A program made the translations under genes and the position numbers. From the NCBI RefSeq assembly GCF_016907915.1, contig NZ_JAFBCW010000022.1:1-43548 (forward strand): DNA of 43,548 nt. Reading direction: 5' to 3'. The notes under the pieces were generated by a model. That model was not told the DNA's origin. It made no database searches and saw nothing but the letters and a program-made list of their open reading frames with translations. This document shows positions 1 through 43,548 of this stretch, piece by piece (position 1 is the stretch's first letter; every line of letters begins with the position of its first letter). The DNA comes from Desulforadius tongensis. Its GTDB lineage: Bacteria; Bacillota; Desulfotomaculia; Desulfotomaculales; Desulfohalotomaculaceae.

Positions 1-90
1 AACTTCGTTCCACAACATGAACCGCCGTATACCGAACGGTACGTACGGTGGTGTGAGAGGACGGGAGTTAATCACTCCCTCCTACTCGAT
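1..90 (+). mobile_element. 3' end of a group II intron (domains V and VI)
   Basis: The first 90 bases fold as the catalytic end of a group II intron. Positions 20-52 form a domain V-like hairpin: outer strands ACCGCCGTA and TACGGTGGT, inner TACC/GGTA closed by a GAAC loop, and a two-base CG bulge on the 3' strand. Positions 55-85 form a domain VI-like stem (GGGAGT with ACTCCC around TAATC). The intron should end near CTACTCGAT at about 90. The reverse transcriptase ORF and 5' domains would lie upstream of the window. A near-identical copy of this end is at 10684. Confidence 0.82.
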
Positions 91-112
91 TTTTTTTGCC
101 GGTGCGATCCTT

Positions 113-141
113 TTGACACTTTTTACCCTCACAGTTAAAAT
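113..141 (+). promoter_or_regulatory. Sigma-A-type promoter for the two-component operon
   Basis: TTGACA at 113-118, a 17-base spacer and TAAAAT at 136-141 match the housekeeping consensus in 11 of 12 positions. It starts only about 23 bases after the presumed intron end, so the intron sits just upstream of an apparently intact promoter. The leader to the GTG start at 175 is about 25-30 bases. Confidence 0.65.
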
Positions 142-174
142 GGTGGTATAAATGATTAGAAAAGAGGCTGTGCG

Positions 175-873
175 GTGAATAAAAAACAAATTTTAGTTGT
201 GGATGATGAGAAAAAGATAAGAGAATTAATAGATATATACCTGCAGAACGAAGGTTTTGGTGTGCATCAGGCCTCTGACGGCCAGCAGGCGCTGGATATG
301 CTGGCCAGCGGTGACTATGACCTGGTGATTTTGGATTTAATGATGCCGGGTATTGATGGTTGGGAGGTCTGCCGTAGGATTAGACAGCATTCCGAAATAC
401 CGGTTATTATGTTAACTGCCAGGGGGGACGAAATCGACCGGGTGCTGGGATTGGAACTGGGTGCCGATGATTATATAGTAAAACCCTTTAGTCCCAGGGA
501 AGTTGTGGCCAGGGTAAAGGCGGTGTTAAGGCGGGCTGGTGCGGTGCAGCCCAATAAAAAGGGCGCGGATAATAAACTGGTATTTAATAATTTAACCATT
601 AATCCGGGTGCGCGGGAGGTATCTGTGAACGGTAAACAGATACCGCTTACTCCCAAAGAGTTTGATTTGCTGTACTATATGGCCAGGAGCCCGGGCCGGG
701 CCATCTCCAGAGAGCAGCTGCTGGAGAATGTTTGGGGGTATGATTATTATGGAGACCTGCGCACGGTGGATACTCATATTAACCGCCTGCGGGATAAGCT
801 GAATAAAACAGGCACTGCCCAGTATATAACCACCGTATGGGGTGTCGGGTATAAATTTGAGGTAAGTAAATGA
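175..873 (+). CDS. OmpR/PhoB-family DNA-binding response regulator
   Basis: A 232-aa cytoplasmic response regulator. The receiver domain (about 5-118) has the acidic pair in VVDDE, the phospho-acceptor Asp54 in LDLMMPG, the switch Thr in MLTAR and the conserved Lys in IVKPFS. A winged-helix output domain (about 135-230) has the usual PLTPKEFDLL and TVDTHINRLR segments. The start is GTG at 175, preceded by AAAGAGG. Its stop overlaps the ATG of the histidine kinase by four bases (ATGA), so the two are translationally coupled. The specific regulon cannot be read from sequence; the convergent secreted DUF2680-like gene is a possible target. The family call is secure; the stimulus is unknown. Confidence 0.95.
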   Translation: MNKKQILVVDDEKKIRELIDIYLQNEGFGVHQASDGQQALDMLASGDYDLVILDLMMPGIDGWEVCRRIRQHSEIPVIMLTARGDEIDRVLGLELGADDYIVKPFSPREVVARVKAVLRRAGAVQPNKKGADNKLVFNNLTINPGAREVSVNGKQIPLTPKEFDLLYYMARSPGRAISREQLLENVWGYDYYGDLRTVDTHINRLRDKLNKTGTAQYITTVWGVGYKFEVSK

Positions 874-2348
874 TCGGGTTTAAAAGTATCATTGGTAAGC
901 TGTGGCTGGCCATGACACTGCTGGTGCTAACAGTGCTGGGCTTTTCGGCATTGGTTCAGTCCGGGCTGCTGCAGCACACCTATTATAAGCAGCAGACCCA
1001 CCGGCTTATTACCACAGCCCGGGGCCTGGCAGAGGATATTGCCATGGAAAATGATGCTGACATCATCCGGTACAGGATAGAAAATACCGCCAGTGCTTCC
1101 GGCGCCCATATTATGCTGCTGGACAGCCAGGGGAGGTTATTGTTCAGCCAAAGCGCAAAAGAAGGCAGGCACAGGTATGGCTGTGTAAGAAGGACAATGG
1201 GCCATCACAGGAGCATGATGGATCAAAGACAGGTTTGGCCCGAAGTGGATGTAAATAAGGTGCTAAAAGGCAGTGTGGTAACTAAACGAGAGTATTCTCC
1301 CTGGTTTAGAACAGAGGTGCTCTCTGTTGGCGTACCGGTGGCGGTGGGAAATAATGTTTCCGGCATTTTACTGATGCATGCCCCGGTTCCGGAGTTAACC
1401 ACCCGTTTAAGGGCGCTGCAGCATGTAACGGTATATACCGCCCTAGGGGGTGTGCTTTTAGCCACGGTATTAAGTTTGTTTTTGTCCCGTTCTTTGGTAA
1501 AGCCGCTGTTAGAAATAAACAGGGCGGCCCGGGATATGGCCAGGGGAAATTATAATCGTAAGTTAAATATTAAAAGCAGTGATGAAATTGGAATGCTGGC
1601 TCAATCCTTTAATACCCTTGCTGCTGAGTTGAAAGAAAAAATTGACACCTTGGAACGGCTGGATCAAACCCGCCGGGATTTTGTGGCCAGTGTTTCCCAT
1701 GAACTGCGGACACCGCTGACCATAGTTCAAGGTTATACCGAAGCTCTGCAGGATGGGCTGGCTAAAAATGAACGGCAGCGGCAGGAGTATCTAACGAATA
1801 TACACGATGAACTGATGAGATTAAGGCGTTTAGTAGATGATTTGCTTGATCTGCGCCGTTTGGAGACAGGGCAGATAAATATAAGTTTTTCACCGGTAAA
1901 CTTGCTGGAAGTTATTCAGCGGGTGGTAAACGGTATCAGACCCCTTGCGGTGGAAAAAGGTGTAGAAATAATTACCGCGCTGCCGCATAATTTATCTGCT
2001 GTTAGCGGCGACGAAGACCGGTTGGCCCAGGTATTGATAAATTTGCTGGATAATGCACTGCGGGTAAGCGCCCCGGGAGATAAGCTCACCGTTTCGGCAG
2101 AAGAAAAACAGCAGTCTGTATCAGTGAGCGTTAGCGACACCGGGCCCGGTATACCGGAAGAGGAGCTTCCCTTAATTTGGGAGCGTTTTTATAAAGTGGA
2201 TAAGTCCCGTACCAGGGAAGGGGCGGGGACCGGTCTGGGCCTGGTGATAAGCAAGAAGATTATAGAAATGCATGGGGGAACAATTGGTGTCAAGAGTAAG
2301 CTGGGGAAGGGCAGTACCTTTACATTTACTCTGCCCAAAGAAAATTAA
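870..2348 (+). CDS. Membrane sensor histidine kinase (HAMP-HisKA-HATPase_c)
   Basis: A 492-aa sensor kinase, partner of the upstream regulator. It has an N-terminal membrane segment (about 12-32), an extracytoplasmic sensor region of roughly 150 residues with a basic and His-rich patch (GHHRSMMDQR), a second membrane segment (about 185-205) and a HAMP linker. The H-box SVSHELRTPL has the phospho-acceptor near His277. The ATP-binding domain shows an N-box (VLINLLDNALR), the G1 motif DTGPGIPEE and the G2 motif GTGLGL. Length and domain order are normal for PhoR/ResE-type kinases. A strong bidirectional terminator follows. The ligand is unknown. Confidence 0.95.
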   Translation: MIGFKSIIGKLWLAMTLLVLTVLGFSALVQSGLLQHTYYKQQTHRLITTARGLAEDIAMENDADIIRYRIENTASASGAHIMLLDSQGRLLFSQSAKEGRHRYGCVRRTMGHHRSMMDQRQVWPEVDVNKVLKGSVVTKREYSPWFRTEVLSVGVPVAVGNNVSGILLMHAPVPELTTRLRALQHVTVYTALGGVLLATVLSLFLSRSLVKPLLEINRAARDMARGNYNRKLNIKSSDEIGMLAQSFNTLAAELKEKIDTLERLDQTRRDFVASVSHELRTPLTIVQGYTEALQDGLAKNERQRQEYLTNIHDELMRLRRLVDDLLDLRRLETGQINISFSPVNLLEVIQRVVNGIRPLAVEKGVEIITALPHNLSAVSGDEDRLAQVLINLLDNALRVSAPGDKLTVSAEEKQQSVSVSVSDTGPGIPEEELPLIWERFYKVDKSRTREGAGTGLGLVISKKIIEMHGGTIGVKSKLGKGSTFTFTLPKEN

Positions 2349-2379
2349 AACTGGAACTGTTTTTTACAGTTCCAGTTTT
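2347..2379. terminator. Bidirectional terminator between histidine kinase and DUF2680 gene
   Basis: A perfect 13-bp stem (2347-2359 with 2367-2379, AAAACTGGAACTG and its complement) closes a 7-base loop. It has A-rich and T-rich flanks on the two sides, so it can terminate both convergent genes. Confidence 0.85.
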
Positions 2380-2386
2380 CAGTATA

Positions 2387-2788
2387 TTACTGCTGATTGT
2401 TGGTTTGAGGAATTTGCTGGTAGTAGGGGCAGTTTCCCCAACCGCCGCAGCCGTAACCGCGTCCCGGTCCGGGACCGCCGCCGTTCCACCTGCCGCCGTA
2501 ACCCGGGCCCATTGGGCCGAATGCTCCGGGATTTTGCTGAATGTACTGCAGGCGATTTTGCATGTTATTTTTTATAAGTTGGGCTTGGGATTTGTCAATT
2601 AAACCTGCAGCTTGGTACTCATCCACCATTTTCATGCGCAGCTTAATCATTTCCTGGTGCAGCTGGTTGATCTTTTTGACCTGTTCGGAGTTCAGCCCGT
2701 TGACGGTGGCGGCAAAAGCCGGGATGGCCAGCGCCAGTACAGCTACAACTGCCACTGTGATGATTAATTTTTTCCGCATAAACTTCAC
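2387..2788 (-). CDS. Secreted DUF2680 (YckD-like) protein with Gly/Pro-rich tail
   Basis: A 133-aa exported protein. It has a classical signal peptide (Met-Lys-rich start, hydrophobic core VAVVAVLALAIP, cleavage probably after AFA). A helical region of about 60 residues (NSEQVKKINQLHQEMIKLR and following) resembles the DUF2680/YckD family. The C-terminal tail is low-complexity Gly/Pro/Tyr/Asn/Gln with two or three Cys and ends in a run of Gln/Asn. It converges with a two-component system. By analogy to CpxP/Spy-like envelope proteins it could be an output or accessory of that system, but no sequence motif proves this. RBS GAGGTG precedes the ATG. Confidence 0.75.
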   Translation of the reverse strand: MKFMRKKLIITVAVVAVLALAIPAFAATVNGLNSEQVKKINQLHQEMIKLRMKMVDEYQAAGLIDKSQAQLIKNNMQNRLQYIQQNPGAFGPMGPGYGGRWNGGGPGPGRGYGCGGWGNCPYYQQIPQTNNQQ

Positions 2789-2904
2789 CTCACAATCTTT
2801 TATTTATTTTTATCTATAGTATAACCGTCAAATATGGCAAAGTTGTTATTAAAATGTCACGATTTTGTTACAATTTATTTATTAGTGAAGTTATGCGGTT
2901 ATCG

Positions 2905-3864
2905 TTAGTTATCTACTATATCCCACCGGGGGCAGCGATTGCCCCACCGGCCGATAACCTTACCCTGCTCATAAATTTCCACCACTTCGCAGGCGTTGGA
3001 GCAGCCGTCGCATTGGAAACTGCTGGTTTGATGGGGCAGATCGGTAATGGCAAAACCTTTAAATTTTGTTTTGCCGGTTTTTAAAGTTTCTTCCTTTGCC
3101 AGCTGTGCTGCACCTACCGCTCCCATTACATTAAAGTATTTGGGAATGATTACCGGCTTGCCCAGTTCCCGTTCAAAGGCTGCTTTAATGCCCACATTGG
3201 CAGCAACACCGCCCTGAAAAACAATGGGTTCCAGCAGTTCTTTTCCTTTACCCACGTTATTTAGATAATTGCGCACCAGTGCTTCACATAAACCGTTGAT
3301 GATGTCCGGCAGCGGGTGCCCCATCTGCTGCTTGTGTATCATATCCGATTCAGCAAAAACGGTACAGCGGCCGGCAATACGAACGGTGTTTTTGGATTTC
3401 AGTGCCAGAGCGCCAAAGTCGGAAATCGGTATATTCAGGCGCGCAGCCTGTTGATCTAAAAAAGATCCCGTTCCGGCGGCACAAACGGTGTTCATGGCAA
3501 AGTCAGTAACTATACCGTTGCGCAGAATTATAATTTTAGAATCCTGGCCGCCGATTTCTAATACCGTTTGTACCCCCGGTACCATTGTTGAGGCTGCCAC
3601 TGCATGGGCGGTAATTTCGTTTTTTATTACGTCGGCGCCGATCATTACGCCGGCCAGGTAGCGACCGCTGCCGGTGGTACCTGCCCCGGCGATTTCCACC
3701 TGAGAGTCTAACTGAGCAGCGGTTTCTTTTAACCCGTTTTTAATTGTTTCAATGGGGCGTCCATTGGTGCGCAGGTATAAATTAACAAGCACTTCACCGT
3801 CATCGTCAATGACAACAATGTTTGTACTTACAGACCCTACATCAACACCTAAGTATGCCTTCAT
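2905..3864 (-). CDS. Acyl-CoA dehydratase activase (BadF/BadG/BcrA/HgdC ATPase family)
   Basis: A 319-aa ASKHA-fold ATPase. In 2-hydroxyacyl-CoA dehydratase and benzoyl-CoA reductase systems this family uses ATP to push one low-potential electron into the partner enzyme. The N-terminal phosphate loop is DVGSVSTNIVVID, and IGGQDSK and GGVAANVG are the other nucleotide-binding motifs. The cysteines in TVCAAGTGSF and AGRCTVF match those that bridge the [4Fe-4S] cluster in the HgdC dimer. Unlike the roughly 260-aa archetype it carries a C-terminal extension with CDGCSNACE and RCPRW, a possible extra metal site. It is the last gene of a three-gene minus-strand operon. No dehydratase alpha/beta genes are in the window, so the substrate is unknown. 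Confidence 0.9.
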   Translation of the reverse strand: MKAYLGVDVGSVSTNIVVIDDDGEVLVNLYLRTNGRPIETIKNGLKETAAQLDSQVEIAGAGTTGSGRYLAGVMIGADVIKNEITAHAVAASTMVPGVQTVLEIGGQDSKIIILRNGIVTDFAMNTVCAAGTGSFLDQQAARLNIPISDFGALALKSKNTVRIAGRCTVFAESDMIHKQQMGHPLPDIINGLCEALVRNYLNNVGKGKELLEPIVFQGGVAANVGIKAAFERELGKPVIIPKYFNVMGAVGAAQLAKEETLKTGKTKFKGFAITDLPHQTSSFQCDGCSNACEVVEIYEQGKVIGRWGNRCPRWDIVDN

Positions 3865-3887
3865 TTTTCTATATCCTTTCTATCCTG

Positions 3888-3992
3888 AAAAATGTTATCT
3901 TAACTAAGCCGGCGGCTTTTGTAACGTTCGCTAAAATTCCTGCGGTTCATCCATAATACAAAAGGCCGCCTGCTATGGTGCCATTTGCGGCA
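3888..3992. repeat. Dispersed palindromic repeat, copy 1 (inverted relative to copy at 26195)
   Basis: Positions 3904-3939 are an exact 36-base reverse complement of 26195-26230. The match resumes beyond this, with CATTTTTCAGG on the opposite strand near 3890. The adjoining 3960-3992 (reverse strand GCAAATGGCACCAT, then GGCGGCCTTTTG) matches 19909-19950 with a few differences. The element fills the gap between two genes of the activase operon. Confidence 0.7.
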
Positions 3993-4052
3993 TAAAAATG
4001 ATATCCTGCTAGGCCCGGCGGCATCTGCACACCGCTCACCGGTCCTTGTTGT

Positions 4053-5156
4053 TTAGGTAGGGGCAGCCTGCTCAAGCGCTTGGTACTGCTTCCTGCGTCT
4101 CAACAGATCCACAAAGGCTTCCAAGCGGGTGACCATGCCTGCCTTGCCGGTTTGCTCGTCCAAAAAGAAAGTTAAAACGGGAATGTTATGTATTTTACTT
4201 ACCTTAGTTAAAATGGTACGGGCTACAATTTCCGGAATGCAGGTAAAGGGAGCTATTTGTATTACCCCGTCAAAATTACGCTTGGAGTAAAGTACTGTGT
4301 GTCCCACCGTATCCCTGCCGTGGCCACCGATTAATTCCGGCAGGTAAGGTTGAGCGGCTTCGATTGCACTAGCCAGTTCCTCCGTACCTTTACCCAGGTT
4401 ATCCCTGGTCCAGCCGGTCAGGAACATGGAACGCTCTACCTCAACTCCCATGTGCCCGAGGGTTTCTTCAATTTCTAAATTGCTGGCCGGTTCCAGCAAA
4501 ACATATATTTCGCCCACCAGGCCCACCTTTAATACACTGCGGTTGGGATCCTGGGGGATGTCCTGAAATGCTTTTACCCCTGCTGCTTCTGCCTCTGCGA
4601 TCTGTTCGTGGGTACGGGCTTCATCCAGCCAGGCCTGGGTTTGACGGTACACTTTACTGGTGGTTCCTTTCTTTAATTCCCTGGGCCGAATTTTATGACT
4701 CAACCTTTCCATGTGGTCCAGTGCCTTTAGCTTGTGCCACCCCCTCTTAATGGCTTTAATAACGGAACGAATTGATAACCGGGCGCTGTTCAGCTTTTGT
4801 ATTTTGCGATAAAAATCGATGGGGTGTTTTTTGGGAGATTCAAAACAAACCAAATCTACATTATGCCCTAAACTGCGCAGTATGGCCTGGTGCAGATGGG
4901 CATAATGCCCGGCCCGGCAGGGCCCGGAGCCGCCGGAAGTAACGATGGTGTCCATGCCCTTGGCGGCAGTTTCCAGATATGTGCCCAGCAGTATTTTATA
5001 AGGCAGGCAGGCAAATTCGGGAGCGTATTTTACTCCCAAATCTAAAGTTTTTTTACTGGGGCGAGGAGGCAAAATTACCTCATTACCCATATCTTCCATT
5101 AACATTTTAAAAGCAATGTATGAGTGCCCCATATGCGGGAATGTTACCTTACGCAT
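4053..5156 (-). CDS. CoA-dehydratase activase-related protein (COG3581/DUF2229-like), second paralogue
   Basis: A 367-aa cytoplasmic protein of the family annotated as acyl-CoA dehydratase activase-related or CoA protein activase. Possible [Fe-S] ligand cysteines lie in EFACLPYK, SGPCRAGHY and PFTCIPE. The C-terminus GMVTRLEAFVDLLRRR is almost the same as that of the upstream gene product (GMFTRLEAFVDMVRRK), so the two arose by duplication. Its ATG overlaps the upstream gene by eight bases, a sign of coupled translation. The family resembles the cluster-binding subunits of 2-hydroxyacyl-CoA dehydratases, but the reaction is not established. It probably works with the flanking paralogue and the ATPase at 2905-3864. 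Confidence 0.82.
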   Translation of the reverse strand: MRKVTFPHMGHSYIAFKMLMEDMGNEVILPPRPSKKTLDLGVKYAPEFACLPYKILLGTYLETAAKGMDTIVTSGGSGPCRAGHYAHLHQAILRSLGHNVDLVCFESPKKHPIDFYRKIQKLNSARLSIRSVIKAIKRGWHKLKALDHMERLSHKIRPRELKKGTTSKVYRQTQAWLDEARTHEQIAEAEAAGVKAFQDIPQDPNRSVLKVGLVGEIYVLLEPASNLEIEETLGHMGVEVERSMFLTGWTRDNLGKGTEELASAIEAAQPYLPELIGGHGRDTVGHTVLYSKRNFDGVIQIAPFTCIPEIVARTILTKVSKIHNIPVLTFFLDEQTGKAGMVTRLEAFVDLLRRRKQYQALEQAAPT

Positions 5157-6138
5157 CAGCCATCGCCTCTTTCTTGCGCCTTACCATATCCACAAAGGCT
5201 TCCAAGCGGGTGAACATACCTGCTTCACCGCTGTGTTCATCAATGGTAATACTCATAAAGGGTATCTGGGGATGCTCTTTAGATTTTAGCTCCATGTATT
5301 TGTCCACCATGGAGTCAGGACCGCACCCAAAGGCTGTTAGATGAATAATGCCATCTACGCCGCCGTTTTCGAAAAAATGATATGATGATTTAAGAACCCT
5401 ATCACTAAAAGTCCAAAACATATCTTTGGGAATTTTTAGCTTTGCTTTATTAATCCACCGCATTGGAACCTGCTCCAATGTAATCACTTCTACCCCTAAA
5501 CTTTTTAACTTGTCCAGCATGTTAACGCTGATATAATTGTCATGTACAATGTAAGGATAGCCCAAAACGGCAAAACGCAGCGAAATGCTGCCGGTTTTGG
5601 GAGCCCTTTGCTTTTTATGCTGGAGCGCCAGCATGGCTTCTTCAGGGGTCAAACCTTCTAGCATTAACTTTTGATATTTTTTCAATGTCTTTTTGGCTTT
5701 TAAATAGGCTACTAAGATCTTTGTTTTGCTGTTACTAAAACGCCGGCCTATGCTGTAGAAAGCCTTCCAAATGGCAAACCGTTCATCCCGGACGTCAATG
5801 CGCGTATCGATAACTTCAGGTAAGCCATCCAGGGAGTGTTTAATCATATCCGGCAATCCCAAAAATTTGGGACAATAAATGGTTTTACCGTTTAAACAAA
5901 CCACCCGCGGTATAAATAAAAAATCAACCTTACCCTTTAAAGCCTGCACGTGGCCGAAAAATACTTTTACAGGAACGCAGGCATCGGCCAGGGCTTCACG
6001 CACACCATCATCTAAAATTTTTCTGGAAGTTTTGTGGGAAGTTACCGTTTCTACTCCCAGTTCTTTGAAGAAAGTTTCTATCATTGGATAATATACGTAG
6101 TAAAACAGTGTACGCGGTATGCCAACTTTAGCTGCCAA
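5149..6138 (-). CDS. CoA-dehydratase activase-related protein (COG3580/DUF2229-like), first paralogue
   Basis: A 329-aa protein, first gene of the minus-strand activase operon. It starts with AAKVGIPRTLFYY, typical of the DUF2229 family. Conserved cysteines occur in ADACVPVKVF, PRVVCLNGK, TIYCPKF and AFGCGPDS, candidates for binding an iron-sulfur cluster. The C-terminus ends in SGEAGMFTRLEAFVDMVRR, shared with the downstream paralogue. RBS GGAAAGGAAG lies just upstream of the ATG. Family membership is confident; biochemical role and substrate are not known. The two paralogues plus the ATPase form a self-contained set. Confidence 0.82.
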   Translation of the reverse strand: MAAKVGIPRTLFYYVYYPMIETFFKELGVETVTSHKTSRKILDDGVREALADACVPVKVFFGHVQALKGKVDFLFIPRVVCLNGKTIYCPKFLGLPDMIKHSLDGLPEVIDTRIDVRDERFAIWKAFYSIGRRFSNSKTKILVAYLKAKKTLKKYQKLMLEGLTPEEAMLALQHKKQRAPKTGSISLRFAVLGYPYIVHDNYISVNMLDKLKSLGVEVITLEQVPMRWINKAKLKIPKDMFWTFSDRVLKSSYHFFENGGVDGIIHLTAFGCGPDSMVDKYMELKSKEHPQIPFMSITIDEHSGEAGMFTRLEAFVDMVRRKKEAMADA

Positions 6139-6351
6139 AGGTTTTCTTCCTTTCCTTACTGGTGTATAAAAATGTTAATAGAGGAAAGTTATGCTATAAT
6201 AAAAATGATTTAGTAATATTTCTACGAATGTGATATAACTCCTGCTTAGTAGGTATTCTTTTCTCCGGACATTACCAAAAGATAATCCAAATATCATGGG
6301 CGTGTCCAGAAAAATAACTTTATTCAACAAAAAAACGGGTGCTGCAGGGGT
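6139..6351. other. Intergenic stretch without recognised gene
   Basis: This AT-rich stretch lies upstream of the minus-strand activase operon and should hold its promoter. I see no convincing -35/-10 pair. The small ORF that crosses 6175-6369 on the minus strand has no ribosome binding site and runs through a terminator hairpin, so I do not call it. Confidence 0.4.
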
Positions 6352-6380
6352 ATAAAAAATACCGGACATAAAAGTCCGGG
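6352..6380 (-). terminator. Terminator for the small membrane protein gene (minus strand)
   Basis: A stem CCGGAC (6362-6367) with GTCCGG (6374-6379) and loop ATAAAA. Read on the minus strand it is followed by ATTTTTTATA. It lies about 160 bases downstream of the 41-aa gene at 6541-6666. Confidence 0.6.
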
Positions 6381-6540
6381 TAGATATAGGGTGGGTATGT
6401 TCAAGGGAGAAAAAGTAATTATATTTTAAATATGTCCCTAAAATCTATGCGGTATTCCGGGTTAAAAGAAAACTGATAAAAAATGCCGTGATACCGGGAC
6501 AGTATACGGCTGCTTTGAAAATGTTAACTGGTCTTAAAAT

Positions 6541-6666
6541 TTAGCCGCCCAGGGTACGGCCATCCCTATGACCGGCAGGTTTAATACCACCGCTAACCCG
6601 TCCCAGCATAAAGGCGATGATGCCTGCTCCTCCTAAAAAGGCGAGATAAATCAAAGCTTTAATCAT
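6541..6666 (-). CDS. Small membrane protein, 41 aa, unknown function
   Basis: A short gene starting ATG at 6666 with RBS AGAGGTG about 7 bases upstream. The product begins MIKALIYLAFLGGAGIIAFM, a single hydrophobic membrane helix. A short basic, Gly-rich cytoplasmic-type tail (LGRVSGGIKPAGHRDG) follows. It is monocistronic, with its own downstream minus-strand terminator. Similar tiny one-helix proteins are common in Clostridia. I do not recognise a named family and propose no function. The codon pattern, SD and hydrophobicity support it being real. Confidence 0.6.
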   Translation of the reverse strand: MIKALIYLAFLGGAGIIAFMLGRVSGGIKPAGHRDGRTLGG

Positions 6667-6844
6667 TTTATTCACCTCTGTAATTTTTTTACTATATTTT
6701 CTACTATATATAATATCAGAAAATTGAATATAATCAAGTCCAATTGTGCTGTTAAGTATTTCGTTAGAGGATAAAATGATTTATCATTAAAGGCATACAA
6801 TAAAGTATATCGCAGCCGATGATATAATTTAATATTGGAGTGTG

Positions 6845-7063
6845 GTGTTTAAATTGGATAAATATCAGCTGGTTATTGTGCTGGAAAGCAAATATTATAT
6901 ACACTTTGATATGTACGTTAACGGTGTGCTGACCAATCCCCAGCATCCCATATGTATGAACAAAGGGGAATTTGACCGGTTTTTTAAAATGCTGTTTCGG
7001 GGTTCCAAAGGCAACTGTATTCGAATGTATTCCCACAGCCCGCCCACCCAGTTTTATCCTTGA
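6845..7063 (+). CDS. Small conserved-looking protein of unknown function (about 72 aa)
   Basis: A short soluble protein beginning near MFKLDKYQLVIVLESK, with alternating hydrophobic strands and a basic, Cys-containing C-terminal half (KGNCIRMYSHSPPTQF). GGAG at 6837-6840 favours GTG at 6845 (4-base spacing) or TTG at 6854 (13-base spacing); GTG at 6842 is too close. A TATAAT-like hexamer lies at 6822. I do not recognise the family. The composition looks like a folded alpha/beta protein rather than a shadow ORF, and no longer ORF competes on either strand. Confidence 0.55.
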   Translation: MFKLDKYQLVIVLESKYYIHFDMYVNGVLTNPQHPICMNKGEFDRFFKMLFRGSKGNCIRMYSHSPPTQFYP

Positions 7064-7158
7064 ATTTATCAAAGTTCTTCCATACACACCTGCCCTGTTG
7101 GGGACATATGTTACATTAAACCTAACTTGAAGGTGTCTGTTCTTTAGGGGGGGTAGGG

Positions 7159-7371
7159 GTGAAAATAGGTGATATCGTAACCAAAAAGGTATATGGTGAA
7201 AGTATGCAATTTTGTATTTTAGGTTTTTATACTAATCAAAGTACCGGGGAAAGGGTGGCGATTCTGGCTCTATTAGATCCCAGCTTGATTGTGGAATCTT
7301 CAGTGCAGGATCTTTGTCCCGTCACCGCTCGAGATTTATTTGCTTTGACAGCCAGTACAGTGGTTCACTAA
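7159..7371 (+). CDS. Stand-alone domain resembling the N-terminus of sporulation protease YabG
   Basis: A 70-aa protein with GTG start and a G-rich SD (GGGGGGGTAGGGG). The sequence GDIVTKKVYGESMQFCILGF, then ERVAILAL, LIVESSVQDL and PVTARD lines up with the first 60 or so residues of YabG (GDMVARKSY, AILHG and RLIADS segments). The catalytic part of YabG is absent, and a terminator follows at once, so this is a complete short gene rather than a frameshifted remnant in the visible sequence. It may be an SH3-like binding module. The function is unknown and the YabG relationship is my inference from recalled sequence. Confidence 0.6.
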   Translation: MKIGDIVTKKVYGESMQFCILGFYTNQSTGERVAILALLDPSLIVESSVQDLCPVTARDLFALTASTVVH

Positions 7372-7373
7372 CT

Positions 7374-7400
7374 ACCCGTGCCGCGGGTGTTTTTTTTATT
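7374..7400 (+). terminator. Intrinsic terminator after the YabG-like gene
   Basis: A short GC-rich hairpin, ACCCG (7374-7378) with CGGGT (7384-7388), is followed by TGTTTTTTTTATT. Confidence 0.75.
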
Positions 7401-7582
7401 GGGTTCTAATGAGCCCCGCTCTGCCGGGTTATAATAATGAAGGAAAATATTGTTTGTCCTAGAATTTTATTTTGACCAAACAGATATAACGGGGAAAGAC
7501 TGGTAAAAAAGCTGCTGTTAAAAAACTCATGTTTTTAGCAGGGGTTATATTAGTTATTTGGGAAAGGAGTTGTACCGGAGCG

Positions 7583-8926
7583 ATGGGAGAAAACTTGTTA
7601 AGCGCTGCAGAAAGTGCTATTGCCAGTGCCGGTAAAAGCGGTGTTAGTATGGCTGAAGCCTATATAGCCCGGTCAAAAGAATTATCCATTGAAGTGCGCA
7701 GCGGCGAGGTTGAAACCATGAAGTTAGCCGAGGACCGGGGGATTGGACTGCGGTTGATTAAAGACGGCAGGGTTGGTTTTGCCTACAGCACGGAACTTAC
7801 TGTTGATGGCGTGAATGAACTGGTTAGACAGGCCCTGGCCAATGCCGGCAGTGCGGAACGTGACGAAAACATTTGTCTGCCGGATCCGGCTGCCCGCTAC
7901 CCGCAGCTGGATTTGTATGATCCGGATATAAAATCGGCACCGGTGGAAGAAAAAATTAAGCTGGCCGTAACCATGGAGCAGCAGGCCAGGGCGTATGATT
8001 CCCGCGTTAAGATAATTGAAAGTTCAAGCTATCAAGACGGTGAGGCGGAGATTATCATTGTTAATTCCAAGGGTATCAAAGCCGGTTACAGGGGAGCATA
8101 CAGCGGCCTGTATATTGCTTTGGTGGCCGGCGAGGGTGATGACAGTCAAACGGGGTTTGCCTTTGAGTATGGTTTAAAATATAAGGAACTTGATCCGGCC
8201 GGGGTGGGCAAATTGGCTGCCCGGCGGGCGGTGCGCATGCTGGGGGCCAAGCCGGTGCCCACTCAAAACGTGCCTGTGGTTTTAGACCCGTACATAGTCA
8301 CCAATTTTCTAGGCCTGTTGGGACCGGCGCTGACGGCGGAAGCGGTGCAGAAGGGCCGGTCCCTATTTGCCGGCAAGGTGGGGCAGGAAGTGGCTTCGCA
8401 GCACGTTACCATTGTTGACGACGGTTCGAGACCCGGCGGCATTGCCTCGGCTCCCTTTGACGGTGAAGGAGTGCCTTCGTCTAAAACGGTATTGATCCGG
8501 GATGGAAGACTGCAGGGATATTTGCATAATACATACACCGCTGCTAAAGACGGGGTGCAGTCCACGGGCAACGGGGTGCGCAATTCATTTAAGAGCACTC
8601 CCGAAGTGGGAACTACTAATTTTTATATTGAACCGGGAACAGTTAGCCATGAAGATATTATTAAAGATATTGACAAAGGCTTATATATAACCGAAGTAAT
8701 GGGCATGCATACAGCCAACCCTATTTCCGGTGACTTTTCGCTGGGAGCGGCGGGTATGTGGATTGAAAAGGGGGAATTTACCAAACCGGTTCGCGGTGTA
8801 GCCATTGCCGGCAACGTGATGGAACTGCTTAAGTCTGTGGATGCTGTGGGCAGTGACCTGTGTTTTTACGGCAGTAAAGGTGCCCCCACGGTAAGGGTGG
8901 CCCGGATGACAGTGAGCGGTAAGTAG
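7583..8926 (+). CDS. pmbA: TldD/PmbA family protein, TldE (PmbA)-like
   Basis: A 447-aa protein of the TldD/TldE (PmbA) family, whose heterodimer degrades unfolded or modified peptides. It has the family's N-terminal domain (VEVRSGEVETMKL-like segment, then GIGLRLIKDGRVGFAY) and the C-terminal metalloprotease fold (VVLDPYIVTNFLGLLG, FDGEGVPSSKT, GDFSLGAAGMWIEKGE). No HExxxH zinc motif is visible, which fits the TldE partner rather than the catalytic TldD. No tldD is in this window. I choose ATG 7583 because family alignment begins there; AAAGGAG lies 13 bases upstream. The frame stays open back to 7529. A terminator follows. Confidence 0.88.
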   Translation: MGENLLSAAESAIASAGKSGVSMAEAYIARSKELSIEVRSGEVETMKLAEDRGIGLRLIKDGRVGFAYSTELTVDGVNELVRQALANAGSAERDENICLPDPAARYPQLDLYDPDIKSAPVEEKIKLAVTMEQQARAYDSRVKIIESSSYQDGEAEIIIVNSKGIKAGYRGAYSGLYIALVAGEGDDSQTGFAFEYGLKYKELDPAGVGKLAARRAVRMLGAKPVPTQNVPVVLDPYIVTNFLGLLGPALTAEAVQKGRSLFAGKVGQEVASQHVTIVDDGSRPGGIASAPFDGEGVPSSKTVLIRDGRLQGYLHNTYTAAKDGVQSTGNGVRNSFKSTPEVGTTNFYIEPGTVSHEDIIKDIDKGLYITEVMGMHTANPISGDFSLGAAGMWIEKGEFTKPVRGVAIAGNVMELLKSVDAVGSDLCFYGSKGAPTVRVARMTVSGK

Positions 8927-8945
8927 GAACAAAATTTAATTTGGA

Positions 8946-8972
8946 TAAAACCGGGGTGACCCCGGTTTTATT
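8946..8972 (+). terminator. Intrinsic terminator after pmbA
   Basis: A 10-bp perfect stem AAAACCGGGG (8947-8956) with CCCCGGTTTT (8960-8969), loop TGA, followed by ATTTAAT. It marks the border between the core genes and the AT-rich island. Confidence 0.85.
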
Positions 8973-9086
8973 TAATGGGGGTATTGCACTTGGGTAAAGT
9001 TACTTTTTCAATGAAATTCTCACCAGTTAGTAACCAATGAACGAAATGAGTAAATTTGGAAGAAGTGAAACTTCGCGCGTCTGCTG

Positions 9087-10028
9087 TTAGTAAACGTTTT
9101 CAGCTTCACTACTTTGATTGTTTGCAATTTGCTGTTCTGTGACAATATATCCGCATTTTGTGTGTTTTACAGCATTGAGTTCTTTTAAGCAAAAGTTGCT
9201 GAACTTTATGGGAAGGCTCACAGCTAGAAAGAAATTTGGATGATCTTGCACATGGAAGTGGAGATGTGGTTCAGTTGAGTATCCGGAATTCCCACATAGC
9301 CCTATCACCTGCCCTCTCTTAACTCTATCGCCGACTTCAACTCTAATGCTTCCCTGTTTCAAGTGGGCAAGGAAGCTGTATTCATTTTTAGCATGTCTAA
9401 TAACCACAAAATTACCCCTAAAATCCTTGGTTTTCCAATCAATATGCCCTATATTGAAATAATCAGCAGCATCATTCCTCATCTGGATAACAACTCCATC
9501 TGCTGGCACTAATATCGGCTTTCCAAATGCATAATAATCTTCGAGTTTTTTTCCATTATTCTTGTAAGTTTTCCCTTGCTCGTCTTTTATCACAAAATCA
9601 TAAGCATAACGCTGATTAACAATATCCCACGAATGGGACACCTCTTTGCTTATCCCTCCATTTTCTATAGTCCAGAAACCTTCAAAAGGTAATGAAAACT
9701 TTGTTTTTTGGTGATAATTTTCTGGTGATGGAAGATTGCCCTTACATCTCAAAATAGCTAATAGCTGCCCGAATGTGTGAAGTAAAGCTTGATACGAAAG
9801 ATAAGGGTTGAAAAACATACCGTTCATAACTGCTATGCAGTAATCTGCCAGTTCTTTTCTTTTTTTCCCTGACATTTTAACAAACTTGAGTATTAAAGAT
9901 ATTAATGGTAATAGAAAGAATAAGTAAAAAAACTTAAACGGCTTTAGAGGTTGATATACTGTTCCAAGAAGTCCGACAAAACCCAACCACCAGAGATTGT
10001 CTATATTAAATCTTCTACTGCGGAACAT
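9087..10028 (-). CDS. Membrane-anchored M23 family metallopeptidase
   Basis: A 313-aa protein. The N-terminal 55 residues have one or two hydrophobic helices (NLWWLGFVGLLGTVY and FFYLFFLLPLISLILKFV). The C-terminal half is an M23/LytM-type zinc endopeptidase domain. Zinc ligands are likely His in EVSHSWDIV plus Asp in QRYAYDF, and His in EPHLHFHVQD. The GDRVKRGQVIGLCGNSG segment is the typical pre-motif strand. It is probably directed at the cell wall or cell-surface peptides, but could be degenerate. RBS TGGAG lies 6 bases before the ATG. It is monocistronic, lies in a markedly AT-rich stretch next to mobile-element debris, and is likely acquired. Confidence 0.85.
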   Translation of the reverse strand: MFRSRRFNIDNLWWLGFVGLLGTVYQPLKPFKFFYLFFLLPLISLILKFVKMSGKKRKELADYCIAVMNGMFFNPYLSYQALLHTFGQLLAILRCKGNLPSPENYHQKTKFSLPFEGFWTIENGGISKEVSHSWDIVNQRYAYDFVIKDEQGKTYKNNGKKLEDYYAFGKPILVPADGVVIQMRNDAADYFNIGHIDWKTKDFRGNFVVIRHAKNEYSFLAHLKQGSIRVEVGDRVKRGQVIGLCGNSGYSTEPHLHFHVQDHPNFFLAVSLPIKFSNFCLKELNAVKHTKCGYIVTEQQIANNQSSEAENVY

Positions 10029-10182
10029 TTTTCACTCCACTTCTATCATTAAAAATATCGCCTGATGAACCCTGTAAAACTTTAAATTAAAAACTTCTAA
10101 ACCGCTCTTGTATTCTCAAATTAAATAATCTGCAAATAATTTTAAGGCTAAAAATAATTCATTATATTTTGGTACCAAAATA

Positions 10183-10230
10183 TTAAAAAATTTGCTGCGG
10201 GAGTGATTACTTATGCAGCAAATTTTTTAA
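10183..10230. repeat. Perfect 16-bp inverted repeat
   Basis: TTAAAAAATTTGCTGC (10183-10198) and its exact complement (10215-10230) flank a 16-base spacer. It lies between the M23 gene and transposase debris. It could be a strong transcription terminator or an insertion-sequence end; no partner copy is visible in the window. Confidence 0.6.
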
Positions 10231-10259
10231 ACTTCAGTAACCCCAAAAGAATATTTTGA

Positions 10260-10670
10260 CATGGGTAGAAAATTTTCCTTCCCGCAACCTGAAAGCTGCT
10301 TTAATCCTGCCTTGTACAAATATCACCTAAAAAGCACGGGTTCTACAGCCGCAATTGTATCTGTCAGGATTTCTCTAACAAAATTCTAATCCGTCGTTAC
10401 TACTGCTCCTGCTGCGGTAAGACTTTTTCTTACCGGCCCTCTTTTTGTCTGCCGTACTTCCAGTACTCCATAGGACGTATCTTTATGGCTGTACTGTATT
10501 TTTTTACCTTAACCGGTTGAAGGAAGGGATTTTAAGACTTATCAAATTAATGTATAGACTGGCAAACGGATATTATGTATGGCCCCTGGCTCAAGGTGGG
10601 TAAGTCTAAAAAACAAACGTATTTGATAGCATTTATCGATGATGCCTCAAAATTAATAACTTACGGTTAG
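10260..10670 (+). pseudogene. Decayed transposase (zinc-finger N-terminus and DDE core fragments)
   Basis: Two open fragments of one transposase system survive. Fragment 1 (10305-10520) reads through KKHGFYSRNC and RRYYCSCCGKTFSYRPSF to LPYFQYS, a DUF6431-like zinc-binding N-terminal region. A frameshift near 10300-10325 separates it from an upstream C-x-NPA segment in another frame. Fragment 2 (10551-10670) reads WQTDIMYGPWLKVGKSKK and then TYLIAFIDDASKLITYG, the first catalytic Asp region of an rve/DDE integrase core. Stop codons and a large internal deletion separate them, and the rest of the core is missing. A group II intron remnant begins within 15 bases of the last fragment. Confidence 0.75.
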
Positions 10671-10683
10671 TTTTTCTTTAATA

Positions 10684-10765
10684 TGAACCGCCGTATACTG
10701 AACGGTACGTACGGTGGTGTGAGAGGGCGGGAGTTAATCACTTCAGCCTAACTGGATCTTTGCAA
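10684..10765 (+). mobile_element. Truncated group II intron 3' end (domain V plus degraded domain VI)
   Basis: From GAACCGCCGTA at 10685 the sequence matches the intron end at 19-80 with only a few substitutions over the first 60 bases. One of these, C to T in the inner domain V stem, keeps a G-U pair. Domain V is intact; the domain VI stem (GGGAGT with CTTCAG) is broken. There is no upstream intron body: the preceding bases are transposase. It is therefore a remnant, about 50 bases upstream of aroQ. Confidence 0.8.
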
Positions 10766-10816
10766 TAAATGAATATTATGGTAAAATGTTTTCGGTTAAA
10801 TAGGCAGGTGTCACTT

Positions 10817-11266
10817 TTGAAAATTTTAGTACTGCACGGTCCAAATCTTAATTTGCTGGGTCAAAGAGAACCTGGTGTATACGGTTTAACCACTTTGGAA
10901 GAGGTAAATAACAAACTGCGGCGGTTGGCCGATGAGCTTGGAGTTAAAATAGAATGCTTTCAATCCAATCATGAGGGTATACTAATAGATAAACTTCACC
11001 AGGCCGTAAAATCATTTGATGCCGTTGTGTTTAATCCCGGTGCTTTTACTCATTACAGTATTGCCCTGCGGGATGCGGTGGCGGCAATAGGCCTGCCGGT
11101 GATTGAAGTGCACCTTTCCAACATTCACGCCCGGGAAGAGTTTCGCACTCAATCTGTAATAGCTGCGGTGGCGGCGGGGCAAATTTCCGGGTTGGGAATA
11201 CACAGCTACTTGCTGGGTCTGCAGGCGGCGGTGGCACTGGCTAAAAAAACGGAGGCTGAGATATGA
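10817..11266 (+). CDS. aroQ: Type II 3-dehydroquinate dehydratase
   Basis: A 149-aa cytoplasmic enzyme converting 3-dehydroquinate to 3-dehydroshikimate in the shikimate pathway. It starts [22 protein letters not shown], the family hallmark with Asn and the catalytic Tyr of the flexible loop. It then has [19 protein letters not shown], and the conserved [13 protein letters not shown] with the catalytic His. The TTG start at 10817 has AGGTG six bases upstream and gives the normal family length; the in-frame ATG at 10769 would add 16 unsupported residues. It overlaps the next gene by four bases (ATGA). It begins an operon aroQ-pepP-efp. Confidence 0.95.
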
Positions 11267-12336
11267 GCGATAGGGTTAAGAAATTGCAGCAAATTTTAGA
11301 CCGCTATAATATAGAAGCGATGCTGATCAGTAAACCGGAAAATCGCAGGTATATAAGCGGTTTTACCGGTTCTGCCGGTACCTTGCTGATAGACAAACAA
11401 AATGCTTACCTGTTTACCGACTTTCGCTACGTGGAACAAGTTAAAGAACAGTGCCCAGGTTTTAAAGTTATACAAATCGGTGATGATTTTTATCAGAAAC
11501 TGCTGCATTTGCTGCAGAAGTCCGGCGTCAGTCGGCTGGGGTTTGAAACCCACTATGTAACCTATGAGAGCTATGACAAAATGGCCGGAGAACTTTCCGG
11601 CGTTCAGCTTGTGCCGGTAAAGGATATTGCAGAGGAACTGAGGTTGATCAAAAATTCTGAGGAACTGCAGTTGATAGAAAAGGCGGTGGATATTACCGAC
11701 CGGGCCTATAGCGAGATGCTGCAGCTGGTAAAAACGGGCATGACTGAGAAAGAGCTGGCTCTGGAGCTGGAATTTATTATGCGGCGGTTAGGTGCCCAGG
11801 GAAGGGCCTTTGATTTTATAGTGGCTTCAGGCCCCAGGGGAGCACTGCCCCACGGTGTGGCGTCGGACCGGGTAATACAACCGGGTGATATGGTAACCAT
11901 AGATTGTGGGGCGGTATACAAGGGGTATCATTCTGATATGACCAGAAATTTTGTATTGGGGAAAGCCGATGAAAAACAGCAGGAGATATATAATATAGTT
12001 TTAGAAGCCCAGGTAGCGGGAATTGAAGCGGTACGGCCCGGGGTGCCCGCCGCGTCGGTGGACCTGGCAGCCAGGGGAGTTATTGAACGTTACGGTTACG
12101 CACAAAATTTTGGCCACGGTACCGGGCACGGGGTGGGGTTGGCCATTCATGAAGGACCCAGGATTTCCTTTCAAGAACAAGAGTTGATACTGAAGCCGGG
12201 TATGGTGCTGACGGTAGAACCCGGTATTTACCTGCCCGGATGGGGCGGGGTAAGAATAGAAGACATTGTGCTGGTAACGGAAAATGGTTGTCGAATTTTA
12301 ACTAAAACGCCTAAAAACCAGTTACCGGTGATATAA
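11263..12336 (+). CDS. Xaa-Pro peptidase (M24B aminopeptidase P family)
   Basis: A 357-aa dinuclear-metal peptidase that removes residues N-terminal to proline. The N-terminal creatinase-like domain (1-120) begins [20 protein letters not shown]. The pita-bread catalytic domain shows the metal ligands: Asp in [11 protein letters not shown], Asp in YHSDMTRNF, His in [14 protein letters not shown], Glu in [10 protein letters not shown] and Glu in GGVRIEDIV. Length fits YqhT-type enzymes. In Firmicutes this gene commonly sits directly upstream of efp, as here (30 bases). Translation is coupled to aroQ through an ATGA overlap. Confidence 0.93.
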
Positions 12337-12366
12337 AATTTTTTTAAGAGCAGGGAGGAAAGTTCA

Positions 12367-12924
12367 GTGATTTCAACCAACGATTTTAAAACAGGCTTAA
12401 CCATTGAATTTGAAGGTGATGTATATCAAGTAATAGAGTTTCAACACGTGAAACCCGGCAAGGGTTCGGCTTTTGTGCGCTCCAAATTAAAGAATATGCG
12501 TACCGGGGCAGTGGTGGATAAAACCTTTAATGCCGGTGAAAAAATTCCTAAGGCTCACGTGGACCGCCGGGAAGTACAGTACCTGTACAACGATGGCGCC
12601 AATTATTATTTTATGGATATGGAAACCTATGACCAGTTTGAGATGACTAAGGAACAGCTGGGGGATGCGGTTAAATATCTTAAAGATAATATGATCATTA
12701 CAAACCTGCTGTTCAAGGGGCAGTCCATTGGGGTTGACCTGCCCAACTTCGTAGAGTTGGAGGTTGTAGAAACTTCACCCGGCATTAAAGGTGATACAGC
12801 TTCCGGCGGCAGCAAGCCTGCTACTTTGGAAACGGGTATGGTGGTTAACGTTCCTTTCTTTATCAATGTAGGTGATGTACTGCAAATTGATACCCGCACC
12901 GGCCACTATATCAAGCGGGTATAG
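12367..12924 (+). CDS. efp: Elongation factor P
   Basis: A 185-aa translation factor that relieves ribosome stalling at polyproline. It has the usual three beta-barrel domains. The N-terminal domain begins [24 protein letters not shown], and the modification-loop segment is [12 protein letters not shown] with Lys in the position that can be modified. The C-terminus ends [15 protein letters not shown]. The start is GTG at 12367 behind AGGGAGGAAAG. Length is exactly typical. It is third in the aroQ operon. Confidence 0.97.
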
Positions 12925-12947
12925 AAAAATATTTAATACTTGTTTAA

Positions 12948-13017
12948 AAACCCCCTTTTAGTGAAATAATAAACTAGCATTTGCCGATGCTGGCATAAAA
13001 TTTCCAAGGGGGGTTTA
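12948..13017 (+). promoter_or_regulatory. Possible SD-sequestering structure upstream of the CD1247-like gene
   Basis: AAACCCCCTT at 12948-12957 can pair with AAGGGGGGTTT at 13006-13016, which is the only Shine-Dalgarno-like sequence before the ATG at 13020. Between them lies a small inner hairpin (GCAT/ATGC near 12978-12991). There is no T-run, so this is not a simple terminator. It could make translation conditional. Functional status is inference. Confidence 0.4.
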
Positions 13018-13019
13018 TT

Positions 13020-13478
13020 ATGGATTTGAGGGCGAGGGTATCTTACCTGCAGGGGTTGGCTAATGGCTTAAACATTTCACGGGATAGTAGGGAGGGCCAG
13101 CTGCTGCAGGGGATTGTGGATGTGCTCACCGATTTTGCCGAAGAAGTTAGGGAACTGCAGGAAACCCATGAGCAGATGGAAGACTATATTGAAGCTTTGG
13201 ATGAGGATTTGTATCAATTGGAAGATGATTTTTATGATCACCAGTCGTACCTTCCCGAGGATGATATTGAAGAATACGATGAGTACGTGGAGGTAAAGTG
13301 TCCCGGCTGCGGCGAAACGGTAATGTTTGATTCAGACATTCTTGAAGAAGATGAGTTAATAGAGGTTACCTGCCCCAACTGTGATGAAGTGGTCTTTGTA
13401 AATGACAACACATACGTGTCGGCAGACGAGCCGGAGGAATTGACTGCTGCTGGTGTGGGCGCTGGAGAAGACCTTTAA
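13020..13478 (+). CDS. CD1247-like protein: helical N-terminal domain plus zinc ribbon
   Basis: A 152-aa acidic protein. The N-terminal 85 residues (VSYLQGLANGLNIS onward, then ETHEQMEDYIEALDEDLYQLEDDFYD) form a helical, coiled-coil-like region of the CD1247 N-terminal family. A zinc ribbon follows with CPGCGETV and CPNCDEVVF, four cysteines in C-x2-C pairs. It is a conserved clostridial protein of unknown role next to efp; the zinc ribbon suggests nucleic-acid or protein binding. The SD is GGGGGG six bases before the ATG and may be occluded by an upstream C-rich stretch. A perfect terminator follows. Confidence 0.8.
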   Translation: MDLRARVSYLQGLANGLNISRDSREGQLLQGIVDVLTDFAEEVRELQETHEQMEDYIEALDEDLYQLEDDFYDHQSYLPEDDIEEYDEYVEVKCPGCGETVMFDSDILEEDELIEVTCPNCDEVVFVNDNTYVSADEPEELTAAGVGAGEDL

Positions 13479-13494
13479 CTTAAATTATATTAAA

Positions 13495-13536
13495 TAGGCG
13501 CGTAAAATATATTTTTACATTTTACGCGCCTATTTA
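13495..13536 (+). terminator. Intrinsic terminator after the CD1247-like gene
   Basis: A perfect 14-bp stem TAGGCGCGTAAAAT (13495-13508) with its complement (13519-13532) around a 10-base loop, then TTTA. Confidence 0.85.
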
Positions 13537-13675
13537 CATGTCAGAAAATGTAGAAAATTACTTCGACAGCCCCTTGAATATATCTATATTATCAAATAAA
13601 ATGTTGTTAATGGTAATATAGTAATCATTTGGGGTTATGTCCAAACGTTATTATTAGAAATGGGGGTAATAAATA

Positions 13676-15385
13676 ATGGGTGAAAAACAAAAAATAGTGA
13701 TAATCGGTGGTGTAGCTGCCGGGCCGAAGGCTGCTGCCCGTGCTCGCCGGCGTAATCCTGATGCCGAAATCATTATGCTGGAGCGGGGTGAAATGACATC
13801 TTATGCCGGCTGCGGTATGCCTTTTTTCGTTTCAGGCATGATACAGGATTACAACCAGCTCTTTAACACTGCTTACGGTGTAAAACGTGATGCCCAGTAC
13901 TTTGGCCGTGAGAAGGGTGTAAAACTGTATACCCGCACCGAAGCCAAAGCTATTGACCGGGATAAAAAAGAAGTTAAAGCAGTTAATTTGGAAACAGGGG
14001 AAGAAATGGTTTTCCCCTATGACCAGTTGGTGCTGGCCACAGGTGCTTCACCCGTTGAACTGCCTATTGAAGGTAAGGAGCTGAAGGGTGTTTACAAGTT
14101 AAATCATCCCACAGATGCGTTAAAAATAAAAGAAGCGTTGGATACCGGTGAAATTGAGCGGGCCGTAGTAATCGGAGCGGGTTTAATCGGTTTGGAAGGT
14201 GCTGACGCGTTATTTAATAAAATGGTAGATGTTACCATAGTAGAACTGCAGGAGCAGGTACTGCCGGGCATGTTGGACCCGGATATGGCAGAAAAACTGC
14301 AGCAGCACATGAGAGAAGAAGATGTGGACCTGTGTCTTGGTGATAAGGTGCTGCGCATAGAAGGCGACGAGAATGGTAACGTTAAAGGTGTGGTAACTGA
14401 GAAGCGGGGATTTATAGAATGCCAAATGGTAATTATGTCCGTGGGCGTGCGTCCCAATGTTGAACTGGCCAGGGAAGCCGGCTTGGAAATCGGTAAAACC
14501 GGTGCCATTGTGGTTAATGATTCCATGCAAACCACCGATCCGTACATTTATGCCTGCGGTGACTGCGTTGAAAATACCCATCTGGTGTCCGGAGAAAAGG
14601 TGTATACTCCCATGGCTACATATGCCAACCGCCAGGGTCGCGTGGTAGGTGACAACCTGACCGGGGGAAATTCTACCTTTAAAGGTGTACTGGGAACAGG
14701 GGTGGCAGAATTATTTGAGATGAATGTGGCCCGCACCGGTTTAGGTGAAGTACAAGCTAAAAAGCTGGGTTATAATGTAATTACTGCCCTACATTCCGCC
14801 TTTGACCGCACTCACTATCACCCGGCCCACGGCCTGATGTTTATTAAAGTTATTGCTGATAGAGACAGTAAGCGTATTTTAGGTGCCCAGGCCATTGGTA
14901 AAGCTGAAGTGGCCAAACGGATTGATGTTATCGCCACTGCCATTACCTTTGGGGCCAAAGTGGATGATTTAATCAATATTGACCTGGGATATGCACCGCC
15001 GTTTTCTGCACCCATTGACCCGGTTGTGCATACCGCTAACTTTATCAGCAACAAGGCTGCAGGACTGGCCACCGGTATTTCTGCCAAAGAGTTTAAAGAG
15101 AAAGTGGAACGGGGCGAAGACATGGTACTGCTGGACGTGCGTACTCCGGAACAATTTGCTCCTAAGCACTTTAAAGATGACCGGGTAATGCAGGTTACAC
15201 TGGGAGATTTGCGGGAGCGCATTAATGAAATTCCCAGGGATAAAGAAATCATTACCATTTGTGCCATGGGCTCCCGGGCCTATGAAGCAGCAAGAATCTT
15301 GCAGGGTGCAGGATTTAAGGATGTGAAAATTCTGGAAGGCGGTTATAATGCCTGGCCGTATGAATTAGAATTTGAGAAAAAATAA
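13676..15385 (+). CDS. CoA-disulfide reductase / NAD(P)H-dependent persulfide or polysulfide reductase with C-terminal rhodanese domain
   Basis: A 569-aa FAD-dependent pyridine-nucleotide disulfide oxidoreductase fused to a rhodanese. An FAD-binding motif (IIGGVAAGPKAAARARR) is followed by the single-Cys active site TSYAGCGMPFF typical of CoA-disulfide reductases. A second Rossmann motif (VVIGAGLIGLEGADAL) binds NAD(P)H, and YACGDC contacts FAD. A dimerisation domain runs to about residue 445. The rhodanese domain (about 465-565) has LLDVRTPEQF and the catalytic loop CAMGSRA with the active Cys. This architecture is known from CoADR-Rhd / Npsr enzymes that reduce persulfides, polysulfide or elemental sulfur. 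The physiological substrate is not evident. It is monocistronic, with SD GGGGGTAA. Confidence 0.93.
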   Translation: MGEKQKIVIIGGVAAGPKAAARARRRNPDAEIIMLERGEMTSYAGCGMPFFVSGMIQDYNQLFNTAYGVKRDAQYFGREKGVKLYTRTEAKAIDRDKKEVKAVNLETGEEMVFPYDQLVLATGASPVELPIEGKELKGVYKLNHPTDALKIKEALDTGEIERAVVIGAGLIGLEGADALFNKMVDVTIVELQEQVLPGMLDPDMAEKLQQHMREEDVDLCLGDKVLRIEGDENGNVKGVVTEKRGFIECQMVIMSVGVRPNVELAREAGLEIGKTGAIVVNDSMQTTDPYIYACGDCVENTHLVSGEKVYTPMATYANRQGRVVGDNLTGGNSTFKGVLGTGVAELFEMNVARTGLGEVQAKKLGYNVITALHSAFDRTHYHPAHGLMFIKVIADRDSKRILGAQAIGKAEVAKRIDVIATAITFGAKVDDLINIDLGYAPPFSAPIDPVVHTANFISNKAAGLATGISAKEFKEKVERGEDMVLLDVRTPEQFAPKHFKDDRVMQVTLGDLRERINEIPRDKEIITICAMGSRAYEAARILQGAGFKDVKILEGGYNAWPYELEFEKK

Positions 15386-15458
15386 AACATAACAGCCATT
15401 ACATCCCCTGTATGTATTAAAGAATAATGGTCAACATATCGTTAAGGGGGGATGTTAT

Positions 15459-15623
15459 ATGGCTAGATCAAAAATTATGAGTGATGCTCTGAAGTACGAA
15501 ATTGCCCAGGAAATGGGTGTGGCCCACAAAATTAAAGGGGCAGACTACGGTGAACTAACTTCCCGTGAATGTGGCAATTTTGTAAAGTACGCCATTCAGA
15601 AAGCAGAGCGCAGCCTGTTATAA
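15459..15623 (+). CDS. Small acid-soluble spore protein, alpha/beta type
   Basis: A 54-aa protein, MARSKIMSDALKYEIAQEMG and so on. The LKYEIAQEMGV segment carries the GPR protease site (cut between Glu and Ile), and TSRECGNFVKYAIQKAE is the conserved DNA-binding second half. SASPs coat and protect spore DNA and are degraded on germination. SD AAGGGGGG precedes the ATG by about 7 bases. A weak sigma-G-like pair (TGTATT at 15413, CATATC at 15435, 16-base spacer) lies upstream. Forespore expression is expected from the family. Confidence 0.85.
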   Translation: MARSKIMSDALKYEIAQEMGVAHKIKGADYGELTSRECGNFVKYAIQKAERSLL

Positions 15624-15639
15624 CTTCCCCGAATTTAAG

Positions 15640-15676
15640 GACCCCTGCCTATAAATTTAGGCAGGGGTTCTTTTTA
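15640..15676 (+). terminator. Intrinsic terminator after the SASP gene
   Basis: Stem ACCCCTGCCTA (15641-15651) with TAGGCAGGGGT (15658-15668), followed by TCTTTTTAT. Confidence 0.88.
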
Positions 15677-15679
15677 TGA

Positions 15680-15827
15680 GAATGTTCGAAAAGTCCGCGC
15701 CAGATCCACTTCGAATTTCTACGTTGTCTCGGCTTTTGCGTGCTCACGTATTTTCGTATACGCTCCGCTCCTCAAAGCCTTCGCCGCCTTGAACTTCTCG
15801 TGTCTCTCGTGCTCCTTTTCGAACACT
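15680..15827. repeat. MITE/REP-like palindromic element upstream of spoIIIAA
   Basis: About 148 bases are bounded by inverted ends ATGTTCGAAAAG (15682-15693) and CTTTTCGAACA (15815-15825). The interior has several short inverted pieces, such as TCGAATTTCTACG and CGTATTTTCGTATACG. Its composition differs from the flanking genes. I recall very similar elements repeated through Desulfotomaculum-type genomes, but cannot verify this here. It lies between the SASP terminator and the spoIIIA promoter. A fragment ATGTTCGAAAA also occurs at 28904, which may be chance. Confidence 0.65.
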
Positions 15828-15867
15828 TACTTTATGTGTTTATGGATCATTTACGACAAAAATTCCC

Positions 15868-15897
15868 GGCATATTTTACCAGTAAAAGCCATAAATA
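15868..15897 (+). promoter_or_regulatory. Putative sigma-E promoter of the spoIIIA operon
   Basis: GGCATATT (15868-15875), a 14-base spacer and CATAAATA (15890-15897) resemble the sigma-E consensus (about GTCATATT and CATACAAT). The -35 is a strong match and the -10 is partial. The pair lies 23 bases before the TTG start. spoIIIA is sigma-E dependent in studied spore formers. Confidence 0.5.
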
Positions 15898-15919
15898 TAT
15901 TCCTGAGGAGGGACAGCAG

Positions 15920-16951
15920 TTGAATGCTGTGAATGTGGTTTTTAACAACAAAGAAAAAGCCGGGGCGGTACAAGGTTTTCCCAAGCCGTTAGATATGGTG
16001 ATAAATGTACTGCCAACCCACCTGCGTAAAAAGATACGGCAGCTTCAACCTGATGTGCTGGCCCGGTTGGAAGAACTGCGATTAAGACAAAATCGTCCGC
16101 TGGTGGTGGGGTTGAGTGATGGAGATGTTTTTTTACAGCGGGAGGGGGGGCTGACAAAGTCACCGGAAAGGGCATACATTGTTGATGCCGATGATATCCA
16201 GCGCACCACCCAGCTGGTGAGCAATTCTTCTGTTTACGCTTTGGAAGAAGAATTAAAAAACGGTTATATTACCATTCCGGGCGGCCACCGGGTGGGAATA
16301 ACCGGTAAAGTGGTGGCGGAACACGGCCGGGTGAAAACCATTAAATATATTTCGGGATTTAATATCCGCATCTCCCGCCAGGTGTTGGGGGCGGCGGATG
16401 AGGTGTTGAAAGATCTGATATCTCCGCAGGGAGAGGTGTATCATACCATGCTCATTTCTCCGCCCCGGTGCGGAAAAACTACTCTGCTGCGGGATATAGT
16501 GCGTCAATTGTCCAACGGGATACCGGGCTTAAATTTTCCGGGCACCACTGTGGCGGTGGTGGACGAGCGGTCGGAAATTGCCGGCTGCCACCGGGGTATT
16601 CCCCAGCAGGATGTGGGTGTGCGCACCGATGTGCTGGATGCCTGCCCCAAGGCAGAGGGAATGATGATGCTGCTGAGATCAATGTCGCCCCGGGTGATTG
16701 CCACCGACGAAATTGGTCGTATGGAGGATGTGGAAGCGCTGGAGGAAGTGCTTAACGCCGGGGTAAAGGTGTTAACCACGGTACACGGTTCATCTCTGGA
16801 AGAATTAAAACGCCGCCCGGCCATACAGAAACTGTTGAAACTGCAGGTCATTGAACGGCTGGTGTTTTTGGACCGCAGCAGGGGGGCCGGCACGATAAAG
16901 ATGGTTATGGACGGTATAACTTACCGGCCGTTGGGGGTGAAGAGATGCTGA
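15920..16951 (+). CDS. spoIIIAA: Stage III sporulation protein AA (ATPase)
   Basis: A 343-aa ATPase of the SpoIIIA-SpoIIQ channel (feeding tube) linking mother cell and forespore, related to type II/IV secretion ATPases. It has a Walker A-type motif PPRCGKTTLLRDIVRQL, a VAVVDERSEIAG Walker B region, and RVIATDEIG. TTG at 15920 is chosen because GAGGAGGG lies seven bases upstream and the conserved protein begins soon after. The open frame extends back to 15740 only through the repeat element. It overlaps spoIIIAB by seven bases. A first-gene position downstream of a sigma-E-like promoter fits mother-cell expression. Confidence 0.95.
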   Translation: MNAVNVVFNNKEKAGAVQGFPKPLDMVINVLPTHLRKKIRQLQPDVLARLEELRLRQNRPLVVGLSDGDVFLQREGGLTKSPERAYIVDADDIQRTTQLVSNSSVYALEEELKNGYITIPGGHRVGITGKVVAEHGRVKTIKYISGFNIRISRQVLGAADEVLKDLISPQGEVYHTMLISPPRCGKTTLLRDIVRQLSNGIPGLNFPGTTVAVVDERSEIAGCHRGIPQQDVGVRTDVLDACPKAEGMMMLLRSMSPRVIATDEIGRMEDVEALEEVLNAGVKVLTTVHGSSLEELKRRPAIQKLLKLQVIERLVFLDRSRGAGTIKMVMDGITYRPLGVKRC

Positions 16952-17463
16952 AACTTTTCGGGGCGGTGATGGTACTGTGTGCCTGCGGCTATGCCGGTTT
17001 TTCCATGGCCAGGAATTATCAGCAGCGGCCCAAAGAACTGCGCTGCCTGCAGTCGGCACTGCAGATGCTGGAAACCGAAATATCTTATGGAGCCACCCCG
17101 CTGCCCGATGCCCTGGAACAGGTGGCCAGGCGCAGTGAAAGCAGCGTGGCCGGGCTGTTTGCTTTAACCAGAGAACAGCTTTTAAACGGGGAAGGAATTA
17201 CTGCCCGGGAAGCGTGGGATGAAGCGTTAAAACAATTTTACCGCAGCAGTGCCATTAAGGCCGGAGACGCGGCGGTGCTGAAAGCTCTGGGTGCCGGTTT
17301 GGGAATATCAGACCGGGAAGATCAGGTAAAACACCTGCGTTTGGCCCGGGAACAATTAAAAATCGAAACTGCCAAAGCCGAGGAGGAAGCAGTTAGAAAT
17401 GTAAAACTGTACAACTACCTGGGTTTTTTAGGGGGCCTGACCATAGTATTAATTCTGATCTGA
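16945..17463 (+). CDS. spoIIIAB: Stage III sporulation protein AB
   Basis: A 172-aa protein with an N-terminal membrane segment (LFGAVMVLCACGYAGFSMA), a helical extracytoplasmic or cytoplasmic middle (LRCLQSALQMLETEISYG is the conserved block) and a C-terminal membrane helix (LGFLGGLTIVLILI). It resembles GspF-type secretion components. It overlaps spoIIIAA and is followed by spoIIIAC after 14 bases with SD AAAGGGAGG. Confidence 0.93.
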   Translation: MLKLFGAVMVLCACGYAGFSMARNYQQRPKELRCLQSALQMLETEISYGATPLPDALEQVARRSESSVAGLFALTREQLLNGEGITAREAWDEALKQFYRSSAIKAGDAAVLKALGAGLGISDREDQVKHLRLAREQLKIETAKAEEEAVRNVKLYNYLGFLGGLTIVLILI

Positions 17464-17477
17464 AAGGGAGGAACGCC

Positions 17478-17678
17478 ATGGGCAGTATTGACATTATTTT
17501 CCGGATTGCCGGTATCGGTATCCTGGTGGCAGCACTGCATACCGTTTTAAAGAATGCTGGCAAGGAAGAATATGCCCACTGGGTTACAGTGGGCGGTGTG
17601 GTAGTGATACTGTTTTGGGTGATAGATTTTTTGGGGGCATTTTTTGCCGAAGTAAAGTCAGTATTTAACCTGTTTTAA
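17478..17678 (+). CDS. spoIIIAC: Stage III sporulation protein AC
   Basis: A 66-aa membrane protein with two helices (IIFRIAGIGILVAALHTVL and VTVGGVVVILFWVIDFLGAFF) separated by the conserved KNAGKEEYAHW turn. Length and sequence are standard for SpoIIIAC, a channel component. SD AAAGGGAGG precedes the ATG. Confidence 0.95.
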   Translation: MGSIDIIFRIAGIGILVAALHTVLKNAGKEEYAHWVTVGGVVVILFWVIDFLGAFFAEVKSVFNLF

Positions 17679-17698
17679 TGGTTTGAAGGTGGTAGTTT

Positions 17699-18088
17699 AT
17701 GGAGATTATGCAGATAATTGGTATCGCTTTAGTAACTACCATATTAGCCGGTATCATTAAATTTGGCCGCAGTGAAATGGGGGTGTTATTAAGTTTAACT
17801 GCCGGCCTGATAATCTTCTTTATGGTTCTGGGCCCGATCAGTTCTGTGTTTCAGGTATTAAAAGACCTGGCCAACCGGGCCAACATCAGTATGGCTTACC
17901 TGGGAACGATCCTCAAAATCGTGGGTATTGCTTACATAGCTGATTTTGGGGCCCAAATCTGCCGGGATGCCGGTGAAGGTGCCCTGGCTGCCAAGGTGGA
18001 GTTTGCAGCTAAAATTCTGGTTTTGGTTTTGGCGGTACCCATCATTGTGGCGGTACTGCAGGCACTGCTGAAAATAATACCGACGTAG
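17699..18088 (+). CDS. spoIIIAD: Stage III sporulation protein AD
   Basis: A 129-aa polytopic membrane protein with about four helices, homologous in its second half to SpoIIIAC. Conserved segments are FGRSEMGVLLSL, LKIVGIAYIADFGAQICRDA and KILVLVLAVPIIVAVLQ. It is part of the same operon (20-base gap after spoIIIAC). SD AAGGTGG precedes the ATG. Confidence 0.95.
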   Translation: MEIMQIIGIALVTTILAGIIKFGRSEMGVLLSLTAGLIIFFMVLGPISSVFQVLKDLANRANISMAYLGTILKIVGIAYIADFGAQICRDAGEGALAAKVEFAAKILVLVLAVPIIVAVLQALLKIIPT

Positions 18089-18096
18089 GTGGTGAG

Positions 18097-19263
18097 ATGA
18101 TTAGAAAAATATTAATTTTTTATATACTGGCGTTGAACTTGCTGTTTTCACTGCCTGTCCGGGCGGCCCAGCAGGACAACCCCGGGGATATAGACTTATC
18201 TGTGCTGGATATGGAAGCGGTGGAACAGGTGGTGCGGCAGTTAGATGATGAAATACAGCAGGCTGTGCCGCAGTTGGATTTTCGTTCTTTGACTGCCAAG
18301 CTGGCCCGGGGTGAACTGGAGTGGAATATTAGTGAAGTATTTAACTGGTTAATAAAGTTTATCTTTAATGAAGTGCTGGCCAATCTGCTGCTGCTGGGCA
18401 AGCTGGTGGTGCTGGCTATTATCACTGCTGTACTGCAGAACCTGATGACAGCCTTTGAAAAGGCCACAGTGGGGAAAATAGCTTACTTCATCTGTTACCT
18501 GGTGCTGATAACGCTGGCGGTGGGTACTTTTACCCTGACTATTAATATTGGCCGGGAAGCGGTGGATAACATGGTGATTTTTATGCAGGCCCTGCTGCCC
18601 CTTTTGCTTACACTGCTGGCGGCCATGGGAGGTATAGCCTCATCCACCCTATTTCACCCCATAATTTTGGGATCGATAACGGTGATGGGCACAGTTATTA
18701 AAAATGTGGTGCTGCCGTTGATATTTTTTGCCGCGGTGTTAAGTGTGGTCAACGGTGTATCGGCAAAGTTTAAAGTATCCAGAATGGCAGATTTGTTTAA
18801 GACGGCCGGGATGACGATACTGGGACTTTGTTCCACCGTGTTTATGGGGATACTGGCTGTTCAGGGTGTGGCCGGTTCCGTCAGTGACGGGGTGGCGCTG
18901 CGCACAGCCAAATTTACCACCGATGCCTTTGTGCCGGTGGTTGGCGGAACGCTGTCCGACGCGCTGGAGGCGGTTATGGGTTCAGCTTTGTTGATGAAAA
19001 ATGCAGTGGGTGTGGCCGGCGTAGTGGTTATTGCCCTGTTAACTGTTTTACCCCTGGTAAAAATCCTGGCCATTGCCTTTGTTTACCGCCTGGCCGGTGC
19101 AGTGGTGCAGCCGGTTGGCGACGGTCAAATGGCAGACTGTTTAACCGGCTTGGGAAACAGTTTAATTATGGTGTTTGGCGCCGTGGCCACGGTGGGATTG
19201 CTCTTTTTCTTTGCTATTACCATAGTGGTGGGTATGGGCAACCTCACGGTAATGCTCAGGTAA
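18097..19263 (+). CDS. spoIIIAE: Stage III sporulation protein AE
   Basis: A 388-aa polytopic membrane protein and the largest SpoIIIA component. A signal-like N-terminus (ILIFYILALNLLFSLPVRA) is followed by an extracytoplasmic stretch (20-85) and then roughly seven or eight membrane helices, with the conserved NMVIFMQALLPLLLTLLAAMGG block. The family is related to ABC-type permease or secretion channel subunits. The gene starts eight bases after spoIIIAD, with SD GGTGGTGAG. Confidence 0.95.
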   Translation: MIRKILIFYILALNLLFSLPVRAAQQDNPGDIDLSVLDMEAVEQVVRQLDDEIQQAVPQLDFRSLTAKLARGELEWNISEVFNWLIKFIFNEVLANLLLLGKLVVLAIITAVLQNLMTAFEKATVGKIAYFICYLVLITLAVGTFTLTINIGREAVDNMVIFMQALLPLLLTLLAAMGGIASSTLFHPIILGSITVMGTVIKNVVLPLIFFAAVLSVVNGVSAKFKVSRMADLFKTAGMTILGLCSTVFMGILAVQGVAGSVSDGVALRTAKFTTDAFVPVVGGTLSDALEAVMGSALLMKNAVGVAGVVVIALLTVLPLVKILAIAFVYRLAGAVVQPVGDGQMADCLTGLGNSLIMVFGAVATVGLLFFFAITIVVGMGNLTVMLR

Positions 19264-19276
19264 GGGGGAATGGAAG

Positions 19277-19894
19277 GTGGAGATATTACGCCAGTTGGTG
19301 CAGAGTTTAATAATTATTGTCATGCTGGCGGTTTTTTTAGAACTGCTGTTACCCTCCGGCACTATGCAGGGTTATGTAAAAATGGTGATGGGGCTGCTGG
19401 TGGTTATTGCGGTGCTGCAGGTGGTATTTGATTTTTTTCACACCGACTTTTATCTCCATGTACCTAAGCTGTCTTCCACCCCTTCGGCGGCGCTGGAACA
19501 GGTACAGGCCAATGCCAAGGAATTGTCCGAGCATTATCAAAACAGGGCGCTGGAGGATTATCGCAGCGGTATTGCCAAACAGGTGCTGGCACTGGCCCGT
19601 TTGAACCGGGAACTGGCGGTGTTGGATGCCCGGGTGGATTTAAATACCAGCCGGGGGGAAAACTTCGGCCGACTGCAGTTAATTCAGCTCACTGTAACAG
19701 ATAAACCACAGACAGAACAAGGGGCAGGAAAAATAAAGCCGGTGGAAATCCAGGTGGGAGCAGACGGCGGTGACTCATATCAACAAGGACAGGTGACGGA
19801 AGAAAAACAGCAGGCCATGGATAAACTGGCCAAAACGGTGGCCAATTTTTATAATCTGCCCCCAGAGCAGGTGCAGGTGATTTATACAAACTGA
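19277..19894 (+). CDS. spoIIIAF: Stage III sporulation protein AF
   Basis: A 205-aa protein with two N-terminal membrane helices (SLIIIVMLAVFLELLLP and MVMGLLVVIAVLQVVFDF) and a soluble ring-forming-type domain in the remaining 140 residues. GTG at 19277 follows GGGGGAATGGAAG. The C-terminus (NFYNLPPEQVQVIYTN) is typical. It is separated from spoIIIAG by a 100-base gap that holds a dispersed repeat. Confidence 0.92.
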   Translation: MEILRQLVQSLIIIVMLAVFLELLLPSGTMQGYVKMVMGLLVVIAVLQVVFDFFHTDFYLHVPKLSSTPSAALEQVQANAKELSEHYQNRALEDYRSGIAKQVLALARLNRELAVLDARVDLNTSRGENFGRLQLIQLTVTDKPQTEQGAGKIKPVEIQVGADGGDSYQQGQVTEEKQQAMDKLAKTVANFYNLPPEQVQVIYTN

Positions 19895-19904
19895 GCATTT
19901 AAAG

Positions 19905-19960
19905 GGCTGCAAACGGCACCATCAGCGGATGAAAAGCGGGCGGCCTTTTGTGTAAATGAG
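19905..19960. repeat. Dispersed palindromic repeat, copy 2 (partial)
   Basis: GCTGCAAACGGCACCAT, then GCGGGCGGCCTTTTGT, matches the reverse strand of 3955-3992 (GCCGCAAATGGCACCAT, then GCAGGCGGCCTTTTGT) apart from a short insertion and a few substitutions. It lies inside the spoIIIA operon, between spoIIIAF and spoIIIAG. Confidence 0.6.
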
Positions 19961-19994
19961 CATTTATGAATGAGCGGTAGAATAAAGGAGGTCA

Positions 19995-20606
19995 GTGGGG
20001 TTGAACAAAGACTTTTGGAAAAACTTTGATAAAGATAAAATGAAATGGTTGGGGACAATTTTTGCTGCCGCTGTGGGATTAATGCTTATAGTTGGCGGCA
20101 GCCCTTTTGATTCACCCGCTCCCCCCCGGCACCCGGTACAGGACATATCTGAGCAAAGGCAGGGGAGTAAAAACACCAGTGATAATAAGTCACAGCCCAG
20201 CACAGCTGCTGAAGAAAAATACCTGGCGGATAAACTGCAGCGGATGCTGGAAATGGTGGAAGGGGCTGGCGAAGTACATGTAACGGTGCAGTTGGAAAGC
20301 TCATCCCGGGCTGAATACGCTATCAATACCACCACCGATTCTAAAACAACCCAGGAAAAGGATCAAGCCGGCGGTACCAGGGTACAGACCGAAGATAACG
20401 ATAGCAGCCAATTGGTGCTGATAAGGGATAGCAGCGGCGGTGAAATTCCCGTTCTGCGCCAGGAACTGGCACCCAAAGTATCCGGGGTGCTGGTGGTGGC
20501 CGAAGGGGCCGGCGATCCGGTCATTAAGGCCCAGCTTTTTAAAGCGGTAAAGGTTGCCCTGGGGGTGGAACCGCAAAAAATACTGGTGCTGGCTAAAGGT
20601 AAATAA
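19995..20606 (+). CDS. spoIIIAG: Stage III sporulation protein AG
   Basis: A 203-aa bitopic protein: an N-terminal helix (WLGTIFAAAVGLMLIVGG), a flexible Pro/Ser/Gln linker, then a ring-building motif domain (LADKLQRMLEMVEGAGEVHV and SGVLVVAEGAGDPVIKAQLF). SpoIIIAG forms a large ring in the intermembrane space between mother cell and forespore. AGGAGG at 19986 allows GTG 19995 (3-base spacing) or TTG 20001 (9-base spacing); the latter is the better spacing, a difference of two residues. Confidence 0.94.
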   Translation: MGLNKDFWKNFDKDKMKWLGTIFAAAVGLMLIVGGSPFDSPAPPRHPVQDISEQRQGSKNTSDNKSQPSTAAEEKYLADKLQRMLEMVEGAGEVHVTVQLESSSRAEYAINTTTDSKTTQEKDQAGGTRVQTEDNDSSQLVLIRDSSGGEIPVLRQELAPKVSGVLVVAEGAGDPVIKAQLFKAVKVALGVEPQKILVLAKGK

Positions 20607-20624
20607 CAGAAGGGGGCGGAGAGG

Positions 20625-21185
20625 GTGAAAATTATAGTACCTAAACGGGGTGCTTTTATAATGGTACTGGCACTGGTGGGAGCGGCGCTGGTGGGCATTG
20701 GATATGCCGGTATCGGTAAAATGGACAGTGATATACCGGCTGAAACCACTGCAGCTACCGTTACTGAAGTAAAACCGGAGAATGCAGCGCTGGAAAAGCC
20801 GCAGAGTGAAGGTTCGGGAAAAGAACAGAAAAAGAATGACGGGTTCTTTATTGAATACCGCTTGGAACGGGAAAGAACCAGGGGTCAGCAGGTGGAGTGG
20901 CTGCGGGAAATCATCAACAACCCCAATGCTGAAGCCGATACCAGGAAAAAGGCCCAGGAAAAATTGTACGCTATTACCCAGAACATCGGTAAAGAAATGG
21001 AAATGGAAAACCTGATCCGGGCCAAAGGATTTAAGGATGCGGTGGTGCTGCTGCAGGACAAAGGGGCTACGGTGGTGGTGCAGTCAGAAAGTTTAACCAC
21101 CGAACAGGCGGCCAAAATTGCAGAATTGGTTTCCCGGAATACCGGAATACCGATGAACGGCATAGTTATTATCCCCAAACCTTAA
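20625..21185 (+). CDS. spoIIIAH: Stage III sporulation protein AH
   Basis: A 186-aa bitopic protein: an N-terminal helix (GAFIMVLALVGAALVGIGYAG), a linker of about 60 residues and a YscJ/FliF-like ring-building domain (GFKDAVVLLQDKGATVVVQS and AAKIAELVSRNTG). It partners SpoIIQ across the septal space. GTG at 20625 follows GGGGGCGGAGAG. It is the last gene of the operon, and its stop codon is inside the terminator stem. Confidence 0.95.
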   Translation: MKIIVPKRGAFIMVLALVGAALVGIGYAGIGKMDSDIPAETTAATVTEVKPENAALEKPQSEGSGKEQKKNDGFFIEYRLERERTRGQQVEWLREIINNPNAEADTRKKAQEKLYAITQNIGKEMEMENLIRAKGFKDAVVLLQDKGATVVVQSESLTTEQAAKIAELVSRNTGIPMNGIVIIPKP

Positions 21186-21209
21186 CCCTGTTTTAAACAG
21201 GGTTAAAAT
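21183..21209 (+). terminator. Terminator of the spoIIIA operon
   Basis: TAACCCTGTTT pairs with AAACAGGGTTA (stem within 21183-21205) and includes the spoIIIAH stop codon. The T-run is poor (AAATTGTCT), so termination may be partial. Confidence 0.6.
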
Positions 21210-21361
21210 TGTCTATAAATAAAATAGAAGTGGGAATATAAAGCATTATGTATACTTGGAAGTAAACTGTTCCCAATTATTTGCTGTTATAATATAATAG
21301 TTGTGCATAGTTGTGCAGCCAAATGGAATATGGCTAATAATTTTTGATAATTCTGCCAAGC

Positions 21362-21399
21362 AAGCTCAGGTGAGCAGGTTTGCGGTAGCCTGAGTTTTT
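21362..21399 (+). terminator. Terminator-like hairpin in the leader of the carboxylase operon
   Basis: CTCAGG (21365-21370) pairs with CCTGAG (21389-21394), extended by AAG/TTT wobble pairs, and is followed by TTTTT. It lies about 25 bases before the oadA-like start and downstream of a TATAAT at 21288. Readthrough control (attenuation) of the carboxylase operon is possible. No known riboswitch class is recognised. Confidence 0.5.
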
Positions 21400-21422
21400 G
21401 TATTCAGATAGGGGGGACTGCT

Positions 21423-23339
21423 TTGCAACACCACCGCGTAAAAATTACTGACACAACGCTGAGGGACGGACACCAAAGTTTATGGGCCACCAGAATGCGT
21501 ACAGAGGATATGCTGCCGGTGGCGGAGAAGTTAGACCAAATAGGATACCACTCCCTGGAAGTATGGGGTGGCGCCACCTTTGATGTTTGTCTGCGTTATT
21601 TATATGAAGATCCCTGGGAAAGACTGCGGGCCATAAAGAGAGTGGTTAAAAACACTCCTTTACAAATGCTGCTGAGGGGACAGGCTGCAGTGGGTTATAC
21701 CCATTATCCTGATGATGTGCTGGAAGCGTTTGTGCACAAGTCCGTGGAAAACGGTATCGATATCATTAGAATTTTTGACGCGCTGAACGATGTGCGCAAC
21801 ATGGAAGTGGCCATTAAGGCCACCAAGGCTGCCGGCGGGCATGCCCAGGCCACGGTGAGCTATACGGTAAGCCCGGTGCATACCATTGAGAACTACCTGC
21901 AAATTGCGCAGCAGCTGGCTGAAATGGGTGCAGATTCTATCTGCATTAAGGATATGGCTGGTCTGCTGGCGCCCTACAAGGCATATGAGCTGGTTAAACT
22001 GTATAAAGAAAAAATCGGTTTACCGGTGCAGCTGCACTGCCACTACATTGGCGGTATGGCGGTGGGGGCTTATCTCAAGGCCATTGAAGCAGGGGTTGAT
22101 GTAATTGATACGGCATCGGTGCCGCTGGCCTTTGGAGCATCACAGCCCCCGGTGGAAACGGTGGTACGGGCGTTAAAGTCTACACCTTACGATACCGGGT
22201 TGTCCCTGCGCGCCCTGTTTGAAGTGGCCGATTACTTTGAAAAGCTGCGTAAAAAAGAAGGAAAGGAACGCGGGGTAACTAGAATTAACGACATGAAGGT
22301 GTTCGATCATCAGGTTCCCGGTGGAATGATTACCAACCTGGTCAGCCAGCTGGAAGAACAAAAGGCGCTGCACCGTTTGAACGAGGTGCTGGAAGAAATT
22401 CCCCGGGTGCGGGAAGAACTGGGATATCCCCCGCTGGTTACTCCCACCAGTCAGATAGTGGGCACCCAGGCGGTGTTGAATGTTTTAACCGGTCAAAGAT
22501 ATAAGTTGATTCCCGGTGAAGTAAGGGCCTATGTGCAGGGGTTGTACGGTGAACCTCCTGCCCCCATTGATCCGGCCATTTCCCGCAAGGTGTTGGGAGA
22601 TAAAGAGATGATTACCTGCCGCCCGGCGGATTTGCTGGAACCCAAATTGGATAAACTGAGGGAAGAAATAAAGGATTTGGCAGCTTCGGAAGAAGATGTG
22701 CTTTCTTACGCTCTTTTTCCACAAATAGCCAGGAGGTTTTTCCAGGCCCGGGCCCGCGGAGAGCTGGAGGCCAAGGCTAAAGCTGAAGCAGAAAAGGCAA
22801 GAAAAAATGCGCAGAAGGATAAAGCAGGCGGAAAACTGCATGGAACCAAGGAGGGTAATAAAGTGAACCTTAACGATTTAAAAGAGTTGATTAAAATTTT
22901 AAACGATACCGATATATCGGAAATATCATTGGAAAGCGACGGGGTGAAAGTGTCCATTAAAAAGGGCAGCGGCCGCGCTGAAACTGCTGTGGTAGCTGCA
23001 CCGGAGATTACCGATGTGCCGGCAGCAGAAGTTAAAGCTGCTGTGAAGCCGAAACCCGAGGCGGCAGTACCGGAAAAGAAAGAAACTGTTGATGATGAAA
23101 ATGTAGAAACGGTTACAGCGCCCATGGTGGGAACCTTCTACCGGGCCCCGGCGCCCGATGCAGATCCCTTTGTGGAAGTGGGTCAAAAGGTGGAAACCGG
23201 TCAAACCCTGTGCATCATTGAAGCGATGAAACTAATGAATGAAATTGAAGCTGAGTTCCCCGGTGAAATAGTGGACATTTTGGTAGAAAACGGCCAGCCC
23301 GTTGAATATGGCCAACCGCTGTTTAAAATTAAGAAGTAA
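21423..23339 (+). CDS. oadA: Pyruvate carboxylase subunit B / oxaloacetate decarboxylase alpha-type carboxyltransferase fused to biotin carrier protein
   Basis: A 638-aa biotin-dependent carboxyltransferase. Residues 1-300 form the HMGL-like TIM barrel: [19 protein letters not shown] is the substrate and metal site, CIKDMAG holds the Lys, LHCHYIGG the metal His pair. The conserved carboxylase domain runs to about 440. A Lys/Ala-rich linker (about 445-480) leads to a BCCP-like segment, and the biotinyl domain has EAMKLMNE with Lys603. With the accC-type gene 10 bases downstream it can form a two-subunit pyruvate carboxylase. TTG at 21423 follows GGGGGG. The last 158 codons look like a complete accB with its own RBS (see 22863). 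Confidence 0.9.
22848..22855 (+). promoter_or_regulatory. Internal ribosome binding site for BCCP
   Basis: AAGGAGG at 22848-22854 is a perfect Shine-Dalgarno eight bases before an in-frame GTG at 22863. In the fusion frame it encodes T-K-E-G, which lies in a low-complexity linker. Confidence 0.65.
22863..23339 (+). CDS. accB: Biotin carboxyl carrier protein, internal in-frame start
   Basis: Reading from GTG 22863 gives a 158-aa protein of normal AccB length. It starts with the hallmark [20 protein letters not shown] and continues [15 protein letters not shown] Pro/Ala-rich linker and a lipoyl/biotinyl domain ([22 protein letters not shown]) follow. The biotin-accepting Lys is residue 123. 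Independent AccB proteins in Firmicutes begin at just this point. The same frame continues upstream into the carboxyltransferase without a stop, so two products may be made: the fusion and a free BCCP. The free product is inference from the SD and the alignment start. Confidence 0.6.
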
Positions 23340-23349
23340 TGGAGGAAGT

Positions 23350-24714
23350 ATGTTTAAGAAAATATTAATAGCTAACCGGGGAGAAATAGCGCAGAGAATA
23401 ATTCGTACCTGTCGGGAAATGGGTATCAGAACAGCAATTGTTTATTCTGAAGCTGACCGGGACAGCTTACCGGTTCGCCTGGCCGATGAATCCTACTGTA
23501 TCGGCCCTGCTTCGTCGGATAAGAGCTACTTAAACATTGCCAATATTATCAGTGTTGCTGAACTTTGCGGGGCGGAAGCCATCCACCCCGGTTACGGTTT
23601 TTTGTCTGAGAACGTTAATTTTGCCGATATTTGTGAAAGCTGCGGCATTACCTTTATCGGCCCGTCGATGGAAGCCATAGAGCGGATGGGTAACAAGGCG
23701 TTAGCCCGCCAAACAATGATTAAAGCAGGGGTGCCTGTGGTTCCCGGTTCCGAAGGGGTTATTCATGACACCGAAGAGGCAGTTAAAGTGGCCGGGGAAA
23801 TAGGTTATCCGGTGCTGATAAAAGCCTCCGCCGGCGGTGGCGGGCGGGGTATGCGGGTAGCCCACAACCAGGAAGATTTAGTTAAAGCCATAACCGCTGC
23901 CCAGTCTGAAGCTCAAGCTGCCTTTGGAGACAGCGGGGTATATTTGGAAAAATATGTGGAGCAGCCCCGCCATATTGAGTTTCAAATTTTGGCCGACAAG
24001 CACGGCAATATAGTTAACCTGGGCGAGAGAGACTGCTCTATTCAGCGGCGCAATCAAAAACTGCTGGAGGAAGCACCGTCAGCTGCCTTAACTCCATCAC
24101 TGCGCCGGCGGATGGGTGAAGTGGCCATCAAGGCAGCCCAGGCGGTAAATTATTACAACGCCGGTACAGTGGAGTTTTTGCTGGATAAGCATAATAATTT
24201 TTACTTTATAGAAATGAATACCAGAATTCAGGTGGAGCACCCGGTAACGGAAATGGTCACCGGTATTGATTTGATAAAAGAGCAAATTCGTATTGCTGCC
24301 GGGGAACCCCTCGGTTATAAGCAGAGTGACATCAAAATTCGCGGCTGGGCCATTGAGTGCCGCATTAATGCCGAAGATCCGGCCAAAAACTTTATGCCCG
24401 GGCCGGGCACCATTACCACCTACCTGCCCCCCGGGGGGCCCGGTGTAAGGATGGACAGTTTTGTTTACCAGGGTTATAAAGTTCCACCCTTTTACGACTC
24501 TATGATTGGCAAGTTAATTGTATGGGCACCAAATCGTGAACAAGCCATCGCCCGTATGGAGCGGGCTTTAAAAGAGCTGGCCATTGAAGGCGTGCCCACC
24601 ACCGTTCCCTTTCACCTGCGGGTTTTAGGAAATGCCTTTTACCGCCGGGGCGAAGTATATACCAACTTTATACAGCGTCGTATTTTGCCTGAAGAAGAAC
24701 TTAAGTTGCGGTAA
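23350..24714 (+). CDS. accC: Biotin carboxylase (AccC / pyruvate carboxylase subunit A)
   Basis: A 454-aa ATP-grasp enzyme that carboxylates biotin on BCCP. It starts [20 protein letters not shown], has the Gly-rich ATP loop [26 protein letters not shown], and [15 protein letters not shown] with the metal and catalytic Glu/Arg. The ATG at 23350 has GGAGGAAG seven bases upstream, 10 bases after the BCCP stop; the longer frame to 23302 has no RBS. No accA/accD carboxyltransferase genes are nearby, so the enzyme probably serves the adjacent pyruvate carboxylase-type subunit, and possibly acetyl-CoA carboxylase. Confidence 0.95.
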
Positions 24715-24792
24715 TTGGCATTCTTTGGTATACTGAATTAAGTAATTTGATGTTTGATTAACCGGAAGTTTTATTTTTTGGAGGTGCTGTGT

Positions 24793-25200
24793 GTGGAAAA
24801 TAAAAAAGACATTTATGTACATGATATGGAAAACAATTTAGGCTCCATTCGCATTGCTGATGATGTGGTGGGCATTATTGCCGGATTGGCTGCCACCGAA
24901 GTACCCGGTGTAGCCGGCATGAGCGGCGGGTTGGGCGGGGGCATTGCTGAAATGCTGGGCCGCAAAAACCTGTCCAAGGGTGTAAAGGTTGAAGTGGGTC
25001 AAAAAGAGGCGGCTGTGGATCTTTACGTAATTGTAGATTTTGGCGTGCGCATTCCCGAAGTGGCTGCAAACATTCAAAGCAATGTGAAGCAGGCCATTGA
25101 AGGTATGACCGGGTTAACTGTGGTTGAAGTGAATATCCACGTGCAGGGTGTTGTATTTCCCAGCGAAGAAAAAGAGGATGAACCTGTTCGGGTACGTTAG
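24793..25200 (+). CDS. Asp23/Gls24 family envelope stress protein
   Basis: A 135-aa protein with the Asp23 fold: IRIADDVVGIIAGLAATEVPGVAGMSGG, VEVGQKEAAVDLYVIVDFG and IPEVAANIQSNVKQAIE are family blocks. Asp23 proteins are held at the membrane by AmaP and affect envelope homeostasis. The AmaP and DUF2273 genes follow directly. GTG at 24793 with GGAGGTG eight bases upstream is preferred over the RBS-less start at 24754. Confidence 0.93.
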   Translation: MENKKDIYVHDMENNLGSIRIADDVVGIIAGLAATEVPGVAGMSGGLGGGIAEMLGRKNLSKGVKVEVGQKEAAVDLYVIVDFGVRIPEVAANIQSNVKQAIEGMTGLTVVEVNIHVQGVVFPSEEKEDEPVRVR

Positions 25201-25208
25201 GAATGGTT

Positions 25209-25321
25209 TCCCCTGCCGCCTTGCGGCACCACCAGGGGATAAAAAGCAGCGGCTCAGAACCGCAGCGTTATTTCGAAGATAAAAAACAGGAAAAAAGAAG
25301 TGGGTAACGTTTCCCACTTCT
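25209..25321 (+). repeat. Structured gap between asp23 and amaP
   Basis: This gap holds three hairpins. CCCCTG...CAGGGG with an inner CCGC/GCGG stem lies at 25210-25240. GCGG...CCGC lies near 25250-25265. AGAAGTGGG (25296-25304) pairs with CCCACTTCT (25313-25321), followed by ATCTTGTTTT. The last could be a partial terminator limiting amaP expression. The segment GCGGCACCAC and the AGAACCGCAGC motif are shared with 26140-26245, suggesting relation to the dispersed repeat family. Confidence 0.5.
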
Positions 25322-25347
25322 ATCTTGTTTTGTGGGGAGGTGTGCCT

Positions 25348-25884
25348 GTGGGTATTTTCGACCGGGGCCTACTGGCGGTATATTCTCTTACCGTTACCGT
25401 ATTATTGTTGATATCGGTACTTGTCCTGGGTGGTTGGTGGATAGAGCCTTTGGATATAATATTAAAGGCTCCCAGTGATCCTGAAAACAGCACCATATTG
25501 TGGACAATCATAGCTGCACTGGTGCTGGCCGGGCTGTGGTTGTTTTATGCCAGTTTACGCCGCGGCAGGGAGCAGCGGGCGGTGGTACAGGAATATTCCC
25601 TGGGTCAGGTGCGCATTACAATGCCGGCCATGGAAGAACTGGTAAAAAAAGCGGCTTTTAAAGTGGAAGGAGTACGGGAAATAAAACCCCGGATAATTAC
25701 CAGCGCCGGTGGTATTAGCGTGGTTATTAAAGCTGCCGTTGCCCCGGATATCAACATCCCGGAAGTTTCCAAGCATATCCAGCACCAGGTTAAGGAATAT
25801 CTTTTAGAAATAACAGGAATATCGGTGCATAATGTCAAAATAATGGTAGAAAGTATTTCTACCAAGGGATCCCGGGTGGAATAA
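25348..25884 (+). CDS. amaP: Alkaline shock response membrane anchor protein AmaP
   Basis: A 178-aa protein with two N-terminal membrane helices (LAVYSLTVTVLLLISVLVLGG and ILWTIIAALVLAGLWLFYASL) followed by an Asp23-like cytoplasmic domain (LGQVRITMPAMEELVKKAAF, then VREIKPRIIT and ISVHNVKIMVESIS). It anchors Asp23 at the membrane. GTG at 25348 has GGGGAGG seven bases upstream; the longer frame from 25300 runs through the hairpin and has no RBS. Confidence 0.92.
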   Translation: MGIFDRGLLAVYSLTVTVLLLISVLVLGGWWIEPLDIILKAPSDPENSTILWTIIAALVLAGLWLFYASLRRGREQRAVVQEYSLGQVRITMPAMEELVKKAAFKVEGVREIKPRIITSAGGISVVIKAAVAPDINIPEVSKHIQHQVKEYLLEITGISVHNVKIMVESISTKGSRVE

Positions 25885-25903
25885 ATGCGAAGGGGTGTCT
25901 GTA

Positions 25904-26125
25904 TTGGGGTATAAACGGTTTGTACAGGAAATACTGGAATATCACCGGGGCAAAGCGCTGGGCGTTATACTGGGTTTGTTTTTCGGTTGGTTTGCCATCA
26001 CTTACGGCTTATTTAAAGCCCTTTTTGTAACCCTTTGTATTGCGGTGGGATTTTTTATTGGTAAAAGACTGGATGAAAGTAATAATATCAGGCATGTTTT
26101 TGACAGGTTGTTTCGAGACCGGTAA
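25904..26125 (+). CDS. DUF2273 small integral membrane protein
   Basis: A 73-aa protein with a basic N-terminus (GYKRFVQEILEYHRGK) and two closely spaced membrane helices (LGVILGLFFGWFAITYGLF and ALFVTLCIAVGFFIGKRLDE). It is the usual third partner of the Asp23-AmaP cluster. TTG at 25904 with AAGGGGTG six bases upstream is better than GTG at 25895, which lies inside that SD. Confidence 0.88.
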   Translation: MGYKRFVQEILEYHRGKALGVILGLFFGWFAITYGLFKALFVTLCIAVGFFIGKRLDESNNIRHVFDRLFRDR

Positions 26126-26139
26126 AAGTGGGGACAGGG

Positions 26140-26262
26140 TGCCGCGCATCCTGTGCGGCACCGGCAGACCGGGCGCTTAGCTTGACCGGCGAAGGAATTT
26201 TAGCGAACGTTACAAAAGCCGCCGGCTTAGAACCGCAGCATTTTTCAGGTAGCTACTGTGAA
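26140..26262. repeat. Dispersed palindromic repeat, copy 3
   Basis: It starts with a near-perfect hairpin GGTGCCGC...GCGGCACC (26143-26164). It then contains the 36-base segment 26195-26230 that is exactly the reverse complement of 3904-3939, plus CATTTTTCAGG, also shared with copy 1. It occupies the DUF2273-nusB gap. The frame open through it upstream of nusB has no coding features. Confidence 0.72.
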
Positions 26263-26283
26263 ATTGCATCAGGAGGTAATAAA

Positions 26284-26712
26284 TTGAGCAGGAGACAGGC
26301 CAGGGAAATGGCCCTACAGGTACTTTATGCAGTTGAAATGGGCAAAACGGAAGCGGGCCAGGCATTTGAACATATAAGAGAATCCTTTGGCACCTCTGCC
26401 AAAGCGGAAAAATTCAGCCGGGAGTTAGTTGAAGGTACACTGCAGCACATTGAGGTACTGGATGAAGTAATTAAAAAGCTGTCCAAACGTTGGGACATTA
26501 ACCGTTTAGCCACCGTTGACCGCAATATAATACGTTTGGCCCTTTATGAAATATTGTACCGTGATGACATTCCCCCGGTGGTTTCGATAAACGAGGCGGT
26601 GGAGCTGGCCAAGGTATTTGGCGGTGGAGAAGAGTCAGGAAGATTTGTAAACGGCATCTTGGGACAAATGGTTAAACACCCGGAAAAATACAAACCGGAA
26701 CAATCAAGCTGA
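26284..26712 (+). CDS. nusB: Transcription antitermination factor NusB
   Basis: A 142-aa all-helical RNA-binding protein for rRNA antitermination with NusE (S10). It starts SRRQAREMALQVLYAVEMG, has DRNIIRLALYEILYRDDIPPVVSINEAVELAK and ends in FVNGILGQMV, all family hallmarks. TTG at 26284 has AGGAGGT eight bases upstream and gives normal length; the longer open frame only crosses the repeat. Confidence 0.95.
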   Translation: MSRRQAREMALQVLYAVEMGKTEAGQAFEHIRESFGTSAKAEKFSRELVEGTLQHIEVLDEVIKKLSKRWDINRLATVDRNIIRLALYEILYRDDIPPVVSINEAVELAKVFGGGEESGRFVNGILGQMVKHPEKYKPEQSS

Positions 26713-26794
26713 TTGCTACATACCTTATACTAGTAAATACATAGCCTGCCTTTCCTTATAGCCAGGAGCAAAGCCCAAAGTGCGAGGTTTTAAA

Positions 26795-27991
26795 ATGCAT
26801 GTTTTATCGGTTGCCGATTTAACCCGGCACATTAAAAATAAATTAGATAGTGATTATTTATTAGCCAACCTGTGGGTAAAGGGTGAAATATCCAACTACA
26901 AACAGCATAGTTCCGGTCATGTTTACTTTACCCTGAAGGATGACCACAGCTGTGTCAGGGCAGTGATGTTTCGTTCCCGGGTCAGCCGGCTGTTGTTCAA
27001 ACCGGACAACGGCATGGCCGTGACGGTGCGTGGGTATATATCGGTATATGAGCCCGGTGGATGCTACCAGCTTTATGTAGAAGAAATGGAGCCGGAGGGT
27101 GTTGGTGCCCTCCATATGGCCTTTGAACAATTAAAGAAAAAGTTACAGCAGGAAGGGTTATTTGACAGGGCCAATAAAAAGCCGCTGCCCAAGTTTCCAA
27201 ACTGTATTGCCATAGTAACCTCACCAACCGGGGCGGCTGTTCGGGACATGATTAAAATAATAACCAGGCGCTGGCCGCTGGCCCGGCTGGTATTGGTACC
27301 CGTGCTGGTACAGGGTGAAAACGCCCCCCGGGATATCCGGCGGGGTATAGAACAGGTTAACCGGTGGGGAAGGGCTGATGTTATTATTGTTGGCAGGGGC
27401 GGCGGTTCGCTGGAGGAACTGTGGGCCTTTAACAGTGAAACGGTGGCCAGGGCGGTGGCAGATTCCAAGCTGCCGGTGATTTCCGCTGTTGGCCACGAAA
27501 CAGATGTTACCATTGCCGATTATGCGGCCGATGCCCGGGCGGCCACACCGTCCAACGCTGCCGAAATGGTGGTGCCGGATCAACAGGAAGTGAAGCGTTA
27601 CTTAAATATATTGTTGGCCAGAGCCCACCGGGCTTTATCCCAGCGTGTAAAACAGCACCGGCTGACATTATGGCGTTTACAAAACAGTAAGGCATTAAAG
27701 AGCCCCCGGCGGGCAATAGTAGATACCCGTTACCAGCATGTGGATGTGCTGCAGAGAGAAATGATAAAAAATATTCGTTTGCTGGTGGCTGAAAAGAGGA
27801 ACCGTTTGGGCGAACTGTCCGGAGCTTTGCAAAGTTTGAGCCCGCTGGCCACGCTGGCCAGGGGTTATAGTTTGTGCACCGGTAAAAACGGAGAATTAAT
27901 TAAAAATGCCTGGGAAGTGGACATAGGCAGTGATATAGAGGTAACACTGCATAAGGGTAAACTATTGTGTACAGTGAATGACCGGGAATAA
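26795..27991 (+). CDS. xseA: Exodeoxyribonuclease VII large subunit
   Basis: A 398-aa catalytic subunit of ExoVII, a metal-independent single-strand exonuclease. An N-terminal OB fold (VADLTRHIKNKLDSDYLLAN, LWVKGEISNYKQHSSGHVYF) is followed by the catalytic core with GRGGGSLEELWAFNSE and SAVGHETDVTIADYAADARA, then a coiled-coil region. The small subunit xseB is four genes downstream, split off by folD and fchA. ATG at 26795 has GCGAGG upstream. Confidence 0.95.
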   Translation: MHVLSVADLTRHIKNKLDSDYLLANLWVKGEISNYKQHSSGHVYFTLKDDHSCVRAVMFRSRVSRLLFKPDNGMAVTVRGYISVYEPGGCYQLYVEEMEPEGVGALHMAFEQLKKKLQQEGLFDRANKKPLPKFPNCIAIVTSPTGAAVRDMIKIITRRWPLARLVLVPVLVQGENAPRDIRRGIEQVNRWGRADVIIVGRGGGSLEELWAFNSETVARAVADSKLPVISAVGHETDVTIADYAADARAATPSNAAEMVVPDQQEVKRYLNILLARAHRALSQRVKQHRLTLWRLQNSKALKSPRRAIVDTRYQHVDVLQREMIKNIRLLVAEKRNRLGELSGALQSLSPLATLARGYSLCTGKNGELIKNAWEVDIGSDIEVTLHKGKLLCTVNDRE

Positions 27992-28031
27992 ATGCTCTTA
28001 GAACCGGATCACCGAGAAAGGGATGGTACTG

Positions 28032-28898
28032 ATGGCCAGGATTCTTGATGGGAAAACAATTGCTGCTCAAATTAAAGAAGAAATAAAGGCGGAAGTTAAA
28101 AAATGGCAGGCCAAGGGAATAAACCCCTGTTTGGGGGTATTACTGGTGGGAGAGGATGCGGCTTCCGCTGCTTATGCCAAGTTTTTGGAAAAGGTAGCCG
28201 CAGGTGTGGGGGCAAAGTTTCACCTGGAACAGCTTAAAAAAGATGCAGCGGAGGACAGTGTTTTGGCGGTAATAGACGAATTAAATCACAACAGGGATAT
28301 TCATGGTATACTATTGCTGCTGCCGCTGCCCAAGCATATCGACAAGCAGCGGGTAATGGATGCCATTCTGCCGGCCAAAGATGTAGACGGGGTGCATCCG
28401 GTGAACCGGGGTTACATACTGAGCGGCGGCCAGTGCATATACCCCGCCACCCCCCTGTCCTGCCTGGAAATACTGAAGCGTTCGCATATCAGCATGGACG
28501 GTAAACATGCCGTGGTGGTAGGCCGGGGAGAAACGGTGGGTAAACCGCTGTTATACATGGCGGTGGCCGAAAATGCCACCGTTACAGTCTGCCATTCCCG
28601 CACGACAGACCTTTCCCATCACACCCGGCAGGCAGATATTCTTTTCACTGCGGTGGGCAAACCGGGTTTGATAACCAAAGATATGGTAAAACCCGGGGCG
28701 GTGGTGGTGGATGCCGGTATCTCCGAAGTTGACGGCAAAATTTACGGTGATGTGGATTTTGAAGGGGTAAAAGAAGTGGCCGGGGCCATTACCCCTGTAC
28801 CGGGCGGCGTGGGCAGTTTAACCACCGCCATGATGCTGAAAAACCTGCTCAAAGGTATAGCCATACAGGATGCTTTAGTAGAATTGAAAGTTAATTAA
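28032..28898 (+). CDS. folD: Bifunctional methylene-THF dehydrogenase / methenyl-THF cyclohydrolase FolD
   Basis: A 288-aa enzyme of one-carbon metabolism. The N-terminal domain has VGEDAASAAYAKFLEKVAAG with the catalytic Lys. Then come GILLLLPLPKHID, KDVDGVHPVNRG, and the Rossmann segment VVVGRGETVGKPLLYM; the last residues are PVPGGVGSLTTAMML. ATG at 28032 is favoured over ATG 28023 because GAGAAAGGG is 10 bases from it and only one from the other. It sits next to fchA, a second cyclohydrolase. Confidence 0.95.
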   Translation: MARILDGKTIAAQIKEEIKAEVKKWQAKGINPCLGVLLVGEDAASAAYAKFLEKVAAGVGAKFHLEQLKKDAAEDSVLAVIDELNHNRDIHGILLLLPLPKHIDKQRVMDAILPAKDVDGVHPVNRGYILSGGQCIYPATPLSCLEILKRSHISMDGKHAVVVGRGETVGKPLLYMAVAENATVTVCHSRTTDLSHHTRQADILFTAVGKPGLITKDMVKPGAVVVDAGISEVDGKIYGDVDFEGVKEVAGAITPVPGGVGSLTTAMMLKNLLKGIAIQDALVELKVN

Positions 28899-28943
28899 AG
28901 AGGATGTTCGAAAAAACATGCCTTTAAAGAAGGGGTTCAGCCG

Positions 28944-29576
28944 ATGAACGATGTATTTAAACAAAGTGTGGACGATTTTTTGGCAGCAGCATCCACTGAC
29001 AGCCCCACTCCCGGTGGCGGCAGTGTGGCTGCTTTGACCGGAGCCCTGGGGGCGGCGCTGGTACAGATGGTGGGCAACCTGACGGTGGGAAAAGAAAAAT
29101 ACCGCCACGTGGAACAAGAAATGAAGCAGCTTGTTAACAGGGGCTCAGAACTGATGGAAAAACTTAAAGAACTGGCCAGAGAAGATATGGCCCACTTCGA
29201 TACCTTTATGGAAGTGCTGAGCCTGCCCAAAAATACACCGGAAGAACAGGCGGAAAGGGCGGAACGCATTCAGCAGGCTTTAAAAGGGGCTACCGAAACC
29301 CCGCTGGCCATAGCGGCGGCCGGGGTGGAAGTGCTGGCACTGGCCCGCCGGGTGGCCGATGTGGGCACTGAAAATGCCGTGAGCGATGCAGCGGTGGCCG
29401 CCCACCTGGCAGAGGCGGCGGTACAGGCAGCACTGGTTACCGCTGACTGCAATATACCGCGCATAAAAGATCAAACCTTTGTGGATAGGGCCGGTAGGGA
29501 AAAACAACGGCTTGGGGCGGAAGCACTGCAGTTGAAAAATAAAACAGTGGAACTTGTGCGCTCGCGGATGGGTTAG
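28944..29576 (+). CDS. fchA: Methenyltetrahydrofolate cyclohydrolase / formiminotetrahydrofolate cyclodeaminase family
   Basis: A 210-aa all-helical protein of the FTCD-C / FchA family. It starts VDDFLAAASTDSPTPGGGSV, the family signature, then AALTGALGAALVQMVGNLT and VSDAAVAAHLAEAAVQAALV. FchA-type enzymes interconvert methenyl-THF and formyl-THF in acetogens and related Clostridia, which fits its place beside folD. Cyclodeaminase activity cannot be excluded, but no formiminotransferase or histidine-degradation gene is present. Translation probably starts at ATG 28944 behind AAGAAGGGG. Confidence 0.9.
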   Translation: MNDVFKQSVDDFLAAASTDSPTPGGGSVAALTGALGAALVQMVGNLTVGKEKYRHVEQEMKQLVNRGSELMEKLKELAREDMAHFDTFMEVLSLPKNTPEEQAERAERIQQALKGATETPLAIAAAGVEVLALARRVADVGTENAVSDAAVAAHLAEAAVQAALVTADCNIPRIKDQTFVDRAGREKQRLGAEALQLKNKTVELVRSRMG

Positions 29577-29582
29577 GAGGAC

Positions 29583-29834
29583 ATGCAGGTGCAGCTAAAA
29601 GAGATGAATTTTGAAGATGCGCTGTTCCGGCTGGAGGAAGTGGTTAAAAAGCTGGAAGACGGTCAGCTGCCGCTGGAACAGGCGCTGGAACTGTTTGCTG
29701 AAGGTATTGAACTGGCTAACGTGTGTAATAAAAAGCTGGAAGCTGCGGAACAGCGGATCAATACCCTGGTAACTAACCAATGCGGGGAACCAGTACTGGA
29801 AGAAGCTCCGGGGTATGGGGGAGGGCAGTTTTAA
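29583..29834 (+). CDS. xseB: Exodeoxyribonuclease VII small subunit
   Basis: An 83-aa helical hairpin protein, the small subunit of ExoVII. The core is [40 protein letters not shown], then [13 protein letters not shown], as in the family. AGGAGG at 29575-29580 supports GTG 29589 (8-base spacing) slightly better than ATG 29583 (2-base spacing). It overlaps ispA by 20 bases if ispA starts at 29815. Confidence 0.93.
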
Positions 29835-30720
29835 AGTGGACTTTTTACAGCAGTTAAAAGAACGGGCTAAAATGGTGGAAGACGCCTTTGAACAGTATAT
29901 ACCCCGGGAGTCTGCCTATCCTTCCGCTATACACCGGGCCATGCGGTACAGCCTGCTGGCCGGTGGCAAGAGATTAAGACCGGCGCTGGTACTTGGTGCC
30001 GCCGAAGCGGTGGGCTGCGATCCCCGGCGGGTAATGCCCACTGCCTGTGCCTTGGAATTAATTCACACTTATTCGCTGATCCACGATGATTTGCCGGCAA
30101 TGGATAACGATGAACTGCGCCGGGGGAAACCAACCAACCACGTGGTTTTTGGTGAAGCCATGGCTATTCTGGCCGGTGATGCATTGTTAACCATGGCATT
30201 CCAATTAATGGCTGAAAACAGCAGGACTGCTCCGGCAGAGGCAGTGGTGCAGGTAATACGGGAAGTGGCCAGGTTATCCGGTTCCCAGGGATTGATAGGC
30301 GGCCAGGTGATGGATACCGTATCGGCAGATAACGAAGTGGACAGTGAAACTTTGGAATATATTCACCGGCATAAAACCGGGGCGCTGTTCCGGGCTGCGG
30401 TGCGTTCCGGTGCCATACTGGGAGGTGCCGGCGAAAAACAGCTGCGGGCACTGACAGGCTATGCGGAAAACCTGGGCCTGGCCTTTCAGATAGTGGATGA
30501 TATTTTGGATGTGGAGGGTGACACTGCAAAAATCGGTAAACCGGTGGGCAGCGATGAAAAGAACAAAAAAGCCACCTACCCGGCACTGTTCGGTATTGAA
30601 GCAGCACGGCAAAAGGCCCGGCAGGCGGCAGACAATGCCATTAAAGCATTAAGTATTTTTGGGCCGGAAGTGGAATTTTTGCGCGCTGCCGTGCATTTTA
30701 TAATTAATAGGGATCATTAA
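29815..30720 (+). CDS. ispA: Polyprenyl (farnesyl/geranylgeranyl) diphosphate synthase
   Basis: A 301-aa all-helical trans-prenyltransferase that condenses IPP with allylic diphosphates. The first Asp-rich motif is [19 protein letters not shown] and the second [20 protein letters not shown] binds IPP. The residue before the first motif is typical of short-chain (C15/C20) synthases. ATG at 29815 overlaps xseB; GTG at 29836 (behind GGGGGAGGG) is an alternative start seven residues later. It is directly upstream of the OLE RNA promoter, as in other OLE-containing Firmicutes. Confidence 0.95.
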
Positions 30721-30835
30721 GTACGGATAAAGCCATAAAACGAACTGCGGAGTATTGCGGGAAAGATTAAAGAATCTACTGTAAAACTTATGACGGTACA
30801 AAACCAATCCGAAGTTTAGCGGTCAAACATCGACT

Positions 30836-30864
30836 TTGATAGTATAAGTTAATTATGCTATAAT
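30836..30864 (+). promoter_or_regulatory. Promoter of OLE RNA
   Basis: TTGATA (30836-30841), a 17-base spacer and TATAAT (30859-30864) with TG one base before the -10 give a near-consensus, extended -10 sigma-A promoter. Transcription should begin at about 30871, just where the conserved OLE sequence begins. So OLE RNA can be made independently of the upstream operon. Confidence 0.75.
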
Positions 30865-30870
30865 CTTTAC

Positions 30871-31470
30871 GCAGGAAAAAAACCGTGGATAAGTGATGCA
30901 GTATCCTAGTCAGAACTGCCTTTTCGAAAGCGGGCCTAAAAATCCGCAACGGGCACATCGATGAAGTTCCTGGTGCTTGCTTTCGACGCCCAGTCGGGGG
31001 CGGTGCTGGGAGTTAAGGTGATAGGGCAGCCACAAGGGCATGTGGGAACTGACCCTGCACCGTGGAGGCCCAAGGCGTGGTTGGTAAAATCACCCTTGGG
31101 AAAACCTGCACGTGGGGAAAGCTGCGTGCAGCGTAGCCTGCCTTGAGTGGTAACGGTGGATTCCATGAAGGGGCTTTGCTCAGTCTGGGCCCATTCTGGG
31201 TAAAGTCCGGATGAAACCCTTACTGCAAAAGAGGCTAGAAAAGGTTTGTTCTGTTGAGGAAAACTCCTAGGCTGTCTGGTGTTAAACCAGGGCTTGCCGG
31301 GGATTTCAGTGCGGACTAAGTGGTAATCTAGCCCCGGAACCGGTGACGGCCGGAAAAGGCCTTAAAGGGAAACCGCCAGTCTGGCGACAGCTGGTGGCCT
31401 TTTGGGAAAACCTGCTAGACCTAAGCCGCAACGTTTACCCGGTAAGTTATCACTTACACATTCGGTTACA
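30871..31470 (+). ncRNA. ole: OLE RNA (ornate, large, extremophilic)
   Basis: About 600 bases without a credible gene separate ispA from the OapA-like gene. They are GC-richer and densely paired compared with normal intergenic DNA. Examples: TGCCTTTTCGAAAGCGGGC near 30916, GAGGCCCAAGGCG near 31065, ACCTGCACGTGGGGAAAGCTGCGTGCAGC near 31105 (two arms of a stem), and GTGACGGCCGGAAAAGGCC near 31340. The start (CCGTGGATAAGTGATG), the GNRA-like loops, the size, and the position between ispA and the OapA gene just before dxs agree with OLE RNA as known from Bacillus halodurans and anaerobic Firmicutes. Known OLE binds membrane protein OapA and affects stress tolerance. Ends are approximate. Confidence 0.88.
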
Positions 31471-31480
31471 TAAATTAGTT

Positions 31481-31510
31481 GCATGGGCTGCTAAAAAGCA
31501 GCCCATATGC
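31481..31510 (+). other. Strong hairpin between OLE RNA and oapA
   Basis: GGGCTGCT (31485-31492) pairs with AGCAGCCC (31497-31504) around AAAA, with flanking GCAT/ATGC. No T-run follows, so it is unlikely to terminate. It may cap the OLE 3' end or separate it from the oapA RBS. Confidence 0.5.
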
Positions 31511-31535
31511 GTATTTCCGGATGGGGTGGTAATGA

Positions 31536-32120
31536 TTGGGCCATAATAAATCCAGTGTATCCGGCTCATATATACTATTAGTTGGAATAGGTTCATTTTC
31601 GCTGGCCGTAATTTTTGCCATTATTTCCGAGCTGTTTGTTCGTAAATTAGATAATATAGCGTTATCTTTTATCATTTTGTTGGTAATTATATTTATAGGT
31701 ATAATTTCCGACACTTTGGGAACGGCTGTAACGGCAGCCCAGGAAACCCCTTTTCATGCCATGGCGGCAAAGCGCGTTATGGGTGCCCAGCAGGGCGTAT
31801 ACTTAATACGCAATGCCGACCGGGTGGCAAATATAGCCAATGATGTAATAGGAGATATTGCCGGAACGGTTTCCGGTGCCTTGGGCATATCAATTGTGGC
31901 CCGCTTAATAATGCTCAATCCCGGCTGGGATGCATTTATTCTCAATATCCTCATAACTTCATCCGTAGCCTCAATAACGGTGTCCGGGAAGGCTTTGGGC
32001 AAAAAATTTGCTTTGAGCCGTCCAAACAACATTATTTTTTTTGTCGGTAAGAACATGGCGCGGTTGGAGAAACTTTTGGGACAAGATCCCTTTCGCAAAA
32101 ACCGTCGCTCCAAAGGATAG
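31536..32120 (+). CDS. oapA: OLE-associated membrane protein OapA
   Basis: A 194-aa membrane protein with several helices: [21 protein letters not shown] (22-42), [21 protein letters not shown] (49-69) and a pair near the middle and end ([32 protein letters not shown]). The cytoplasmic tail is basic ([21 protein letters not shown]), suited to RNA contact. Size, topology and position directly after OLE RNA and before dxs match OapA. In B. halodurans OapA dimers hold OLE RNA at the membrane. TTG at 31536 has GGGGTGG six bases upstream. The identification rests on context plus topology. Confidence 0.85.
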
Positions 32121-32143
32121 CGGCAAAAGGTGGTATAAAGGTT

Positions 32144-34039
32144 TTGAATTTACTGGACAGCATTTATTCACCGCAGGATGTTAAGGCATTAAGCAGCAGG
32201 CAGCTGCAAATACTGGCCGGTGAGCTCCGGGAGGAGATAATAAAAACCGTTTCTAAAAATGGCGGGCACCTGGCTCCCAATTTGGGGGTGGTGGAGCTGA
32301 CGCTGGCCATCCACAGGGTTTTTGATACCAGTAAAGATAAAATAATCTTTGATGTCGGTCACCAGTGCTACGTGCATAAACTGCTTACCGGGCGCCGGAA
32401 AGAGTTTCACACCCTGCGCCAGTATGGAGGCCTGTCAGGGTTTCCCCGCTGTGCCGAAAGCATTCACGATGCCTTCGGCACCGGTCACAGCAGTACATCA
32501 ATTTCCGCTGCTTTAGGTATGGCGGTGGCCCGGGATCTGCGCCGTGAGAATTACTCTGTGGTGGCGTTAATCGGTGACGGTGCCATGACCGGCGGGATGG
32601 CCTTTGAGGCCCTTAATCATGCCGGCCACCTGGGGAAGGATTTAATTGTTATTTTAAACGACAATGAAATGAGCATTGGAGAAAATGTGGGGGGGTTGTC
32701 CAAATACCTCACCCGTATTCGTACCGATCCAATGTATTCCCGGGGTAAAGACGAAATTGAAAACCTGCTTAAAAAGCTGCCCATCGGCAAGCAGGTATTA
32801 AAGGTGGCCGAACGATTAAAAGACAGCTTAAAATACCTGGTGGTACCGGGAATGTTATTTGAAGAACTGGGCTTTACTTACTTGGGACCAATAGACGGCC
32901 ATAATATAGAAGAAGTTACCAGCATACTAAAGCAGGCCAGGGCGATGAAAGGACCGGTGCTGGTTCATGTCATAACCAGAAAGGGCAAAGGATATAAACC
33001 GGCGGAAGAAAATCCCGATAAATTTCACGGTGTTGGTCCCTTTGACATTGTGTCCGGGGAAGTAAACAAAAAGAACGGCGCGCCAACCTATACATCGGTA
33101 TTCAGTGATACGCTGGTTAACCTGGCCGGGCAGGATGAAAGAATACTGGCCATTACTGCAGCCATGGCCGGCGGTACCGGCCTGTCACAGTTTGCCGAAC
33201 GTTACCCGGAACGCTTTTTTGACGTGGGCATTGCGGAACAGCATGCTGTAACGCTGGCGGCCGGTATGGCCAGCAGTGGATACAAACCGGTGGTGGCCAT
33301 ATATTCAACATTTATGCAGCGGGCCTACGATCAGGTGCTGCATGATGTGTGTCTGCAAAACCTGCCGGTGGTATTTGCCATTGATCGTGCCGGTATTGTC
33401 GGTGATGACGGTGCCACTCACCAGGGTGTATTTGACATAACTTTTATGCGTTCCATACCCAACCTCACTGTGATGGTACCCAAGGATGAAAACGAGCTGC
33501 AGCACATGTTAAAAACGGCTTTAGAGCACCCGGGACCGTGTGCAGTGCGCTACCCCAGGGGTTCCGGTGTAGGCTGTTCCATGGATGAAACCCCGCTGGC
33601 ACTGCCCATGGGAAAGGCCGAGGTGCTGCGCCGGGGCAGTGATATAACCCTGGTAGCTGTGGGCAACATGGTACCGGTGATTGAAGAAGCGGCCCGGGAA
33701 CTGGCCAAGCTGGGTGTACAAGCCACTGTAATCAATGCCCGGTTTGTAAAGCCGCTGGATGAAGAATGTATTGCCCACTATGCCGGCAGAACCGGGCGGG
33801 TTATCACGGTGGAGGAACATGTTCTGGCCGGCGGGTTCGGCAGCGCGGTTTTAGAAATGCTGGAATCCAGGGGCCTGAGCGGCGTTAAAGTAACCAGATT
33901 TGGAATTGGTGACGAGTTTGTAGAACACGGTCACCCGTCAATAATGCAGGAACAATACGGGCTGACGGCAGGCAGTATTTTAAAGCAAGCCCTGTACATG
34001 GTGGGGAAAAGACCCAGGCTGCAGGCGGCCCAGGAATAA
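32144..34039 (+). CDS. dxs: 1-deoxy-D-xylulose-5-phosphate synthase
   Basis: A 631-aa thiamine-diphosphate enzyme for the first step of the MEP isoprenoid pathway. The TPP-binding motif is [21 protein letters not shown] with [12 protein letters not shown]. The pyrimidine domain has [15 protein letters not shown] and [20 protein letters not shown]; a C-terminal transketolase domain (residues 500-625) follows. Length is normal. TTG at 32144 has AAAGG upstream. It is downstream of ispA and OLE/oapA, so early and late isoprenoid genes share this locus. Confidence 0.97.
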
Positions 34040-34063
34040 TACTTACCATTACTGGAGGTACCC

Positions 34064-34882
34064 ATGTCCGGTAAACAGAGATTAGATAAGCTGCTGGTAT
34101 CCCTTGGTAAATTCGAAAGCCGGGAAAAAGCCCGCTCCGCAGTGATGGCGGGCTTGGTTTTTGTTAACGGGCAGCGTGTAGACAAGCCGGGATACCAGGT
34201 AAACGGTGAGGCAAAAATTGATATTAGAGGAAAACTGCTGCCCTATGTGAGCAGGGGCGGTTTGAAACTGGAAAAGGCTATTAAATCCTTTAACATCGAT
34301 CTTACCGGTAAAGTGGTAATGGATATTGGAGCATCCACCGGGGGCTTTACCGACTGTGCCCTGCAAAACGGGGCTGAAAAGGTGTACTCCGTTGATGTGG
34401 GATACGGGCAGCTGGCCTGGTCCTTACGTCAAGATCCCCGGGTGGTGGTGCTGGAGCGCACCAATATCCGCTATCTTACCGCGGATAAATTAGAAGAATT
34501 ACCCAATTTTGTTACAATTGATGTATCCTTCATATCATTATCTAAAGTGTTTCCCAAGTTAACGGAGTTAACCACTGCTGATGCCAGCGGGGTGGCGCTG
34601 ATTAAACCGCAGTTTGAAGCCGGAAGGGAAAGAGTGGGCAAGAAAGGTGTGGTTCGTGACCCGGCGGTACACCAGGATGTTATTAACAATGTATTGAAAG
34701 TGGTACGGCAGCTGGGTTTCCAGGTACTGGGCCTGGATTATTCTCCGGTGAGGGGGCCGGAGGGGAACATTGAATACCTGCTTCATTTTACCAGGGATAA
34801 TTCTTCCGGTGGTTTAAACGATAAAATGATAGATAATAATTATGTAAGCGCGGTGGTTAAAACCGCAAATGCGGAGCTGTGA
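34064..34882 (+). CDS. tlyA: TlyA family rRNA methyltransferase / putative hemolysin (YqxC-like)
   Basis: A 272-aa protein: an N-terminal S4 RNA-binding domain (RLDKLLVSLGKFESREKARS) and a Rossmann methyltransferase domain with the SAM motif VMDIGASTGGFTDCALQNGA and the catalytic-type region TIDVSFISLSKV. TlyA enzymes 2'-O-methylate 16S and 23S rRNA. SD TGGAGG precedes ATG 34064. Its stop overlaps the potential GTG of the next gene. Confidence 0.93.
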   Translation: MSGKQRLDKLLVSLGKFESREKARSAVMAGLVFVNGQRVDKPGYQVNGEAKIDIRGKLLPYVSRGGLKLEKAIKSFNIDLTGKVVMDIGASTGGFTDCALQNGAEKVYSVDVGYGQLAWSLRQDPRVVVLERTNIRYLTADKLEELPNFVTIDVSFISLSKVFPKLTELTTADASGVALIKPQFEAGRERVGKKGVVRDPAVHQDVINNVLKVVRQLGFQVLGLDYSPVRGPEGNIEYLLHFTRDNSSGGLNDKMIDNNYVSAVVKTANAEL

Positions 34883-34884
34883 TT

Positions 34885-35409
34885 ATGAAGCCTGCAGATC
34901 TTTTAATTTTGGGCATTGTTTTCGGTGCCCTTTTAGTTTACTATTTAATCAAGTTAGTGCATGCTTATAAATTAAGGCGGCAGTCAATAAAATCCCGGCG
35001 GGCGGAACAAAAGGCCCAAAAATACCTGCAGCAGCAGGGATATACCATTGTGGCGGTTCAAAAAAGGGTACCTATATATACGAAAATTGACGGCCGCAGT
35101 TATAAAAATCACGTTAAAGCAGACTTTATAGTCAAAAAAGGCGGCTTTAAATATGTGGTGGAGGTTAAAACCGGAAAACAGGTAGCAAAACCCACCGGCG
35201 CCGGTATCAGGCGGCAGCTGCTGGAGTATTATCTAATATACCGTACCGATGGGGTACTGCTGCTGGATATGGAAAATAAAAATATACATACAGTTGAATT
35301 TAAGTTAATCCTGCCCTCCCGGGCAAAAACCTGGGTCACCCACGCTATGGCCATGGCCACCGGGGTGTTATTGGCATTACTTTTAGTTAAGGGAGGACTA
35401 ATTTTTTGA
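34885..35409 (+). CDS. Membrane-anchored PD-(D/E)XK nuclease-like protein
   Basis: A 174-aa protein with an N-terminal membrane helix (LLILGIVFGALLVYYLIKLV), a basic helix (LRRQSIKSRRAEQKAQKYLQ) and a soluble core. The core pattern KADFIVKKGG, then YVVEVKTGKQ, matches the D ... ExK active site of PD-(D/E)XK folds. A C-terminal helix (AMAMATGVLLALLLVKGG) suggests both ends are in the membrane. ATG 34885 has GGAG eight bases upstream; GTG 34879 is too near. It shares a TTGA overlap with nadK. I recall no named gene here. Nuclease activity is unproven; a DNA-processing link to nearby recN is only positional. Confidence 0.65.
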   Translation: MKPADLLILGIVFGALLVYYLIKLVHAYKLRRQSIKSRRAEQKAQKYLQQQGYTIVAVQKRVPIYTKIDGRSYKNHVKADFIVKKGGFKYVVEVKTGKQVAKPTGAGIRRQLLEYYLIYRTDGVLLLDMENKNIHTVEFKLILPSRAKTWVTHAMAMATGVLLALLLVKGGLIF

Positions 35410-36272
35410 AAACCATCGGTCTGGTGCTAAACAAACAAAAATATCAAGTGGCGCCGGTGGTTGAAAAAATATATCACTGGCTGAAAAATAGAAATATAAA
35501 CGTGTTGTTGAGTGACGAGTGTGCTGAAACTTTAGGGCAGCCTGAGAAGGGCCACCCGCTGGCCAGTTTGGCCCGGCAGTCGGACTGCATGCTGGTATGG
35601 GGTGGGGACGGGACAATACTTAACTGTGCCCGGGTGGCCGCGCCGCTGGGAACACCCCTTTACGGGGTTAATGCCGGCCGGTTGGGTTTTTTAACGGAAG
35701 TAGACATTCCTGATATTCTGCCCGGTTTAGAACGACTGCTGGCCGGTAAGTACACCGTTGAAGAACGGATGATGATTGAAGCCCGGGTATACCGGCAGGG
35801 GCAGGTGGTGGAAACATCCTGGGGTTTAAACGATGCAGTTATTTCTAAAAATGCATTTGCCCGAATGATTTGGCTTAGAATATATGCCAATAAAGAACTG
35901 GTAAACAGCTACCCAGCTGACGGGGTTATCATAGCCAGCCCCACCGGTTCAACTGCCTACTCGCTGTCTGCCGGGGGGCCGCTGGTGGGACCCAATATTG
36001 ATTTAATGGTAGTTACTCCCATTTGTCCCCACACTTTGTCGGCGAGACCGCTGGTTATATCCCCGGACAACGTGGTTACAGTGGTCACAGAAACCTCCCG
36101 GGGTGAAATTATGCTTACCCTGGACGGTCAGTACGGTTATCCTTTGGAACCTAATGACGAGGTACAGGTGCGCCGGGCACCGTATAAAGCCCGATTTATC
36201 AGAACACAGCAAAGAAGTTTTTACAGTGTGCTAAGGGAAAAGCTGGAGGAGTGGAACAGTTCAAATGTTTAG
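35406..36272 (+). CDS. nadK: NAD(+) kinase
   Basis: A 288-aa enzyme making NADP from NAD with ATP. The signature GGDGTILNCARVAAPLGTPL has the catalytic GGDG, followed by GVNAGRLGFLTEVD and YPADGVIIASPTGSTAYSLS with the conserved Asp and nucleotide-binding residues. Length is typical of Firmicute NadK/PpnK. TTG at 35406 has GGGAGG nine bases upstream and overlaps the preceding stop by four bases. Confidence 0.95.
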   Translation: MKTIGLVLNKQKYQVAPVVEKIYHWLKNRNINVLLSDECAETLGQPEKGHPLASLARQSDCMLVWGGDGTILNCARVAAPLGTPLYGVNAGRLGFLTEVDIPDILPGLERLLAGKYTVEERMMIEARVYRQGQVVETSWGLNDAVISKNAFARMIWLRIYANKELVNSYPADGVIIASPTGSTAYSLSAGGPLVGPNIDLMVVTPICPHTLSARPLVISPDNVVTVVTETSRGEIMLTLDGQYGYPLEPNDEVQVRRAPYKARFIRTQQRSFYSVLREKLEEWNSSNV

Positions 36273-36831
36273 ACAGCAGAGAAGTGCTGTGGCAATGGCC
36301 CATCAATTTATCGCTTCTAATCTGCCTGTGGACGGCACAGCTATAGATGCCACGGCGGGCAACGGCAATGATACTGTTTTTCTAGCTCAGCATTTAAAAA
36401 AGGGGAGGGTATTTGCTTTTGATATTCAAAAGCAGGCCCTGGATAATACGGCAGACCTGTTGAAACAGCAGGGGATTATGGATAGAGTAAAGTTAATTCA
36501 TGACGGCCATCAAAATATAGATAACTATGTACAAGAGCCGGTGGATGCGGTGATGTTCAACCTGGGTTACCTGCCCGGGGGAGATCACTGTATCATTACG
36601 AAACCGGACAGTACAGTAGAGGCATTACAAAAGGCTGTCCGGCTGCTGAAGGTGGGAGGAAAAATAAGTCTGGTGGTTTACACCGGTCATGAAGGTGGTC
36701 TGGAAGAATTTAATGCCGTTGAAGCAGCAATAAAAGAGCTGGATTCCCGTAATTATTGGGTGGTTGGAGTAAGGTTTGTTAACCGCCCGGCCGCTGCCCC
36801 GGTATCATTTTTTATAGAAAGGGTGGGTTAG
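36265..36831 (+). CDS. mnmM: tRNA (mnm5s2U34)-methyltransferase MnmM (YtqB family)
   Basis: A 188-aa class I SAM-dependent methyltransferase. The SAM loop is [19 protein letters not shown]. The signature [19 protein letters not shown] is specific to the YtqB/MnmM group, which in B. subtilis methylates nm5s2U34 of tRNA. It starts at ATG 36265, overlapping nadK by eight bases, behind CTGGAGGAG. Older annotation would be rRNA methylase. The MnmM assignment rests on the NLGYLPGGD motif and length. Confidence 0.88.
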
Positions 36832-36833
36832 AG

Positions 36834-37292
36834 ATGACTAAAGCCAGGCGTCAGTTAAAGATACAAGAAATAGTGCGGGATCAGCCCATTGAAACCCAGG
36901 AAGAGCTGGTTAACGCCCTTAGAAAAGCCGGTTTTGACGTCACCCAGGCCACTGTTTCCCGGGATATTAAAGAACTGGGACTGATAAAAATACCCGGGGA
37001 GAATAACGTGTCCAGATATGCCATGCCCAACCAGCCAATAGTTCGTCACAATGATGAGCGCTTAAAACGGTTATTTAAAACATCTGTACTGGAAATGGAT
37101 TACAGTGAAAACCTGATAGTGATAAAAACTATGCCCGGTGAAGCCATGGGAGTTGCCTCAGCCATTGACAACTCCAATTGGCCGGAAATAATTGGAACCA
37201 TCGGGGGAGATGACAACATCCTGGTGATTGTTAAACCCAAAAAAGCTGCACCCACCGTGATTAACAGGTTTAATAACTTGTTCAAGGAGTGA
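36834..37292 (+). CDS. argR: Arginine repressor ArgR
   Basis: A 152-aa regulator: a winged helix ([20 protein letters not shown], then [14 protein letters not shown] recognition helix) and a C-terminal arginine-binding oligomerisation domain ([14 protein letters not shown]-like segment [17 protein letters not shown]). It controls arginine metabolism. The position between nadK/mnmM and recN is conserved in Firmicutes. Its ATG is three bases after mnmM. Confidence 0.96.
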
Positions 37293-37296
37293 TACT

Positions 37297-38979
37297 TTGC
37301 TGCACTCACTTTATATTAAAAATTTTGCCCTGATAGATGATATCACAGTGGAGTTTGAACCGGGCTTCAACGTGTTAACCGGTGAAACCGGTGCCGGTAA
37401 ATCTATTTTGCTGGATGCACTGCAGGTGGCACTGGGCGGGCGGGCCTCGGCGGAATATATCCGGGCCGGTAAAGATAAAGCGGTGGTACAGGCGGCATTT
37501 CAAACGGAACATATTGATTTAAAAGCCCGGCTTGAATCGCTGGGCCTTGAACCGTCAGAGGACGGTTTGCTGATACTTTCCCGGGAAATCAGCCGCAGCG
37601 GGCGCAACTGGTGCCGGGTTAACGGCCAGGTGGTGACACTGGCCATGTACCGCCAAGCGGGGGCGGGGCTGGTGGATTTACACAGCCAACACCAGCAGCA
37701 GTCGCTGTTGGACCCGGAGCGGCACCTGGATCTGCTGGATAGTTTTGGCGGCCGGCAGATAACCAGCCGCAAGGAGCAGGTGGCAGAGTATTATCACCGG
37801 TGGCAGCAGCTGGAAAATCGCCTGCGGCAGCTGCAAAACAACGCCAGGGATATAGCCCGGCAAATTGACATGCTGCAGTTTCAGGCCCAGGAAATTGAAA
37901 AGGCCAATCTGGCACCCGGTGAAGATAACCAGTTAATGGATGAAAGAAATGTACTGGCCAATGCAGAAAAAATTTCCCTGCTGGGAAACACGGTGCGCCG
38001 GAACCTGTACAGCGGTGGTGGGCAGTACAGTGTTTCGGCGGTGGAATTAATTGGTGAAGCGGTTAATTCCCTACGGGAATTAACCCAGTACGACAAAAAA
38101 ATGGCCCAGATGCTGCAGTCGTTGGAAGAAGCGCTGTACACTGTGGAAGACGTGGCCCGGGAGATATCCGGCTATTTGGATAACGTGGAATATGACCCCC
38201 AGCGGTTGGATTACATAGAAAAACGTCTGGACGAAATAAACCGGTTAAAGAAAAAATATGGGGAATCAGTGGCGGAAATTTTATCCTACCACAAAAATAT
38301 TCTTAATCAACTGGATGAACTGTCCGGCAGCGAAGAACAGTTGGATGAACTAAAGCAGCAGAGGGAAAAATATTACCGGCTGTGGAAGCAGGAAGCCGAG
38401 GCACTTTCAAACCTGCGCCGGGAGATGGCAGAGAAGATGCAGCAAAAGGTCACTAAAGAATTGGCCGCGCTGGAAATGGGTAAAGTGCGGTTTAAAGTGG
38501 GTTTTCAACCTCTGGATAAGCCCACTCCTAAAGGAATGGATGAAGTACAATTTTTAATTGCCACTAACCCCGGTGAACCTTTAAAACCGCTGCATAAAAT
38601 TGCCTCCGGCGGTGAATTGTCCCGGTTTATGCTGGCGGTAAAGTGTTTATTGGCCGGAGCGGACAAAGTTCCCACATTGATATTTGACGAAGTGGATACC
38701 GGGATAGGCGGGCGGGCACTGCGTTCGGTAGGGGAAAAGATGGCCCAAATCGGACAAAAACACCAGGTTATTACGGTGACCCATGCTCCCCAGGTGGCCT
38801 GCTTTGCCCGGAACCATTACTTAATTAAAAAAGAAGTGCTTGAAAACAGAACCTATACCAGCATTAAAAAGTTAGATTACCGGGGAAGAGTTAATGAACT
38901 AACCAGAATGCTGGGCGGCGGGGATTCATCAAATGCAGTGTTGGAACATGCCGAAGAACTGTTGAAATCAGTGTACTAA
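37297..38979 (+). CDS. recN: DNA repair protein RecN
   Basis: A 560-aa SMC-like ATPase for double-strand break repair. Walker A (LTGETGAGKSILLDAL) is near residue 30, VDLHSQHQQQSLLDP is family specific, and two coiled-coil arms (about 150-230 and 260-380) follow. The C-terminal ABC signature is ASGGELSRFMLAVK and Walker B LIFDEVDTGIGG. TTG at 37297 has AAGGAG seven bases upstream, four bases after argR. A terminator follows. Confidence 0.96.
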   Translation: MLHSLYIKNFALIDDITVEFEPGFNVLTGETGAGKSILLDALQVALGGRASAEYIRAGKDKAVVQAAFQTEHIDLKARLESLGLEPSEDGLLILSREISRSGRNWCRVNGQVVTLAMYRQAGAGLVDLHSQHQQQSLLDPERHLDLLDSFGGRQITSRKEQVAEYYHRWQQLENRLRQLQNNARDIARQIDMLQFQAQEIEKANLAPGEDNQLMDERNVLANAEKISLLGNTVRRNLYSGGGQYSVSAVELIGEAVNSLRELTQYDKKMAQMLQSLEEALYTVEDVAREISGYLDNVEYDPQRLDYIEKRLDEINRLKKKYGESVAEILSYHKNILNQLDELSGSEEQLDELKQQREKYYRLWKQEAEALSNLRREMAEKMQQKVTKELAALEMGKVRFKVGFQPLDKPTPKGMDEVQFLIATNPGEPLKPLHKIASGGELSRFMLAVKCLLAGADKVPTLIFDEVDTGIGGRALRSVGEKMAQIGQKHQVITVTHAPQVACFARNHYLIKKEVLENRTYTSIKKLDYRGRVNELTRMLGGGDSSNAVLEHAEELLKSVY

Positions 38980-39002
38980 GTAAAAATTTTTTATATCGGA
39001 AT

Positions 39003-39049
39003 AAGGCGCGGTAATACGCGCTTTTTTTATTTGTTTTTTTTTTTTTTTG
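39003..39049 (+). terminator. Terminator after recN
   Basis: GCGCG (39006-39010) pairs with CGCGC (39017-39021), followed by TTTTTTTAT, and a second T-tract of 14 or more T at 39034-39049. It ends the nusB-to-recN supercluster. Confidence 0.75.
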
Positions 39050-39226
39050 CGGAAATAAAACAAAAATTACAAAATCGCCGGAGTGATGATAAAAACTGAA
39101 TTTGGAAAATGACGGCACATTTAGGTATAATAATTGCTTTTTAAGAAGGTTACCTTAATATTACGCTCATTCTTTTAAAATTATTAAGTATTATGGCACT
39201 TTAAAATAAAGGGGGGGTTTAATAAG

Positions 39227-40588
39227 TTGGACCGGGATAAAAAAATAAAACTTTTATCACTGATCTTTATATTGGCACTGGCATTATTGTGCCTTAATAC
39301 CCAGGTGATGCATTTATGCACACTGCCAATGCAGAAGAAAATTATGGTTGGGGAGGCCTTGGATTTAGGTTTTGAAAGAACAAATGAATTTTTGCGTGCT
39401 TTGCAGGTGGACATTGAAGCGGAAAAGGCCGACTGTGTTGAAGGTTTAACTTTAAACAACAGTACATTCACGCTGGCCGGTGCAGCACCGGTTGCTACAA
39501 CGCCGGGAAAAATTAATATGTACTTGAAACTGTTTGGAATTATACCCTTACGTAATGTGACAGTGGATGTGGTTCCCGAAGTAAAAGTTTTACCCGGTGG
39601 GCAGTCAATAGGCGTAATGCTGCATTCCCAGGGAGTTATTGTTGTCGGTTTAGCAGCTGTAGAAAACAGCCGGGGCAAAAGTTATAACCCGGCCAGGGAA
39701 GCGGGGATTAAAGTGGGGGATATACTTTTAAAAATCAATGACCAATCCATTGAAACCGAAAACCAAGTAAGGGATATGGTAACTAAAGCCGGTCATAAAG
39801 GCGAAGCGGTGATATTAGAAATTAAAAGACAAAATAAAAAGTTTACCGTCAAAGTAAAGCCGGCTTATTGTAAAGAGACCAAAGATTACCGCCTGGGATT
39901 ATTAATAAGAGACAGTGCTGCCGGGGTGGGTACATTGACATTTTATGACCAGGTATCATCTATATACGGGGCCCTTGGTCATGTAATAACTGACAGCGAC
40001 ACCGGCCAGAAGATTGATTTATCCAACGGTAGAATTTTTGAAGCATCAATACAAGATATTCACCCCGGAAAGACGGGACAGCCGGGGGAAAAGATAGGAT
40101 TATTAGAAAACGACAGTAAATTATGTGGTAACATCAAAAAGAACACACCCTATGGAATATTTGGAGAATTATCTTATCCCATTACTAACCCTTATTTTAA
40201 AAATCCCATACCGGTGGCATTACCCAGCCAAATAAAAGAGGGACCGGCAGAAATTATTACCGTTTTACATGGAAATAGAATGGAAAGATTTAAAATTAAA
40301 ATTGAAAAAGTAACCCGCCAATCTCGCCCGGATGGTAAGGGAATGATAATAAAAATTACCGATCCTAAATTGCTGCAAAAAACCGGGGGAATAATCCAGG
40401 GTATGTCGGGAAGTCCCATTATTCAATATACGGAAAACGGGAATCCGGTACTGGTTGGGGCGGTAACCCATGTTTTCATCAATGATCCCACCCGTGGATA
40501 TGCAGTACTGGCAGAATGGATGTTAGAAGAAACTAAAACCCTTTTAAAAGAAACCGGTAAGAATTTATCGAATTTACATGCCGCATAA
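39227..40588 (+). CDS. spoIVB: SpoIVB peptidase
   Basis: A 453-aa serine peptidase (S55), forespore-secreted, which triggers pro-sigma-K processing across the septum by cleaving SpoIVFA. An N-terminal signal-anchor (LLSLIFILALALLCLNTQ) is followed by a PDZ domain (about 125-215, PAREAGIKVGDILLKIND). The peptidase domain has the catalytic His in GALGHVITDSDTG and the nucleophile near Ser394 in GMSGSPIIQ. TTG start at 39227 behind GGGGGGG. spo0A follows, the standard order. Confidence 0.96.
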   Translation: MDRDKKIKLLSLIFILALALLCLNTQVMHLCTLPMQKKIMVGEALDLGFERTNEFLRALQVDIEAEKADCVEGLTLNNSTFTLAGAAPVATTPGKINMYLKLFGIIPLRNVTVDVVPEVKVLPGGQSIGVMLHSQGVIVVGLAAVENSRGKSYNPAREAGIKVGDILLKINDQSIETENQVRDMVTKAGHKGEAVILEIKRQNKKFTVKVKPAYCKETKDYRLGLLIRDSAAGVGTLTFYDQVSSIYGALGHVITDSDTGQKIDLSNGRIFEASIQDIHPGKTGQPGEKIGLLENDSKLCGNIKKNTPYGIFGELSYPITNPYFKNPIPVALPSQIKEGPAEIITVLHGNRMERFKIKIEKVTRQSRPDGKGMIIKITDPKLLQKTGGIIQGMSGSPIIQYTENGNPVLVGAVTHVFINDPTRGYAVLAEWMLEETKTLLKETGKNLSNLHAA

Positions 40589-40656
40589 AATTAAAAAGGA
40601 GTGTAATTTTTAATTAGAGGTTTTTTAAAATAATTGATATTTTTTTACAATTCAAA

Positions 40657-40684
40657 AAAGGACTTTGCCCCCCGGTTGTCGAAT
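40657..40684 (+). promoter_or_regulatory. Sigma-H-like promoter overlapping a 0A box upstream of spo0A
   Basis: AAAGGACTT (40657-40665), a 12-base spacer and GTCGAAT (40678-40684) fit the sigma-H pattern RnAGGAwww-N11-12-RnnGAAT. TGTCGAA at 40677-40683 is a perfect 7-base 0A box and covers the -10 region. Both suggest autoregulated spo0A transcription. Confidence 0.55.
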
Positions 40685-40755
40685 GTCTAAGCACATAAAT
40701 AAAAATACAATAATTGGTAAAAAGAGGTAAAAATTAGGAGGCGGGGGTAAATATT

Positions 40756-41517
40756 ATGGCTATTAAAGTGCTGATTGCAGATGACAACCGGGAATTTTGT
40801 GAATTGCTTAAAGAATTTGTTAATTCTCAGGAAGATCTAGCGTTGGCAGGTATAGCTTCCAATGGCATTGAAGCGTTAGAACTTATCGAACAGCAAAAGC
40901 CTGATGTGGTTGTGTTAGATATTATAATGCCCCATTTAGATGGTATCGGCGTGTTGGAAAAAATATCATCCGGTACTACGGCGGTGAAACCAAAAGTAAT
41001 AATGTTAACTGCTTTCGGGCAGGAAAGCGTTACCCAGCGGGCCGTTGAACTGGGTGCAGATTACTATATTTTAAAACCCTTTGACTTTTCCGTACTGGCC
41101 CAAAGAATCAGACAGCTGGCCCAAGGCGTAGAGGTATCGGGGTATATTGTACCATCTAAAACAAAAAATTTAAATGTGGCTGTTACCAATATCATCCACG
41201 AGATGGGGGTACCGGCCCACATTAAAGGTTATCACTACCTACGGGATGCCATTTTAATGGTAATAGAAGAAATAAGTTTGCTGGGTGCGGTGACAAAGGA
41301 GCTTTATCCCATGATTGCCCAAAAATACAATACCACCCCCAGCAGAGTAGAACGGGCCATAAGACATGCCATAGAATTGGCCTGGGATAGGGGTAACATT
41401 GAAATGATGACTAAATTCTTTGGCTACACCATCAATTTAGAACGGGGTAAGCCCACCAACAGTGAATTTATTGCCATGGTGGCAGATAAATTGCGGATTG
41501 AAAGTAAGGCTGGGTAA
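40756..41517 (+). CDS. spo0A: Stage 0 sporulation master regulator Spo0A
   Basis: A 253-aa response regulator. The receiver (1-125) has [10 protein letters not shown], phospho-acceptor Asp55 in [16 protein letters not shown] and the Lys in YILKPFD. The C-terminal Spo0A DNA-binding domain (about 150-250) has [19 protein letters not shown] and the recognition helix [17 protein letters not shown]. It controls entry to sporulation. SD TAGGAGGCGGGG precedes the ATG. Confidence 0.98.
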
Positions 41518-41525
41518 AAAATAAA

Positions 41526-41558
41526 GGCACCGCTTATTAAAAAATAAGCGGTGTTTCT
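41526..41558. terminator. Bidirectional terminator between spo0A and yaaR
   Basis: An 11-bp stem CACCGCTTATT (41528-41538) with AATAAGCGGTG (41543-41553), a four-base loop, and T-rich flanks on both sides. Confidence 0.85.
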
Positions 41559-41982
41559 ATTGATATAAATCTAACAGCAGCCCGGTAATTTTATCCAAAG
41601 AGGCCATGATGTCGATGTTTTCTTTTTGATCTTCCAGCAGTTCTTGAGTGAATTTTTCCACTTCTTGATCAATTATTTCTATCCTGGTATATAAAGTGCT
41701 GTAATCCAGGCTGTGAGTTTTTCTTATTTTATAAAAATTTTTTAATACATAAGATAAATACTCGGTAATTAGCTGCCTATACTCGATTATATTAGCTTCC
41801 GTTACCTGTTGTTTTAACTTACTGCCCGCTTTTTTAATTTTTTTCAGCATCTGTCTTAACTGCTCTTTACTGTGATCCCTTTGATTCATGTCTAAGTAGC
41901 TGAAGAAAGATTTTTCTCCCTTGGATTGAATTTTATTTTTATCGGGCCAAAATGTCTGCTTATTAATACTGGATATTTTCAT
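41557..41982 (-). CDS. yaaR: YaaR family protein (DUF327)
   Basis: A 141-aa basic helical protein. The central YRQLITEYLSYVLKNFYKIR and C-terminal TRIEIIDQEVEKFTQELL blocks match the DUF327/YaaR family, usually about 145 aa. The function is unknown. The start is ATG at 41982 behind GGAGG. It is cotranscribed with dut (14-base gap). Confidence 0.85.
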   Translation of the reverse strand: MKISSINKQTFWPDKNKIQSKGEKSFFSYLDMNQRDHSKEQLRQMLKKIKKAGSKLKQQVTEANIIEYRQLITEYLSYVLKNFYKIRKTHSLDYSTLYTRIEIIDQEVEKFTQELLEDQKENIDIMASLDKITGLLLDLYQ

Positions 41983-41996
41983 GGCATACCTCCACC

Positions 41997-42566
41997 CTAT
42001 GAACCGGTGCTGCCAAAACCGCCTTTACCTCTTTCTGTTTCCGTTAGCTCTTCGCATTCCACCAGTTCAATGTCCGGAATTTGATGTACCACCGCCTGGG
42101 CAATTCTGTCCCCGGGCTGAAAGGTAACCGGGTGCTGGCCGGAATTATACAGTAATACAGCCACTTCGCCCCGGTAATCGGAATCAATAACCCCCACGGC
42201 GTTGCTTAAAGTAATGCCGTGTTTTTTGGCGTTGCCGCTGCGGGTATAAATCAGCATTACGTAACCGGGGGGAAGTTCAAAGGCCAACCCGGTTCTTATG
42301 GTGCGGTGTTCTCCTGGATTGATGGTGAACCCTTCAATACTGTGCAGGTCAAAGCCGGCACTTCCGGCAGTGGCCCGCTGGGGAATTTTAGCTTTGCTGT
42401 GCAGCTTCTTTACTTTAACCAGGCTGTTTTTAAAAACAAAAAAGCTGCAGCGTCTAAAGGGGTATAAGGCTTCATCCCTGAAGATTTTTACTTCCTGTAT
42501 TTCACACTTATAATCACCGCGGATGATCTCAACTCCGTACTTACACCGATCACAAGTTTGTCTCAA
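41997..42566 (-). CDS. dut: dUTP diphosphatase with N-terminal Cys4 extension
   Basis: A 189-aa protein. The C-terminal 140 residues are a complete trimeric dUTPase. Motif 1 is AGFDLHS, motif 2 YTRSGNAKKHG, motif 3 GVIDSDYRGEV with the catalytic Asp, motif 4 PGDRIAQAVVHQ and motif 5 RGKGGFGSTGS. The extra N-terminal 45 residues include CDRCKYGVEIIRGDYKC and a later RRCSFF, four cysteines in a possible zinc-binding unit not found in ordinary dUTPases of about 145 aa. TTG at 42566 has AAGGAGTG upstream. A start at an internal GTG just before KKLHSKAK would give the plain enzyme but lacks a good SD. Confidence 0.88.
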   Translation of the reverse strand: MRQTCDRCKYGVEIIRGDYKCEIQEVKIFRDEALYPFRRCSFFVFKNSLVKVKKLHSKAKIPQRATAGSAGFDLHSIEGFTINPGEHRTIRTGLAFELPPGYVMLIYTRSGNAKKHGITLSNAVGVIDSDYRGEVAVLLYNSGQHPVTFQPGDRIAQAVVHQIPDIELVECEELTETERGKGGFGSTGS

Positions 42567-42689
42567 CCTTTTAACACTCCTTAAAACAACAAATGCTATG
42601 TAATTGTTTTCTTTCGACGATATGGTTGATTTTCCTCTTACGAATAAAATGATTGCCAATTATTTCTATGATTTTTTTCATTAAATTAA

Positions 42690-42718
42690 TTGACAGTGAA
42701 ATAACTTAAAAGTATAAT
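42690..42718 (+). promoter_or_regulatory. Perfect consensus sigma-A promoter
   Basis: TTGACA (42690-42695), exactly 17 bases, TATAAT (42713-42718). Initiation near 42725 gives a leader of about 35 bases to the polyferredoxin gene at 42759. Confidence 0.85.
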
Positions 42719-42758
42719 GGGATACGTTGAATATAATAGACATCAAGGGGGAATCAAA

Positions 42759-43424
42759 ATGAGAAATAAACTGTTAATTAATAGGTTTCGCAAGCAGGGC
42801 TTAACCTGGGTGGTGCTGCCCGTCGTGATTGCTGCCGGTTGGATTTATCCACCGGCCGGGTTTGTGTTGTTTGTATGTATGATCGGTGCGGTGGGTCTGT
42901 CCTTTTTCCGCGGGAGGGCATGGTGCGATTGGATGTGCCCCCGGGGCAGTTTTTTTGATATCTTTTTCCTGCGTGTGAATAAAAGCAAACCCGTTCCCAG
43001 TTGGCTTCGTTCCAACAAACTGCGGGCATTTATGCTGGCTGTTATTTTTACCGTGCTGGGAACACAGTTCTACCTGGCCTGGGGAGATCTGCACGGCATG
43101 GGATTGGCCATGGTGAGATTACTTACAGTTACTACCATTGTAGGAATTGTTCTGGCCGTTTTTGTACATCCCAGGGCTTGGTGCCACATCTGCCCCATGG
43201 GTACACTGGCCAGTTGGTTTGGGAAAGGAAAAGAACCTCTTTACATCAGCGAAAATTGCACCGACTGTGGTTTGTGCTCCAAGGCCTGCCCCATGGGACT
43301 AACTCCCAACCGGGATAAGGAAACAGGCCGGTTAATGGATGCGGATTGCATCAAGTGTGCCAGCTGCACGGCGGTGTGCCCGAAAAGAGCTTTGAATTTT
43401 GATACCGGTAGAAAAACTGCTTAA
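42759..43424 (+). CDS. Membrane 4Fe-4S polyferredoxin (NapH/NosR-like)
   Basis: A 221-aa protein with four or five membrane helices (LTWVVLPVVIAAGWIY, GFVLFVCMIGAVGLSFF, MLAVIFTVLGTQFYLAW, TTIVGIVLAVFVH). It has the paired motifs CDWMCPRGS and CHICPMGT of the NapH/NosR-type family. The C-terminus has two [4Fe-4S] sets, CTDCGLCSKACPMG and CIKCASCTAVCPKRAL. It probably passes electrons from the quinol pool or a membrane carrier to an unknown partner. ATG 42759 has AAGGGGGA upstream; the longer frame from 42717 would begin inside the promoter. It is monocistronic with its own perfect promoter and terminator. Confidence 0.88.
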   Translation: MRNKLLINRFRKQGLTWVVLPVVIAAGWIYPPAGFVLFVCMIGAVGLSFFRGRAWCDWMCPRGSFFDIFFLRVNKSKPVPSWLRSNKLRAFMLAVIFTVLGTQFYLAWGDLHGMGLAMVRLLTVTTIVGIVLAVFVHPRAWCHICPMGTLASWFGKGKEPLYISENCTDCGLCSKACPMGLTPNRDKETGRLMDADCIKCASCTAVCPKRALNFDTGRKTA

Positions 43425-43427
43425 AAC

Positions 43428-43460
43428 AGCTGCCCCGGCATTGCCGAGGCGGCTTTTTAT
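43428..43460 (+). terminator. Terminator after the polyferredoxin gene
   Basis: AGCTGCCCCGGCA pairs with TGCCGAGGCGGCT with one internal mismatch, followed by TTTTAT. The group II intron 5' end starts immediately afterwards. Confidence 0.8.
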
Positions 43461-43548
43461 GTGTGCCCGGCATGGGCAATGTCTATAGGGTGAAAGTCCC
43501 GAACGTTGAAGGTAGCAGTAAACGTTAGCTTAAGGCAAGGGTGTCCGC
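43461..43548 (+). mobile_element. 5' end of a group II intron
   Basis: The sequence starts GTGTGCCCGGCATGGGC, fitting the 5' GUGYG splice-site consensus. It continues with TATAGGGTGAAAGTCCCG, then AAGGTAGCAGTAA and AAGGCAAGGGTGTCC, which are typical domain I sequences of bacterial group II introns. The body and reverse transcriptase lie beyond the window. It was inserted right after a Rho-independent terminator, a target type favoured by class C introns. Confidence 0.82.

Follow-up and report, generated by a model that had tools for sequence, protein, structure and literature searches.

Introduction

OLE RNAs are abundant RNAs of about 600 nt found at the membrane, and their protein partner OapA binds OLE RNA 2:1. 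OLE is among the largest structured bacterial RNAs. According to PMC11332333, OLE has been reported in more than 2,800 genomes, and OapA is marked by a DxxxD motif that CNNM domains lack; for Halalkalibacterium halodurans OapA, the same source already describes similarity to CorB. In H. halodurans, ole belongs to a large operon but is served by a promoter of its own as well (PMC9723947), and its polycistronic transcription has been reported (PMC12265935). In cryo-EM models, the GGGCCC loop of the P9 arm forms a kissing-loop dimer contact (PMC12265935). Furthermore, P6 of H. halodurans OLE mimics the 16S anti-Shine-Dalgarno sequence, and bS21 binding needs this mimic (PMC12054373), a feature demonstrated for H. 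halodurans only and not a class-defining trait.

Here we analyze the corresponding locus in a 43,548-nt stretch of Desulforadius tongensis DNA, referred to as the window. It very probably holds an authentic ole-oapA unit, with nothing missing, that belongs to the known OLE ribonucleoprotein system and comes from the Desulfotomaculum order; this assessment covers the explanation as a whole, including the unit, the promoter, the fold, the ribonucleoprotein and the stress role.

Identity and completeness of the OLE RNA

The OLE RNA and the genes that enclose the unit are as follows.

30877..31469, + strand: OLE RNA (RF01071), full length (cmscan against Rfam 15, model positions 1-616)
29815..30720, + strand: ispA (farnesyl diphosphate synthase), upstream (NCBIfam NF045485, above cut-off)
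32144..34039, + strand: dxs, downstream (NCBIfam TIGR00204, 885 bits)

When the entire window was searched with cmscan, RF01071 was matched over the whole model at 499.2 bits (E 1.3e-143; gathering score 50), giving an RNA of 593 nt by the Rfam model. A sequence-only reading had taken about 600 non-coding, paired bases at this place for OLE RNA, as part of a complete OLE/OapA pair flanked by ispA and dxs, and had proposed a search with the OLE covariance model as a check; that search was positive, the pair is present as it was read, and the coordinates given for it are correct. The searched 2.58-Mb source genome contains a single copy of OLE, and matches were obtained in 101 of the 113 genomes of the order, where OLE is thus near-universal. 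Elsewhere in the window, positions 20-90 match group II intron domain V/VI (RF00029, 45.5 bits), the remainder of which would fall outside the window.

An alignment of 48 OLEs was used to assess how far the RNA is preserved. With a conserved column defined as one at least 97% identical across 41 other full-length OLEs of the order, 248 of 252 such columns are kept in the window OLE. All four departures fall in one stem, the P7 arm, a label assigned from stem order. Deviation at near-invariant positions is what a decayed OLE, or a structure arisen by chance, might display, yet the retention of the other conserved columns together with a covariance score of 499 bits refutes both, and the probability left to them is negligible. 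Nothing counts against the identity of the RNA as OLE.

Stems and loops of the OLE RNA

The structural elements discussed below are located as follows.

30890..30897, + strand: terminal stem P1, 5' strand (UAAGUGAU), from sequence; pairs with 31449-31456
31449..31456, + strand: terminal stem P1, 3' strand (AUCACUUA), from sequence and an end-swap test
31069..31100, + strand: P7 arm, remodelled, from the alignment (four departures from columns conserved at 97% or more)
31170..31208, + strand: P9 arm, from sequence and alignment, with the GGGCCC loop at 31187-31192

Across 38 loci, the 5' and 3' ends of an OLE pair better with each other than with swapped ends (-22.2 versus -17.0 kcal/mol). The GGGCCC loop of P9 and the loop letters of the P5.1 and P6.1 hairpins are all present in the window OLE according to the alignment. 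The RNA would fold into the known ornate structure, and the P5.1/P6.1 and P9 loops probably mediate its dimerisation. The 3' strand of P6 reads GACCCUGCACC; the SD/ASD mimic (CCUCC) is absent from P6 of the window OLE, and CCUCC was found in only 5 of the 48 OLEs of the order. Therefore, not every published contact can be transferred to this RNA, and any binding between bS21 and OLE here would not proceed via a CCUCC sequence.

Promoter and transcription of ole

The proposed promoter lies immediately upstream of the RNA.

30836..30864, + strand: extended -10 promoter of ole (TTGATA-17-TATAAT with TGn; conservation)

It comprises TTGATA at 30836-30841, a 17-nt spacer and TATAAT at 30859-30864, with TG ahead of the -10 box. 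The near-consensus character noticed earlier thus holds, with 11 of 12 positions matching. From the spacing, transcription is predicted to start at about 30871. Because promoter-like sites are no commoner in that region than chance predicts (2 found versus 2.4 expected), support for the promoter comes from its conservation: TGn with at least five of the six TATAAT bases occurs just upstream in 46 of the 48 OLE loci. The promoter score cut-off was reached by 94% of OLE loci versus 1.9% of shuffles, figures that do not amount to a formal probability because the shuffles were mononucleotide and the loci, although from families spanning the order, are related and not independent. A conserved activator site ahead of the -35 box was also considered, but the columns there showed only weak preferences.

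Alternatively, OLE could be made only via a long ispA-ole-oapA-dxs transcript from which it is then excised, the promoter-like site being incidental. Polycistronic transcription is reported for H. halodurans (PMC12265935), and the search for a terminator between ispA and ole gave nothing convincing, just a weak 6-pair stem at 30680-30695 (3 sites versus 2.2 expected). However, the extended -10 box recurs at nearly all OLE loci, often with equal spacing to the RNA start, and it also precedes OLEs located away from oapA that come with a terminator-like stem of their own. Moreover, an ole promoter has already been reported in H. halodurans (PMC9723947). We consider exclusive production by excision very unlikely. 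The preferred reading is that a strong extended -10 promoter dedicated to ole starts the RNA, which is possibly also read within the ispA-dxs operon; the two modes of transcription proposed in the sequence-only reading, readthrough and independent, are plausible, since the H. halodurans gene combines an operon with its own promoter (PMC9723947). The conservation of the box upstream of OLE across the order supports dedicated transcription.

OapA and the other protein partners

The reading frame downstream of ole is the following.

31536..32120, + strand: oapA, 194 aa, TTG start (homologues, DxxxD, CNNM-like predicted fold)

The TTG start follows a GGGGTGG ribosome-binding site, and the protein ends in the basic tail RKNRRSKG. 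No Pfam or NCBIfam model matched this ORF at a meaningful score, and no PDB sequence match was found for it. Homologues occur in 51 of 60 relatives, mostly directly downstream of OLE. The DxxxD motif is D103-VIG-D107, and both aspartates are invariant in 29 aligned OapAs. The AlphaFold model (mean pLDDT 74.9) has long helices at residues 10-37, 41-67, 94-127 and 133-161, which would form the four membrane helices of a CNNM-like fold. It is closest to the CNNM proteins CorB/CorC (Z 13.2, 2.3 A over 129 residues), the next unrelated chain reaching 7.7; Foldseek returned weak E-values but a probability of 1.00 for CorB. The multi-helix, basic-tailed protein of the sequence-only reading is thus recovered in its predicted helices and its tail, and the suggested check against OapA turned out positive by the DxxxD motif, the CNNM-like predicted fold and the place beside OLE. 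On motif, predicted fold and synteny, we identify the ORF as OapA. In one other genome (G018:C61:55896-56467), oapA appears to be broken into two matches that overlap and lie in different frames, owing to a frameshift or an assembly error.

Homologues of the ribonucleoprotein partners OapB and OapC are both encoded in the source genome. The OapB candidate matches the PDB entry for OapB, 7k9b (E 3.6e-10), and sits between map-like and infA-like ORFs, while the OapC candidate matches YbxF (YbxF-like 3v7e; E 3.8e-15) and is flanked by rpoC-like and rpsL-like ORFs, these four neighbor names being read from translations rather than searched. OapB homologues were found in 56 of 60 relatives. A second L7Ae-type match lies on contig C7 of the source genome. 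A bS21 homologue is also encoded there. No CNNM/MpfA protein was found in the source genome, which fits the reported anticorrelation between MpfA and OLE. In the proposed working of the unit, OapA would hold OLE RNA at the membrane, OapB and OapC would assist by binding the RNA, and by analogy with H. halodurans the complex may help the cell under stress from cold, alcohols or excess Mg2+.

A hairpin between ole and oapA

A further element separates the two genes.

31485..31504, + strand: hairpin GGGCTGCT-AAAA-AGCAGCCC, with no U run, between ole and oapA

Its fold has a z of -2.35. Each of the five genomes of the GTDB family with a readable ole-oapA junction has it once, always at this position. 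The 16-base stem core is identical in all five; the flanking bases vary yet still pair in some of them. In two other genomes of the order, the same core stands beside unrelated genes, with T runs or past a gene end. Most other clades have a short ole-oapA spacer without the hairpin, and therefore the work of OLE and OapA does not need it. A dispersed repeat was ruled out by the single copy in the source genome. An ordinary intrinsic terminator was likewise rejected, as no T run is present and the terminator scan did not list the hairpin.

In our view, the hairpin is more likely to be an end-protecting, processing or attenuating element than a full terminator. One may ask whether it exerts control, either as a weak terminator or attenuator, so fixing how much free OLE RNA is made relative to oapA mRNA, or as a signal for cleavage or protection of the OLE 3' end. 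Such control would be an addition to the explanation given above, not a replacement for it. The constant core and position within the family, its uniqueness in those genomes, the preserved pairing of changed flanks in some of them and the stems of the same core with T runs downstream of unrelated genes in two other genomes speak for it, whereas the missing T run, the lack of the hairpin in most other clades and the small sample of five genomes speak against it; we regard it as a tentative possibility, somewhat below even. We regard as fairly unlikely the fuller scenario in which the hairpin is dedicated to setting the 3' end of OLE in this family, OLE started at its own promoter is thereby released apart from oapA mRNA, and bS21, should it be a partner in this order at all, recognises OLE with no need of the ASD mimic.

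The fold of 31440-31570 had hinted at a switch, with the oapA ribosome-binding site pairing to the 3' strand of P1. It was dropped because, across the 38 loci, own partners pair no better than swapped ones (-11.3 versus -10.9 kcal/mol, mean rank 18 of 38), whereas P1 passes the same comparison.

Unusual OLEs and a probable loss among relatives

In family f4 and in genome G015, OLE is shorter: the P9 arm is missing and the P13 loop is altered. Shortened forms among the relatives are L068-L073, the P13-loop change being seen in the three examined base by base (L068, L071 and L073). These short OLEs have their own promoter and lie away from oapA, most with a terminator-like stem downstream. L069-L073 are standalone OLEs unlinked from oapA, and OapB is present in their genomes. 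The short forms resemble variant 1 as described in PMC11332333. Close to one standalone OLE, a TwoAYGGAY RNA motif was matched (L071:2255-2412, - strand; RF01731, 45.8 bits).

Genome G024 carries both a full-length ole-oapA pair (L024, contig C13) and a P9-less standalone OLE (L068, contig C26); the latter lies near L21/L27/obg-like ORFs and has a promoter and a terminator-like stem of its own. G024 is the sole intact two-OLE case among the 113 genomes of the order, and the passages found in PMC11332333 make no mention of genomes with two OLEs. Conversely, G030, G039, G047 and G087, all of genus g27 and 92-96% complete, gave no OLE match. Three genomes of this genus were tested further; no OapA homologue was found in them and OapB is retained, and the absence of OLE is likely a clade-wide loss.

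Significance and comparison with known systems

The window offers a good new example of the known OLE/OapA system. With thousands of copies on record, this OLE adds little by itself and its value is comparative: the order supplies natural variants, including a remodelled P7, P9-less standalone OLEs and a P6 without the ASD mimic, that can serve to test what has been published on structure and partners. OLE, OapA, their gene neighborhood, the promoter of ole and polycistronic transcription are all already published. The hairpin, the remodelled P7 and the missing P6 mimic are modest extras, and none shows a new function.

Compared with H. halodurans, the locus has the same full-length RNA, oapA directly downstream, isoprenoid neighbors and an ole promoter; the genome likewise encodes OapB and OapC homologues, and OapA has the DxxxD motif and a predicted CNNM-like fold. 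In contrast, P7 of the window OLE is remodelled, its P6 lacks the CCUCC mimic, and ole and oapA have a family-specific hairpin between them. Variant 1 OLE (TANB77 type; PMC11332333) belongs to the same RNA class, but P9 and the P13 loop are both retained in the window OLE. With the CNNM Mg2+ transporters MpfA, CorB and CorC, the window OapA shares a predicted transmembrane fold (Z 11-13). It differs from them in its DxxxD motif, in adjoining OLE, and in having no CBS or CorC domain within its 194 aa. The protein is called OapA, and not a CNNM transporter, because of that motif and its place beside OLE.
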